A program made the translations under genes and the position numbers. The notes beneath the pieces are model-generated. The model saw nothing but the letters and a program-made list of their open reading frames with translations. It had not been told where the DNA came from and ran no database searches. Positions 1 through 64,000 of a stretch of 64,000 nucleotides of DNA are shown in pieces (position 1 is the first letter of the stretch; each line of letters begins with the position of its first letter). The stretch is from Aldrovandia affinis (taxonomy: Eukaryota > Chordata > Actinopteri > Notacanthiformes > Halosauridae), in contig JAINUG010000196.1 in NCBI GenBank assembly GCA_029706075.1, positions 1,211,001-1,275,000 on the forward strand, written 5' to 3'.

Positions 1-51
1 ATGTTGTAAATAAATAAATAAATAATAATAAGATGAGTTGTTTTATTTTTA

Positions 52-475
52 ATACAAAAAAAGCATTCTGGTTTGAAAGTCCATGTTCACATGTTGTATG
101 AAATGTATGTATGAAATGTTTGTTGTACTTTGTAATGCAGGAGATATTTCCTACAGCACGATATGTGAAGAGATATCTTTAGTCACCTTAATGTGTACTG
201 CACTCTGCCCACTTTAGTTTAAAACCATGGTCATCTTTGTGTAACAACAGTGTATGTACATGGTAAGTGCACAGGGCCTGCCCACTTAATGTAAAGTGTA
301 AAACCTTAGTTACCTATGTGTAACAGCAATGTATGTACCAGATAAGTACACAAGAAAAGTCCACTTGCTGTGAAGTGTACAAGCACTATCATCATTCTTG
401 TTTTACAACAAACACTCAACATACTAATTTCAACATGTGAGCATGGACTTCCAAACCAGAATGCTTTTTCTGTAT
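52..475. repeat. Foldback/MITE element with about 45-bp terminal inverted repeats
   Basis: The left end (AAGCATTCTGGTTTG at about 61-75, then AGTCCATGTTCACATG) is matched in reverse complement by the right end at about 431-475, with only a few mismatches over some 45 bp. The element is about 424 bp and carries no coding sequence. The inner part consists of imperfect tandem repeats (separate entry). No clear target duplication was found, so the transposon superfamily is left open. Confidence 0.75.
207..380. repeat. Imperfect tandem repeat inside the foldback element, unit 73-79 bp
   Basis: Units start at 207, 280 and 359, each opening with a form of GCCCACTT or GTCCACTT and running through GTGTAACA(A/G)CA(G/A)TGTATGTAC. 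There are about 2.3 copies. The repeats explain the whole interior of the surrounding inverted-repeat element. Confidence 0.75.
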
Positions 476-930
476 GAAAACTAACAGAACTTATCTTCTG
501 ACAACAGACACCCCCCGGTTTTTACAGGAGTTAACTTCTACAAATTTGAGGGAGATATCTAAACATCTGAAACATCTTTCTACTCATTGATAATAATACA
601 TTTTGAACAAACGGTATCATTTGAGCCTCGCACCTACAGCCCTGGTGTCCATGTTGCGGGGACTAACCCCAGAAATATTCCTGTGATCCTTGTAGCTGGG
701 TGACAGTTACGCATACTGCTGGGAGTAAAATGGCTGCTAGCAGGTTGTTAAGTGCAATCACTGAGCTGGGCACTGCTGTTGCATCCTTGAGGGACATACT
801 TAACCAGAGTGGCTTCATGAATATGTCAAATGTAAAATATGTAGCCAAGTTTCTCTGAATAAGCAAATAGATAATGTTATCTGACCCTTGCCAAAGTGAG
901 GGATCAACACATCAACATCTACTACAGTTA
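476..930. other. Gene-free stretch
   Basis: No reading frame, repeat family or RNA gene could be recognised here. The short frame on the minus strand near 663-866 has no recognisable features. Confidence 0.5.
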
Positions 931-1145
931 CAGTGTGTATGTGTGTGTGTGTGGTTACTTGCCCACTTGTGAATGCATGTGTTAGTGCACATGCATTTGG
1001 CTGTGTGTGTGAAAAAAGTATGTGCATGAGTGTGTACTTCCATATGTCTGCATATTTGTATGGGAATGTTTTTGGCCTTGCCTGAATGTATGTGTGCCTG
1101 TGTGTGTGTGTGTGAGAGAGAGCAAGTGGGTGCATGCGTGTGTGC
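931..1145. repeat. Degenerate TG-rich microsatellite tract
   Basis: TG dinucleotide runs at about 931-953 and 1099-1122 are joined by interrupted TG/CATG-rich sequence. The histidine/threonine-rich and cysteine/valine-rich frames read across it are low-complexity artefacts. Confidence 0.8.
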
Positions 1146-2634
1146 TTGCGTGTAAATGTGCTGGCACATTCTATGAATCTGAGAAAGGCAATTGCGTTTT
1201 GATGCATGAGTGAAAAATCTCTTTCTTGCTCTTCACAGTGTTACCTTACTGTGCCCTTGGCGTGGAGGGTGGCAAGCAATTCCAGGGCTGCGAAAACACT
1301 GCCCCCCTCAACTTCTCACCCCGGCTCATAAGTGGAGGAGCTCATCAGTATGTTTCAGATAGCTCAGATAAATACCATAGCATTTACAGGATTTATGTAA
1401 TCCGCTTGCCTTAGAGGGGACATTTTTGCATATCACAGACAGTAAATAAAATGGCTGCTTTTCAGCATCGTTGACTGCAGCATACGCGTGACATAAAATA
1501 GCAATTAAGGACTCTAATCCTGTTTCAGTGACAATAAACTGCCACACCGATATTTTAAAAATTGAAAATGGATTGAGCCCCAAAAATTGCCTGAAACTCA
1601 GAGGCACTTTTGAGATCTGCGCTGTGTTGTGTTACACAAATTTACGAGACCACAAAAGTCACGGTAGACTAAAAACAAGCAGACCGTCACTGTAACACCT
1701 TTCATTAATGCATATTCCAGCAATAATTGAAAACAAGGTTATCAGCTGAGGAAATAGGATGGAAGGGTAAAGACTATCAAACTTGAATCTGAAGCTGAAC
1801 TTTGAGATCCTCAATAACTCACAGCTCATACACTCCGGTTGGTACGGAATACATACATCTGGGGTTCATCAAAGTTCAGAATATACTTTTAGGATTCCCC
1901 AGTTCTCTGGGAATTATACTCCTGTGTTTTCATCAGTACTTGGGGGAATATCCTTTTGGGATTCCCTCAATACTATAATATACTTTAGGATTCCAACAGC
2001 ACTATGGGTCCTCAACCACTCAGCCTGAAATGATGATTGAAATGGCTGACACCACTGGTCAGGACTCAAAGAGATATGCAGAGGCTGGCTGCTGTATCTA
2101 ATGCAGCACCACTGGTTCGTCAGCAGCCCTGAAGTGATACAGAACCATGGACAGCGTCAGACCCAATCACAGGCATGGTACGCTGCTGTGCAGTAGCTTG
2201 TTGCTAATCATGACGGCTGCTACCTACTGCCTCATCAGTGAGTCTATCTAAGGGCCTGACTCTCAGGATTTTGGGGAGAGGGCTGAGGGTATATTTATGT
2301 TGGATTTTGCATGAGATTTTGCATTTTGTTTTGACCCTGAGACATTTTCAGATGAATCTCTCATTTTAATATTATTTATAGATATTTTCCCAATTTTTTT
2401 TTATTTTCTCTACCTGACTGCCCTGTTAGGCTGTAAAAAGGAAGCTGTTCTTTGCTGCAAAACCTCTGCCCGGTCTTGTTCCTCCTCTCACCCACCCACA
2501 GAATGACCACACATAGTATTCTGTGAAAAATAAAAAGTATATCAGCATTTGGCTTGTCCACAGCCACGTTTTTTTCTAAACGCATTGGCAGCTGAACAGA
2601 CTCAGAAAGACTCACTTGAGTCCCTGACGGTACA
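1146..2634. other. Gene-free stretch
   Basis: No gene is recognisable. Between 1879 and 1999 a motif of the form AATATACTTT(T)AGGATTCC occurs twice, with a third related piece (GGGATTCCC) between. This suggests an old local duplication of about 95 bp. Confidence 0.45.
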
Positions 2635-3153
2635 TACACTACCAGTTAAAAGTTTTAGAACACCCCATTTTCCAGTTTTTACTGAAATTTAAGCAGTTAA
2701 AGTCCAGTGAATAACCTGAAATGGTACAAAGATAAGTGGTAAACTGCCAGAGGTTTAAAAAAAGGTTTAGGTTACCAAAAACTGAAAAATTATGTACATT
2801 TCAGAGTTATAAAAAAGGCCCTTTTCAGGGAACAAGTAATGGGTTAACGTGGGTTAACAGTCACTCTGTGCAAGTCACCGACTCTGGATCCAGCAAAAGA
2901 GCCCCAGACCATCACGCTTCCTCCTCCATGTTTGACAGTTGGTGTCACACACCGGGGAGCCATTCTTTGCCTACTTGACGGCCTACAAAAACCTTTCAAA
3001 ATGTCAAGATTTCAAATTTTGATTAATCGATCATTAAGACCTTCTTCCAGTCTTCAGTAGTCCACTGGCAGTGCTTCATGGCCCAGGCAAGCCTCTTTTT
3101 CTTATTTTGCCATCTTAGCAATGGCTTTCTTACTGCCACTCGACCTGTCAAAC

Positions 3154-5451
3154 CATTACATTTTTACATTTACATTTTACATTTACATTTTACATTTTAA
3201 GCATTTAGCAGACGCTCTTATCCAGAGCGACTTACAAGATGTGCATTAATACAAGGTAAGAACAATCATAGTTAGCGCACAAGATCAGTGCAGTAAAACG
3301 TCAATAGACATCATTGCAGGCGTCTGCATATCATACCTGTAACACTGGAAAAGAAAAGGTTAGTGTTTTTTATTTTTTTTATTATTTTATTTTTTTACAG
3401 TATAGAACAAGTAAACAGTGGTGATGACAGATTGACTAGATGGACAGTGTTCAGTGGTAGTGGAGTCTGAAGAGATGGGTTTTGGGTTTTGGAAGTGATT
3501 CCGCAGTCCTGACCGATTGCGGGAGGTCGTTCCACCAACGAGGACCAGGACAGAGAAGAGGCGAGACCGCGGAGAGCGGCTGCCAGGCGCCCGGAGGGAT
3601 GGGGCAGTCAGTTTGCCAGCGGAGGCGGAGCGGAGGGGTCTGGGCGGGGTGTAGGGAGTGATGAGTGAGTGGAGGTATGGGGGAGCAGTACCTCTGGCCG
3701 CTTGAAAAGCAAGCACCAGTGACTTGAATCTGATGCATGCTGCGATGGGGAGCCAGTGCAGAGAGGAGAGTAGAGGGGTGGCGTGGGTGAACTTCGGCTG
3801 GTTGAACACCAGGCGAGCAGCAGCGTTCTGGACTAGTTGCAGTGGCTTGATGGCACAGGCCGGGAGGCCTGCCAGCAAGGAATTGCAGTAGTCCAGACGT
3901 GAGATCACCAGGGCCTGGACCAGGAGTTGAGTGGCCTCTTGGGTGAGGAACGGTCGGATCCTCCGGATGTTATGGAGGGAGAAACGGCAGGTCCGAGTGA
4001 TCGCTGCAATATGGCTCGAGAAGCACAGCTGGTTGTCCAGGGTTACCCCAAGACTCCTGGCAGACTGGGACGGAGACACTATGGAGCCTTCCACGGTGAT
4101 TGACGCATCAATCATCGGGGAGCCCTTCGCTGGGAGGAAGAGCAGCTCTGTCTTCCCCAGGTTCAGCTTCAGGTGGTGGGTGGACATCCATGCGGAGATG
4201 TCAGCCAGGCATGCAGAGATCCATGCTGGGACCTGGGTATCAGATGAAGGGAAGGAGAGAAAGAGTTGAGTGTCATCAGCATAACAGTGATAGGAAAAAC
4301 CATGAGCAGAAATAACAGAGCCAAGTGACTTGGTGTACAGAGAAAATAGGACGGGGCCTAGCACCGAGCCCTGCGGGGACTCCGGTAGAGAGGGTGGGGG
4401 GAGAAGAGGAGGATCCTCCAGGCCATCTGGTAGGACCGGTCAGCCAGGGTAGGACTCAAACCATGTCAGCGCAGATCCAGAGATTCCCATCTCGGCGAGA
4501 GATGAGAGCAGGATCCGGTGGTCCACGGTGTCGAATGCCGCCGACAGGTCGAGGAGGAGGAGGACAGAGCTAAGGGATCGGGACTTAGCAACGTGAAGAG
4601 CCTCAGTGACCGCAAGGAGAGCAGTCTCTGTGGAGTGGCCTGCTCTGAACCCAGATTGGTTGGGATCAAGCAGGTCGTTCTGTAAGAGATGAGCAGACAG
4701 TTGATTATAGACAGCCCGCTCTAATGTTTTGGAAAGGAATGGGAGGAGAGAGACAGGTTGGTAGTTAGAGATGACAGCAGGATTCAGAGAGGGTTTTTTG
4801 AGGAGGGGGACAACCTGAGCGCATTTGAGGGAGGAGGGGACAGAGCCAGAGGAAAGAGAGGAGTTAATGATATTGGAGGGGAAGGAATGGGATCAAGAGG
4901 GCAGGTGGTGGGACGGTGGGAGAGAACAAGTTGAAGGATGTCCGAGTCAGGGAGGGGTGAAAAGGAGGACAGAGGGGTGGGAGGTAGAGGTAGCGGGATG
5001 AGAGAGGGAGAGGTTGGGGGGAAGGAGTTGCGAATAACATCAACCTTCTCGTGAAAGAAGGATGAGAAGTCATCGGCGGTTAGAGAGGAGGGGGGTGGGG
5101 GAGGAGGAGGGGTGAGGAGAGAGGAGAACGTAGCATAGAGTTTACGTGGGTTGGAAACAGAAGATTGAATCTTAGAAAGGAAAAATGCAGACTTAGCAGA
5201 GGAGAGGATAGCGGAGAAGGAAGCCAGGAGTGTGTGGAAATCAGACAGAGCTACAGGGGATTTGGATTTTCTCAATTTCCTTTCTGCCGCACGCAGCTTC
5301 AGTCGGTTAGCCCGAATGGAATCGGTTAGCCAGGGGGTGGGGGGGGAGACGAGCAGGTTTAGCGGATAGAGGACAGAGTAAGTCAAAGGAGGAGGAGAGA
5401 GAGGAAAGTAGGGTGGATGATGCTACCTCAGCAGGTAGCTGAGAGAAGGCA
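3154..5451 (-). mobile_element. 5'-truncated L2-clade LINE inserted in a Tc1 copy
   Basis: The 3' end lies on the left. It has the fish L2-type tail (TTTAGCAGACGCTCTTATCC, then AGAGCGACTTAC) and ATGTAAA-type terminal repeats. The insert is bounded by the 6-bp direct repeat TCAAAC at 3148-3153 and 5452-5457. The Tc1 sequence is continuous when the insert is removed (compare 60420-60450). About 2.3 kb remains, covering the linker before the reverse transcriptase, the reverse transcriptase itself and the 3'UTR. The endonuclease part is missing. It is younger than its Tc1 host copy. A second L2 3' fragment lies at 44674-45081. Confidence 0.9.
3387..5386 (-). pseudogene. L2 LINE reverse transcriptase (ORF2) remnant
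   Basis: The enzyme would copy LINE RNA into DNA at a nicked target. The longest open part (4364 down to 3387) reads [15 protein letters not shown], then the catalytic [10 protein letters not shown] box, then the thumb region ([17 protein letters not shown]). Its end, [11 protein letters not shown], is typical of L2 C-termini. Further upstream, around 4466-4669, the earlier reverse transcriptase boxes lie in another frame. The stretch at 4784-5386 carries the pre-RT linker (SFFHEKVDVIRN), again in a different frame. At least two frameshifts therefore break the gene. No start codon is native because the 5' end is truncated. Confidence 0.85.
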
Positions 5452-5653
5452 TCAAACCTGCAGCTCGAAGTCTTCTCTTCACAGTTGAAACTGAGACTTC
5501 CTTACTTCGACCAGTGTTAAGCTGTGCTTGAAGCTGTTGTCCTGTGAGCCGCCTATCACTCAAGCTGTTGACTCTCAGAAACTTGTCTTCTGATTTTGTT
5601 GTGGCTTTGGGTCTGCCAGACCTCTTCCTGTCAGAGTTTCCTCCAGTTTCCAA
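5452..5653 (-). pseudogene. Tc1 transposase fragment, N-terminal DNA-binding region
   Basis: On the minus strand the frame reads ETGGNSDRKRSGRPK, then a segment rich in helix-turn-helix-like residues ending in STVKRRLRAAGL. The GRPK motif between two helix-turn-helix parts is typical of Tc1 transposases, which bind their own terminal repeats. The frame is cut at 5452 by the L2 LINE, and the catalytic domain is elsewhere or deleted, so no active enzyme could be made. No native start codon is assigned. Confidence 0.8.
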
Positions 5654-5859
5654 GTGCCTTTTGATGGTGTAGGAAACTACTCACTGCCAAAAAACTTACA
5701 TTATTTTTCAGTTTTTGGGAACCTAAACTTTTTTTTAAATCTCTGCCAGTTTACCGCTTACCTTTGTACCATTTCAGGTTATTCACTGGACTTGAACTGC
5801 TTAAATTTCAGTAAAAACTGGAAAATGGGGGTGTTCTAAAACCTTTGACTGGTAGTGTA

Positions 5860-6937
5860 TATATATATGTTTTTCTTTTTCTATATTTATTTTTGATAAA
5901 AGTCATAAAACATTTCAATGTATTCTTTTTAAAAGTCATACACCTTGGGGTGCAGCAAAACGCAATAAAAAAGATCAATTAAATGACTTTACAGAGGAGT
6001 TTTGACAGTTCAGCTCAGTGGTAAAGGTTGAACAATCAGTGATGAGTATGTATAAGCATCTCAGAGAGTAAAGGATGAACGTGGAAATATTCCTTTCATG
6101 TATCTGATGAGCAAATTATGTTTTCTTTATTGAAAGCGTTAAAACGTTCGTTAGATCAGTGAAGGAAAAGACACTGAATGCATTCATGTTGTTGGCGATT
6201 GAGAACAAATTTACCACTTCCCTGGATTATGATGACATCATTGAGGAAAGTCAGGAGAAAGCATCTGTAAATGTGAGTACTTTCCAAAGACAAAGAATAA
6301 AATCTAATGTAAAATGCCACTAAATAAATGAAATGTGATGGCCTATACCCCTATAAATACAAGAGTATGAAATTGCATATAAATACCTAAATATAAATAA
6401 ACCAGAGCAGAGTAAAACATATATACCTACATAAACTTATTTTACCTTAATGAACAACATTATGTGAGGGGGGGTGTAGTCTAGTGTAGTCTATCCCTTT
6501 AATCTGGCCCTGTTGAGGTGTATTCCTCAAGAGCTGTCTCCAACCAAAACGAATGAGAGAGCAGTTTTTGATTTGTCTGGTTGATTTGTCAGCTTGTTTA
6601 CGAAACTGAAAATTGCCACAATTTAATACATTGGCACAGCATATTGGAAGCACAGTATGTGACAGAGACAAGGGGGGGGGGGGTACTTTACAAAGTATTA
6701 TTAGTAAAAATATATTAGTTAAAAATATTGTGGAATAACTCTGGCTTTTTTGGTTTTGATTGAACAAAACCAGGCTTATTTCCATGGCAAATCATCAGGT
6801 ATCTTAATCCTGTTCTAAAGCAGGCTCATTCCAAGTTATCGTGGCTATGGGCTTCAATTGGCATCATCCCGACCAGTGAAATCAGATACTCTCTGTTCTG
6901 AAAGACTAACATCATTTTGATAGACTACAATGCTACT
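5860..6937. other. Gene-free stretch
   Basis: There is a short TA run after the Tc1 end, a G-run at 6673-6684 and otherwise AT-rich unique-looking sequence. No coding or RNA feature could be supported. Confidence 0.5.
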
Positions 6938-7319
6938 GGGTCTGTAGTATAGTGATTAGAAATATAAACTTAACCTCTACGAGTGTGAGCTACCTATCAT
7001 GTTGGCAGTTTGATACCCGACTGTACCAGACCAGTCCTGGTGGGAAGCCCCAATTGGGGGCGGCCTTTGGCTGTCTGCCCCAGGGGGAGGAGGGAGGGAG
7101 AGCTGGCACAAGCTCGCTGAGAAGTAGTTGGGCGACCTCGTAAACAGGGTTGGGCAAGTCTCGGAGGAGACAAACATCGCCTCGAGGTATTCGCTTCTCC
7201 TGTGGAGGCGGGTGGTGAGTTTGTGGGGGAGGGTAAATTGAAAAGAAAAAATAGAGGGTATAATTGGCTATGGAGAAAAACAGGGGAAAAAATCTGAAAC
7301 AAAAATAAAAAATAGAATT
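6938..7319 (+). mobile_element. tRNA-derived SINE (family A), plus orientation
   Basis: A tRNA-like head (GGGTCTGTAGTATAGTGATT; B-box-like GGCAGTTTGATACCC at about 7004-7018) is followed by a body with GGCTGTCTGCCCCAGGGGGA and a tail of TAGAGGGTATAATTGGC and AAAAATCTGAAAC. The same body and tail recur at 9378, 20965, 35880, 37215, 53862 and 61482. Pol III would transcribe it from the internal boxes, and a LINE supplies the reverse transcriptase. The head is diverged, and the target duplication is not clear. Confidence 0.8.
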
Positions 7320-7349
7320 AAAATGTAATGTTACAACTGGATTTAAATA

Positions 7350-8916
7350 CACTGCTCAAAGAAATTAAGGGAACACTTAAATCATACATCGCAGATCTCG
7401 ATGAACGAAATATTCAAGTTGAAAATCTTTATTGATTACATTGTGTACATCGAGAACAAAATGATGTAAGAATGGTCAATGGAAATCATTAACCCATTGA
7501 GGGCTGGATTCAAAATCACACCCAAAATCAAAGTGAAAAATTGAGATCACAGGCTGATCCAACTTGTGTGAATTTCATCACGACAACTCATAATGTGGCT
7601 CAGTAGTGTGTATGGCCCCCACGTGCCTGTATGCACTCCCGGCAACGTCTGGGCATGCTCCTGATGAGATGGTGGATGGTGTCCTGGGGGATCTCCTCCC
7701 AGACCTGGATCAACGCATCAGTGAGCTCCTGGACAGTCTGTGGCGCTACTTGGCGGCGGCGGATGCACCGATACATAACGTCCCAGACGTGCTCAATTGG
7801 ATTCAGGTCTGGGGAACGTGAGGGCCAGTCAATGGCATCAATGCCTTCGTCATCCAGGAACTGCCTACACACTCTGACCACATGAGGCCGGGCATTGTCC
7901 TGCACCAGGAGGAACCCAGGGCACACTGCACCAGCGTAAGGTCTGACAATGGGTCTGAGGATTTCATCCCAGTACCTAACAGCAGTCAGGGTACCGTTGG
8001 CTAGCATGTGGAGGTTTGTGCGGCCCTCCAAGGATATGCCTCCCCAGACCATCACTGACCCACCACCAAACCGGTCATGCTAGATGATGTTGCAGGCAGC
8101 ATAACGTTTGCCACGGCATCTCCAGACTCTTTCACGTCTGTCACATGTGCTCAGTGTGAACCTGCTCTCATCTGTGAAGAGAACGGGGCGCCAATGGCGA
8201 ACCTGCCAATTCTGGTGTTCTCTGGCAAATGCCAATCGAGCTGCACGGTGCAGGGCTGTGAGCACAGGTCTCACTACAGGATGTCGGGCCCTCATGCCAC
8301 CCTCATGGAGTCTGTTTCTGACAGTTTGGTCAGAAACATGTACACCAGTAGCCCGCTGGAGGTCATTTTGTAGGGCTCTGGCAGTGCTCCTCCTGTTACT
8401 CCTCGCACAAAGGAGCAGATACCGGTCCTGCCGCTGGGTTGTTGCCCTTCTACGGCTCTGTTCAGCTCTCCTCGTGTAATGGCCCGTCTCCCTCCTCCAT
8501 GCCCTTGAGACTGTGCTGGGAGGCACAGCAAACCTTCTTGCGACGGCACGTATGGATGTGCCATCCTGGAGGAGCTGGACTACCTGTGCAACCTGAATGG
8601 GCTGCAGGTACCGCCTCATGCTACCAGTAGTGACAAGGGCACTAGAAAAATGCAAAACTAGAGAAAAATCTGTCAGGAAGGATAAGGAGAGAGAAATGGT
8701 CTGTGGCCACCACCTGCAAAACCATTTACTTTTTGGGGGTTGTCTTGCTGTTGCCTCTCCTGTCCACCTGTTGTCACTTTCATTTGCACCAAAGCAGGTG
8801 AAATTGATTCACAATTGTTTACGCTTACTAACTGGACAGATCGATATCCCAGAAGTTTAATTGACTTGGTGTTATACTGTGATGATTAAGTGTTCCCTTA
8901 ATTTCTTTGAGCAGTG
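7350..8916 (-). mobile_element. Nearly intact Tc1/mariner transposon, 1.57 kb
   Basis: The terminal repeats are identical over about 31 bp, starting CACTGCTCAAAGAAATTAAG and continuing GGAACACTTAA. TA lies directly outside both ends (7348-7349 and 8917-8918). The single gene on the minus strand fills most of the element, with about 250-300 bp of non-coding sequence at each end. Length and layout are those of a full Tc1-type element, and the low divergence of the two ends suggests a fairly recent insertion. Confidence 0.95.
7600..8619 (-). pseudogene. Tc1 transposase with a single in-frame TAG stop
   Basis: This enzyme would bind the terminal repeats and cut and paste the element at TA sites. 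From the ATG at 8619-8617 ([12 protein letters not shown]) to the stop at 7600 the frame would be 339 codons, the usual Tc1 size. The only interruption is TAG at 8082-8080, between YAACNII and HDRFGGGSVMVWGG, where relatives probably have glutamine (CAG). The N-terminal helix-turn-helix ([20 protein letters not shown]) is intact. The catalytic residues are visible as LFTDESRF, then VQDNARPH, then SPDLNPIEHVW. The last two are separated by 34 residues (DD34E). The start at 8655 would need TTG, so the ATG was chosen. Confidence 0.93.
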
Positions 8917-8918
8917 TA

Positions 8919-9366
8919 CAATGATTGTGTATAAGATACCTGGATGGTTTCATACCCAGTTGATGGGATAATAATATAAATCAATGTACTGTAGACAGCA
9001 TTGTGTTTATTACAAATGTGAATGAAAGATATTTATAGTTGAAAAACAGAGGACAATGTAGTGATTAGCCAGGATGTCTATATTTTGATGGAATAGACAC
9101 TGTTTTAAATCCCTTAAATTGAAATAGAAGGCAGCTGTGCATATCCATCATGGCATGCTCAGTGGATATTTATATAGCCTATTCTTTTTTCTACCAGGCA
9201 GCCAGCACTTTGTTTGGGGGGGTCTCCAATTAATTGTTATGCCCTCCGTCTTCACTTCCGTACCTTCCCCTTGACCCCCTTTTCACAAATCAGTGATCAC
9301 CATATTCTGAACCTTTAAAGGTTTGACACGCAATGTATTATTATGAAATAATTGTAATAACAATAA
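8919..9366. other. Gene-free stretch
   Basis: AT-rich sequence between a Tc1 element and a SINE. Nothing else could be recognised. Confidence 0.5.
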
Positions 9367-9377
9367 TAACATAATGT

Positions 9378-9657
9378 TAGTTCTTTTGTTTCAAGTTTTT
9401 TCCCATTTTTCCCACAATTTGGTTGTCAATTATACCCTCTATTTATCTCAATTCACCATCCCCCATGAGTGCGCTGCCCGTCCTCCGGGTAACAGTTTTT
9501 CTCGGGCCGGCAGATCCACTTCCTCCGAGACGGAACCCGACTACAGATGCCCTCTGGCTCACCCTCCCCCTGGGGTGGACAGCCAATTGCCAGGGCCAGG
9601 GCCTGGTCAGGCAGAGACGGGTTTCAAACCGCATCCGTGATAGGCAGCGCACACCCC
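9378..9657 (-). mobile_element. tRNA-derived SINE (family A), minus orientation, exact 11-bp target duplication
   Basis: The direct repeat TAACATAATGT lies at 9367-9377 and 9658-9668. On the minus strand the head has a B-box-like GGTTTGAAACCC. The body shows GGCTGTCCACCCCAGGGGG, and the tail reads TAGAGGGTATAATTGAC then AAACTTGAAAC. About 280 bp long and shorter than the copies at 6938 and 53862, because part of the middle is missing. Confidence 0.88.
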
Positions 9658-9668
9658 TAACATAATGT

Positions 9669-10439
9669 ATGATGGTTGTTGCTGAAACATTTCAAGAACC
9701 TTGCAACAATACCAGTTTCTCACAGAATTTAACCTGCATCCTGCTCCAGTCCAGTTTCCTTGCCACTGTACCACACAGAGGGAAATGTGACTGTAACTGA
9801 TATCTTTATGATTGAATTGTTCCATTCTGTGTTGGGAATATGGGGGCGTCATTTCTTGTCTAAACAGCCACAACAGAAATTCAATGCAGATTTGCATATG
9901 ATGTCAGTATGACACTTCCCACATCAGGACTGGTAAGCAAAACACAACAAAAAATGAGTGAGGAGTCAGCATCTTTCATCTCCAGGCTGTCCTCACTAAG
10001 GGTATTGTTAGTATTAGTATGCGTGTTTCATGTCTTTGGAACACCTGCACACAATATGGTGGTAATCACTTTAAGGCTTTTTAACATTCACAAAAAGGAT
10101 TGCCTTGGTTTTCTTGACTTTCTGATACTGAAAAGACCCTTGCTCCAAAGAGCAAGGTTTTTTATTTTTTTTTAACATTTGACATATTTTGGTTTGGAAA
10201 AAGTTCAGAAACTTTCCTACAGTTTTCTTCCACTCAACTGCGCACAGTACCTGTGAAATGTAATTTTGCTGTTGGCGGAACAGACTCATCGCTATGTCTG
10301 CTGGAGAGTGTTGGTACGCCATGTTGGCTGTCCCCAGGCAGCTGGTGATGATTGCCTTACCAGTCTGGCTGATGACTCAGCTATTTGAGAGCACCAACTT
10401 TATTTGGCACAGTAAATGTCATGGTGCTGTGTTTTAAGG
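9669..10439. other. Gene-free stretch
   Basis: No feature could be supported. The short inverted repeat CTTGCTCCAAAGAGCAAG at 10139-10156 could form a small hairpin of unknown meaning. Confidence 0.45.
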
Positions 10440-10672
10440 GTCAGGAGCAGGCGTTCTTGTGCCGCCGAGTGGTCACCCGGTGCTGTCTGCCGTTTAATTG
10501 GAGGACCGCTGTTTGGCCTTGGTCCTCTGTAGGATTCTGGCAGAGAGGAATGGAGCCCAGATTGGACACAGCAGTGATTCTGATGATGTACACATCGTAC
10601 ACATCGACAGGAGTCATCTGCGAGCCCTCAGCAACGTTATAGTGGGAGCTCAGCTGCAGTGTTGCCAGAGGC
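10440..10672 (-). other. Possible decayed or unrecognised exon, or conserved island
   Basis: This GC-richer island stands out from AT-rich flanks. On the minus strand an uninterrupted frame of about 75 codons runs from around 10672 to a TGA near 10470, with segments such as VDVYDVYIIRITAVSN and LQLNGRQHRVTTRRH. A possible splice acceptor (CACTGCAG) lies near its beginning. The plus strand also has an open frame over the same bases. No protein family was recognised, so it could equally be a conserved regulatory island or chance. Confidence 0.25.
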
Positions 10673-11954
10673 AGGGATTTTATTCCCCCAAAATACTATT
10701 CAAAATCCCTAATCTTCAGCTAACTCCCATACAATGTTTAGCCCATTCTTTTTTTCATAATCCCTACCTATGGGGGAAAATCCCCCCTGCCCTCGCTCAG
10801 CTATGCAGAGGAATGTTTGAACTCACATAGTGTATGTTTGAAGTCTTTGAATTTCACACTGTTCGTAAATCGAAACACAACAATATCCTCCGCATTCATT
10901 AAGAGATGGACCCAAAGTTTATGATAGAGGGCAGGGAATAAAATGTAGGAAAGTTGAATACACAGCCAGTTGTGAGGACATACTGTAAACAGGATATAAA
11001 AGGAGCATAAAGGAGTGGAGTCCTCTCTTGATGTCTTCGCGGATTGATCGGCTAATGAGGTGTCGACATGCACCTCTGTGCACTCTCTGACCAGTGTAGT
11101 TTTTCTTCTGCATAATGAAAAGTCACAGCACAAATAATGCTCTCTTTTGTAACTTGCAAAGCATAATGCAATTCATGGTTTGTGCCCTTTAAAAAGTAGA
11201 ACATGCATCAAGTTTATCTATGAAATGCTGCTGTATCATTGTAGTTCCAGACCCCAGTCATCAGTGTCTGTCTCTGCAGGGTTCTGCTGTGTTTTTTTCT
11301 CGGTTTTATAGCTTTTGCATTGGAATATAGGATAATCAAATAATATTCAAATAGGACAATGTTCTTTTGTGACTGAGCATGGGATAACTGATTGTGCTGA
11401 TTTGTAGTTTAGTCCAGTCTAGGATAAATGTCAAAGATGTACATTTCTGTCTTATAAAATATGGATATTTCTTCACGCTGATGCTGATGTTTATATGCAG
11501 TTGTTCAGGCTTGTGGAATGATCTGCTTGCCTGTAATGTCCAAAGATCGGACGCTGAAATATTTATTCATGACTGCTTTCTCACAAGCACATTGGAAAAT
11601 TAAAATCTTGTTATGCAGTGATGCATACAGTGTTTCTGGGAACCACAAGTTCTTGTGCTTTCTGTACACTAAACTGTATTTGTCTTTCTGCTTAACACAT
11701 ATATGTGCAGCCCCAATAGTGCTGTACAGCCTAGATTCAGTCAACATTTGTCCTTAAGAGCAGTTTGACAAGTTCAGCAATCACCAAAATACACTTGCTA
11801 AACTGTCTTTGTGAAGAAAAAAATGAACTTGGATCTATTTTTAAATCAAATTTAAGAGCAAATGTTGAGTGAATCAAGGCATGTGTTTCTTTTTTACAAT
11901 AGTGTCCTTCAGTGCATCAGACATTTCCCCCTGATTTCACACAGGTTTTGAGGT
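10673..11954. other. Gene-free stretch
   Basis: AT-rich sequence with no supported gene. All reading frames here are short and without family features. Confidence 0.5.
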
Positions 11955-12150
11955 TTGGGGGTTTAAAGATCCCATGGCAGCTTTCGCAAGTGTCGCTTGC
12001 TTTGTGTGGCAAGTATTCAGGTCTAAAATGGCTGCTATGCATCAGCTAGGTGGATGCCACAAATTGGTGGTTGTTGAGGTGATCCCCCTGAATCCTGCAC
12101 CACCACCCCTCATCCCAAATTTACTGTAAAGCATTTTCAGATCCATGACA
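11955..12150 (+). repeat. Decayed dispersed repeat with 'AAAGATCCCATGGCA' and 'GTAAAGC' blocks
   Basis: The order TTAAAGATCCCATGGCA, AAATGGCTGC, AGGTGGATGCCACA, TTGGTGGTTGTTGAGGTGA, CTGTAAAGCATTTT matches, as far as I recall, a widespread fish repeat whose consensus ends in TGTAAAGCGCTTTGAG. A second piece of the same type (GTGAAAGCCCTTAGACATTTTGAGATG) lies at 12370-12397. The identification is from memory and the copy is diverged. Confidence 0.45.
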
Positions 12151-14730
12151 GGCACTATTGAAATGCAAACATAATTATAGTTGTCATTATTATTCACTAA
12201 GGAGGGGCTCTGGGGCTCAGCTTCAGACAAGAATACCTGCCCCCAACACACACACAGCATCAGGAACCGCTGTTGTGTATTCATCGCCCTCCACGGCTTC
12301 ACGCCCATGCCATAATCAAGATAGTGTCATTCATTTTCAAAAAATTTTCAAGTCTCCCCCCCCAATCACTGTGAAAGCCCTTAGACATTTTGAGATGGGG
12401 GTTAAGATCACTTATAACATGTCATATCTCTCTCACAACGATGCGCTGAGGGGGGCACAGGAATTAAATTCAGGACCGAGAATCTCAGCTTAAAGAGCCG
12501 CCATGCAGAAAGAGTCCATTTGAAGGTGTGTCCGGGCAATGGTTGACTGGAGCGTTTGTTATTATAGAAAAATTTATGGGATCTACCCAGGAGAGAATGT
12601 GCGCTGGACCCAATGTAAATCAGCCCCCCAGTATGGCTGTAGCAGTGGGACTTATGAGGCAGCACCTGAATGATATTAACAGCTACCATAAAACCTCTTA
12701 AAACCCCTTCAGGGCTCTCCATAAATAGGAGTCTTGAGTGCTAACTATATTAATATGAGCTTTGGAGCCCTGTTGAATATATGTTGCTCTTCAGCAATGC
12801 GTTAATTGCTTTATGAAACAGGGCTCTCTCAATCTGATCACAATAATGCTCTGATGTAAATGTATGCTTCTCAACAGCAATTACAAATCATGTGTTTTCT
12901 GTTCCTATTGCTGAGCCATTTCCTCCCGAGGATAGAAGGCTAAATTCATCTTCTTCGTCTGTGAACGTTTTGACAGGCACATCTGTCTTCTCTGACCATT
13001 TACTCTATTAAGTGTATTAGGATAAAGAAATATATAATTTCAAATTCATTATGCTTTCATACATCCTGGAATCAATGTGCACCACAGTAGAATAAGGACA
13101 TGACTTTGTGCTGCAGTGGCTATTTTAAACAAGGGGGAAAAATATTCTCGGTGCTACAGTAGGACGGACAAATAAGAAAAAAACATGCTTCTGCCAGCTT
13201 GCAGAAATGTTTTACTTTGGCCATTTTTTCACAATAGGTTACATCTGTCAATTGTGTCATTGTTTACTGATTTTTTTACACTAGAATACTTATTAGACCT
13301 CATTGAATGCTTGTATTGAGGGGGACAAACTCACACGATTCACAGATTCAAGCTCACAATACTTATGTTTAATCGGGATTCAGTCCAAATAACCTTATTC
13401 TCATAAGAATCCTGCTGCCTTATGCTCATAATTGCAGAAAATCCATGAAACAGGAAATCTGAGGTGCTTGGTGGGAGGCGCAGGCTTTTATAAAGGGCAA
13501 GATAACTTCTGGCCCAAAAACAGGGTAGTGTATTCCAGAGCATTCCACACAATTAATTGTATTAACATTTCCACAATTTAAGGTATTTGGTGGTAATACA
13601 TATTCTGAGGTATTTAATTCTGAATAAGGAGTTCAACAGTCATACATATATGGTACACCTGGTAAACAGTTTGCATTTACAATAACTCTCTGAAGCTGAC
13701 ACTGATTGAAAAACATTTCTATATACAGCACTGCACTGAATGGTTGTTTGTTCATGAGACACAGGCTTAGCGCCACATAAGAATACACAGACACATCTGT
13801 GTTTCACCTAATATGGGTTGCTTGCCTTGTTTGTGTATAGCATTAAAGCAAAGCAGGCATATAACGTAATGACCTTGGACTGACAATCACTGTAATATTG
13901 ATAGATAATTTAACTTCAGTTTAATAAAACTGCGACAATAGGACACTGCCAAGTTAACTTTAACTCAAGCAGGAACCCCTGTGTATAGATTAATGTATAT
14001 AAAGATTTTTAAAAAGTTATTAAATAGATGGTTGCTACTGCATATGAAAAAGAAATATATATCACATAGTCCATACAGTGTTTTTGGCATCCCATACCTG
14101 TTAGGTATATGCTGCATCTCTAAACCAAAACCACTGATTCACAGGTCTGTTGTTAAAAAAATATTTTGCTTCGGGTGAAAATTAAATCAATTAAATAAAC
14201 TGCATGACTTGTAGAAATTGAATCCAAGTACATTAAAAATAGGTAATAGGTAATATTACATTTGTAATGTAATGAATGCAAAAAGTTGGGTTTACCTAGC
14301 AAGATATAGGCTACGGACAAATGTATTATATACAGTTACCAACTGATTTCACTGAAATTGCCATTATCCTTGTTTTTTTATCCTTGTTTTATTGCAGCAG
14401 GAAAATCAATGAAAATATTGGAATCTATTTAAATGTATTAGTATTTATTTGGCAGATGTATTTTGTATTTCAAAATAATGTTTATTTTTATTCTTTTACA
14501 TATGTATTGTTTTCATTCATTCCTTCATTCATTCAGTTATTTTCTTTACATTTTGAAGAGGCAACAATCCATTTTCTCACGGTGTAATGTCTTCCTAATG
14601 TTGTGCTATGTGAACATTAATTTGAACTGTAAACATGGTATATCCATGTTGAAAAATGCAACCCAAACAGACTGATTTAGCATGAAAAGGCAGGTATTTT
14701 GGGGACTGGCTGACCAATCAGAGGCAACCC
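12151..14730. other. Gene-free stretch with a possible conserved non-coding part
   Basis: No gene or full repeat was recognised. The part at about 12720-12970 (for example GCAATGCGTTAATTGC and TTAATATGAGCTTTGGAGCCC) has balanced composition with homeodomain-like TAATTG/TTAAT sites and no repeat character. Such sequence often turns out to be conserved regulatory DNA, but conservation cannot be tested here. Confidence 0.35.
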
Positions 14731-14770
14731 CTGGCGCCAATCACTCGGTGCTGGCGCCAATCACTCGGTG
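14731..14770. repeat. Exact 20-bp tandem duplication
   Basis: The 20-bp unit CTGGCGCCAATCACTCGGTG occurs twice back to back with no mismatch. It contains the palindrome GGCGCC. A recent local duplication is the simplest explanation. Confidence 0.95.
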
Positions 14771-15638
14771 AGTACACATTTTCATTAGCTGCAATCTCTA
14801 ACTTCCACCACCGTACAGAGATATGGTGCATAAAACAGACTTTATTGAGATATTGCGGCGCTTTATCCAAAAGTGTTTATTTCGATTTGTTTAAATTGCA
14901 TTTGTTCACATTCTAAGTATGTTTGGTTGAATTTCAGCCATTAAGTTTTACTACAATTTATAAAATCACATTGTTGATAAAGATGGAAACTGAAACAGGC
15001 AGTTGATATAATGAAAAGGTTGGATTCTCAGCCCGACCAACTGTTCCTTTCCCTCCGTCGCTGCCTGATTGAGTCGACTGGAAATGGGCTGTGGCTTTGT
15101 TTATTCACTCCCTACTTTCTGCTGTTAATAGTCAGGTTATTCTTGATCCCCAGTCTGCCAGCTGAGCTGCACCAGACAGCCCAGTCTCTCACATGTTTTG
15201 ATTTTGGCGCCTTCGTCCAGATTGATTAATCGAGCCAATTAACCCTCCATCCAGGCCCCGAGACAGATGACGGTGTCACTTCTGCTAATAAAGCCAAATC
15301 GCTCACCGAGTGTGGGAGGGTAGGAAGGCTGGGGGGACAATTTTCACAATGGTGGCTGGAGCCTGTTTTCCTAGCCAATGAAAATCACACCTCCATAGAC
15401 TAGACTTGTCTAGTAATGTGACATTGTGGGGAACTAGACTCTTTACCAGAAGGTTGCACATTGAAGTCCTGGTAAGAGCCCTGTTGTGATACCGTTTGAG
15501 AAAAGGTACTCGAGCAAAGATATCTGAAGTGCCTCAGTGAATGCATGCCATTGCAGATAAAGTATAGCAGATGAATTATGTAACAACAATTATATTTGCA
15601 AAGTATATAATCTCATATAATATAAATAGATAAATACA
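14771..15638. other. Gene-free stretch with a possible SINE relic
   Basis: At about 15425-15560 the phrase CTAGACTCTTTACCAGAAGG, followed by TTGCACATTGAAGTCC, resembles a decayed tRNA-SINE head with a B-box-like part. This is weak. The stretch 15220-15310 (TTAATCGAGCCAATTAACCC and ACGGTGTCACTTCTGC) looks like possible conserved non-coding DNA. Nothing else was recognised. Confidence 0.3.
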
Positions 15639-15662
15639 TTATATATATATATATATATATAT
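15639..15662. repeat. (AT)n microsatellite, left flank of inverted-repeat element
   Basis: An uninterrupted AT dinucleotide run directly abuts the element at 15663. A similar run lies on the other side (16687-16707), as expected if an AT repeat was the target. Confidence 0.9.
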
Positions 15663-16686
15663 GTTGCTGTAAATGTGGAAAAGCAGTTTATCTATAGATT
15701 CCCCGGGGAATGTGGATAGAAGCACAAGTTGATGCCTACCAGAAAGCAGCATCGAATATTCGTGGTACTCTGGTTAGGTCTAAGAACGCTACATATGAAC
15801 CACACATTTGTGGTGGGTGGTAGTAGAGAGAAGAAAAAAAACACATTGGTCTAAAATGTTAAAAGAACACAGCAAAATGGTAACAATGGTAATGGTAAGT
15901 TAATGGTAATGGTAGGTTTACGATGTTTTGGTAGTTTGCAGATAAGAATCTGTGTGTTTGCAAACTCGAACAAATCATTCACGAACACTTGCAATGAGGA
16001 ACGGTAGCCTAATTATGTGTCAATCTAACTGGGTAGCCTATTGGGTGGGTACGAGACCAGTAGCTAATGCCAAATAGCAAGGCAACCAATGTCAACGAAA
16101 ACAATGTGGGTACTGCACGCCAGGGGTGCCAAATTTTATTGAAGACAATCAATTCATATGCAAAGGTCTATTAAGTCTATTAACCCTTTGAAGGAGAGTG
16201 GTTACTGGGATAAACCACATATTCAGGGCTTGCTCCTAAAACCACTTTATAGCCAAAGATCAGCAAACATTTCCATTCAGTAGGCAACACTGCCACTGAT
16301 TTTTTTTTAAATGCATGTTAGCTACCAAGTGTCAATTTAATACTGCAACGTGTGATGACTACAGTAAGGTTAACATCAAAGGATTATGTATTTGGTGTGG
16401 AGAGCCAGTAACGTTATGCTTGTGTTGAGAAATTAGGCTATGCCATTGTGTGGCTGGGATACTGCACCCGCAATGATGCAGCTTTCCGGTAGGCGCCAAC
16501 TTGTGTTTCTATCCACATTCACTGGGGAATCTATAGATAAACTGCGGGGAATGTATACATTCACCGTCCAACTGGGAAATCTATACATTGCCATTCTGTT
16601 GAGGAATCAACATTGGCTAACATTGGCTAACATTGGCTAACATTCCCCAGAGAATCTATAGATTATTTTTCCACATTTACCATAAC
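15663..16686. mobile_element. 1-kb non-coding element with long inverted repeats in an AT microsatellite
   Basis: The left arm has GTAAATGTGGAAAA, then TCTATAGATTCCCCGGGGAA, then GATAGAAGCACAAGTTG and CCTACCAGAAAGC. It is matched in reverse complement by 16460-16536. The outermost AAATGTGGAAAA and TCTATAGATTC blocks are matched again at 16653-16680. The right side therefore carries a repeated terminus, with the 10-bp unit CATTGGCTAA three times in a row at 16611-16640. No protein is encoded. TA-rich flanks fit a TA-targeting transposon but the superfamily is not proven. Confidence 0.75.
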
Positions 16687-16727
16687 ATATATATATATAT
16701 ATATATACGTATATATGTATATACACA
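16687..16727. repeat. (AT)n/(GTAT)n microsatellite, right flank
   Basis: An AT run with ACGTATATATGTATATACAC variation sits between two transposable elements. Confidence 0.85.
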
Positions 16728-16729
16728 TA

Positions 16730-17380
16730 CAGAGGGTGGACAAAATAATATAGAAACATTAAATGAAAAAGGACTCTTAATTTGAAGTAACTAAATCACA
16801 GTGACAAAGGAGTCTACATATTTGTTTCATATTAATGTTGATATTAATTACCAATATGTTTCTGCTATAAAATATGTTTTAAAATCAACACTTTAATATT
16901 GAGTTTCTTAGCAGGAGAGATCAAATAGTTGGTGCCCAATTACAGGTCCATCAAGCCATTTTAGGTGACCACATACACCCTATGGTGCAAACATAGTTTC
17001 CTCAAGATTTTCCCATATTCTAAGAAGATAATGCCCCCATACACACTGCTAAATGGACTCAAGAGTGGTTTCATGAACACCAGGATGAATTCAAGCACCT
17101 TACACGTCCTCCCCAATCACCAGCTCTAAACATCATTGAACCTTTATGGGAAGTTCTGGAACATACAGTGTGGAGTAGATTTCCACCACCTTCATCTCTG
17201 AAAGAACTGGAGGGAGATAACTTTTCGTCTTGAAGAATGGTCCAATATCCCACTAGAAACAGTTCAAAACTTGTATAACAGCTTTCCAAGAAGGAGAGAA
17301 GCTGTTCTGAAGGTTGGCCCAAGTCGTTATTAGTTCATAAGTATTCATATATTATCATCAATTATTTTGTCAACACCCTG
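16730..17380 (+). mobile_element. Deleted Tc1/mariner relic, DD36E-type spacing
   Basis: The ends are CAGAGGGTGGACAAAATAAT and, in reverse complement, CAGGGTGTTGACAAAATAAT, each with TA outside (16728-16729, 17381-17382). On the plus strand at about 17023-17160 a transposase fragment reads DNAPIHTAKWTQEWF and then PPQSPALNIIEPLWEVLE. The acidic residues are 36 apart, the spacing described for the DD36E (Incomer) group. The N-terminal two thirds are deleted and later frameshifts and stops follow. Only 651 bp remain. Confidence 0.88.
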
Positions 17381-17390
17381 TATATATGCA

Positions 17391-17981
17391 CAGTACCCTC
17401 CAAAATTATTCAAACCCTTGATAAAGATGAGCAAAGAAGGTTGTATGAAATAAACAATACAGGTAATGAGCTAATAAAAATGTTTTACAATTATGTTACA
17501 ATTATTCTCACCTCTAATCATTATTTCAAAATAAAATACAACAAAACACATGCTACTTTTTTAGCTAATCTCAATCTTAGGGACACTGTATGGTGGCATC
17601 CCATGGTTTGCTGTTTCACTGGGGTATAAAAATGAGATAACATTTGATGAGATTTCCCATCCATCACCATGGGGAAATGCAAATAACTCTCAAATAATAA
17701 AAACAAGACAAAGGGTTGTTGACCTTCACAACTCATGAGGTGGTTACAAGCAAATAAAGAAAAAACTATGGATGCCACAAAATGAACAATTTTATTAGTT
17801 TAAAATAATATAATTTTCCCATTTCTTTGAGCATACTGAGACGGAGATGGCCATTGGAAAATTGTCATTTTATGGTCAGTTAACCATTTGAGCATACAGT
17901 ATATCTCATTATCTGTATTTTTTATTTTGTGCAGCCTTTACTCATCTTTCTCAAGGGTGTGAATCATTTTGCAGGGTACTG
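17391..17981. mobile_element. 591-bp non-autonomous Tc1/mariner-type MITE
   Basis: The left end CAGTACCCTCCAAAATTATT, continuing CAAACCCTTGATAAAGATGAG, is matched by the right end read in reverse (CAGTACCCTGCAAAATGATT then CACACCCTTGAGAAAGATGAG). The inverted repeats are about 42 bp. TA follows the right end, while the left flank is CA, presumably mutated. No transposase remains inside. Confidence 0.85.
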
Positions 17982-17983
17982 TA

Positions 17984-18965
17984 TATATACATAATATGAG
18001 GGTATATACTCATATATTTGTAATATAGAAATTATTATTTTGTTATTGCCTTCTACCATGTTTAATATGTTGAGTGGCCACACTGCAGTTTTACCTCAAA
18101 TAACAAATATATGATTTTGATTTTAACCTTTCGGTTCCTTGATGTGCATACAGAATTTGTCGTTTCTATGGTAGCATATGGGTGTACAGTACATCTCACT
18201 GCATGATTCACAGCTCCATTATCCCAGGATCTGCTCTGCATAAGCTCCCTCATTAGCGGCCCATTCATCAATTGATTAATTGATTGGAGTGATTGATGGT
18301 TTTCCTGGCTGTTTTTTTTGTGCGTGTGTGTGTCGTTTCCGGGACCAGAGGGATGCAGTGTTCTACGGAGAGCAATAAAAAGGTTTAAGAGCTGGTTTCA
18401 GTCCACACGTGCCCACGTGCCAACCCTGTTCCCTTTAATCATTAATGAGACCCATTTGGAATGCGTCAGGGGACTCGCGTTGGGTGAAAGTAGTGTTTTT
18501 TGTTTGTCTTTTTTTTAGCTTGCTCTCTTGCTCAGAGCAAACAAACACACTTGCGCCTCCTGGCACTGGCTGGCATAACTGCAGCTTTAGGAGCTCATCG
18601 GACTGGCAGCTCATTAAGCCCACCGTAGAAACATCAGTGGGCCCAGGCGAGTGAAATGGAAAAATGTAATATATGTCAACTCAATATATGGTAAAATATG
18701 GAACGCAAAATATTTAACTTAATAGCAATGGCATTTATACATGTATTTGGTCTTTATGAAGAGGTTCAGAATTGTCAGTGTGAAAACAGTCAAGGAGATG
18801 GAGAGTGTTTCAGTCTTGGTAAGGTAACTTGTGGTTTACCAACTGGTTGCGTTTGCCTATAGAATCTTGCCAGCATGGACATCTATATATATTTTATTCA
18901 ACCTAACATTACATCACAGTCAAGATATCACCTTCGTGCCATCGGAGCAATTTAGTTCATACAAG
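17984..18965. other. Gene-free stretch, possible conserved non-coding element
   Basis: The stretch 18190-18310 contains ATCAATTGATTAATTGATTG and GAGTGATTGATGG, a cluster of TAAT/ATTGATT sites of the kind bound by homeodomain and TALE factors. No gene could be supported. Regulatory function is inference from composition only. Confidence 0.3.
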
Positions 18966-19003
18966 ATGATGATGATGATGATGTATTTATTTATTTATTT
19001 ATT
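18966..19003. repeat. (GAT)n followed by (TTTA)n microsatellite
   Basis: Six GAT units run directly into about five TTTA units. Confidence 0.9.
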
Positions 19004-20519
19004 GGATACTTTCAGAGTACAAATAGAAGACAAGCACATGCAATGCAGCCTGTTTCACAAAACTCTTTACAAGACAATGCTAAGAGGATAGTAAGACTTG
19101 GTAAGACTCTGTAATTTATTGCACTTTGTGCATAAGATATTCTGGATGCCATTGTTTCCCTAATTGAGCCCATATTAAAGCCTAACATTATCAGGCCAGC
19201 TCTGCTGAGTACCATCTTTAATGGCTTCCATCCTGAGTAGGCGCACGTTGCTATAATTAATTAAAATGGCAAAACAGAGAGGCTTGAACAAGAAAAGCAG
19301 CAAGGGGGTTTGAATGAGTGAGTCCAATGGATTTCAGAGCCAGCTTCCCGAAATTCTTTTTGACATTTTTTAACCCGTTTTTTATTACCCAATTACCCAA
19401 TATTAATACACGACAATGGCTAGCAGAGACACAAAAATGATTTTGCATAGATTGGAGTACATATGCAAGCCTGGCACAACTCTTTGCTAATCCAGAGAAA
19501 CAGATTGTAAAGGAGCTCTTCCCCCTTCCAGCAGCAGTGGGAAATGGGATATATGAACACAGGGAGACTGTGAGCACATTCTGGTACGCCTCATTAAAAC
19601 ATTGACCAGATTCTTATTATCAGAAGAGTCTTGCATCCTTTTGCCTTATGAGTTGATGGAAGCTGTTGATTACATGTAAATGAGCTCTGATCTTCGGCTG
19701 GATTTGGAGCTTTGCTGAACGAGTACAAACTGCTGCAAAACTTTGCTAATGAACAACAATTACATTAATTGGGGTCATTTATTTATACCTACTAAGACAT
19801 TTTGTATGCTGAATAACACAGGGGCATACTTGCTACTGAACTGTATGTACGAGTTCACTGTTTGTCGGTTTATTAAGTTGGTTGAGCTATTGAGAAACTG
19901 GCATTATGCTGCAGTTTAAATCTTTGGGAAAGCTTTATTACTGAGCCTAATTGAAGATTATTCTTGCATATATAAATAATTATATGAGACTGATTTATTG
20001 CCTTTTTTCACAGTGTTCATTTTACTTTGATTATGTACACAAGCAAAGGAAATCATTTTGTGATATTGATTTTATTGGTGGAACAGAAATGGGGGGTGCC
20101 GGGAACACAAACTGGGTCTGTTATGTAACACAATCATTCCCGTCTAATGAAATCCTCTATCTGGATATATATACAGAAACATAACAAACACAGGTCACAC
20201 ATATTCCTAAAACCTTCATAAAGCATGCATCAATGTCTCAATTTCAACATCTTTATAAACCATTAAATCCTCAAAAATACATTCTAAAGTTAAAGGTTTT
20301 AATCAAAAGCTGAAAAAGACAGGAAATTCAAATGAGCATCAAAACCTTTCATTTGAATCCTAAGCAACCTGACTGTGGTAGGTTGAGCTGAGAGAGTTGT
20401 GGAGTTGTGGACAGACCATAGCTGGATGTTACATTGGCTAACTATGGACCTGTGATAACTGCCAGCTGACCGTGCATGTAATTCCCAAACAGTCAGATGC
20501 AACCCCTGGCTTGTATAGG
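19004..20519. other. Gene-free stretch
   Basis: No gene or repeat family was recognised. The part 19130-19265 (CCTAATTGAGCCC, TCTTTAATGGCTTCC, CTATAATTAATTAAAATGGC) is another candidate conserved island, based only on its balanced, repeat-free look. Confidence 0.35.
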
Positions 20520-20815
20520 TACTGTAGCTAGCTGGCTAGCTAGTTGTCCAGCCAGATGCTACATTTCGTTCTGACGTAACTTAGTTAGCAAGCACAAAAG
20601 ACTGTTTCAGCTAAGAAATAAATAGCTACCTACCTAACTAGCTAAGTGCATAAATACACGGAAATGCCTGACATTAGCTAGCTATTAGAAACCACTGGCC
20701 CAGTAGCTAGCCAGATAAGTCAGTACAACAGCAGCTAGCTAACATTCGGCAGGTAACGTTATACACAATAATGCCTGACAAAGGTAGCTAGTAGCTAGCT
20801 AACTATTTGAATTAT
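20520..20815. repeat. GCTAGCTA-rich island
   Basis: GCTAGC, TAGCTA and related words recur densely (for example at 20527-20546, 20636-20645, 20673-20685, 20732-20741, 20783-20803) together with TAACGTTA at 20754-20761. The same vocabulary occurs at 22980-23100, 26030-26115, 34310-34580, 57240-57310 and 58155-58175. It looks like a simple-sequence-like dispersed repeat rather than a gene. Confidence 0.7.
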
Positions 20816-20964
20816 TAGCCTTGATCTGGCCAGCGTTATATGTGTGGTTTTTCAAACCACTAGAGAGTATTAGCCCAGCTAATTCTGGCTTGTTGTTTGT
20901 CCATCCCCTTCACTATCGTCATTGCCAGTTGCCCAGTGACAACCGCTGTTGATGATGTTGTGGC

Positions 20965-21120
20965 TTTGTTTTGTTTTTTGTTGTTGTTTTTTTAATTTTT
21001 TTAATTGTTTTTCTCCCAATTTGGTAGCCAAATACATCCTCTATTTCTTTCAATTTACCCTCCACCACAGAACCCGCTGCTTGTCCTCGGAATCAAGCCA
21101 GTTTTTCCCTTATAGGGAAA
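20965..21120 (-). mobile_element. Truncated tRNA-SINE (family A), 3' part only
   Basis: Read on the minus strand the sequence ends in GAGGATGTATTTGGC and TACCAAATTGGGAGAAAAAC, as in the other family A copies. The tRNA-like head and most of the body are missing. Confidence 0.7.
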
Positions 21121-22384
21121 TGTTAAACTATAAGGGAATGTTCTCAATTAATATGTATTAATATCTGTATTAATATGTTCTCAAAATTAATAAGCAAGCA
21201 TTTGAGCAGGAATTTGGATTAGAGACATTATGTATTATGTTACATTGAGAACTGCATTTTACATAACGTGTTATATCATCCTTCATAAAGCATTGTATCT
21301 GTTTAGGAATGACAGATGTTATGACATGTTAATGACGTGTTTCATGAAGGATTTCAAGAAATTTACTTTGTGTAAAGTGTGGCAAAAGCAAAATAAATTG
21401 TGTCTATATTTACATCTGCATGTTATTTATACCAGTGATACATTTTTTTGTCCACTTGGAATGTTCTTTTTATTATTAATTTGACTCATTTATACGAGCA
21501 TATTAATAGTTATTATATTTGCTCTATTAAAATGTCAATGATTTATGCAACTATTTATGTTACTGAAACAAGTCAGGTAAAGAATAGTGTTATAGTTTCT
21601 GGGATTCAAACTAACACCTTTCTGGTTACAAGCTAGGTTCCATAGCTGCTATGCCGAAGCACCCATTTACTGTGTTTCAATTATTGTGTAATTGTACAAC
21701 CTACAGTTCACAAAGTAGTACAGGATTGGAGGAGCGGCTCCTTGTTATCGCTCACTGACAACAACTGGTATGCTTGGAACTTTGGGAGTAACTGATGGAG
21801 TGGTAACCCAAGCAACCGTGGCCAAATTAAACCCTCCCTACCTTTGGCAGAATCAGGCCATAGTCTGATAATAGTCAGCTATAGCTTGAACCTATAACTA
21901 TAGGGTTCAGCCTGCACTCAAGATGAGCCACCTGGAAGCCCGTCATAGCTTGGTTTGAGAGTGAGGGTGATGTCAGAGTGGAGCCAGAGCCCATGCCTTT
22001 CTTACTCTCTCTCTCACACATGCTCTCACTCACTCTGTCTCACTGGTGAGCGTGCATACCGCAGTGCTGGGAGAAATGGGTATCGATTACCCATTTGTTT
22101 TCCAGCAGTGCCTCTTGCGGGGGCAAGCCCCCTGACAGCAGGTAATGGCAGTGCAATGGAGAAGATGAGTGGGCTCTGCACTCTCAAACCCTGGCTCTCC
22201 ATCTTTTTCATCTCCCTGCTCCTTTTATTTTCTATTTTGGCCTTCATTGCTCCCCTCCTCCCTTGTGAGAAAAAAGTACATGTGTTAATACAGTATGTGG
22301 TAGGATATGCAATTAATTTTGGAATTTGGAATACATATTTGAATCACTGCTTCTTTCAGGCAGTAGAGAAAATATATAGATATA
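21121..22384. other. Gene-free stretch with a possible tRNA-like SINE relic
   Basis: At about 21595-21665, read on the minus strand, the order GGGTGCTTCGGCATAGCAGC, ACCAGAAAGGTGTTAG, TTTGAATCCCAG resembles a tRNA-SINE head with a B-box. The hydrophobic frame at 22165-22270 shows no family features. The 17-bp stretch CAGGCAGTAGAGAAAAT occurs at 22357 and again at 22385, duplicating the end of the next element. Confidence 0.35.
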
Positions 22385-23975
22385 CAGGCAGTAGAGAAAA
22401 TAATGAAAACCCCAACCAATGCATGAATATCTATTAACTAATAAGTAGTTGCTGCCCTTTGCCTTCAGAACAGCTTCAATCCTTCTTGGAATGCCGTTAT
22501 ACAAGATTTGAACTGTTTCTAGTGGGATATTGGACCATTATTCATAAAGGAAAGCCTCTAGTTCTTTCAGAGATGAAAGCAGTTTAAATGAACTCTGCAC
22601 TCTTCATTCCAGAACTTCCCGTAAAGGTTTAATGACGTTTAGATCTGGTGATTGGGAAGGCCATGGAAGGTGTTTGACATCATCCTGGTGTTCATGAAAC
22701 CACTTTTCAATCTATTTATCAGGGTCATGGCTAGATAGTAACCCTATTTTGTCCAACTTTTTCCAATAGTAACCCTATTTTGCGAGGTTTGACTAAGTCC
22801 CCATAGTAACGAAGGAAAGCATCCAACCCTCGCTCCAGCTGTCTTATACCCACTAGCACTATGAAACACGGCAAACCCTAACTCCAGTCTCTATGGCACT
22901 TTGATGATTTTTTTATTTTGCTGCTGTTGTCATTGCAAGATCATTCCGCTAAAATAATAGTTTATCTTGCAAATTTCTATGATGAACTTAACGTAGCTAC
23001 AAGTAACCTTAGCTATCTTATTCTCAGTTCCATTCACAACGCTGAACTTAACGTAGCTGCAGGTACCCATAGCTAATGTTAGCTAGCTATCTAGTTTATT
23101 CACAGCTGCACAGCTGCACAACAAACCTTAAGTCTATCAAATGGGAACACCCTATAAATCATTTAACCAAAGTTATTTATGCAAACTGAGAGTTGCTCAA
23201 AAGGCTTGGTAAGAAAACGTTCTCAACTCAAATTCAGATATATATAATATACAGACATTTTTGTTCGCTCTTTATACTGTTTCATGTAAATATTAAACTC
23301 TTTCAAGAACTGAAATTTTGTATGCTGCCACCGTTAGCCATTTGTCTCACCAAATAGCGGCAAATGCACATGCACAAGATCTGGGAAGCAATAGGGTTAC
23401 TATCTAGCCATGATCTTGACGAAAAAATGTTTGCACCATAAGGTGCACCTGGTTGCCTAAAATGGCTTTGTAATTTTACTATACAGAGTAATAATTGGAC
23501 TCCCACAAGATGGCTGCACATACCATAGCAGATTCAGCACCATGTTTAACAGATGGGAACAGGCAATGTAGGTTGAAGTCTTCCTTTGGCTTTCTCTAAG
23601 CCAAAAAGAGTAAAAAACAACTCATCAGACCATATTGCTTTCTTCCACTGCTCAGAAGTTTTGAACTCATTTCCCCACTTATGCATTGTTGCGTATTGAC
23701 CTTGGTCACATGCGGTTTATGAATATCAGCCCTACCATAACTAGATACAGTTTTTGTTGACACTGGGTCATGGAGGTGTAGATTCAGTTATGCGGTCATT
23801 TGTGAGGTTGATAGTTTTTAGTAACTATCCTGTTAAGTGTGCCTGTCCCTGTCAGTGAGCTTTGAGTTGTGACCAACGTGCCTCTTTCCTGATGCAGTTT
23901 TTCCTTTTCCTTGTTTTAAATAATATTGCCACTCTATTAAATAATATTGCCATGTGAATTTTCCATTTTTCTATT
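22385..23975 (-). mobile_element. Tc1/mariner relic (same group as 16730-17380), interrupted
   Basis: On the minus strand, transposase pieces can be followed: the HQDD, PSQSPDLNVI-type and SLKELEAF parts at 22480-22720, and the earlier middle region (SDELFF-like, TPNFLSSGRK-like) at 23600-23700. The left end starts CAGGCAGTAGAGAAAATAAT. The right end is not clear and is placed approximately. Stops and frameshifts are common. Another inverted-repeat element is inserted at 22725-23413. Confidence 0.7.
22725..23413. mobile_element. Inverted-repeat element inserted in the Tc1 relic
   Basis: TCATGGCTAGATAGTAACCC at 22725-22744 is matched in exact reverse complement at 23394-23413. The motif AGTAACCCTATTTTG is repeated at 22738-22752 and again about 30 bp later. 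The interior contains GCTAGC-rich sequence and no gene. The flanks on either side both belong to one Tc1 relic. The target duplication could not be read with confidence. Confidence 0.7.
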
Positions 23976-26400
23976 GCCTTTAGTTTTTTTATGATTGCTC
24001 ATGATAATCTAAGCCCAAAGTAATGAATCATAGTTATATCAAAAGTCTCTTAGATGTCCCCCAATAAACATATTCTACTCCTAGATGGGATATTTAATTA
24101 CATAGAGCAATTCAAAGTAAAAAACTTGATTTGCATTGTTTGAAAAAATATATTTATTGTAAGGTTATTTCCATAGCAATGAGAAAAAACAAACAAGGTA
24201 GCAGCCATTGACACTCGAGCGATGAGAGTGAGACATGCATGCTTTTCAGGCTATAGAGGTTAAAGGTATACACTGTTGAACTCATAGGCCCTAAAGCCAC
24301 AGGTTCAAGCCAGTCATTATTTGACTACAGTATGCTTGGGAGTCTGTAGCAATGGGAAACAACCATGGTATGGTGACTTTAAGTTTGCTACGGTTCCTCA
24401 GATTACCACTGCATTAACTCCACCCAACAATATGTCAGGGGCCCATAGGCTACTGGTCATTGTCAGCAAATGTGAAATTGGGGAGAGAAAAGGGGTAACT
24501 TGTTTAAATAAATAAATAAATTAGATATGCTAAGAATAACAATGAAATGGCAGGAATCATTATCAGAGGAGCAGTAATGGGCTTTCCCCTCTGCCACTTT
24601 GTCTTTCCTGATAAGTTCCAGGAGAATAAGTAGATAAGGTATCAGTAAGCATTCCACCCCTCAGACATTGATAAAACCATTAAATGTTCTCTTAAGAAAA
24701 AATAAGGCTATCAGAAGCTAATGCAAATGATACAATTTATATTTGAACATTTGCATTTGGTGTAAACAAAAAAAAGTATTGAATTAAAGCTCATTACGTC
24801 AATTGGTGCTAATGATACAGTACAACCATTATTTCTACAAAAATGCCAATCACAAAGATTAAAACGCAAACCAAATTTCCTGAATTGCATTGAATAGCAT
24901 TGCCCTGCATGCTCTGAGGCTCTTGTTAATGGGAATGTGAAATGTCAAGCAGTTTCTCTCAAAAGTTGTGCCTACCTCCAGTGTTGGTATAAACTAGTGA
25001 ATGACATCACAGCAGTGAGTCTTTAAAATCTGTACAGGATATCTCTATTCCTAGCCTGTAGAGCTTGCTCCTCGGAATATTGACTTGGGTATGCCAGACT
25101 CAACTTGTAATGGAGTGTCTTTGGGACTAATGGCTCAGGCATTTGAAAGCAGATGATGCAGATAACGCTGATAAGAGCTCGCTGACTGGCTATCAGAAGG
25201 CCCGGCCCGTTGGCTGCTTATCACTCGACAGCTCTTCCATTCCACTGCACAATCGCATCTCCTCTCTGAAATGCATTTGCTTGGCCTGAATCCTAAGTGA
25301 CGTGAGTTGATATTGTATTTCACAATTCTCCCTGGATCACCTCTCCTTTGTCACCCTGTCTAACGGGCTGTCGATTGCTGTATAGTTTCTGCACTTGAAC
25401 GCTCAGATACACTTCTCTGTCTCCGCACAGGTAGGCAGGGGTCTTCCAGAATGCTCAAACAATGTCCTGCAACTTGAAACTTCGCTGGCAGGGATTTCAA
25501 GTGAACCAATCCTCAGGGAGAGTCTCTGGAATGCCCATCTGACAAGGGTTACCAAGGAAACACAGTTTCCACAGGAAGTATGGTAGAGGAAGGTATAAGC
25601 CACACCACACCACCACATGTGGCAGGGCCTTAGGCTGGGTTCACACACACAACGTATGCATGCAAAGTATGCATCAAAAATGCACTTCTAATATTGTTTT
25701 CAATGATAGTAGTGTGTTGGCGCACCACAGAGGTCAATGCAAGTTACATTGAAACAACACCCCGTCGCCCATTAATAGAGTTCAATAGAGTTTAACTTAT
25801 GACATACTACCCTCTGATATAGCAATGCGTCAGCCAGTCAGGTCACATTTTTGAGCGGGAACTGGAATTCAGTGGGCGAGATTTCATTTGTTTGTATTTT
25901 GAAACAAGGTGGATGCCACTGTGAGCATTCACCCGGAGCTGTTTGATATATTCAGAAAAATATATGAAGACAGCTCACGGCAAGCGTTGATCAGTGTATG
26001 TATGTACATTTATTTACCTCACAAATAATATTAGGCTAGCTAGCTATAGGATATGACAGGTTATCAAAAATGCTAATTTACCTCACAAAGCCTATGACTG
26101 AGGCTAGCTAGATGCATTTGGATTCGTTTTCCATATGAAACTGCAAACTGCAAACATGCCTTCATTAAACCAACATTGCCCTATGCGTCAATTCAACGCA
26201 AACCCTACTGTGGGTGTGCCTTACAGTACTAGCCAGAGGTAAAAATATGCAATGAATCAGTTAGCCATGAACATTCTAGAACACCTGGGATTCCACTTCA
26301 TGAGATTAACAGCACAGGGTATTATCTGGCTCTCTCCTGATAAACATTAATGGTGCCTGTGCATGGAATTGGTATCCCCTGTGAAAAAATATATATACAC
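23976..26400. other. Gene-free stretch
   Basis: A short AAAT microsatellite lies at 24505-24522. The phrase GTTAAAGGTATACACTG with CACAGGTTCAAGCC near 24260-24315 could be a decayed tRNA-like head. The parts 24690-24870 and 25140-25310 look like unique, perhaps conserved sequence. The interval 25634-26230, opening GGCTGGGTTCACACACACAA, may be a decayed DNA transposon (see the MADF-like entry). Confidence 0.35.
25905..25997 (+). pseudogene. MADF-like coding fragment followed by a splice-donor-like site
   Basis: The plus strand reads VDATVSIHPELFDIF, then RKIYEDSSRQALIS, and is followed by GTATGT. The pattern of a hydrophobic start, HPELFD and a following Y-D/E segment resembles the first half of a MADF domain, a DNA-binding module found in the accessory protein of PIF/Harbinger transposons. 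No stop occurs inside, but nothing further was found downstream. The call is from pattern recognition alone. Confidence 0.3.
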
Positions 26401-26455
26401 AAGAGCATAAGAATGTTTAATGATGAGAACAGGCTGTTCAGCCCATCTAGGCTTG
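26401..26455 (-). mobile_element. CR1-like LINE, 3'-terminal fragment
   Basis: CATAAGAATGTTTAATGATG, AGAACAGGCTGTTCAGCCCA and TCTAGGCTT match the left ends of the LINE at 38464 and, in reverse, the right end of the LINE near 50750-50800. Only the last 60 bp or so remain. Confidence 0.85.
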
Positions 26456-28615
26456 TAATTTTAAAGAGATCTGTCTGAAGAATATCCATCACTTTTTCAA
26501 GCTGGATACAGCACTGTATATTATGGTAGATTTAAAACTGGACACATATATTGTCATATGTCAATATGAGTTCAAATATGAAATTCCAAAATTATAATGT
26601 ATTTGGTGTTTGTATATTTATGTAATTTTTTACATATGTTCTCCAATTGCAATTTTTCCAATTGCAACTCTCCCTGGGTTTAATTTTTTTCAGACACTAT
26701 CTAAGCACTTTTTTGTGGGCCATAAGCATCATCATCAGCAGCTTATTGGCATGTCGCTGGCTTGTCCTGTCATGTTAAGGGGCAGTCACTGAGATGCCAT
26801 GCTGTGTTCGCATCCTGACTGCCTCATAATCTTAGCCAGGAAGTTCTCTCTCTTGGCTCAAACCCATGTGGGAGTGGGCGGTCTTTGGCAGTGATAAGTC
26901 ACAGCCGAGTGTGGCCTGGACACTCGGAGGAGCACTGAGTCAGATATACTCTTTATAAGGAGGTTACATGGATGCAGACATGCGTACAGCTCTAGATAAA
27001 AGAGTAAGAGCACTTTTGTGCCTACATATGCTTGGAACTGTACCTACGCTCATTAATTACACTTTTTCTTCAATATATATATACTTTTTATGATCTGGAC
27101 ATAACATCGTTTTTTGGAGCTCACAGTCTGATGATTTGTGATGGAGAGAAAAAATGAAAGACTGCTTGTTCATTTTGTATGTCTCGTGCTTTTGTGGGGT
27201 TTTGGGGCCTCCTTCCCATAGAATACCAGTCAATAAAGTGGTCTCATATCTCCCTGCATCCCGTGGTAATCACTTGTTGCAGATATTGCGTGACCTGCCC
27301 ATCAGAATGGCTGTGCATAGCAAGAGCTCCTCTAACCCTTGACTCTTTTAAAACATTCTCTATATAACCTCATAATCTCATATAACCAAAGTTACTTGAT
27401 ATACATTTTTCACAAATTGCAAATCAAAGAGGACTACATCAAGAACAATGCCTCTTTCCTCACCTGCACCATCTTCACCTAAAATAAAAAAAAGGATTCT
27501 GCCGACTGGGGCATGGTCAACATGGCACATCAGATTGCTCACTCTCTGACGCACTCATTCAAAACTGACATCACGGTGTTTAGGGATGACTTTTCTGTTG
27601 AAAACAATCCAGAAATTGAATCTGGACATGATTTCAGACAAGAACAAAAAATACGCTCTACGACCATACCTCCAAACTTGAGTTACTGGAAAGGTAAATT
27701 GTCGATCATGAAGACAAGAGCAGATGTAAGAACCTGTGTCTTAGCCTACCACAAGGCACCAGAAAGGATGACTCAAGTGGCCTTCATCAAAACATAACTT
27801 TCAATCTGGTTTCCATTGTTGGCTGGATGGGAAAATGGACCAGACACCATGATACAAAGGACCGGAAAAAAACATGAGTATTAATCTTTAGATTTACGAG
27901 ATTTGTCCCTGTTTTACCTTCTATCCACAAAGAAGATAATTGCTTTCAATCCTTTCTTCTAAAGAATAGCCTATGTGGAATGAGACATTAATAGAAAACA
28001 TTGGTGCCAGTGGGTATGGTCAGAGTCTTAGTGGGAGTGGTTATAAAATGCTGCAGGGATGGGAAGGAGAGGACTGATGAAATAGAAAATGATGCGGGAG
28101 CGGTCAGAAATGTTGCAGGTGCAGGCGGGGGCGGGAAGACTCTAGCTGCACTTGGGTCGGGAGGGCAGGACGGTGCTGGTACCCTGATACTTCTTATTTT
28201 CTGCTTCTCACTGAGGGTTGTACTATTCACTGTGCTCACCTGTATAGGTTCAATTATTGACTTCACTTTTGCTAATTAGTTTTAGTAAGTACATTTAATA
28301 CCCAATTTCCACCCATATCCCTATCTTGAGCTGTAAATGTTTAGCATGTTCAATGTAACTGAACTATTTTTTGGACATAAAGATAGACTTGGCCCTTATC
28401 CAGGAAACACAGTTAAAGAAGGGTGACATTTCTATATTAAATAAAATGATTTATTTTGTGGCTGCATCATCTTCCCAATAAAATAAAACTAAGGAGTGTC
28501 AGTTTTAGTTAGCAGAAACCTACACATAACAATATTGTGTTCTTGTTGTGAAAAATATGGGAAGGTTAGTATACAGTATATGAAAGCTGCCATTTGTGGT
28601 ATAAAAGTCACTTTC
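26456..28615. other. Gene-free stretch
   Basis: A 94-codon plus-strand frame at 27513-27797 and overlapping frames on both strands at 27988-28279 were examined. None shows a known family, splice context or codon bias that would support a gene. The rest is AT-rich and unrecognised. Confidence 0.4.
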
Positions 28616-28923
28616 ATCTCAGCTAGGGCTGTGACGGTATGACATTTTCATGGTATGATAATCGTACCACTCAATGTTTTCTGTATATCACGGAATCAGT
28701 TTTTAAGCTACAAAAAAAGTATCACACAAAGTTTACAGCTCAATCTGTTTATTGTATGGCTCTTTGCAGATACACCAATTTTATTTCAAAATACAACAAA
28801 AAATGCAACTGAATATAGTTCATTCCTTGTAATTGTATGTTTAAATCAATTTAAATCATTCACTTAGCAAATTAACATTTTACATTTTACTAGCTTATCG
28901 GATCTAGTACCATTTTTAGCAAT

Positions 28924-29211
28924 TTACTTTTTTGTGCCATAACGTGAAGGATGATCTTCACACAGATGGAATGCAAGGTTTGATGTGTTCCCTCCTCTGG
29001 CCATTACATGTTTCCCACATTCTCTACAGATGGGAGATTCTAAACAACAACAGCATTTTTTTTCTGAATCCAAAGTGAGTCCATGAACGAGTTTGATTTT
29101 TGGGGGGATATAATCGTTATTACAGACCGCCTTGGCATCGGAGTCAGCGTCGGACAAAACAAAATGCAAGAACAGCCAAAGAGGTGGTGCAATTATGACA
29201 TTAGCAGACAC
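28924..29211 (-). pseudogene. hAT transposase N-terminal BED zinc finger fragment
   Basis: BED fingers bind DNA at hAT transposon ends. The frame ends CRECGKHVMARGGNTSNLAF, followed by HLCEDH, giving the CxxC, then HxxxxH arrangement with the conserved GNTSNL segment typical of the fold. The stop follows soon after, so the remaining transposase (the RNase-H-like part and dimerisation region) is absent. The native start codon is unclear: the open frame begins at a GTG. Confidence 0.8.
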
Positions 29212-29254
29212 CCGAGGTCCAGCATCATATTATTTAATATGGTTTTTTTTTGAC

Positions 29255-29614
29255 ATTTTAGAACATTTTAGACTGGGATACAAACGAACACGGAAGCACG
29301 AACACAAACACGATGGAACAAGACTCGGGTAAGCAACAACAACAACAACAACAAACAAAAACAAAAGAAAGGCAATCTGGCAACAAACATGGGAAAACAC
29401 ACAGCTTAAATACATCAGACATAACGAGAAACAATCAGGAATAACACGAATGCAGCTAACTGCAATCAGATACACGAGGAACAAGTGAAAACGATAATAC
29501 AATGACGAGACTGGAAACAGGTAAATGAAAGTGAAAACACGGACCGGACAACCAGGAAAACATGGAATAAACTAAAACACCTAATTACGGGGAACACGAA
29601 CACGAGACGTGACA
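29255..29614 (-). mobile_element. LTR-like insert (possible solo LTR) inside the hAT element
   Basis: On the minus strand it starts TGTCACGTCTCGTG at 29614, has a TATA-like TATTTAAGC with downstream GTGTGTTTTCC, and a GTT-rich tract. A sequence starting the same way (TGTCACGG) with TATTTAAGGG lies at 45295. The far end and the target duplication were not resolved, so both the LTR assignment and the 29255 boundary are tentative. Confidence 0.4.
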
Positions 29615-29948
29615 GGTAACGGTTGAAATGTTTTTTTCCTGCATTACAATAGCTTTTGCCACATGATTTACTATCACAGTATTACGTTAAGTTTATGATA
29701 GTACTATTTCATATTTTAATACCATGGTGCACTGTCATACCAGTATACTGTCACACCCCTAATCTCAGCATACTTTCATCCCCTATTATATCAGACACAC
29801 AATTGTCTCTTCTTGAATTCGCTGATTTCTAAATAATTATTGCAGACATGCAGTTATTAACCAATGTTTTTGATTTAGGGCTCAGGAAACACTTTAGTAA
29901 CAACTGGCCTTAAGCAACATATTCATTGAAAATTAAGACTTTTACATA

Positions 29949-30075
29949 GTTCTGTGTTGCTCAGTAGGTAGAGTTTGGTGCTGACGATGCTTAGGTTGTG
30001 GGTTTGCATTGGGGCCACATATACTGAAAAATATATGCATTTATTACTGGTGCTTTGGATAATAACGGCATATGT
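29949..30075 (+). mobile_element. tRNA-derived SINE (family B) with L2-type tail
   Basis: A tRNA-like head (TGTTGCTCAGTAGGTAG, then GGTTGTGGGTTTGCATTGG with a B-box-like core) is joined to CACATATACTGAAAAATATA and a tail of GCTTTGGATAATAACGGC. That tail resembles the GCTTTGGATAAAAGCGTCTG end shared with L2 LINEs. The copy at 63035-63173 has the same order on the other strand. Confidence 0.82.
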
Positions 30076-30115
30076 TACATGCAGTTTCTACCAAACTTTT
30101 GAAGAATTTCTGGTA

Positions 30116-31360
30116 CACTGCCCATCCAAAAAAAAAGTCACACACTAATATTTAATTGGACCGCCTTTAGCTTTGATTACAGCACGCATTCGCCGTGGCA
30201 TCGTTTCGATAAGCTTCTGCAATGTCACAACATTTACTTCCGTCTAGAGTTGCATTAATTTTTCGCCGAGATCTTGTATTGATGATGGGAGAGTCGGACC
30301 GCTGCGCAAAGTCTTCTCCAGCACATCCCAAAGATTCTCAATGGGGTTAAGGTCTGTACTCTGTGGTGGCCAATCCATGTGTGAAAATGATGTCTCATGC
30401 TCCCTGAACCACTCTTTCACAATTTGAGCCCGATGAATTGTGGCATTGTCATCTTGGAATATGCCCGTGCCATCAGGGAAGAAAAAATCCATTGATGGAA
30501 AGACCTGGTTATTCAGTATATTCAGGTAGTCAGCTGACCTCATTCTTTGGGCACATAACGTTGCTGAACCTAGACCTGACCAACTGCAGCAACCCCAGAT
30601 CATAACACTGCCCCCACAGGCTTGTACGGTAGGCACTAGGCATGATGGGTGCATCACTTCATCCGCCTCTCTTCTTACCCTGATGCACCCATCACTCTGG
30701 AACAGGGTAAATCTGGACTCATCAGACCACATGACCTTCTTCCATTGCTCCAGAGTCCAATCTTTATGCTCCCTAGCAAATGTAAGCCTTTTTTTCTGAT
30801 TAGCCTCACTGACAAGTGTTTTTCTTAAGGCTACACAGCTGTTTAGTCCCAATCCCTTGAGTTCCCTTCGCATTGTGCATGTGTAAATGGTCTTACTTTC
30901 ACTATTAAACATAGCCGTGAGTTCTACCGTTGATTTTTTACGATATGATTTCACCAAACGTTTAAGTGATCGCCGATCACGATCATTCAATATTTTTTTC
31001 CGACCGCATTTCTTCCTCGAAGATGATGGTTCACCACTATCCTTCCAGGTTTTAATAATGCATTGGACAGTTCTTAACCCAATTTGAGTAGTTTCAGTAA
31101 TCTCCTTAGTTGTTTTCTTTGCTTGATGCAGGCCAATAATTTGACCCTTCTGAAACAGATTAACATCTTTTCCACGACCACAGGATATGTCTTCCGACAT
31201 TGTTGTTAAGAAATGAAAAGCTACTCACTGCATCAGTTAGGGTTAAATAACTTGTTGCCAGCTAAAACATATTAATCACTGCAGTAATTATCCAATGGAA
31301 GGCTCTTACCTATTTGCTTAGTTAAATCCAGGTGGTGACTTTTTTTTGGGCCAGGCAGTG
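30116..31360 (-). mobile_element. Nearly complete Tc1/mariner element, DD36E type, 1.25 kb
   Basis: The ends read CACTGCCCATCCAAAAAAAA and, in reverse complement, CACTGCCTGGCCCAAAAAAA, with AGTCAC following both. TA lies directly outside (30114-30115 and 31361-31362). One transposase gene fills the minus strand. The size and the close spacing of gene and ends are those of a complete element. Confidence 0.93.
30244..31200 (-). CDS. DD36E-type Tc1/mariner transposase, truncated by a late stop
   Basis: The ATG at 31200 opens [14 protein letters not shown] and the frame runs 318 codons. Two N-terminal helix-turn-helix parts ([16 protein letters not shown]; a GRKK motif between them) are followed by the catalytic boxes [21 protein letters not shown] and [14 protein letters not shown]. 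The last two acidic residues are 36 apart, as in the DD36E (Incomer) group. The TAG at 30246-30244 probably replaces a tryptophan codon (TGG). The same frame stays open for about 34 more codons (LIETMPRRMRAVIKAKGG) to a TAG near 30140. All three catalytic residues are kept, so whether it is inactive cannot be decided from sequence. Confidence 0.9.
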
Positions 31361-31362
31361 TA

Positions 31363-31789
31363 TTTTCTGCTGTTAAGTGTGTCATCAGGAACAGTTAAAT
31401 TTTGTTTGCTTCCCAACTTAATAACGTTTCAGATTAGAGACCAAAATGGCATCCTCAACATTAACTTTATGATTCCACTGTACTGTAGCTTGACTTAATA
31501 TAACATAAATTAATTATTTACTCAGATACCAAGCTGAATTTATCATCCACATGAGAAGACAGAACTACTGTTTTATTTTTTTAGGAGTAGTCCCAGACCA
31601 CCTCTGAGACTGAGACTTCACAAAGAGTCCGCTTTTCTGACATTTAAAGTAATTACTAGGGATGTGAATAATTGTGACACATATCTTTTTTGGGGGAAAT
31701 ATTGCTTGTTAAACAAAATATTTTTATCTGAGCAGTTGTATTAGTATAAAAGAATGCAATTTGATCTGCTATGGGGTTCTGCTTTAAGA
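31363..31789. other. Gene-free stretch
   Basis: AT-rich sequence between two transposons. Nothing was recognised. Confidence 0.5.
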
Positions 31790-32450
31790 ACTGGAAAACT
31801 TAGAGGGCAACATGGATAGAGCAAGATATAGACAAATCTTGGAGGAAAACCTGCTGCAGTCTGCAAGAGACTTGGCACTTGGGAGAAGATTCATATTCTA
31901 GCATTACAATGACTCAAAGCATACAACAAAAGCCACATTGGAGTCGTTTAAAGATAAAAAATCTATATCCTGAACAGGGGCGTGTTTAGGGGGTGGCCTA
32001 GGGTGGCACGTACCACCCCTGGAATCTGATTGGCCACCCCAGGTGCCACCCCAGATGCTGGATTGAGAATATGTGGAACGATTTGAAAATTACTGTTCAC
32101 CAATGGTCCCCATCCAACCTGATGGAGCTTGAGCAATTTTGTAAAGAATTGCCAAACATTTCAGTGTCCAGATGTGCAAAACTGAGACCCAAAAAGACCC
32201 ACAGCTGTAATTGCAGATAAAGTATTAAATCAAGGGGGGTGAATACTTATGGAATCAATTATTGTCCGTTTTTTTTGTTTGTAATTAATTTTTAAAAGAT
32301 TTCAAGTTTTTTTAATTTGACATTATAGAGTATAATTTATGTGGCAAGAAATCAGAATTAAATCCATTTTGATTCCATGATATAAGGAAATAAAATGTGA
32401 AAAATGCCATAGGTGGTGAATACTTATTACACCCACTGTACATGCCCTGA
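31790..32450 (+). mobile_element. Decayed Tc1/mariner element, 3' half
   Basis: The plus strand keeps phrases of a Tc1 transposase in order: an ATCTTGGAGGAAAACCTG-type start, then a degenerate 'HYNDSKHTTKATLE' box, then a segment matching the NLW and SNLMELEQF region. The sequence ends with GGGGGTGAATACTTATGG and, at 32410-32437, GAATACTTATTACACCC. At about 31977-32055 a foreign piece rich in GGTGGC/GCCACC (inverted-repeat-like) interrupts it. Stops are frequent and the left end is lost. Confidence 0.7.
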
Positions 32451-33189
32451 TATTCCACTGAAGCTACCCCAGATGAAGTGCTTTGCTCAGCAGTGACATA
32501 GCAGTATCCCAATGTCAGGATTCAGACCCACAACCTTAGAGGTTAATGCAGTTAGCTGTCCTCCAAAACTGAGTTTAGATACAAATACATCCTTTGGACA
32601 GTTCAAACGGCAGCAAATCAATTATAATGGTGTTTTTTTCAACAATATAATCAGTGTACCAAACTGTTAATCATTTTAATAAATATTTCTGCTATCTCTT
32701 TGCACTGTTTATTTGTTGTACAAGATCTCGGGGAGACATCTTATAGATATTACATAATAAACTTGGTAGTCTGCAACTGAAGTATTTTCATGAGGCATCC
32801 TGACACATGCACATTGGTTCCAATGATATTTGCCCTGAACACATCACATCGAGATACATCACACATAATTTAATCCCAGATAAATACCAGATGCCTCATT
32901 TTAATATTACCCATCATGCTTTGGCTGTGATATAAAAGCTTGATGCTGGCATACAGTAAAGGTCTGAATCAACAGAGGTACCCAGGCAGAGGTGCCATCA
33001 CAAATCTTAAAGTGGTATGGCAGAAAATAGCATGTCCCCCTAAGCCCACACGGAAACATTCCAATACACATCAAGTAGCATAAGAGCTGTAATGTTGCTT
33101 TAATAACATAATTTATCTGACCTTGACATTACAACAAAAAAGTCATCTTTTAATTTCAAGTGAATACGGAATAGGATATGGGTTAAGTT
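32451..33189. other. Gene-free stretch
   Basis: A phrase at about 32480-32560 (TTTGCTCAGCAGTGACATAG and GGATTCAGACCCACAACCTT) resembles a fish repeat with a tRNA-like part, but weakly. No gene was seen. Confidence 0.35.
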
Positions 33190-33870
33190 AAATAGCAGTT
33201 TTTTATTTTATTTATTTAAAAGGGACAGCACACAGTAATCAACAAAAAACGTCAATGGGAGCTGACAATGGCAGAGTTAGCTTGAGAGCTAGTTTTCATC
33301 TGTAGTCCCTTGGCAGGTGACAGACTGATACAAGACAGTTACCGGTTCATACAGTACATAACATTTCAATTTAAGAGAGTATAAAAAGATTGTAGGCCAG
33401 ATAACAAGAGCAAAACAAAACAAAACAAAAACAAAACAAAGTTTATAATCAGACACTTCCTATTTACAACATTACAAGGTTCAATGAGAGCAGCTTTGAT
33501 TTATTTTCAGCCAAGGCTTAAGTTTTTGTGTGAAGGTGTGATAGTTGGTGTATGTATTTCTATATTTGTGAATATAGACACTTTAAATGTCAGCCATATT
33601 TGAGAGTACATCACACTCTTAGAAAAAAAGGTTCTAATAGCATTCTTTCCTTGTACAACTTTTTTCTAAGAGAGTATAAGGATTCAAATGACACCAATGG
33701 TGTGTCTGTACTATGTTTAAATCTGAAATAACAAAGAAAATGACAACTCAACTCATTTGAAGAAGCATCAATACGTTTGTTTTGAAGACAATTACATATG
33801 TGATCTGCAGACTCAACTTGACTTAACCTTCCTTTTGCTGGTGATCCCCAGCTCATTTGTGCTGCTTATT
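33190..33870 (-). repeat. Possible LINE 3'-end relic
   Basis: TTTATTTATTTAAAAGGGAC, then AGCACACAGTAATCAAC, and TTTTCATCTGTAGTCCC followed by CAGGTGACAGACTGATAC, look like the untranslated 3' end of a fish LINE read backwards. The layout is comparable to the left end of the LINE at 47828. An AAAAC run lies at 33411-33440. No reverse transcriptase motif was found, so the class is uncertain. Confidence 0.35.
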
Positions 33871-34309
33871 TTCTCAGCAAGATAATGTGCAATACTGTTA
33901 TATAGGTTATAACTACACACTAACATGTTCCCATTTCCCCCACAGAAAAGAAAAGAAAATGGAGCAATCTGTAAAAATAATAATAATAACTATTTATAAA
34001 TGACTTTTCCAGCAGTTAAAATTTTCACATTAATAAATGATTAAATTATGTTTTTAAATGATTATGAATGATCACAATGTCAGAAAATAGGGTGTGACTA
34101 TCAGTCAGAAGTCTCCAGCAATTATCAGTTCATCATGTTTTAACGCCAAAGACGATAAGAATTCAGAATACTACACAAAAGATGCATGGCAGTAAAGTGT
34201 GAACATACTCCAAAGGGGCTAAATTAATTCATTGCTACAGTTTAAGTTTGAATGGACTGTTTTCCATTGTGATTTAGATGTATGCAGCTGCAAAGGGATG
34301 TTCAATTAG
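33871..34309. other. Gene-free stretch
   Basis: AT-rich sequence with a short AAT run at 33975-33990. No feature could be supported. Confidence 0.5.
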
Positions 34310-34580
34310 CTATGAATTGCTAGCTAGCTAACCTTATCTAACGTTAAATAGCTCACTAGCCATCACCTCAGGATTAAAGCTTGTTTGCTATCTAACATTA
34401 GCTACTGTTAAAGCAAACAGGGTAAATGCGATTCAGTGTCTTTGTTAACATATTACTTTTATTAGATTGACTTTAGTTACCTATATAACTAGCTAAAGTT
34501 AGAAGATCATCGTTGCATCAACCAGTGAGTGGCAACTTACCGGTATTGGGAGCTAGCTAGCTGACTAGCTAGCTACCGTT
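34310..34580. repeat. GCTAGCTA-rich island
   Basis: Repeated TAGCTAGCTAAC, CTAACGTTAAATAGC and GCTAGCTAGCTGACTAGC words, as in the island at 20520-20815. Confidence 0.65.
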
Positions 34581-34704
34581 ACTGTTCACACACGCAAAAC
34601 TTTTGATGCTAGAATGTTCTCGACTCATTCTGCCTGTAAGCTGACTGTCTCTCCTCAAGTCACACACACCCCACTTTCTTTCTTTCTCTCTCTCTCTCTC
34701 ATCT

Positions 34705-34760
34705 TGTAATTCGCTCTGGATAAGAGCGTCTGCTAAATGCTTAAAATGTAAATGTAAAAA
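34705..34760 (+). mobile_element. L2/SINE 3'-tail fragment
   Basis: GCTCTGGATAAGAGCGTCTG, then CTAAATGCTTAAAATGTAAA, is the same 3' tail as that of the L2 LINEs at 3154 and 44674, here on the plus strand, and is preceded by a TC microsatellite. Confidence 0.8.
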
Positions 34761-35298
34761 AAATGTATCTTTGTTTCATACCATTTCATACTAGTTATTG
34801 TATGAGAAAACTGTATTACCTGCCTTACCTACTGTACACCTGGCGTTCGTCATACTGGTCATATCTATGGCGACGGACATGTACCCAGGTACTGTTTTAT
34901 AGTATTAACCCAGGTCCTGTTTTTTAGGATATCACCACCAGGTCCCTTAACATAGTCCTTAAAACATTTATTATGAAACCATTCAATGTTGTGAAATTCA
35001 TCAGGAGTTTCAATCAACTCTTATCACATTAGTAAGCTATACAGCACCTTTCATGTATAGTGAATAAGTGTGTAACGCACGACTTCTCCAGCTTCTCCTA
35101 AATCCATGGCTATCCGTCATCCAGATATCCGTATCTGTTATCCTCCCCCCCGGCACATTCTATCTAGAAATAAAAATCAGCCAGACAGGACGGAACCCAG
35201 ACCCAGTCTTTCTGGAGCATGCACACCTTTCACTCTTTTCCAGAGAACCATCCTATATGACCTCTATGACAACTCTCGTGAACCTGACCATGCACACA

Positions 35299-35300
<2 letters not shown>

Positions 35301-35334
<34 letters not shown>

Positions 35335-35345
35335 CACACACACAC
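35301..35345. repeat. (AC)n microsatellite
   Basis: Two AC runs separated by AGAAAC. The His/Thr-rich frames read through it are artefacts. Confidence 0.95.
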
Positions 35346-35879
35346 ATATAAACATTCATCACTGCTTATTTTTCCTTCATCGGTTTCCTCATTGGTCTTT
35401 GGCAGTATTTCCATATTTTGTGTGGGTGGGTGGGTGGGGTATCATTTTCCTCCAAGCTCGGTGTCCAGTTAAGTCACTTATGAAGTCCCTTTTCTTTCTG
35501 CTGACAAAGTGCTTTCAGCGAGGAAAAGGTCAGTGAAAAGTGAGGGCATTAAAATAAATTAGGTGTGCTCTACTGTGTGGTACTGCCTGGCTCTTGGGTG
35601 CTATATAAATCTCACAGATGACTATTTGTCAAGACTGACGCTGATGCTTAACAGCATTCAGTACTTTTCAGAGTGTACGTGTCCCTTCTGGATACTTCAG
35701 GAGTGGTTGAGGAGTACTTCCTTCCCCTTACTCTTTTCGGTCATGTGTGGAAACAAAAGGCGCAGAGAGGAGGGTACCAGCAGGTTTTGGCTGTTTTAAA
35801 CCCCGCCAACCTAGTGTTGCAGTCAGTAAATGGGCTAAAGTAGCGAAAGCAGTAAAGTAGACTAAGGTTAAGAACAGTG
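35346..35879. other. Gene-free stretch
   Basis: No supported gene or repeat family. A GGGTGGGTGGGTGGGG tract at 35424-35438 is G-rich and could form a G-quadruplex. Confidence 0.45.
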
Positions 35880-36240
35880 TTGGGCCCCCGGGTGGCATAT
35901 CGGAGTGAAAGTTGCCCACTGCGGCTGGGGATTCAATTCCCCAGCTGCACCAGTCCGGCTCTGGCCAGGATTCCCCTTCAGGGGTGGCAATTGGCTGTCT
36001 GCCCCAGAGGGAGGGGGAGCTCTCCGCATGTACAGAAAGTTGCTCACCGGAATCACAGTCAGTGCTCGGGTATGTGCCGTCTCAAAGGACGCGGCTTGCC
36101 GGTCCCAGAGTAGTAGCTGGTCCCATAGCTGCATGTGGTGAGCTTGTTGAAGGGGGACAGTTGGATCAATAGAGGGTACAATTGGCCACCAAATTGGGAC
36201 AAAAACAGGGGGAAAACAAATCTGAAACTATTTTTTAACA
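35880..36240 (+). mobile_element. tRNA-derived SINE (family A), plus orientation
   Basis: The head reads GGGCCCCCGGGTGGCATATC, with B-box-like GGGGATTCAATTCCCC at 35927-35942. The body has GGCTGTCTGCCCCAGAGGGA. The tail has AGAGGGTACAATTGGCCACC and AAACAAATCTGAAAC. This is one of the best-preserved copies, though its target duplication is not obvious. Confidence 0.85.
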
Positions 36241-36275
36241 CTCTTCTAAAATATAGAAGGTGTTTGTATGCACTC

Positions 36276-36278
<3 letters not shown>

Positions 36279-36314
<36 letters not shown>
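36279..36314. repeat. (TG)n microsatellite
   Basis: An uninterrupted TG run of about 18 units, followed by degenerate TG-rich sequence to about 36460. Confidence 0.95.
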
Positions 36315-36317
<3 letters not shown>

Positions 36318-37214
36318 ACATATTCATGTGCATGCACACTTTTGTGTTTATGTGTGGTTTTGTGCATGCGTGAGTACTATGTCTTTGTGTGTGTGGTGTA
36401 TATGTGCAAATGTGTGTGTATGTGCACATATGCATAACTATACATGTGTTTGTGTGTTTAAAGCACAAATGGATACTTACTTTTAAAAATGTGCAATTGT
36501 GTTTGCTGTCAAAAACTGTATGAAAATGTAATATAATATTACTATATTCCTTTTATGCCAGTATAGAGTACAATGATGCTCATGAAGACAAGGAGCAGCA
36601 TTTTCTCTTTATAATTTAATGTATTGTATGACAATACTCCCACATTAAACCCAAGTAATTGTACAGGATTTGATGTATTGTTTGAAGTAATGAGAGCATT
36701 CAGACAAGCGAATGAATTGTGAGTCTCTTCAGTTTTACATTTGAATGTATTCATTTAGCAGATGCAATTTCTCAGATTGACAGATTGATTATTAATTTGT
36801 CAGTTCCTTGAATATATTTTTATTATATTTTTATTTCCATTTTGGTAAATGCCAGCTGATAATAATGCTGCTTCAAATTTGAATATTTTATTTAAATTTG
36901 ATGCAGCTGCTGTGTTTTGTGCTGGTTTTTTGTTTAGCACATAAACAAATAATCACTGTTGGCCAAAAGTAAGGTATTGCTTACTGTGTTTTTTGTAGTT
37001 AAAAATATAATTATGATAATGATTTGGCAACAAACCCTAGGGAAAGTGTTTTATTAGACAAACTGTGTAAGATAGTGGTAGGACAGTGAGGTTTTACAGA
37101 TCCCCAAAATAGATAGAGTTAGCATGTGCTAATTACTCTGATCAAATGACAGTACTGTGTCAATCACGTGAACCACACAAAACCACACTATAAAAGACAA
37201 AAATATATATGTAT
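36315..37214. other. Gene-free stretch
   Basis: TG-rich sequence grading into AT-rich unique sequence. No gene was recognised. Confidence 0.5.
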
Positions 37215-37400
37215 TTTTTTTGTTTCAGATTTTTTTTCCCAATTTGGTAGCCAATTGTACCCTATTTGTAATTCAACCATCCCTTTCCCTCATACTACAA
37301 GCTTGCCGCTGCAACCCTGGACTGGCAGTTACTGGCAAGACAGTGATAAACACAGAGCACTTTCTACCAAATGCACACTAAGTCGACAGGCATGCCAGGC
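37215..37400 (-). mobile_element. Truncated tRNA-SINE (family A)
   Basis: TTTGTTTCAGATTTTTTTTC, then CCAATTTGGTAGCCAATTGT and ACCC, is the tail of family A read backwards. The body beyond about 37300 is strongly diverged or shortened. Confidence 0.65.
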
Positions 37401-37675
37401 AGATTGAGAAATTCTTGGATTGTCCAGTCAAACACTTTAACTGTGTTCTCTTCTAATGGAGCAACCCCTTGGGTGCCCTTTAAGTAATGGGAATTTGGCT
37501 CAGTGTATTGGTCTCATTTCAAAAGTCCATGTGTGTGTGGGAGGAGACACAGCTTTGTCGATCAGAAATTAAAGGAGGTGATTGAGGCTCCCAAAAAAAG
37601 TGAGGGGGCATGTGCCCCTGTGCCCCCAATACATAACAAATGAGTGCCTTTGAGTGATCACACCCTGAGTGACTC

Positions 37676-37760
37676 ATCTCTGCTGTGGAGATTAGCGACT
37701 GAGCTCTACTGTGGAGATCAGTGACTGAGCTCTAGCGTATAAATTAATGACTGAGCTCTG
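37676..37760. repeat. Imperfect tandem repeat, unit about 30 bp
   Basis: The phrase GA(C/T)(T/C)(G/C)AGCTCT(A/G) recurs three times with spacing near 30 bp, together with repeated CTGTGGAGAT(T/C)AG(C/T)GACTGAG. Confidence 0.7.
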
Positions 37761-37837
37761 TACAGTACAAATGAGTCTATATGGCTCTCCCGCACATTAT
37801 TCAGTGAGAGAGGCCCCATAGACACCTTTTGCTATGC

Positions 37838-37968
37838 TTGAATAGATTGAAGTCTTTCCTCATAACTTTCATACCAGGTATCAATTTAGTTGCCCTTCTT
37901 TGTACTTTTTCAAGAGATTCTATATCTTTAGTGTAGTGTGGTGCCTAGAACTGCACACAGTACTCTAT
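37838..37968 (-). mobile_element. CR1-like LINE fragment at the Harbinger insertion edge
   Basis: ATAACTTTCATACCAGGTAT, then CAATTTAGTTGCCCTTCTTT, parallels the LINE copy at 38845-38955. It stops exactly where the Harbinger element begins at 37969. Confidence 0.8.
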
Positions 37969-38530
37969 GGGCCCTATTTTCGTGCCGGCGCTAAGCGGCG
38001 TTATGCCCTAGCGCTGGTGAATTGCCAGTTTTGTCTGACGCAAACAGAATATTTCCCGTCTCTGCCAAGTTTGGCAATTTCGTGGTGTGCAATGAAGGCG
38101 TTTGCGCGATTATGGTTTGGGCAGCGCAATAGGGGGTGTGACAATGAAAACAGTCGGCGCTATGCAAGTTTGATGTCAAATAATGAGTTTACGTTAACGA
38201 CCAACTAGACCACCTCTTAGCACAAACACTGGCGCTCTGTGCAATTTGGTGACTTTATTGATGCGCACAGATAAGGTTATCTGAAATCAAATGAGAATGT
38301 TTTGTGAATACTGTGAATTTCCCTCCACGTTGAGGCAAATCGTCCAATCCATGGGTAACTTGCATGGTGTACTCAATTAAGCTAAAAACTAATAACTATA
38401 AGCTAAAAGCTTGTGCTTATTCAATGCACGGACATAAAAGACTGAAGCCAGCAGGCCATCCATTGCTATGGAACATAAGAATACATAATGATGAGAACGG
38501 GCCGTTCGGCCCATCTAGGCTCATCATGTC

Positions 38531-40186
38531 CTAATCTAAAGAGTATCTAGTACTACATCTAGTCTGGACTTGAATAGTTTCTGCCTCTACTACCTGACCT
38601 GGCAAGCTGTTCCAGGCATTGACAACTCTCTGTGTAAAGAAAAACATCCTAATATCTGTGCGGAATTCGCCTTTAACTAATTTCCACCTGTGGCCTCTTG
38701 TTCTGCTGACCCCACGTATCTTAAAAAATCTTTGGTATTTTACTTTGTTAATCCCTTTTAGGAATTTAAAAACCTCAATCAAATCCCCCCTAAGTCTCCG
38801 TTTGCTAAGTTTAAATAGATTGAGTGCCTTAAGTCTATCATCATAACTTTTACCTTTCATACCAGGTATCAGTTTAGTTGCCCTTCTTTGGACTTTTTCA
38901 AGAGCTTCTATATCTTTCTTGTAGTGCGGTGCCCAGAACTGCACACAGTATTCTAAGTGCTGTGAGGGCTTGTAGGGGTGAGGCCCAAGTGCGACCAATG
39001 GGGAATAAGGATCAGGAACACTCCTGAACAATCAGGATGTCACTAAAACACAATAGGGAGCAAGGGGTGTTAACCCACGTGAATCGCTACAGAAAATAAA
39101 ACAAAACTCCCAGCGTAATACGAAATAATAACTACCCCTAAAAATGGCGAAATAAAAGCGGTCCGCGAACGGTACCGAATGATAGTAAAACCGAACAGAA
39201 ATTTCTGACGTGTAGCCCAACACCACACACGGAGGAAAAAAGGAAATAAAATAACTTGAGTCGCAACACAAGCAAAAAGAAAACAAAGCTGGAATAGAAC
39301 CCAGATGCCTAAAACGCAGCTTAGGAAAACGAACAGTGAAAATAAGTGCCCTGGGTCTGCCGGTAAGTAACCAAACAAAATAAGATAAGCTAGATAGAAA
39401 GCTAAAGTGAAATGCTTTTTAAATGCTTTTCTAAATGCTTTTCTAAGAACTACAAATGAATAGACATGAAGCACGGAGTAGTGAAAGCAGCGAGCTGAAG
39501 TAGGCAGTGAACACCTGAAAACAATCCTATGGAGATCAGCAGGAACGTACTCCAGTATGCCCACACAGGGCTAAACAGGCACTCAAACCATCAAATCTGA
39601 CAAAGGCATTATATAACATTAATATAACCTCCTTTGATTTATACTCAAACTATGTATCCCAGCATCCTGTTGGCTTTTTTCACTGCTCCCTTTGATGCAG
39701 ATAATCAATATTCCTAAGTCCTTTTCAAATTGAACACCTACTAACTTTTCTCTCCCATAAAATGTCTAATGTTTTTATTTCCACATGCATAACTTTACAT
39801 TTAGCAATATTGAATGTCATCTGCCATGTATCTGCCCATTTTTGGATTTTGTTTAAGTCATCTTGGATTACTTTAGTCGATTCCGAACTGTTTGCCAAAC
39901 CCCCAAGTTTAGTATCATCTGCAAATTTAACTATTTTGCTACTAACGTCCATATCAAGATCATTTATGTAAATAAGGAAGAGCAGAGGTCCCAGCACCGA
40001 TCCCTGCGGGACACCACTGCCCACAGCACCGAGGTCAGATATGGCCCCACCTACTGTTACTCTTTGTATTCGCCCTTGCAGCCAATTATGAACCCACTCT
40101 GAAACTACTCCTGCAATTCCTACTGAATTCATTTTAGCAATGAGCCTCTCATGTGGTACCTTGTCAAATGCTTTCTGAAAGTCCAA
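38531..40186 (-). pseudogene. CR1-like reverse transcriptase remnant, two blocks
   Basis: The first block (40186 to 39725) reads DFQKAFDKVPHERLIAKM, then [20 protein letters not shown], then the catalytic KFADDTKLGG box. The second (38960 to 38531) reads CVQFWAPHYKKDIEALEKVQ, RRATKLIPGM, KRRLRGDLIEVFKFLKG, then FFTQRVVNAWNSLP, the typical CR1 C-terminal block. They are separated by the LTR-like insert. The enzyme's first RT boxes are deleted. The open frame at 40186 starts within a domain, not at a native ATG. Confidence 0.88.
38961..39593 (-). mobile_element. LTR-like insertion (possible solo LTR) in the LINE
   Basis: Removing this 0.63-kb block restores the LINE sequence (TATTCTAAGTG joined to TCTGACAAAGGCATTATATA, as at 50270-50320 in reverse). 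Read on the minus strand it begins TGATGGTTTGAGTGCC and ends ACAAGCCCTCACA, that is TG...CA. It has no transposase and no visible target duplication. A direct triple of AATGCTTTT lies at 39411-39445. The LTR class is a guess. Confidence 0.5.
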
Positions 40187-40852
40187 ATATATAATATCAT
40201 AAGCCTGGTTCAGGTCAACACACTTTGTAGGTTCTTCGAAAAAGTCCAGGAGGTTTGTTAGGCATGACCTCCCTTTGAGAAATCCATGTTGGCTCTCCCT
40301 TAAAATACTATTATTCCTTTTTGCATCTTGGGAAATTTTTATTTCAAACCGCCTTTTAGCTGATCTTATTTACTTTTTAGCCTTAGCCCGCATATTACAA
40401 TAATCTAACTTGTTTCTCTCTGAGTTATCCTTTTTATATACTCTGTACAGTTGTTTCTTTTGCCTCAAAATCTCCCGTAAAGATTTATCATCTACTGTGG
40501 AGACTGTATTTTCATCCTATTTTTCCTTACTTTGGGGATGAATTTACACTGTACATCTACAATAACCCTTTAAAATATAGTCAATTTTTCATTCACAAAA
40601 CATATATGTTTGTCTGCACATGAAAGGGTTTTATTCTTTCCATTTGCACTACAGAAAATGGAGTACATAATTGGATGCCGAAGGCGATACAGTGAGAGAT
40701 ACCCTGGGTTTGGTAGCCGGTGTTGGCCAGACGGCTATCAGTTTGGCTGTACATGCAGTTTCTTCCAGCTTGTCCAGCTTGTCCAACATGCAAATTAGTT
40801 TATTACTTTTCCTACACCCAACAGCCAGCAGAGAACTAAACATGATTTTTAT

Positions 40853-41035
40853 ATGCAATGTGGATTCCCTGGGGTCTTGGGTGCCATTGACTGCACACAT
40901 GTGCAGTTGCGTGCACCATCTGATCACGGTATCATATATGTGAATCGGAAGGGGGTCCACTCCATTAATATCCAGGTGGTTTGTGATGCACACTCCAGGG
41001 TGACGCATGTAGGCCTACTGCATGACGAACATAAA
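40853..41035 (+). pseudogene. PIF/Harbinger transposase nuclease fragment
   Basis: Harbinger transposases are DDE nucleases that cut 3-bp target sites. The frame reads GFPGVLGAIDCTHVQLRAP, then YVNRKGVHSINIQVVCDA, with the aspartates in AIDCTH and VVCDA matching the first two catalytic residues in HARBI1-type proteins. The sequence then fades after LLHDEHK, and the third acidic residue is not present. About 60 codons remain out of roughly 350. Confidence 0.88.
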
Positions 41036-41741
41036 TTAAACAGGCCTAGTTGCAGTTGTGAGTTTTTTTATTTGTTGCTTTCCATTTAACAATTACATTA
41101 AGTTGGAAGAAAAGAAACGTTGTTTTTTAAGTTGGAAAGCCTACAAATAAGTAAAAAAGAGATGGTAAAATAAAACACTTTCTTTTAACAATGTAGGTCT
41201 CAAAATATAAACTCAAATCATGAAAATAACAAATTAATGTGTGCCTTGTTTTCCCCCTCTGATTCGCAGGCCAACTTTTCCGCACCTTCTTTTGAGAAGC
41301 GCTCCTGGTCACGAAAGTCACAAAATTATCGAAATTGGGTTAGACATGCCCTAAAGCGCCACCGTCTTCACTTTGCGTCTGTGTTACCGACACCGTACTA
41401 ATTCACCAAAATAGGGCCCCTCTTTTGAGAAGAGCTCCTGGCGCAGCCGCGCAAAACTCTCATCCATGTCAGGAAATTGTCAATTTGCTATAGCGTTAGT
41501 GCACTGGTATTTAAAGGGATAGAAAATAGGTGTTCTGATTGGCCATTATGAAACCAAACCCCCACCACACCCACATGTATTTTTTAAAAGTTAATCCAAC
41601 CTCTTTTACAACTGCGCCGGAGGTGCGCTATCGTCCTAAGTCATGAAATTACCGAAATTGCGTTAGACAAAAAAGTGCCACCGTCTTCACTTTGCGTCTG
41701 CGTTACCGACACCGTCCTAATTCACCAAAATAGGGCCCTAT

Positions 41742-42380
41742 ATGTTATATGATATAATTATATAACATATATTATTTATAATTTGTTTGTTTAACATATT
41801 CATACTTCATTCTTTGCTTCGTTTTTGATGCTTTTTTCCTCATGGACACCATTTTGGTTAAACTTTTACATAATAAAGCATTCAAAAAGTGACCTACAGT
41901 GCTGTTGGTGAAGGGAATTTGGCACGGGCATCAGTACCACCACTGTTCTATATCCCTTTCCCAGCCTCTCTCCCTGCAGGGCCCATTCCAAAGGCAGCCT
42001 GCACGCCACCTGTCGGTATTGACTAAAAAAAGTTAATAATAGAATTATGCTAGTGTACTCAGCTTAATTGAGCTGTAAACTAAATTCTAAGCCAAACAAC
42101 AATGCATGCTGTAGCTGTATGCAGAATTTCTCATTCTTGAATGCATAAGCCTCCATCTGAATACCATATTTCCCAACGTTTATTAATGTTTGACTAAAAA
42201 TCAACAGAGTAGTTTAAATACTTTATTAGGCATTAATAGCGCACCATAGTCAAACAAAGTGCTACCACTTACACTGTGTAAAACAAAGGAATTCAAGTGT
42301 AAATTCACATTCTCAGTGTCCTTACGGTTTGAATGCTCTCCCTTACACCTGTGTGTGTGTGTGCATGTGTTTCTGTGCAG
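41742..42380. other. Gene-free stretch before the receptor-like exon
   Basis: AT-rich sequence, then at 42348-42375 a TG-rich tract that forms part of the presumed acceptor region. If the exon call is right this is intron sequence between a non-coding exon and the first coding exon. Confidence 0.45.
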
Positions 42381-42432
42381 GTGGCTGTGACAGGGGGACC
42401 CCCAGGGCAGGACCCATGAGGAGTCATAGAAG

Positions 42433-42514
42433 ATGCTCGCAGTCTGGGCGCCTCTGCTCCTCTTAGCCATGTGTGCGAGAGGGACCTCCAGCAGCCCGCT
42501 TTCCCTGAGAATCG
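42433..42514 (+). CDS. grik4: First coding exon of a secreted/membrane protein, probably kainate receptor GRIK4 (KA1)
   Basis: The exon appears to run 42381-42514. The acceptor TTCTGTGCAG ends at 42380 and the donor GTGAGT starts at 42515. The ATG at 42433 has an in-frame TAG at 42427-42429, which fixes the start. The 27 codons begin MLAVWAP, have a hydrophobic core LLLLAM and end SPLSLRI plus one base, so the intron is phase 1. This is a signal peptide with the start of the mature chain. Human GRIK4, as I remember it, begins with a signal peptide ending near SPHSLRI and continues AAILDD; a following alanine codon fits phase 1. GRIK4 is an ionotropic glutamate receptor subunit at synapses. 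The next exon was not found in the window. An out-of-frame ATG at 42416 gives a 16-codon upstream frame overlapping the start. The exon is well supported, the gene name less so. Confidence 0.6.
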
Positions 42515-42887
42515 GTGAGTGATACCTCATGCCCTACATCCTACACTGTATTCCCTATACCTTAAAATCTGCACCCTCACACCATGCATCTTGTTTCCTG
42601 TATTCTACACCTTACGTCCCATTCCTACAACCTGCACCCTGTGAATGGCCTCTCCAGGCAGGAAGCAACTCCCTCATGTACTGTAAACAGGATTCCCTCT
42701 GTCCTTAAAAATCTTTGTATTCCATGGTCCTTAAAAATAGTTTCATCCTGTAAAGTCATGGAAAAGGCACAGAGAGTGGTCAAATATCCTTATATCCATG
42801 AAAAGATGTGGACAATTGCCTTAACAACGAAAACATTATATTTGTACAAATTTTCCTTTTAGGAAAGTCGAATCGAGGGAGATAGTG
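42515..42887 (+). other. Intron start after the receptor-like exon
   Basis: The donor GTGAGTGATACC is followed by CACC/TACACC-rich sequence. No other feature was recognised before the LINE at 42888. Confidence 0.45.
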
Positions 42888-43768
42888 ACAGGTCAGGGCA
42901 AATGTAAAGAGGAGTTTTTAGATATGGTCAATGACTGCTTTTTGATACAGTCTGTTACTCAGCCTACGAGAGGGAAATCAATAATGGATCTGGTTTTGTG
43001 TAACAATCCTGATAGAATTTGCAGCACAGAGGTAGGAGAACCAATAGGGGCAAGTGACCACAGTGCAGTTATTTTTGATATTTTTTGGCAAGTTAAGACA
43101 GCCTCCTCTAACTCTCGAATTTTTTATTTTAGATGAGCTGACTTCAATAAAATGAGAGAGAATTTAAGTAATATAGATTGGGTTAAAGGGTTATTGTAGA
43201 TGTACAGTGTAAATTCATCCCCAAAGTAAGGAACAATAGGATGAAAATACAGTCTCTGCAGTGGATGATAAATCTTTATGGGAGATTTTGAGGCAAAAGA
43301 AACGACTGTACAGAGTATATAAAAACGATAACTCAGAGAGAAACAAGTTAGATTATTGTAATATGCGGGCTAAGGCTAAAAAGTAAATAAGCTAAAAGGC
43401 GGTTTGAAATAAAAATTTCCCAAGATGCAAAAAGTAATCCCAAGACGTTTTTTCAATATTGTAGTAGAAAAAGGAAAGTTAAGGATGAGGTTAAGTGCAT
43501 TAAGAATAAGGAAGGAACTTTGGTTTATAATAATAAGGATATTGCTAACACACTAAACAGTTACTTTGTTGAGAGCTTTACTAGAGAAGAGGTTATAAAT
43601 ATGCCTAAATGTATAGACAAGGTACAGAATGTTTTGGAGGACTTTGAGATAAGGGACATAGAAGTACTACAAAAACTACAAAAACTTAAGACAAATAAGG
43701 CAGCAGGCCCGGATGGCATAAATCCCAGAGTACTCAAAGAACTTGGGGAATTATATATAAACCATTGA
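42888..43768 (+). pseudogene. CR1-like ORF2, end of endonuclease and start of RT
   Basis: The APE-type endonuclease end is visible: CKEEFLDMVNDCFLIQSVTQ, PTRGKSIMDLVLCNNPDRI, and GASDHSAVIF, whose SDH is part of the active site. The frame is lost at about 43137. Further on, at 43640-43740, RT box 0 reads KLKTNKAAGPDGINPRVLKE. Stops in the linker show that it is decayed. Confidence 0.88.
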
Positions 43769-44030
43769 CAGATATTTTCATTCAATCCATAATCACTGGA
43801 GAAATACCAGGGGCCTCATTTATAAAAAGTTGCGTAGAAATGATCTAAGATCATTTCTGAAATGTGCGTAAGTGTGATTCAGAGAAACGCCAGTCCCCCA
43901 GATGTGAAATCTATAAATCGCAAATGATCTTGAAATTGTGCGCAAGTGAATGGTTTTAGATCTCCGCCTTGTAAACGCCCCCTAATTAATATCATTAGCA
44001 TATAAAGGAGCTCGAAACAAATCCTCTACT

Positions 44031-44270
44031 TTGAGCTGGAAGAAAAGTAATTTTAGCAAGCTCGAAATCGAGGTCCTGTTGGCGGAGGCGCAGATGCGTG
44101 CAGGGACGCTGTTTGGGAGCCTTTCCAGTGGCTTTACCAGTAAAACCAAGGATGTGGCCTGGCAGTCTGTAGCACAGGCTGTGAACGGGGGGCAGCAAAC
44201 GTCCCTGAAGGACGTAAAGAAAAAGTGGTCTGATTTAAAACTGAGGTCAAAATCTCTAATAACTCGTTCC
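44031..44270 (+). pseudogene. Harbinger Myb/SANT-like DNA-binding protein fragment
   Basis: Harbinger elements encode a second, Myb-like protein that carries the transposase to the nucleus and to the element ends. The frame reads NFSKLEIEVLLAEAQ, then LFGSLSSGF, then VAWQSVAQAVN and LKDVKKKWSDLKLRSKS. This matches the helices and the KKW..LK end of Myb/SANT-like proteins (NAIF1-type). The open frame begins at a TTG, so the native start is not certain. After about 80 codons the similarity ends, although the frame stays open to 44501. Confidence 0.82.
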
Positions 44271-44579
44271 CTTCTTATTGCGCGGTTGGCGATATCTTCG
44301 AGAAGCGAAGCCATTCTTCCTCTTACAAACCACTGCATTATTGGACATTTTATAGCCTACAGATTGACCGAAATGTATGTTTTACACGCGTGGAACCATA
44401 ATATGTATGAAATACATTTCAAGGATGTGTCAATTATGCTAATAGGGGTAGTTTTGGAAAACCAATGTGCGTTTTTGTTTTGTTTTCCACAAGTAGCCTA
44501 GCTTATGTTGTTTTAATTTATTAATACATTTATTGTGCAAACTATTACATATAGCCTAAGCAATGTGTTCAATCTGGTA

Positions 44580-44622
44580 ATACTACTACTACTACTACTA
44601 CTAATAATAATAATAATAATGA
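44580..44622. repeat. (TAC)n(TAA)n compound microsatellite
   Basis: About seven TAC units run into about seven TAA units, within the Harbinger element. Confidence 0.95.
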
Positions 44623-44673
44623 GGAAACAATTAGGCAGCAGACAAGATGTTGGCGCTGTTAGATTTCCGAATA

Positions 44674-45081
44674 GATTTTACATTACATTTACATTTTAAG
44701 CATTTAGCAGATGCTCTTATCCAGAGCGACTTACAATATGTACATTAATACATGGTAGGAACAATCATAGTACGCGCAAGAGATCAGTGCAGTAATACAG
44801 CAATAAACCATTGCAGGCAGCTGCATACCATACCTGTAACACTGGGAAGGAAAAGGTTTGTCAATTATTATTTTTTTATGGAGTAAGCAGGGGTATATAG
44901 TGTTGAGCAAGTAGGCAGTGGTGATGACAATTAGCTAGATGTACAGAATTCAGTGGTAGTGGAGTCTGAAAAGGTGAGTTTTGAGTCTCTTGCGGAAGAT
45001 CGCAAGTGATTCCGCGGTCCTGACCGATTGCGGAAGATAGTTCCACCAGCAAGGGGTCAGGACAGAGAAGAGACGAGACCG
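44674..45081 (-). mobile_element. L2 LINE 3' fragment with 6-bp target duplication
   Basis: CGAATA lies at 44668-44673 and 45082-45087. The insert has the L2 tail (TTTAGCAGATGCTCTTATCC) on the left and, on the minus strand, the C-terminal peptide SRLFSVLTPCWWNYLPQSVR, then [12 protein letters not shown]. It is about 408 bp, the result of early-stopped reverse transcription. The 6-bp duplication has the same length as for the L2 at 3154. Confidence 0.9.
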
Positions 45082-45578
45082 CGAATACCTGCAGTACTCC
45101 AACATTGCCACAAGGAAACGTGCGTACGCCAAGTTGAAACCTGACGTGGAGCTGAGTACTTTTCCACGTCAAAGACCGTTTTTATAAATCTGAACTTTGG
45201 CGTGGATTTGAGCATACGCATGTTCTAAGATCAAATCTGTGCGTAAGTACGTTTTATAAATGAGGCCCCAGATGACTGGAAGCAGGGTAGTATATGTCAC
45301 GGTTTTACCTTGTTCAGCCGCTGGAGGGTGCTTGACCATGTGATGGTCTGTTTTCTTTTGTGTTGTGTGAGGAATCATTGTAATTTCCATTTTCCTTGTA
45401 TGGTCTTTTGTCGGTGTATTTCCCGGCCACGGCCAGCTGTGGATTATCATTGTTTATTCCGCCTACTATTTAAGGGCTGCGTTTTCATCACACAAACGCT
45501 TCTGTGTAAACCATTGTTACGCTCTAGCCGGTACTAGAACTAAGGTATTCGTTTTCCACTCGGTGGTCTCTCAGTTAA

Positions 45579-46924
45579 CCCCCTGAGGTCGGCTGGATCG
45601 GCGCCGATCCAAGCAGCAATACAAGTATATTACTATTTCTAACTTCGCGATATTTTATCATACACACGCGGCAAAAACATTGACAGAAACCTTAGAATCG
45701 CGACTTTCCGATTTGAGCACTGGCAAATCAAATGGGATTTTAAAATGAGCTTAATTAGACCAAAAGTAAACCTTGCTTTTACTCTGTTTTTTACCTTTTA
45801 GTAACGTCCCCCTTCTATTGACATGTTAACGAGGTGCTAATTTCGGGAGGTGCGTCGGGCCATGTGTGAAAACGCCGGCATAAACAACACAAACTGAAGA
45901 GGACAGTCTATGCTGATATTTATTTTATTTCGCTTGTTTTCAAATACTCGTGAAAATATATATAAATTCGCGTCTTGTGACTACATATTCCGCATGTCGC
46001 AATGTAACAAATTGCAATAGGCACAGAAAATACTTTTCAAACAGCCTAAAATGTTATAAAATATATCGTATGTCTGTGTTTACGCTTGCAATCTGCCAGC
46101 AACAGTATATTCACGAGTATATTTTCAAATACTCGTGAAAATATATGAATTCCGCGTCTTGTGACTACATATTCCGCATGTCGCAATGTAACAAATTGCA
46201 ATAGGCACACAAAATACTTTTCAAACAGCGTAAAATGTTATAAAATATATCGTATGTCTGTGTTTACGCTTGCAATCTGCCAGCAACAGTCTATGCTATT
46301 GATTTTATTTCGCTTGTTTTTATTTTTTACATCTTGTCTGTGTTTACGCTTGCAATCTGACAGCAACAGTCTATGCTGATATTAATTTTATTTCGCTTGT
46401 TTTCAAATACTCGTGAAAATATAGCCTATGAATATCGCGTGTTGTGACGCCAAACATTCCGCGTGTTGCAACGTAACAAAGAGCCAAAATGAATATTCAG
46501 GTATTTAGCATTTAGCCCTCCCACAGCCTGAAATAAATGTGACCAGTTCTGATAAAAACAGGTTTTAGCTATTTAGATCTCAGATGTGCTAAACTATTTT
46601 CACACCCTTACATAACCAAGACCTTGGTGAACAAACGCACATTGGCAAAACAATTCGTCACTATAGTTTAGTGTGTGCTTTCACATCTTTTGTGACAGCA
46701 GAAAAATTTACTATTTTTAACTTGTGTGTTTGTAGATCTATTTACAAGCTGCATATGATACTGACCAAACTATTGATGGCATACAAATGTAGCTGTGATT
46801 GTCCTTCAAATAAAAATATCAAACACTTTGGAGTAAGTGTGTGTTAAATTGATGAAATTGAGATAAATATCAGACCATGCCAAAATCTAAAAACATCTAA
46901 AATCTTAGCACGGACCTCAGGGGG
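45579..46924. mobile_element. piggyBac-like non-autonomous element flanked by TTAA
   Basis: TTAA lies at 45575-45578 and 46925-46928. The ends are CCCCCTGAGGTCGG and, in reverse complement, CCCCCTGAGGTCCG, so the first 12 bases match exactly. TTAA plus C-rich short ends is the piggyBac signature. No transposase frame is present in 1346 bp. The interior is built of long imperfect tandem repeats (next entry). Confidence 0.9.
45937..46450. repeat. Long tandem repeats inside the piggyBac-like element, first period 185 bp
   Basis: CAAATACTCGTGAAAATATA starts at 45941, 46126 and 46404. Between them TCTGTGTTTACGCTTGCAAT followed by CTG(C/A)CAGCAACAGT recurs at about 46073, 46258 and 46338. The first two units are almost identical over 185 bp, while the third interval is shorter in content and rearranged. 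At 46111-46140 the sequence TCACGAGTATATTTTCAAAT, then ACTCGTGA, is a near palindrome. Confidence 0.88.
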
Positions 46925-47305
46925 TTAAAGAGAGAAGGTACTATTTAGGATCTCTTATAAAAGGGTTAGCGTTACCACTCTGTGGTTGCCGTTCTAGCAT
47001 AATTATTTCCTTCCTAGCTTTAGGTTTATTGCTAGTCACTCCGGTGGTGTTTCCTTTTCGATATTCATTCTTTCGTTTTTGGGTTAAAAAACTCCCAGAG
47101 CTAAAGTCTCTAAAATCATTTAAGCTTCTTACCTCTTCATTGAAGAGTCCACAACCTTTGGGTTGTTTTGTTTTATTATTATTTTCCGTGGACTTTATGC
47201 CCGGAGTTTCTTTTTCTTTGTCCATCCATTTTTTCCCCTGCTTCCTTATCTGTTCGCAGACTTAGTGGCTGACTACTCGTAGTTAGCTTTTAGATATTCG
47301 TGACA

Positions 47306-47827
47306 TCTGCAAGTGGCTCTTCCATCCTCGACCCACACTACAGTATAATTCCAATATATAAGAAGGGGGACCGTACTGACCCAGGGAACTATAGGCCTGT
47401 CAGTTTAACTTGCATCGCATGTAAAATGCTGGAATGTATTATTAGGGATAAGTTGGAATCATTCTTGAAAAATAACAGTATTTTAAGGGAGAGCCAACAT
47501 GGATTTCTCAAAGGGAGGTCATGCCTAACAAACCTCCTGGACTTTTTCGAAGAACCTACAAAGTGTGTTGACCTGAACCAGGCTTATGATATTATATATT
47601 TGGACTTTCAGAAAGCATTTGACAAGGTACCACATGAGAGGCTCATTGCTAAAATGAATTCAGTAGGAATTGCAGGAGTAGTTTCAGAGTGGGTTCATAA
47701 TTGGCTGCAAGGGCGAATACAAAGAGTAACAGTAGGTGGGGCCGTATCTGACCTCGGTGCTGTGGGCAGTGGTGTCCCGCAGGGATAGGTGCTGGGACCT
47801 CTGCTCTTCCTTATTTACATAAATGAT
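47306..47827 (+). pseudogene. CR1-like reverse transcriptase, central block of copy B
   Basis: The frame reads YKKGDRTDPGNYRPVSLT, then QHGFLKGRSCLTNLLDFFEE, then DFQKAFDKVPHERLIAKM and GAVGSGVPQG. A TAG at 47787-47789 interrupts the [10 protein letters not shown] box; copy A has a serine codon there. The catalytic FADD box follows only after the next insertion, at 49930. Confidence 0.9.
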
Positions 47828-49903
47828 CTTTGTTTTATTTTTTTATTTATTTAGCACATAATTTTACAATTATAGTGCAGGGAGGGAACGAAGCCCTGGC
47901 GGGCTTGTACAGAGTTCCTCCCCCAATCAATAATCATAGTTACTTTGACTTGTAGGCCAACAAATAAACTATAAGATAAGCTATGTTATCTAATAAAGAT
48001 GTAAGAGAGGAGAAGGAAAAAAAACACAGGGAGAAAAAGGCAAAGAGAACAGAAGAAAGCAATGCAACAGGCAGATAATCAGGCAGCTTTAGCATTCTAG
48101 TTGAAAACTAGAAGGGTCAAGTGTGGACTAGATGTTTTTTCAAGGTCATTTTGAAAACGGATTGGGAGGGTATAGACCTTAATGGCAAACTTAAATCACT
48201 CCAAAGCATGGGACCTCTAAATCTGAGGTTGAATTGATGACTTTTAGTTCGGGCGGATGGTAGGAAGAGACTATTATAACTGTGTCTTGTTTGGTATGAA
48301 TGTACATCAGTAGTAAAATAAAGAAGTTCTGGAAGGTGTCTGGGAGATCTTCCTTCTTATTGATGAACTTGTGTATGAATAAGTGTGTTTGATAGACATT
48401 AACTTTGTCAATGGGTAGGAGAGAGTATTTTTAAATAGAGGTGCAGAGGGTGCGTATCTATTTGAGTGGGAGATCATTCTTAAAAACCTCTTTTGAATTA
48501 AAAGTGGTTTCTTTAGATAAGTAGGGTGTGTAGCCGCCCAGACTATATTGCAGTAGATCATAAAGGGATACACAAAGCTGTAGTATAGAGTTAAATGGGC
48601 TGAGGAGTGAATTAAGGGGCAAACCTTTCTCAGTATGCCTATCATCTTCATAGATCTTTTGCAAACAAGATCAATATGGTTATACCAGGTTAGGCCTTCA
48701 TCTATGACAACTCCTAGGAATTTTGTACAGTTTACTTGCGTGAGTTCAGACCCGTTGATTTGTATTTTAGCATATTTAGGATAATACTTATTTGTATTGC
48801 AAAAGATCATGAAGTTGCATTTTTTTACATTGAGGGTTAGCTTGTTAAGTTGGAACCACTTAGCTACAGTAGATAGTTCAGCATTGACTCTTTCAATCAG
48901 GGTGAAGAAATCAACATGGGTTGCTATGAGATTTGTATCATCTGCAAAAACACAGAAAAAGTAGTTGCAGTACATGGCCAGATCATTGATGTAAATTAAA
49001 AATAATAAAGGGCCTAAAATTGAGCCCTGGGGAACTCCAAATAAGATTTCCGATTTCTTGGAAGAAAAACCATCTAGAGATACATATTGTTGTCTATTGT
49101 GGAGGTAGTTAGTGAACCATTATCTTCACTCCATATCTGTTTAGTTTTGAGATAAGGATGTCATGGTTTACAGTATCAAAAGCTTTACTCAGGTCTATAA
49201 AGACCCCAAGGGCAAATTTTCTCTCATCAAGAGCAGTTGAGATATGATTGACAAGCTGTATTAATGCATGCTCGGTGGAGTATTTTTACGGAAACCATAT
49301 TGGTGTTTATATAGTATACTATTTTCAGCTATGTGCTTAGAGATTCTAGAGTAGACCAATTTTTCCAGAATTTTTGAAATACAGGGCAGAATGGATATTG
49401 GTCTGTAGTTTCCAAATTCCTTAGTGTCACCAGTTTTGAATATAGGAATTACTTTAGCAATTTTGAGATCATGGGGAACTATTCCAGATTGTAGTGATAA
49501 GGAGAGAATGTGAGTAAGGGGTTGGATAATGTAGTCAATGGTCTCTTTTAAGAGAATGCTCTTGATGCCATCGTGTCCTTGGGCTGAGTTCTTTAGGGCC
49601 ATAGTGATACTGCGGACCTCCTGCATAGTAGTAGGGTCAAGATGTTGAAGTGGAAGATACTGCCCCTTGATTGCACTGCATGGATTCACATCAGAGTCCC
49701 TGATACGGGATGCCAGATCAGAACCGATGTTGACAAAAAAATCATTGAAGCCGTCTACTATTACATTAGGATTGGAGAGAGGCCCCTCCTTCCCTTTCAT
49801 CTCCACAGGTGCAGCTGATGGAGATTTCCTACGATTTAGTAAATGGTTGATGAGGTTCCATGTTGATTTAATGTCATTTGAAGCTTGGGAAAATTTATCA
49901 GCT
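47828..49903 (-). mobile_element. Second LINE type, 5'-truncated, inserted in the CR1-like LINE
   Basis: The 3' end on the left is TTTATTTATTTAGCACATAA, then TTTTACAATTATAGTGC. The CR1 sequence is continuous across the insert: ATAAATGATCTT (47820) joins GATATGGACG (49906). On the minus strand it carries reverse transcriptase blocks of the Jockey/CR1/I type, but the proteins differ clearly from the surrounding CR1-like LINE. The precise clade is not named here. Confidence 0.85.
48307..49806 (-). pseudogene. Non-LTR reverse transcriptase remnant of the nested LINE
   Basis: From 49806: FNDFFVNIGSDLASRI, then NSAQGHDGIKSILLKE, then IAKVIPIFKTGDTKEFGNYR and PISILPCISKILEKL. A decayed part (49260-49000) still shows FIDLSKAFDTVNHDILISKL and GVPQGSILGPLLFLIYINDL in shifted frames. 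From 48975: FCVFADDTNLIA with the catalytic aspartates, WFQLNKLTLNVKKCNFMIF and GVVIDEGLTWYNHI. At least two frameshifts and a stop make it non-functional. Confidence 0.85.
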
Positions 49904-50729
49904 TGATATGGACGTTAGTAGCAAAATAGTTAAATTTGCAGATGATACTAAACTTGGGGGTTTGGCAAACAGTTCGGAATCGACTAAAGTAATCCAAGAT
50001 GACTTAAACAAAATCCCCAAATGGGCAGATACATGGCAGATGACATTCAATATTGCCAAATGTAAAGTTATGCATGTGGGAAATAAAAACATTAGACAGG
50101 AGTATTTTATGGGAGGAGAAAAGTTAGTAGGTGTTCAATTTGAAAAGGGCTTAGGAATTGTAGTTGATCAAAGCCTATCTGCATCAAAGCAGTGTGCTAC
50201 AGCAGTGAAAAAGCCAACAGGATGCTGGGATACATAGCAAAAGTTATTGAGTATAAATCAAAGGAGGCTATATTAATGTTATATAATGCCTTTGTCAGAC
50301 CTCACTTAGAATACTGTGTGCAGTTCTGGGCACCACACTACAAGAAAGATATAGAAGCTCTTGAAAAAGTCCAAAGAAGGGCAACTAAACTGATACCTGG
50401 TATGAAAGGTAAAAGTTATGATGATAGACTTAAGGCACTCAATCTATTTAAACTTAGCAAACGGAGAGGGGCATTTGATTGAGGATTTTAAATTCCTAAA
50501 AGGGATTAACAAAGTAAAATACCAAATAATTTTAAAGATAAGTGGGGTCAGCAGAACAAGAGGCCACAGGTGGAAATTAGTTCAAGGCAAATTCCACACA
50601 GATATTAGGAAGTTTTTCTTTACACAGAGAGTTGTCAATGCCTGGAACAGCTTGCCAGGTCGGGTAGTAGAGGCAGAAACGCTTGGGCTATTCAAGTGCA
50701 GGCTAGATGTAGTACTAGATACTCTTTAG
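49904..50729 (+). pseudogene. CR1-like reverse transcriptase, C-terminal block of copy B
   Basis: KIVKFADDTKLGGLANSS (catalytic box) is followed by WADTWQMTFNIAKCKVMHVG, HLEYCVQFWAPHYKKDIEAL and FFTQRVVNAWNSLPGRVVEA. The frame shifts twice near 50220 and 50475. It ends with a TAG at 50727-50729, just before the 3'UTR. Confidence 0.88.
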
Positions 50730-50812
50730 ATTAGGACATGATGAGCCTAGATGGGCCGAGCGGCCTGTTCTCATCATTATGTATTCTTATGCTCTTATGT
50801 TCTTATATCTCC

Positions 50813-52821
50813 ATCTGTCTGTGTCTGACTACTCCACAAAAACAAAAAGGTAATGTGGATCAAAAAAGAGACACATACGTACACACCCATTCCTTCTTCA
50901 AACTAGCCTCAATTTCAAAGGAATTTGAATATTGCAGTAATAAGAATAATCCTTGAAAATCTCATATTTGTCATAAAAACCCCATTGAAAAGTAAAATGA
51001 AAATATAAATCTGTTTTGAGTTAGAACCCTTTATATTCCTGCAGTGGATTCTGGGTAGACATGCCTGCCATGCTGATATTGTATAATTAGTCCTTGGTAC
51101 CTAAGTAAGATGATTCTGTAGAATGTTCACTGCAGTTGGCCAGCTGTGCAAATATGTACACAACACAGGGAGGCTGCTGCTTCTGAAAGTATAGCGGTGC
51201 ATGAATGACTTACTGATTTTGTACTCATACATGTTTGGTTATTTGCTCATCTGTGTTTATATTCATGTTTGTGTACCAAGTTATGTGCTTACATCCCTGG
51301 ATGAGTTTGACTGCATATGACTAAATAATAAAACCTTAATATTTCAAATGTAGTGTTCAGCAGTATGGCAACACTTAACACAAATACCCATGAGTAAACC
51401 CAGAGCAATATAAATATCAAAAGCAGGCCATTATATTCCAGTTACAGTAATTTAGCAGCACAAGATGAAAAAAAGCTGTAATGGTGCCCCTATACACTCT
51501 TTTCTCACAGAGGTGTGAATTAGGTAAATTACCCAACCCTCAGAAGGCCGTACCAGTGAAATTGCTGTATACCACAGCCATGCAGGCTTAAGGGTCCATT
51601 GCACTGAGCTGACTTGTGGAAACCCAGCAGACTGCCAATTTGTCAGGACAAATTTGCATTTTATGATTGTTCAGGACGGACATATTAAATCTGCCCACAC
51701 AGTCCCAATGGGTCTTTTCATTTTGTGTGAAGAACAAAATTAACACTCCAGAACGGAGGGATTTTTTTTTTTAATGCTTGCTTTCTTTCATTTTTTTGCA
51801 TTCCGTAGTACACAAAGACAAATGTAATTACCACTAAGACATTCTTCATTATTTTGCTAAGCATAAGACTTTGTACTTTCTGTTAGAATAACCTCTTTGT
51901 GTTGTGTTGTGTAACACAAGGCTTTTCTTCAGTCAGTTAATTTATTTATGTAAAAATGCACAACGGACTTGGTGAAGAGAATGTTCTGCCAGAATGTTCT
52001 GTTCTGCTTATATTCATTTCCCATGTGAGGCAAAAAATATTCTTGGTAAACCCATGTGTTTGTCACATTCCTGAGGGGAGCATTCGGGATGCTACATCAG
52101 AAATCTTGGCAAAACTGGTCCGGTCACCACTCATTAACTTCCAACAGTCCTTTCATATTGACCAGTGTGATTCTGACGACCCTGGTCTTGCTGCATGTTA
52201 GCTTGATGTAGCAGATGCTTTAAATTGATCACACCATGCTTGATCACAGGATGCTAACCTCACTGTCCCCCTCTCCCTTTGTCACATTATCTGTGTATGC
52301 GTTGAGGCTTATTAACCGAAATGTGTCTCCTTTCAGCCGAGCGCAGATCACATAAGTCCGTGGGGTTTGATCTGAAGAAAGCAGGCTACTGCATTCGCAA
52401 ATCAATTATTCATCAGTCAATATGCTGCAGTATGTTTGGAGTTTACTTGTGCTTTATGCTGTGATGAGGTCAAAAACAAACACATCCCCGATCCCTGTCA
52501 CCCAGCCAAGGCAGTTTCCTGCTTCCCCCCCCCTATTCTTTGATCTTACATTTGTGTGAAAACACAAACAAAATGCAGTTTGTTAGTGCCTCGTTTAGTT
52601 GATTCTTAATCTTCAGGTGGTTTGGTTCTGTTTTACGCCTCTGATGTGGAAGTGAGTGGTGTCAAAGCCCTACTACAGATTACACGTACTAGTATCAGGA
52701 CTGGGATTTCCTTAACAATAATAATGTAATGCAAAATTATGGTATGCTAATTACCTACTATTTACTAGGTATATATGTATTAATAATGAGTAATAACTGA
52801 TATTGATTTGAACGATTCCAA
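50813..52821. other. Gene-free stretch, with a possible conserved part
   Basis: No gene or repeat was recognised. The part at 52315-52470 (AGCCGAGCGCAGATCACATA, GCAAATCAATTATTCATCAG) looks unique and balanced in composition and could be a conserved regulatory element. Several tracts of T or C are present. Confidence 0.35.
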
Positions 52822-52825
52822 TTAA

Positions 52826-53046
52826 CCCATTCAGACCTAAAATGCCTGCTAAAAACGCCTATTAAAACCTAAGCAATTATTCTACACAACCTCTTAAAAC
52901 CTGAGGGTTTTCTGGAAAAAATTTCAAAGAAAAAAGCCGACACCAACGTGCACTTCATTTCCCCCACGTCTATTTCAGCGAATCACAGCGCATTTCATTA
53001 ATCGCAAAATCGAAGCGACCTAAACGTCACTCCAGGTCTTAATGGG
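52826..53046. mobile_element. TTAA-flanked MITE, copy 1 (deleted, 221 bp)
   Basis: TTAA lies at 52822-52825 and 53047-53050. The ends are CCCATTCAGACCT and, in reverse, CCCATTAAGACCT. It matches the copy at 53382 almost base for base but lacks an internal block of about 80 bp after GCAAAATCGAAGCG. Confidence 0.92.
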
Positions 53047-53381
53047 TTAAACCAAATGGTAAGTAATTGGTAATAATTCACAATAATATGAGTATTTAGT
53101 AATTACATGTTTAGAAAGGGTAATAAGATAAGTTCAAAGTAAGGATGATATATTAGGTCCCTGGTATTACCTAATAAATGTTGTGGTAATAATAGGCAAT
53201 AACTGTTACTCATTTTAAATCATTTCTATAAAACTACTTAGTAGCTCGTTGTTAAAAAGAACATTCCAGACATGAATACAAATTCAAGAAACAGGAATAT
53301 TTACTTGGAAATTACATGTTAACAATTATATTAAGAAGTCCAACATGGGAATGGTATGCTAGCATATTTACTGATACTTAA

Positions 53382-53684
53382 CCCATTTAGACCTAAAATG
53401 CCTGCTAAAAACGCCTATTAAAACCTAAGCAATTATTCTACACAACCTCTTAAAACCTGAGGGTTTTCTGGAAAAAATTTCAAAAAACAAAGCCGACACC
53501 AACGTGCACTTAATTTCCCCCACGTCTATTTCAGCGAATCACAGCGCATTTCATTAATCGCAAAATCGATCGAAGCGCTCTAACCACGAGCAAAAGTTTC
53601 TAATGTAGGAACAAAGTAAATGATTATGAAAAGTTCTTTCACGCAGGGAGGCTAACCTAAAACGTCACTCCAGGTCTTAATGGG
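53382..53684. mobile_element. TTAA-flanked MITE, copy 2 (303 bp)
   Basis: TTAA lies at 53378-53381 and 53685-53688. The ends are CCCATTTAGACCT and, in reverse, CCCATTAAGACCT. No coding capacity. The CCC start and TTAA target suggest a piggyBac-type transposase. Confidence 0.92.
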
Positions 53685-53861
53685 TTAATAGGAAATTAAA
53701 TAAACCTAGTAACTCTTGTGAAATTAGCATTCTGTAAAATAAAGTGCTACCTAACAAATATTATGAAACTGATCTGGTCCTGATTGGCTGAAACCACGTT
53801 CCAGCCCTGTGAATATTCCTGGTATGCCACGGCAAAAAATAATAATAATAATTAATTTTTT

Positions 53862-54233
53862 TATACTTTTATTTTTCAGATTTTATCCAGTTTTTCTCCC
53901 AATTTGGTAGCCAATTACTCCCGCTGTGCTTAGTTCAATCCCCTCCCTCGTAGTTCGCTGCCGTAGTCCTGTGACCGGCAGTGACAAAGGTGAAGCGCTG
54001 CCTCCTCCAAGACAGCACTCGCCGAGCTGTCGACTGTAATTCCGGTACCCCAGAACCACTCCTGTGCGCAGCGAACTGTGTCGGCTTCCTTCCCCCTCCC
54101 TGGGGCGGACAGCCAGTTGCCGCCCCGATGGCACTCCCGGCCAGAGCCGACTCTGGCGTGACCGGGAATCGAACCCCGGTCGCCGTGGCCAGCGTCGTGC
54201 GCTGAAACCACTAGACCACGCGGGAGGCCGGCT
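53862..54233 (-). mobile_element. tRNA-derived SINE (family A), best-preserved tRNA head
   Basis: Read on the minus strand it starts GCCGGCCTCCCGCGTGGTCT, then AGTGGTTTCAGCGC. It has a canonical B-box within CGGGGTTCGATTCCCGG (54163-54179) and an A-box-like TGGTCTAGTGG. The body has GGCTGTCCGCCCCAGGGAGG. The tail has TTGGCTACCAAATTGGGAG. This copy gives the clearest proof that family A comes from a tRNA gene. Confidence 0.92.
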
Positions 54234-55221
54234 AAAAATAATTTTAAGTGCACAGGGGATTATCTCTAGACATCATTACAATAGCCTGAAGAAAGTTTAA
54301 TGGAACCTTCACCGGCAAAATTCACATTAATTATTTTGGTGACCTTTAAGTTCAAAATTTTGCTTAAAATTTGTTCGACCAGTGAATGGAAACATAGCTA
54401 TAGACTAGGCTTAGCAATACTCCCAGACTATAATAATAAACGTAAAAATAAAAAAGGTGACAGTTGAAATGCACAACAAAAATATGGTATATATAAGCTG
54501 CTGTAATTAAAAATATTGTTTTTAATTACAAAATATTTAAATACTGCTTATTTTGAATACACATTAATTTGAAAAGTACAAATTTTTATTCTGTCCAGTC
54601 CTTACATGTCATACAAAACCAAAAATAAAAGTAGTCAGTTTTCTATCATACAAATATTGCTCTAAACATGTGTAAAGTGTGTTATTGAATCTGTTGTTTA
54701 TTTATATAGTTATTTATTTGCATAGATCATGAAAGATGACTATTGAATGCAGAGGCACATAACTTTCTTAATGTTTACCAATGACCATTTGTTGCATGTT
54801 GCCTAGACTAGTTTTCAATATTGTCATCTCCAAAAACATTTAGGAAGAATGATTCATAATTCATTCTGATTCTTTGCAATAATGTGTTTGAGTTTGGAGT
54901 GTTGCAGAAGGAAACATATTGGATATTATTAAATTCTATTTTAAGCGAAGGAACTACAGCTGAAGAATTAATTTCATATCTGCTGACTACTTCAGTCTGG
55001 AAGGCTATATTGCAATCCTCCAACTGGAACTTGGATTGCCAAAACAAAATCAAAATCAAAATAAAAAATAGTTAAATGTGAAAAGGGCCCTTTACACTGC
55101 ACCCAGCGTATTGATTTATTTATCAATAGAAGTAAAAAAAAAATGCAATTCAGAGTTATGACCTGCTGCTCAGAGTAGTGAAGCAGTGGAGCAAGAAGAA
55201 GCAAGTGAACACAATTACTGA
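54234..55221. other. Gene-free stretch
   Basis: Very AT-rich, with no supported gene or repeat family. Confidence 0.5.
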
Positions 55222-55320
55222 TGCTACTCAGCACAGACTGGGCACAGTTAATGGTGCCACTCAACACAAACTGGGAACTGTGAGTTGTGCTACTCAACAC
55301 AAACTGGGCCCTGTGTCTGA
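55222..55320. repeat. 33-bp tandem repeat, three units
   Basis: Units start at 55222, 55255 and 55288, each of the form TG(C)(T/C)ACTCA(G/A)CACA(G/A)ACTGGG. The period is constant (33 bp), so the frames through it would repeat an 11-residue unit. Confidence 0.92.
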
Positions 55321-56252
55321 TGGGAGGTAATGAGACACCAAAAGCTGCCAAATTTTGTTCAGTGTTTAGTTTTAATCTAGGCTCTGATTTTCTGATCACA
55401 AGTTCCTGTAAGCATTATTTACTTACTTACATTACTTACCTATTTAGGAACTTACTGTTCCAACTACTGTGATTTTTTTGTCTTTGGCTAAAATCATTAA
55501 AATGTAAGTGGTGAGTGGAGAAGAGCAGTAATGGAGTAACCCCCTCCCCTCACCCACCTTGGGTAAGAAGGAAAGATAAACACCTGCACACTGTGTTTGC
55601 AAAGTGCCTGCAAATTGTTTACGGCAACAATATTTTAATGGAAGAAGACTTTCCCAAGTGTCCATATCACAAAAAAGGTAGTGGAATATATACAGAGGGC
55701 AACCAAATAGGTGTGACATCCAATCATCCAAACAGTTATTCAGCTCCAGGCGGGTCTGCAATTAAACAGCCAAATGCATCACGTTACATTACAGTTGCTG
55801 AAGAGAGAAAAGACACGCACACGCAAATCTATATACTGCATGCAGAACAAGCCATGTTCAGCCATTGTGCTTGGGAAGACACATCCAGAATGATGGCGTG
55901 ACGTTTTGTCTCATCCTATCACGTAATGGCACCGCGCTACGTGCATGTATGCTCTCCCTCACAGGCCACACATCACGGCAGGTGTGGAGGTGAGAGGGGG
56001 GATAATCCTGTTGGAATTGCTGATGCTGTGTTATCAGGGTAGCAGGCTCGCCTAGTGCAAATGCTTTGTGTGCAGGATTGCAGGGCTAAATAGGCACATA
56101 TGTTACATGTAATGTGACACTTGACTTTATGTAATCCAATTTCCCCCACACACAAGCAAGAACTGGTGACTGTGAAGATGTCCTACCTATTTCTACATTA
56201 TCAAGGGCTTGCAGGCAGGCAGGGTAAACGAGGGAGGGAGGGATAGAGTGAG
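55321..56252. other. Gene-free stretch
   Basis: No gene was recognised. The overlapping frames at 55444-55901 lack family features. Confidence 0.45.
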
Positions 56253-56273
56253 GGAGAGAGAGAGAGAGAGAGA
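56253..56273. repeat. (GA)n microsatellite, target of the hAT element
   Basis: The GA run is cut by the element at 56274 and continues after its other end at 58470. Confidence 0.85.
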
Positions 56274-58469
56274 CAGGGTTCCTACAAGTTTCAACAAGTC
56301 AAATTTAAGACTTTTTTAGACCTTTTTTAGACCTCTTTGAATAGAATTTTAGACCTATTCGCGACACCATATGATAGCTTTTTGTCATCCTCGGGGTGAT
56401 GAAATTAGGGATTTCACTGCCATACAGACAAAAAAGTCTGAAGGATAATTAATATTAAATAAATAAGTCTCAAAAGTACATTTATTTTTATATTTTTATT
56501 AATTGTAGAAAGTCACTTCAAAGGGAAGAGAACAAAGTGCACAAAAGCTTATAACAGCTTAATGTTACAGTATGTATACAAAGAGACACGACACTTGTTA
56601 CTATGTAACAGAGCTGGGGAGGAACTACTTGGGGGCATTTCTGTGAAAACGTTGTGAAAACTGAACCAGTCCCCAACAACAAAAAACGTCACTCAATCTT
56701 TCTGAGCTCTGCTCCCTTTGCCTCTTATCTCCTTCTCAATTATCTCAAGCTCGCCAACTTCTTCTTGCTGCCCTTTCGCAGGATGTTTGACTTGGAGATG
56801 AGCTCGGCCATCTGCCTGGGACAAGATGAGCAGCTTCTGGCAAAAGCCCAGAGGTCAGGGTAGGGCTCGCTGAGGACATCACGCAAGAAGACATCCACTC
56901 TCTTTCACATGGGTTGGAAAGAGTGGAACTCCTCACTTCTCCCCTCAAGGGACAGGAGAGCACCGAACTGCTCCAGTATAACATCACCTATCACAAAACA
57001 TATAAAAGAAAAAAATTACATAAATCAGTACATCAACAATTAGACATGTATTGGTCATTCTAGATTCACTGAAACTACACTGGTTGACATAAAAGGGCAC
57101 TGTAGCCAATATGGCTGTGATAATTGCAATATTGGCTAACAACAATCATTTCAAATGTACTCAAACACTCATTCCTATGAAGCTGAAAATTAACATGTAC
57201 TGTAGCTAGTATGTTCACAGATGAGACAAGTAGGCTAAGTTAACGTTAGCCTACAATAGGCCCACTGATGTAAAGTTAGCTGTGACACACTACAGCTAAT
57301 GGCATTATAGAAAAATAGCTACCAAATGGAACAGATCAATAATTGATTTTGCGTTACTTACTTTGACATTCGCCAGCAAGTCCTGCGCTGTTGCATGTCC
57401 CATGAACTGGGACCCCAGGTACCTAGACTGGACTTTCCCCTCATCCCAGAAAGCGAACATGTATGTCCAGCTGCTTGGTCTTGGTCGCCTTGTTCAAACT
57501 TTCATCAAACATAACAACGAATGGTCCGTTGTTGACTTTCGCGACGAGATCCCTCTTTATGTATTCCGCCAAACCGAACTTTGTGATATAAGCCGTCTTA
57601 TCACCACCACACGCAAATGTTTCGCGATGTCAGAATCGGGAACATGCGGGCAAAAAGCTTGCCAATGCCTTCGTTGCTGTTATAGGACCGGTGTTTAACT
57701 ACGGTTTCCAGCGTCCACATCACTTCTGCCACCAGTGTTGGCGTGGATCCCAGCGCAAGCGGATCCCAGCGTCGATTCTTCCTTGAGTAGCGGGAGGCCG
57801 ATTAGAGGTACCGGGAGACTGGGCCGCGGTAGCGGGGCTGGGAGGCCGGAGGCGGAGCTGCAGGCACTGCGTCCCCGAAGGAGGAAGCATGGAGGAGAGT
57901 TGTCTGGTTTGTGGCAGACCTCTTATTTGGGTCTCATGTTTCGAGGACTTCGCATGCGATTCAGAGACTTTACCCCTAATGTTCCGAGTTTAATATTTGT
58001 TTTGCATAAAGTACAACGGGCTTCGTGCGGATTCCCATCCACTGCTTTTAACCAGGACCTAAACGCGCTTTTCTCTACCCATAGCTCATTAAACCTACAC
58101 TTGCCCATGGCTTATCAAATTACATAGCGAGGAAACTCAAAACCAAACACGAGTAGTTAGCTAGCTAGCTCTTGTCTACGTTCAACCAACTCGAACGATA
58201 CGTAGCTTCGTTCGCCAATAATTTCTCCGGGGCAGCGAATTTGCATTTTTTGGTTCCAGCTTGATTAATTTCCGTGTAAATAGATAGGACTGATTTCTTT
58301 GCAGGACACTCAAAACATTTTTAACACAATAGAGAGCTAATCTCACTTTTAAGACCTAGCACCTCATTTTTAGACCTAATAACTAAAATTTAAGACCTTT
58401 TTAGGCCTTAAAAATCAGATTGTTGGATTTTAGACTTTAAGGCTTTTTAAGACCAGCGCGGGAACCCTG
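56274..58469 (-). mobile_element. hAT-like transposon, 2.2 kb, in a GA microsatellite
   Basis: The left end CAGGGTTCCTACAAG and the right end, read in reverse complement (CAGGGTTCCCGCGC), form short inverted repeats. GAGAGAGA lies on both sides, which fits an 8-bp duplication but is not decisive inside a GA repeat. Subterminal TTTTTAGACCT words recur on both sides. The minus strand carries a BED-type finger near 57900-58108 and further protein-like pieces to about 56745. GCTAGC words appear at 58155-58175. Confidence 0.75.
57900..58108 (-). pseudogene. BED-like zinc finger start of an hAT-type protein
   Basis: The ATG at 58108 opens MGKCRFNELWVEKSAFRSWL, then HEARCTLCKTNIKLGTLGVK. W, CxxC and the G-x-x-x-L spacing match the finger that begins many hAT-type proteins in fish. 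The expected histidine pair is lost in a frame change near 57925 (after KSLNR). A possible C-terminal part (EPYPDLWAFARSCSS, then KSNILRKGSKKK) lies on the same strand at about 56740-56900. Confidence 0.65.
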
Positions 58470-58651
58470 GAGAGAGAGAGAAAAGAAAGAGAAAATGTTT
58501 TAAAAATTCCATATCGTACCCCTTGAAAAAATGTTTTTCCTTAACTAAATGTATAAAATACAATTTTGTAAATCTTATGTAATTACTGTTGTTCTGTCAC
58601 AAATTTCTATGCCACGACAAATCACTACTAAATGTTGATTTGTATTGAATT

Positions 58652-58652
<1 letters not shown>
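58470..58652. other. Short gene-free stretch
   Basis: GA remnant and unique sequence. No feature was seen. Confidence 0.5.

Positions 58653-58731
<79 letters not shown>
58653..58731. repeat. (GA)n microsatellite, about 79 bp
   Basis: Uninterrupted AG dinucleotide repeat. Confidence 0.97.
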
Positions 58732-58733
<2 letters not shown>

Positions 58734-59569
58734 TTCAGATGTTATCCTTCTTGTGATTTCAAGTAGTCAGTGTACACAGTGAAGGTCACTTGTCTCACCT
58801 CCAGTCCCTGGAATCAAGTGAAGATATTAAGGTGTTCTGTCCAGGATCAGGTTACATTGAGACAGTCAGTGCTGTGGGGCGAGAACAGGCAAAAAAGCCT
58901 AGGGCTTAGCTGTTGCTTGTGAATTTATCAGCTGCAAAATAAAGGAATAAAAAGAATACAAACTAAAAACAACAGGGACTTGGAGAATACAACATGATAT
59001 AGCTGCACCAATTGTAGATTTATTTCCTCTATCAGGCTGTTGTCTTTCTTTCTAAGCATGGTCAATAAATTGATTGGCAGTCCAGGTGGACACCAATTGA
59101 GGTATAAATGGGAGGCCATTGCTTTTACTTTCAGTTTTCTTTGTTGTCAGTCTGGTACGCCAGTCAGCGTATTGGAAAGCCTGCAATATTTGCTGGGTTT
59201 TTTTCTTGTTTATGTTTGAATGAAGTACAGTCAATATGTCACAGTTCCTACAACCCCACTGTTTGGAGCAAATATTAATAAATCCCTTCTATTGTGTCGG
59301 ACAGATTTGACCCGAATTTAGGTGTCTATCATCACAAAAAGGCTGGTTAACATACTTGTTTTAGCAAGTATGACTTTGTTTTAGGCCAGGTGACTTTGCC
59401 TAATTTGGGGTCATGAACTTCTATACAGAATATTGACATCTTGATGTTTTTGTTTATTTCTATATGCACTTTGCACCCCATTTTGATGTTTCGGCCATTT
59501 TTGGCCGCAAAGGAGAATAGGCCTTTATGAACTAGCAGCTAGTATAAATAAGATGGACACTTTGTTTTT

Positions 59570-59571
<2 letters not shown>
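58732..59571. other. Gene-free stretch
   Basis: A short phrase at 59050-59110 is compatible with chance. No gene or repeat family was recognised. Confidence 0.5.

Positions 59572-59663
<92 letters not shown>
59572..59663. repeat. (CA)n microsatellite, about 92 bp
   Basis: A pure CA run of about 46 units. Poly-Thr-His and poly-Cys-Val frames across it are artefacts. Confidence 0.98.
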
Positions 59664-59666
<3 letters not shown>

Positions 59667-60039
59667 GTTCTCACCACAAGCATAAAGACTATCCCAAATA
59701 GATGCAAATATTTTTTCTTACTTTTATTTGAACAAAAGGCATATTTATAAATATATTTTATCTTCAAAATGCTAACTAATGCCTCATAGACATAACATGA
59801 GACAGATGCAGATCTAAGTTTTGGGAATCCACTCTGTTGCTGTCTGAGAGGGGCAACACTGATATAGAAAAGGTCCCACTCACCATTTACTCACTCAATC
59901 ACTCATAAGCAATTGTCAGAAGAGGAACATGAGCAGAAGACTCATGTACAGCCAGTGAAGCCCTCGCTGTACTCTTAGACAATGATAATGACAGTGAAAT
60001 AGAGGAGGAAGTGTCTGAAACTGAGGACAATGTTGAACA
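59664..60039. other. Gene-free stretch
   Basis: Nothing was recognised. An acidic plus-strand phrase near 59975-60035 is short and open-ended. Confidence 0.45.
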
Positions 60040-60041
60040 TA

Positions 60042-61014
60042 CACTACCAGTCAAAAGTTTTAGAACACCCCCTTTTTCCATTTTTTTTTGACATTTAAGC
60101 AGTTCAAGTCCAGTGAATAACCTAAAATGGTACATAAGCAGTAAACTGCCAGAGGTTAAAAAAAAAGTTTAGGTTACCAAAAACTGAAAAAATAATGTAC
60201 ATTTTATGGCAGTGAGTAGTTTCCTACACCATCAAAAGGCACTTGGAAACTGGAGGAAACTCTGACAGGAAGAGGTCTGGCAGACCCAAAGCCACAACAA
60301 AATCAGAAGACAAGTTTCTGAGAGTCAACAGCTTGCATGATAGGCAGCTCACAGGACAGCTTCAAGCACAGCTTAACACTGGTTGAAGTAAGGAAGTCTC
60401 AGTTTCAACTGTAAAGAGAAGACTGCAAGCTGCAGGTTTGACAGGTCGAGTGGCAGTAAGAAAGCCATTGCTAAGATGGCAAAATAATAAAAAGAGGCTT
60501 GGTTGGGCCATGAAGTGCCACCAGCAGGGCTGGACTGGCTATATAGTCTACGGGCAAATGCCCGGTGGGCGATCTAGTTTTGGACTACTAAAGACTGGAA
60601 GAAGGTCTTATGGATTTTTCTCCCAATGAATCAAATCAAAATTTGAAATCTTTGGTTCATCACGCAGGGTTTTTGTATGCCGTTGATTAGGCGAAAGGAT
60701 GGTTCCTCAGTGTGTGACACCAACTGTCAAACATGGAGGAGGAAGCGTGATGGTCTGGGGCTCTTTTGCTGGATCCAGAGTTGGCGACTTGCACAGAGTG
60801 ACTGTTAACCCACGTTAACCCATTACTTGTTCCCTGAAAAGGGCCTTTTTATAACTCTGAATTTTACATTATTTTTCAGTTTTTGGTAACCTAAACTTGT
60901 TTTTTAACCTCTGGCAGTTTACCGCTTACCTTTGTACCATTTTAGGTTATTCACTGGACTTGAACTGCTTACATTTCTGTAAAAACTGGAAAATGGGGGT
61001 GTTGACCGGTAGTG
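60042..61014 (+). mobile_element. Internally deleted Tc1/mariner element, second copy
   Basis: CACTACCAGTCAAAAGTTTT starts at 60042 with TA at 60040-60041. The right end is ACCGGTAGTG at 61014 with TA at 61015-61016. The order and the deletion junction (GGATCCAGAGTTGGCGACTT, then GCACAGAGTGACTGTTAACC) are the same as in the copy at 2637-5857. The right inverted repeat has lost about 10 bp between GTGTT and GACCGGTAG. The DNA-binding segment is disrupted by a TGA near 60384-60390. An insertion lies at about 60525-60580. Confidence 0.92.
60525..60580. repeat. Short foreign insert in the second Tc1 copy
   Basis: CAGGGCTGGACTGGCTATAT, then GGGCAAATGCCCGGTGGGCG, is absent from the sister copy (complement of about 3050-3085). 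It contains the palindrome GGGCAAATGCCC. Its source family is uncertain, but it resembles a dispersed fish repeat with GGGCTGGACTGGC. Confidence 0.65.
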
Positions 61015-61016
61015 TA

Positions 61017-61466
61017 ATTCGGACTACAATGAATCATCCTCTGAGTTACAGGTCATAATGGATATTATTGTGCCAAATATGCCCCTCATTAAATGCAAGA
61101 CAAACATTACATGTGTAAGATACTAAAAACATGCCAGCAATTTTTTTAAAGCACATTATGACCATCATGGCCAGTTTAATTAATAATTAGTACATTTTGT
61201 GTGCTTTGTAATGAAAAACGAGTGGTGTAATATCAAGGGAAACCTGTCCTATATGGACGAAAAACTGAAATATCTGGTCAAGTTTGTAATGATAGTCAGT
61301 GACATGATGATCATTTCAAATAATTCATTTTTGAGGAGGTTAAATATATATATCATACAATTTTGAGGTGACTTGTATAGCACCGGCTATTTTTGGCCGA
61401 AACACTATTCATTGGGTAAACATTGAAACATAATACAAGGGTTTTAATAAACATTCACTGCTCCAT
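61017..61466. other. Gene-free stretch
   Basis: AT-rich sequence with no supported feature. Confidence 0.5.
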
Positions 61467-61481
61467 CCACTGCCTCTTTTT

Positions 61482-61819
61482 TTAAAATAAATTTTATTTC
61501 AAATTTTTTCCCCGTTTTTCTCCCAATTTGGTTGCCAATTATACCCTCTATTTATTTCAATTCCCCACCCCCACGAGTCCGCCGCCCGTCCTCCGGGAGC
61601 GAGACACACATTCCTGGCCGATTGTTCCCACCTCTTCCTCGACGGAAATTCTTCCACGAACGCCTTTAACCTTCTCCTCGACGGACTCATGCCGGCTTAC
61701 CTTCCCCCCTCCCCCGGAGGCGGACAGCCAAATGCCGCCTCCGATTGGGGCTGACGACCAGGGCCGGTCTGGTAGAGACGTGGGTTTTGACCGTGTTAGA
61801 CCGCTACGCCATCTGCTGC
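61482..61819 (-). mobile_element. tRNA-derived SINE (family A) with 15-bp target duplication
   Basis: CCACTGCCTCTTTTT lies at 61467-61481 and 61820-61834. On the minus strand the head reads GCAGCAGATGGCGTAGCGGT, and the B-box is decayed (GGTCAAAACCC). The body has GGCTGTCCGCCTCCGGGGG. The tail has AGAGGGTATAATTGGCAACC. Confidence 0.93.
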
Positions 61820-61834
61820 CCACTGCCTCTTTTT

Positions 61835-62558
61835 ACTCTGCAGTCCACCAGCTGAGCTGCACAGTCATTGCATTGGTGGAGCAGGCAGACTGCAAGAGCC
61901 TGATCAACCAGAGGAGTTGCTCTTGTGTGAAGAGGCAGATACAACCATGCCGACCAAAAAAGCCCTCTCTCCCTGAGCAATGGTACAACCAATTATGTGC
62001 TGGCCTCAATGAATGCCAGCCACAGTTGGCCCTGACCTTGTCAGGATTCAATACTAGATCACAGGGTGCATCATTCTAGTAAAAACCAGGACAAGCCACC
62101 TGACAGTCCCTCTAAATGCCATCTTATGTACATATTATCAGTTACATAATATACCTTTGGTATAGTCTACCTACAAATAATACTGACCATTGGTTGCATG
62201 GAACAGTTCAATAATGTGGTGACATGAAGTTTTGTTATCATACTGTGTTTAACATAGAGGAATGGCAATATCTATTGTACCGATACATTTCATGGTTGGC
62301 ATCTGCCCACTCTTTGTTTAAGATCATTGATGCAATTCTCTGGTCTTTCAAGACAAAATGCAATGTTTGATTTTATGGTCTTGGAAACATTCACTGCACT
62401 TGGTTCAATCCATATGTTGTTGCACAAGTTTATTGTGTCAGTAATCTAACCAAATATAGCTTGATTTATTTTCATAACTCATAAATTGTGTTGTGTCTTC
62501 TGTCATGTCTTCTGATTAGCATTGTTATACAATTCCCATAAAGCATTTCACCAACATC
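61835..62558. other. Gene-free stretch
   Basis: The part 61845-62070 keeps an open frame that continues from the SINE, so it is not a gene by itself. It may be an unlisted repeat. The rest is AT-rich and unrecognised. Confidence 0.4.
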
Positions 62559-62566
62559 TCCTAGAC

Positions 62567-62773
62567 CAGGGGTATTCAAATCCAGGCCTCGAGTTCTGCA
62601 GTGTCTCCAGGTATTTGCTACAACCATGCACTACACCACCTGATTTCACTAATTAGCTTGCTTCCTGGACCAAGGAGGTAAACTAATTATTCTAAATCAG
62701 GTGGTGTAGTGTGTGGTTGAAGAAAATACCTGCAGACAATGCAAACCTCAAGGCCTGGATTTGAATACCCCCG
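62567..62773. mobile_element. 207-bp hAT MITE with exact 8-bp target duplication
   Basis: TCCTAGAC lies at 62559-62566 and 62774-62781. The ends CAGGGGTATTCAAATCCAGG and, in reverse complement, CGGGGGTATTCAAATCCAGG match over more than 25 bp. Further inner parts are also inverted (TCAGGTGGTGTAGT against ACTACACCACCTGA), so the RNA could form a long hairpin. No coding capacity. Confidence 0.96.
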
Positions 62774-62781
62774 TCCTAGAC

Positions 62782-63034
62782 AGACAATTACTGTACAATG
62801 AACTATGGGAAATTGAGGCAAGGAAACACAGACACAGCTGCATACACTCTCTTTCAAAATAAAGTTTAGGAAGAAAGATAGGAAAATTGCATTGACACAC
62901 CAAATTTCTTGATTGATTCTCAAGGACAAGTATCTGCAGATAATAGATTTTTAATCATAAAGATAATGTATGCTGAGAGCATGAATGCCGATGTACATAT
63001 ACTTTTTGTACAACACAGAGATGGGTTCTAACAT
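62782..63034. other. Short gene-free stretch
   Basis: No feature was recognised. Confidence 0.5.
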
Positions 63035-63173
63035 TATAAGCAGACACTTTTATCCAAAGTGATTAAAGTAGTGAATGCATACATTTTTCAGTATATGTGG
63101 TCCTAATGGGAATCAAACCCACAACCTAAGCTTTTTCAGCACCATGCTGTACCTACTGAGCCACACAGAACCG
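63035..63173 (-). mobile_element. tRNA-derived SINE (family B) with L2-type tail
   Basis: Read on the minus strand: GGTTCTGTGTGGCTCAGTAG (A-box region), TTAGGTTGTGGGTTTGATTC with CC (B-box), CACATATACTGAAAAATGTA, then CACTTTGGATAAAAGTGTCT, the L2-like tail. It matches the copy at 29949 in order and spacing. Confidence 0.88.
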
Positions 63174-64000
63174 GTCTGCCAGCTTACATAATCTCTCAAA
63201 ATCTTAGGAGCACACTTTTATCAATCAAGGTATTAGTACATATATTGTTCTCTGGGTATTTGTATTATCATCTGCAGATAGTAAAAATACATAGTTTTTT
63301 CCTTTGCTTTTTTAACGTGGATAAACACATTTTTGTTTGCCACCAGCTCAGCCTTCGTCTGCAACTAAACTCATGTCACGCATGTCCCACATGGTCTAAA
63401 CTAGATCTGACATAATCAAACAGGTTTTCATCCTTGCCAACTGGTTAAAGAGGAAAATAAATAAATAAAAAATAATGCAGCAGATGATTCAGTGATTCAG
63501 TAGTGCTCCGGGGGACAGCAGTGCACCCTGGGAAAAAAGGCAAGCTCTCAGTGGCTGTCATTACCTGTCGCTCGGGCCGCCTATGTGTGACAAGGGGCTG
63601 TCAGAGAGGACAGAGTGTAATTATCTGATCGAGGCGAGGGGACGACTTGATGGCTGGAAGCAAAACAGTCGGAGGAACCTGACAAATGAGCTCGTAAATG
63701 CGCCGAGAGAGGATGCCCGGAGAGAAGCCAAGGCAGGCTGAGCAGGCACTCCCGAGCACATCCAGATATCTTTACTGTACAGTGGGATGGGGGGCAGCTT
63801 TTAATGGCAGGTGGGAGCAATATGTTTCTGATACAGCTGCTGGGAAAATTACTAAAAATAATACTTTTTTTCCATTCTATGGTGAGCAAATAGTATTTTC
63901 ATAGTGAATAGGGGGAATATTTAAATGATATGTAAACTAATCACTTTGTACAAGGAAAACCTGCTACCTTCAGCTCAGAGGCCTAAGGTATGTAGAGATG
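63174..64000. other. Gene-free stretch with a possible conserved element
   Basis: The part at about 63540-63790 is GC-richer and repeat-free (GTCATTACCTGTCGCTCGGG, GTAATTATCTGATCGAGGCG, TGAGCTCGTAAATGCGCCGA). It stands out from AT-rich flanks and could be a conserved regulatory element. No exon signals were found. Confidence 0.35.

Follow-up and report, generated by a model that had tools for sequence, protein, structure and literature searches.

GRIK4 is a brain glutamate receptor gene, and its product GluK4 (formerly KA1) is a high-affinity kainate receptor subunit of vertebrates; its sister kainate receptor gene, GRIK5, encodes GluK5 (formerly KA2). Here we consider 64,000 nucleotides of the genome of the halosaur Aldrovandia affinis (C1068:1211001-1275000, hereafter the window, to which coordinates without a contig prefix refer), together with the 200 kb that follow it on the contig. 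A preliminary description, made from the letters of the window, had singled out a lone receptor-like first coding exon and assigned it, as probable, to GRIK4. Comparison of sequences makes it almost certain that a GRIK4 gene of intact appearance lies on the + strand of C1068, with 42381-42514 as its start-codon exon, an identification supported by a partner exon farther along the contig, by an open frame of 838 residues, and by a homologous exon in a second gene on C2566. The gene is an ordinary GRIK4 orthologue. Its start exon ties the window, rich in repeats, to a large synaptic receptor gene, which is useful for annotation, and is now fixed 45.8 kb away from the remaining coding sequence.

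The Start-Codon Exon

The predicted exon (42381-42514, + strand) comprises 52 nt of 5'UTR (42381-42432) and 82 nt of coding sequence (42433-42514), and its G+C content is 63% compared with 40% for the window. On an approximate Shapiro-Senapathy-type scale, the 3' splice site AG ahead of it (42379-42380) scores 82 and so belongs to the top 0.86% of the 7919 AGs counted over the two strands, while the GTGAGT 5' splice site that follows it (42515-42520) scores 87, a value reached by 35 of 7233 GTs. An in-frame TAG at 42427-42429 fixes the start codon at 42433, which opens 27 codons, MLAVWAPLLLLAMCARGTSSSPLSLRI, plus one base (phase 1), up to the exon end at 42514; this first coding segment would supply the signal peptide and the first mature residues of GluK4. 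The acceptor, the TAG-fixed ATG, and the GTGAGT donor had all been pointed out in the preliminary description, and all are present at these positions. The signal peptide is a candidate on the basis of its hydropathy score (2.9). The acceptor tract is TG-rich, with 9 pyrimidines in the 15 bases before CAG, and fails a strict filter of at least 10; the sole mini-exon passing all strict filters together with a hydrophobic core of at least 2.0 lies on the minus strand at 44826-44735 and is unrelated. The reverse-strand frame 42204-42533, which overlaps the start exon, has no Pfam match.

Aligned without gaps, MLAVWAPLLLLAMCARGTSSSPLSLRI is identical to the human GRIK4 reference at 13 of 27 residues and to rat GRIK5 at 7 of 26. 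The phase-1 tail SPLSLRI, whose resemblance to GRIK4 had prompted the original assignment, bears this out, with six of the last seven residues identical to the human GRIK4 reference versus three of seven for GRIK5. When residues 2-27 were shuffled, none of 100,000 shuffles reached the observed 13/27 against the human GRIK4 reference, whereas shuffling residues 2-20 only gave 1916 of 100,000 that reached the observed 7/20 against the same sequence. The peptide evidence is therefore concentrated in the tail, the first 20 residues by themselves being weak evidence. For GRIK4, 24 of 5000 shuffles equalled the gapped local alignment of the peptide, compared with 849 of 5000 for rat GRIK5, and in 60 windows simulated with a Markov-3 model the ATG-to-donor mini-exons reached at most 4/7 identity in the seven-residue tail. 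Taken alone, the peptide makes a good but not closed case for GRIK4. The human GRIK4 and rat GRIK5 references are provisional sequences, including the first 27 residues of GRIK4; as checks on them, the rat GRIK5 N-terminus agreed with 7ks0 at 50 of 50 residues and the GRIK4 ligand-binding segment with 5ikb at 112 of 113 (hand count on the alignment). No match to the 27 residues, whether by themselves or extended with AAILDD, was found in the Protein Data Bank, and a literature search with peptide words found no paper.

The Downstream Gene

A tblastn search of the following 200 kb with the human GRIK4 reference produced 17 strong, colinear matches on the + strand, the first beginning at C1068:1299307, which reach from query residue 28 to the last one, 838. 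The preliminary description had predicted an AAILDD-type phase-1 exon downstream, and such a partner exon starts at C1068:1299308, on the same contig and strand and 45.8 kb past the start exon. The sequence at its acceptor is ...CTTCCTCAG followed by CCGCCATT, so that ATC G joined to CC GCC reads I-A-A, in the phase that had been predicted. A splice scan placed the junction between the start exon and the AAILDD exon in phase 1, and the scanned stretch offered no competing candidate.

A splice model guided by the provisional GRIK4 query contains 18 coding exons including the start exon and encodes 838 residues with no stops, up to C1068:1436207; because the model was fitted to that query, its length and gaplessness are biased towards that reference. 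It ends at C1068:1436207 because the query ends there, so a C-terminal tail beyond residue 838 is left out. At one junction, that preceding extended coordinate 224382, both donor and acceptor are poor, and its placement may be wrong. In this fitted model the amino-terminal domain, the ligand-binding domain, and the channel including SYTANLAAFLTVQRM lie in one open frame, and the arrangement expected of GRIK4 is present, namely a candidate signal peptide followed by SLRI, a phase-1 junction, and the AAILDD exon (the N-terminus of the reference being provisional).

In expression of the gene, splicing would join a noncoding exon farther upstream to position 42381 and translation would start at 42433, with the signal peptide directing the receptor subunit into the secretory pathway, as expected of the family. 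The start exon would be spliced at 42514 across the 45.8-kb intron to the AAILDD exon, which opens the amino-terminal domain, and the product would be a GluK4 subunit.

A Second GRIK4-Like Gene

A protein search of the genome located a second gene at C2566:1421589-1500886, with 10 colinear GRIK4-like matches that are 63 to 95% identical; some of these matches extend into introns, and the best candidates alone were scored. A start exon homologous to that on C1068 was sought in the 40 kb preceding the C2566 AAILDD exon and found at C2566:1393795-1393932, 27,657 bp before it. This exon has GTGCAG/GTGGCTG at its 5' edge, matching the acceptor edge at 42381, and 27 codons, MVAVGASLLFFAMWVRTTTSLPLSFRI, ending in phase 1 at a GTGAGT in the place that corresponds to the donor on C1068. 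The start exons of the two copies are 80% identical over 136 aligned columns. In an alignment that included 500 bases of flank per side, local similarity begins at 42361 or 42375, depending on which of two scoring schemes is used, and stops at the final donor base, 42520. Flanks of 150 bases are identical at 67 of 138 and 57 of 119 positions, within the range of unrelated sequence (40 pairs; median 45%, maximum 59%, with 7 of 40 at 48.6% or more).

The genome protein search also recovered two weaker loci of kainate receptor type, C469:2679036-2683253 and C913:797564-806626, which may be duplicated copies of GRIK5. The duplicated GRIK4-like and kainate receptor loci suggest, on sequence grounds, a teleost-type duplication. 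Elsewhere in the genome, a dense array of ANF_receptor matches occupies C1668:1735322-1970362 and looks like a class-C receptor gene cluster, such as the fish olfactory V2R/OlfC genes.

The Flanking DNA

The preliminary description took the DNA on both sides of the exon to be intronic if its assignment was right. Downstream of 42514 this is the case, because the AAILDD exon 45.8 kb on and the rest of the gene follow on the same strand, and 42515-64000 is the first 21.5 kb of a 45,793-bp intron (+ strand) that ends at C1068:1299307 and is rich in transposon remains. The span of this intron is also the reason that the window holds no other GRIK4 exon: a kainate receptor exon had been expected in the following sequence, and the expectation fails inside the window but holds beyond it, where the 17 GRIK4 matches lie. 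Within the window, tblastn with the GRIK4 reference gave nothing convincing, the best of the matches listed (25.8 bits, E 0.31) falling in a reverse-transcriptase frame, and a search for the AAILDD exon returned a best real match of 17.3 bits. As a positive control for the AAILDD exon only, a synthetic rat GRIK5 exon was found in three of three copies of the window at 69.3 bits, so the search would have picked up that exon.

The window upstream of the exon is probably intronic as well, because the C2566 copy has an acceptor edge matching that at 42381. When CpG content was scanned to find a first exon upstream, scattered stretches came up on both sides, of which 3401-5201 and 7601-8051 fall in transposon frames, and no such exon was located. 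Skipping of human GRIK4 exon 9 is described in PMC8257547, and coding exon 7 of our model (162 nt, 54 residues) has the same size as that exon. If the two correspond, the start exon would be the third exon of the gene, and one would expect an acceptor ahead of its ATG.

Several repeats were recognized in the window. UnaL2 LINE 3' elements score above the Rfam gathering score at 3195-3247 (-) and 44694-44747 (-), the former beside LINE frames that match reverse transcriptase (3387-4889). Tc1/mariner-type transposase regions (HTH_Tnp_Tc3_2, DDE_3) are present at 7603-8808 (-), where the region is split over two stop-to-stop frames, and at 30247-31224 (-), where it is a single frame of 326 residues. 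Within the first GRIK4 coding intron, a 171-residue stop-to-stop frame (43986-44498, +) carries a Myb/SANT-like DNA-binding domain (PF13873, E 9.4e-13) and probably derives from a Harbinger-type transposon. A 184-bp unit is repeated 1.9 times at 45937-46294 with 95% matches, and the frame at 21949-22434 has no Pfam match.

Alternative Explanations

Short open frames of this form are common, the window containing 22 ATG-to-GTRAGT mini-exons compared with a mean of 21.3 in 60 simulated windows, and a chance frame could therefore lie beside a genuine GRIK4 gene that has its true start exon at another place. We regard this as extremely improbable given that a homologous exon occupies the corresponding position of the C2566 gene in the same phase, the similarity stopping at the donor. 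Moreover, when the exon was searched as DNA against the genome (1.22 Gb, 2576 contigs; very common words skipped), it matched at the C1068 and C2566 places only, and its tail is unlike that of any other mini-exon ahead of the AAILDD exon: among the 40 phase-1 mini-exons on the + strand of that interval, the start exon and its internal ATG have a tail score of 25 and the others at most 6. The reality of the exon is thus decided comparatively, by its recurrence in the C2566 gene and by the partner exon downstream.

Assignment of the exon to GRIK5 instead would draw on the SLR-AAILDD junction, which is common to the GRIK4 reference and GRIK5, and on the full-length model, for which the top solved structure is GRIK5 7ks0; among the structure matches listed, GRIK4 is represented solely by 5ikb, a ligand-binding construct of 257 residues. 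When the ligand-binding segment is compared with solved structures, it ranks GRIK4 first (5ikb, 204.8 bits, versus 184.5 for GRIK5 7ks0), and the gene as modelled is 79% identical to the provisional human GRIK4 reference versus 70% to the provisional rat GRIK5 reference. By pairwise identities and bit scores, then, the gene is closer to GRIK4 than to GRIK5, so that GRIK4, the gene named in the preliminary description, is the better fit over the whole protein as well as in the ligand-binding segment. The tail of the peptide also sides with GRIK4, and the weaker-matching loci on C469 and C913 may themselves be the GRIK5 copies. We therefore give membership of GRIK5 a very low probability and retain GRIK4 as the source of the exon.

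The 5'UTR and an Upstream Reading Frame

The two GRIK4-like copies differ in how the parts of their start exons have been kept. The 5'UTR part shares 48 of 52 aligned bases, with a 4-base indel in addition, versus 62 of 82 bases in the coding part, where 13 codons are identical and 3 have synonymous and 11 non-synonymous changes. Little purifying selection is seen in the coding part alone, because 11 of 27 codons differ by amino acid and 3 are synonymous. Signal peptides are often variable in this way.

An upstream reading frame of 16 codons and a stop (42416-42466, +), out of frame with the main ATG, overlaps it; the C2566 copy has 20 codons and a stop. The peptide is MRSHRRCSQSGRLCSS on C1068 and MRSHRRWWQSGRLCFSSPCG on C2566, and both run past the main start. 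A run of 26 bases, GGACCCATGAGGAGTCATAGAAGATG, spanning the upstream ATG and the true ATG, is identical in both copies. The 5'UTR might be a constrained control element in which the kept upstream ATG and overlapping frame would hold down translation of GluK4, although we consider this rather unlikely. A splicing signal could be an alternative cause of the conservation, and the comparison consists of two sequences, too few to decide between the two. The conserved overlapping frame offers a small clue to how the amount of GluK4 might be controlled.

Comparison with Known Kainate Receptor Genes

Among described genes, GRIK5 resembles this locus in its SLR-AAILDD junction, seen at the N-terminus of 7ks0, and in the match of 7ks0 to the model over residues 8-832. 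It differs in that 583 of 831 aligned residues are identical (rat GRIK5 reference) and in its signal peptide, for which the ungapped identity is 7 of 26. The likeness to GRIK4 is closer: the first segment has 27 residues, as in the human reference, of which 13 are identical, the phase-1 junction precedes AAILDD, and 665 of 838 residues are identical to the provisional human GRIK4 sequence. What separates the Aldrovandia affinis gene from GRIK4 is ordinary species divergence.
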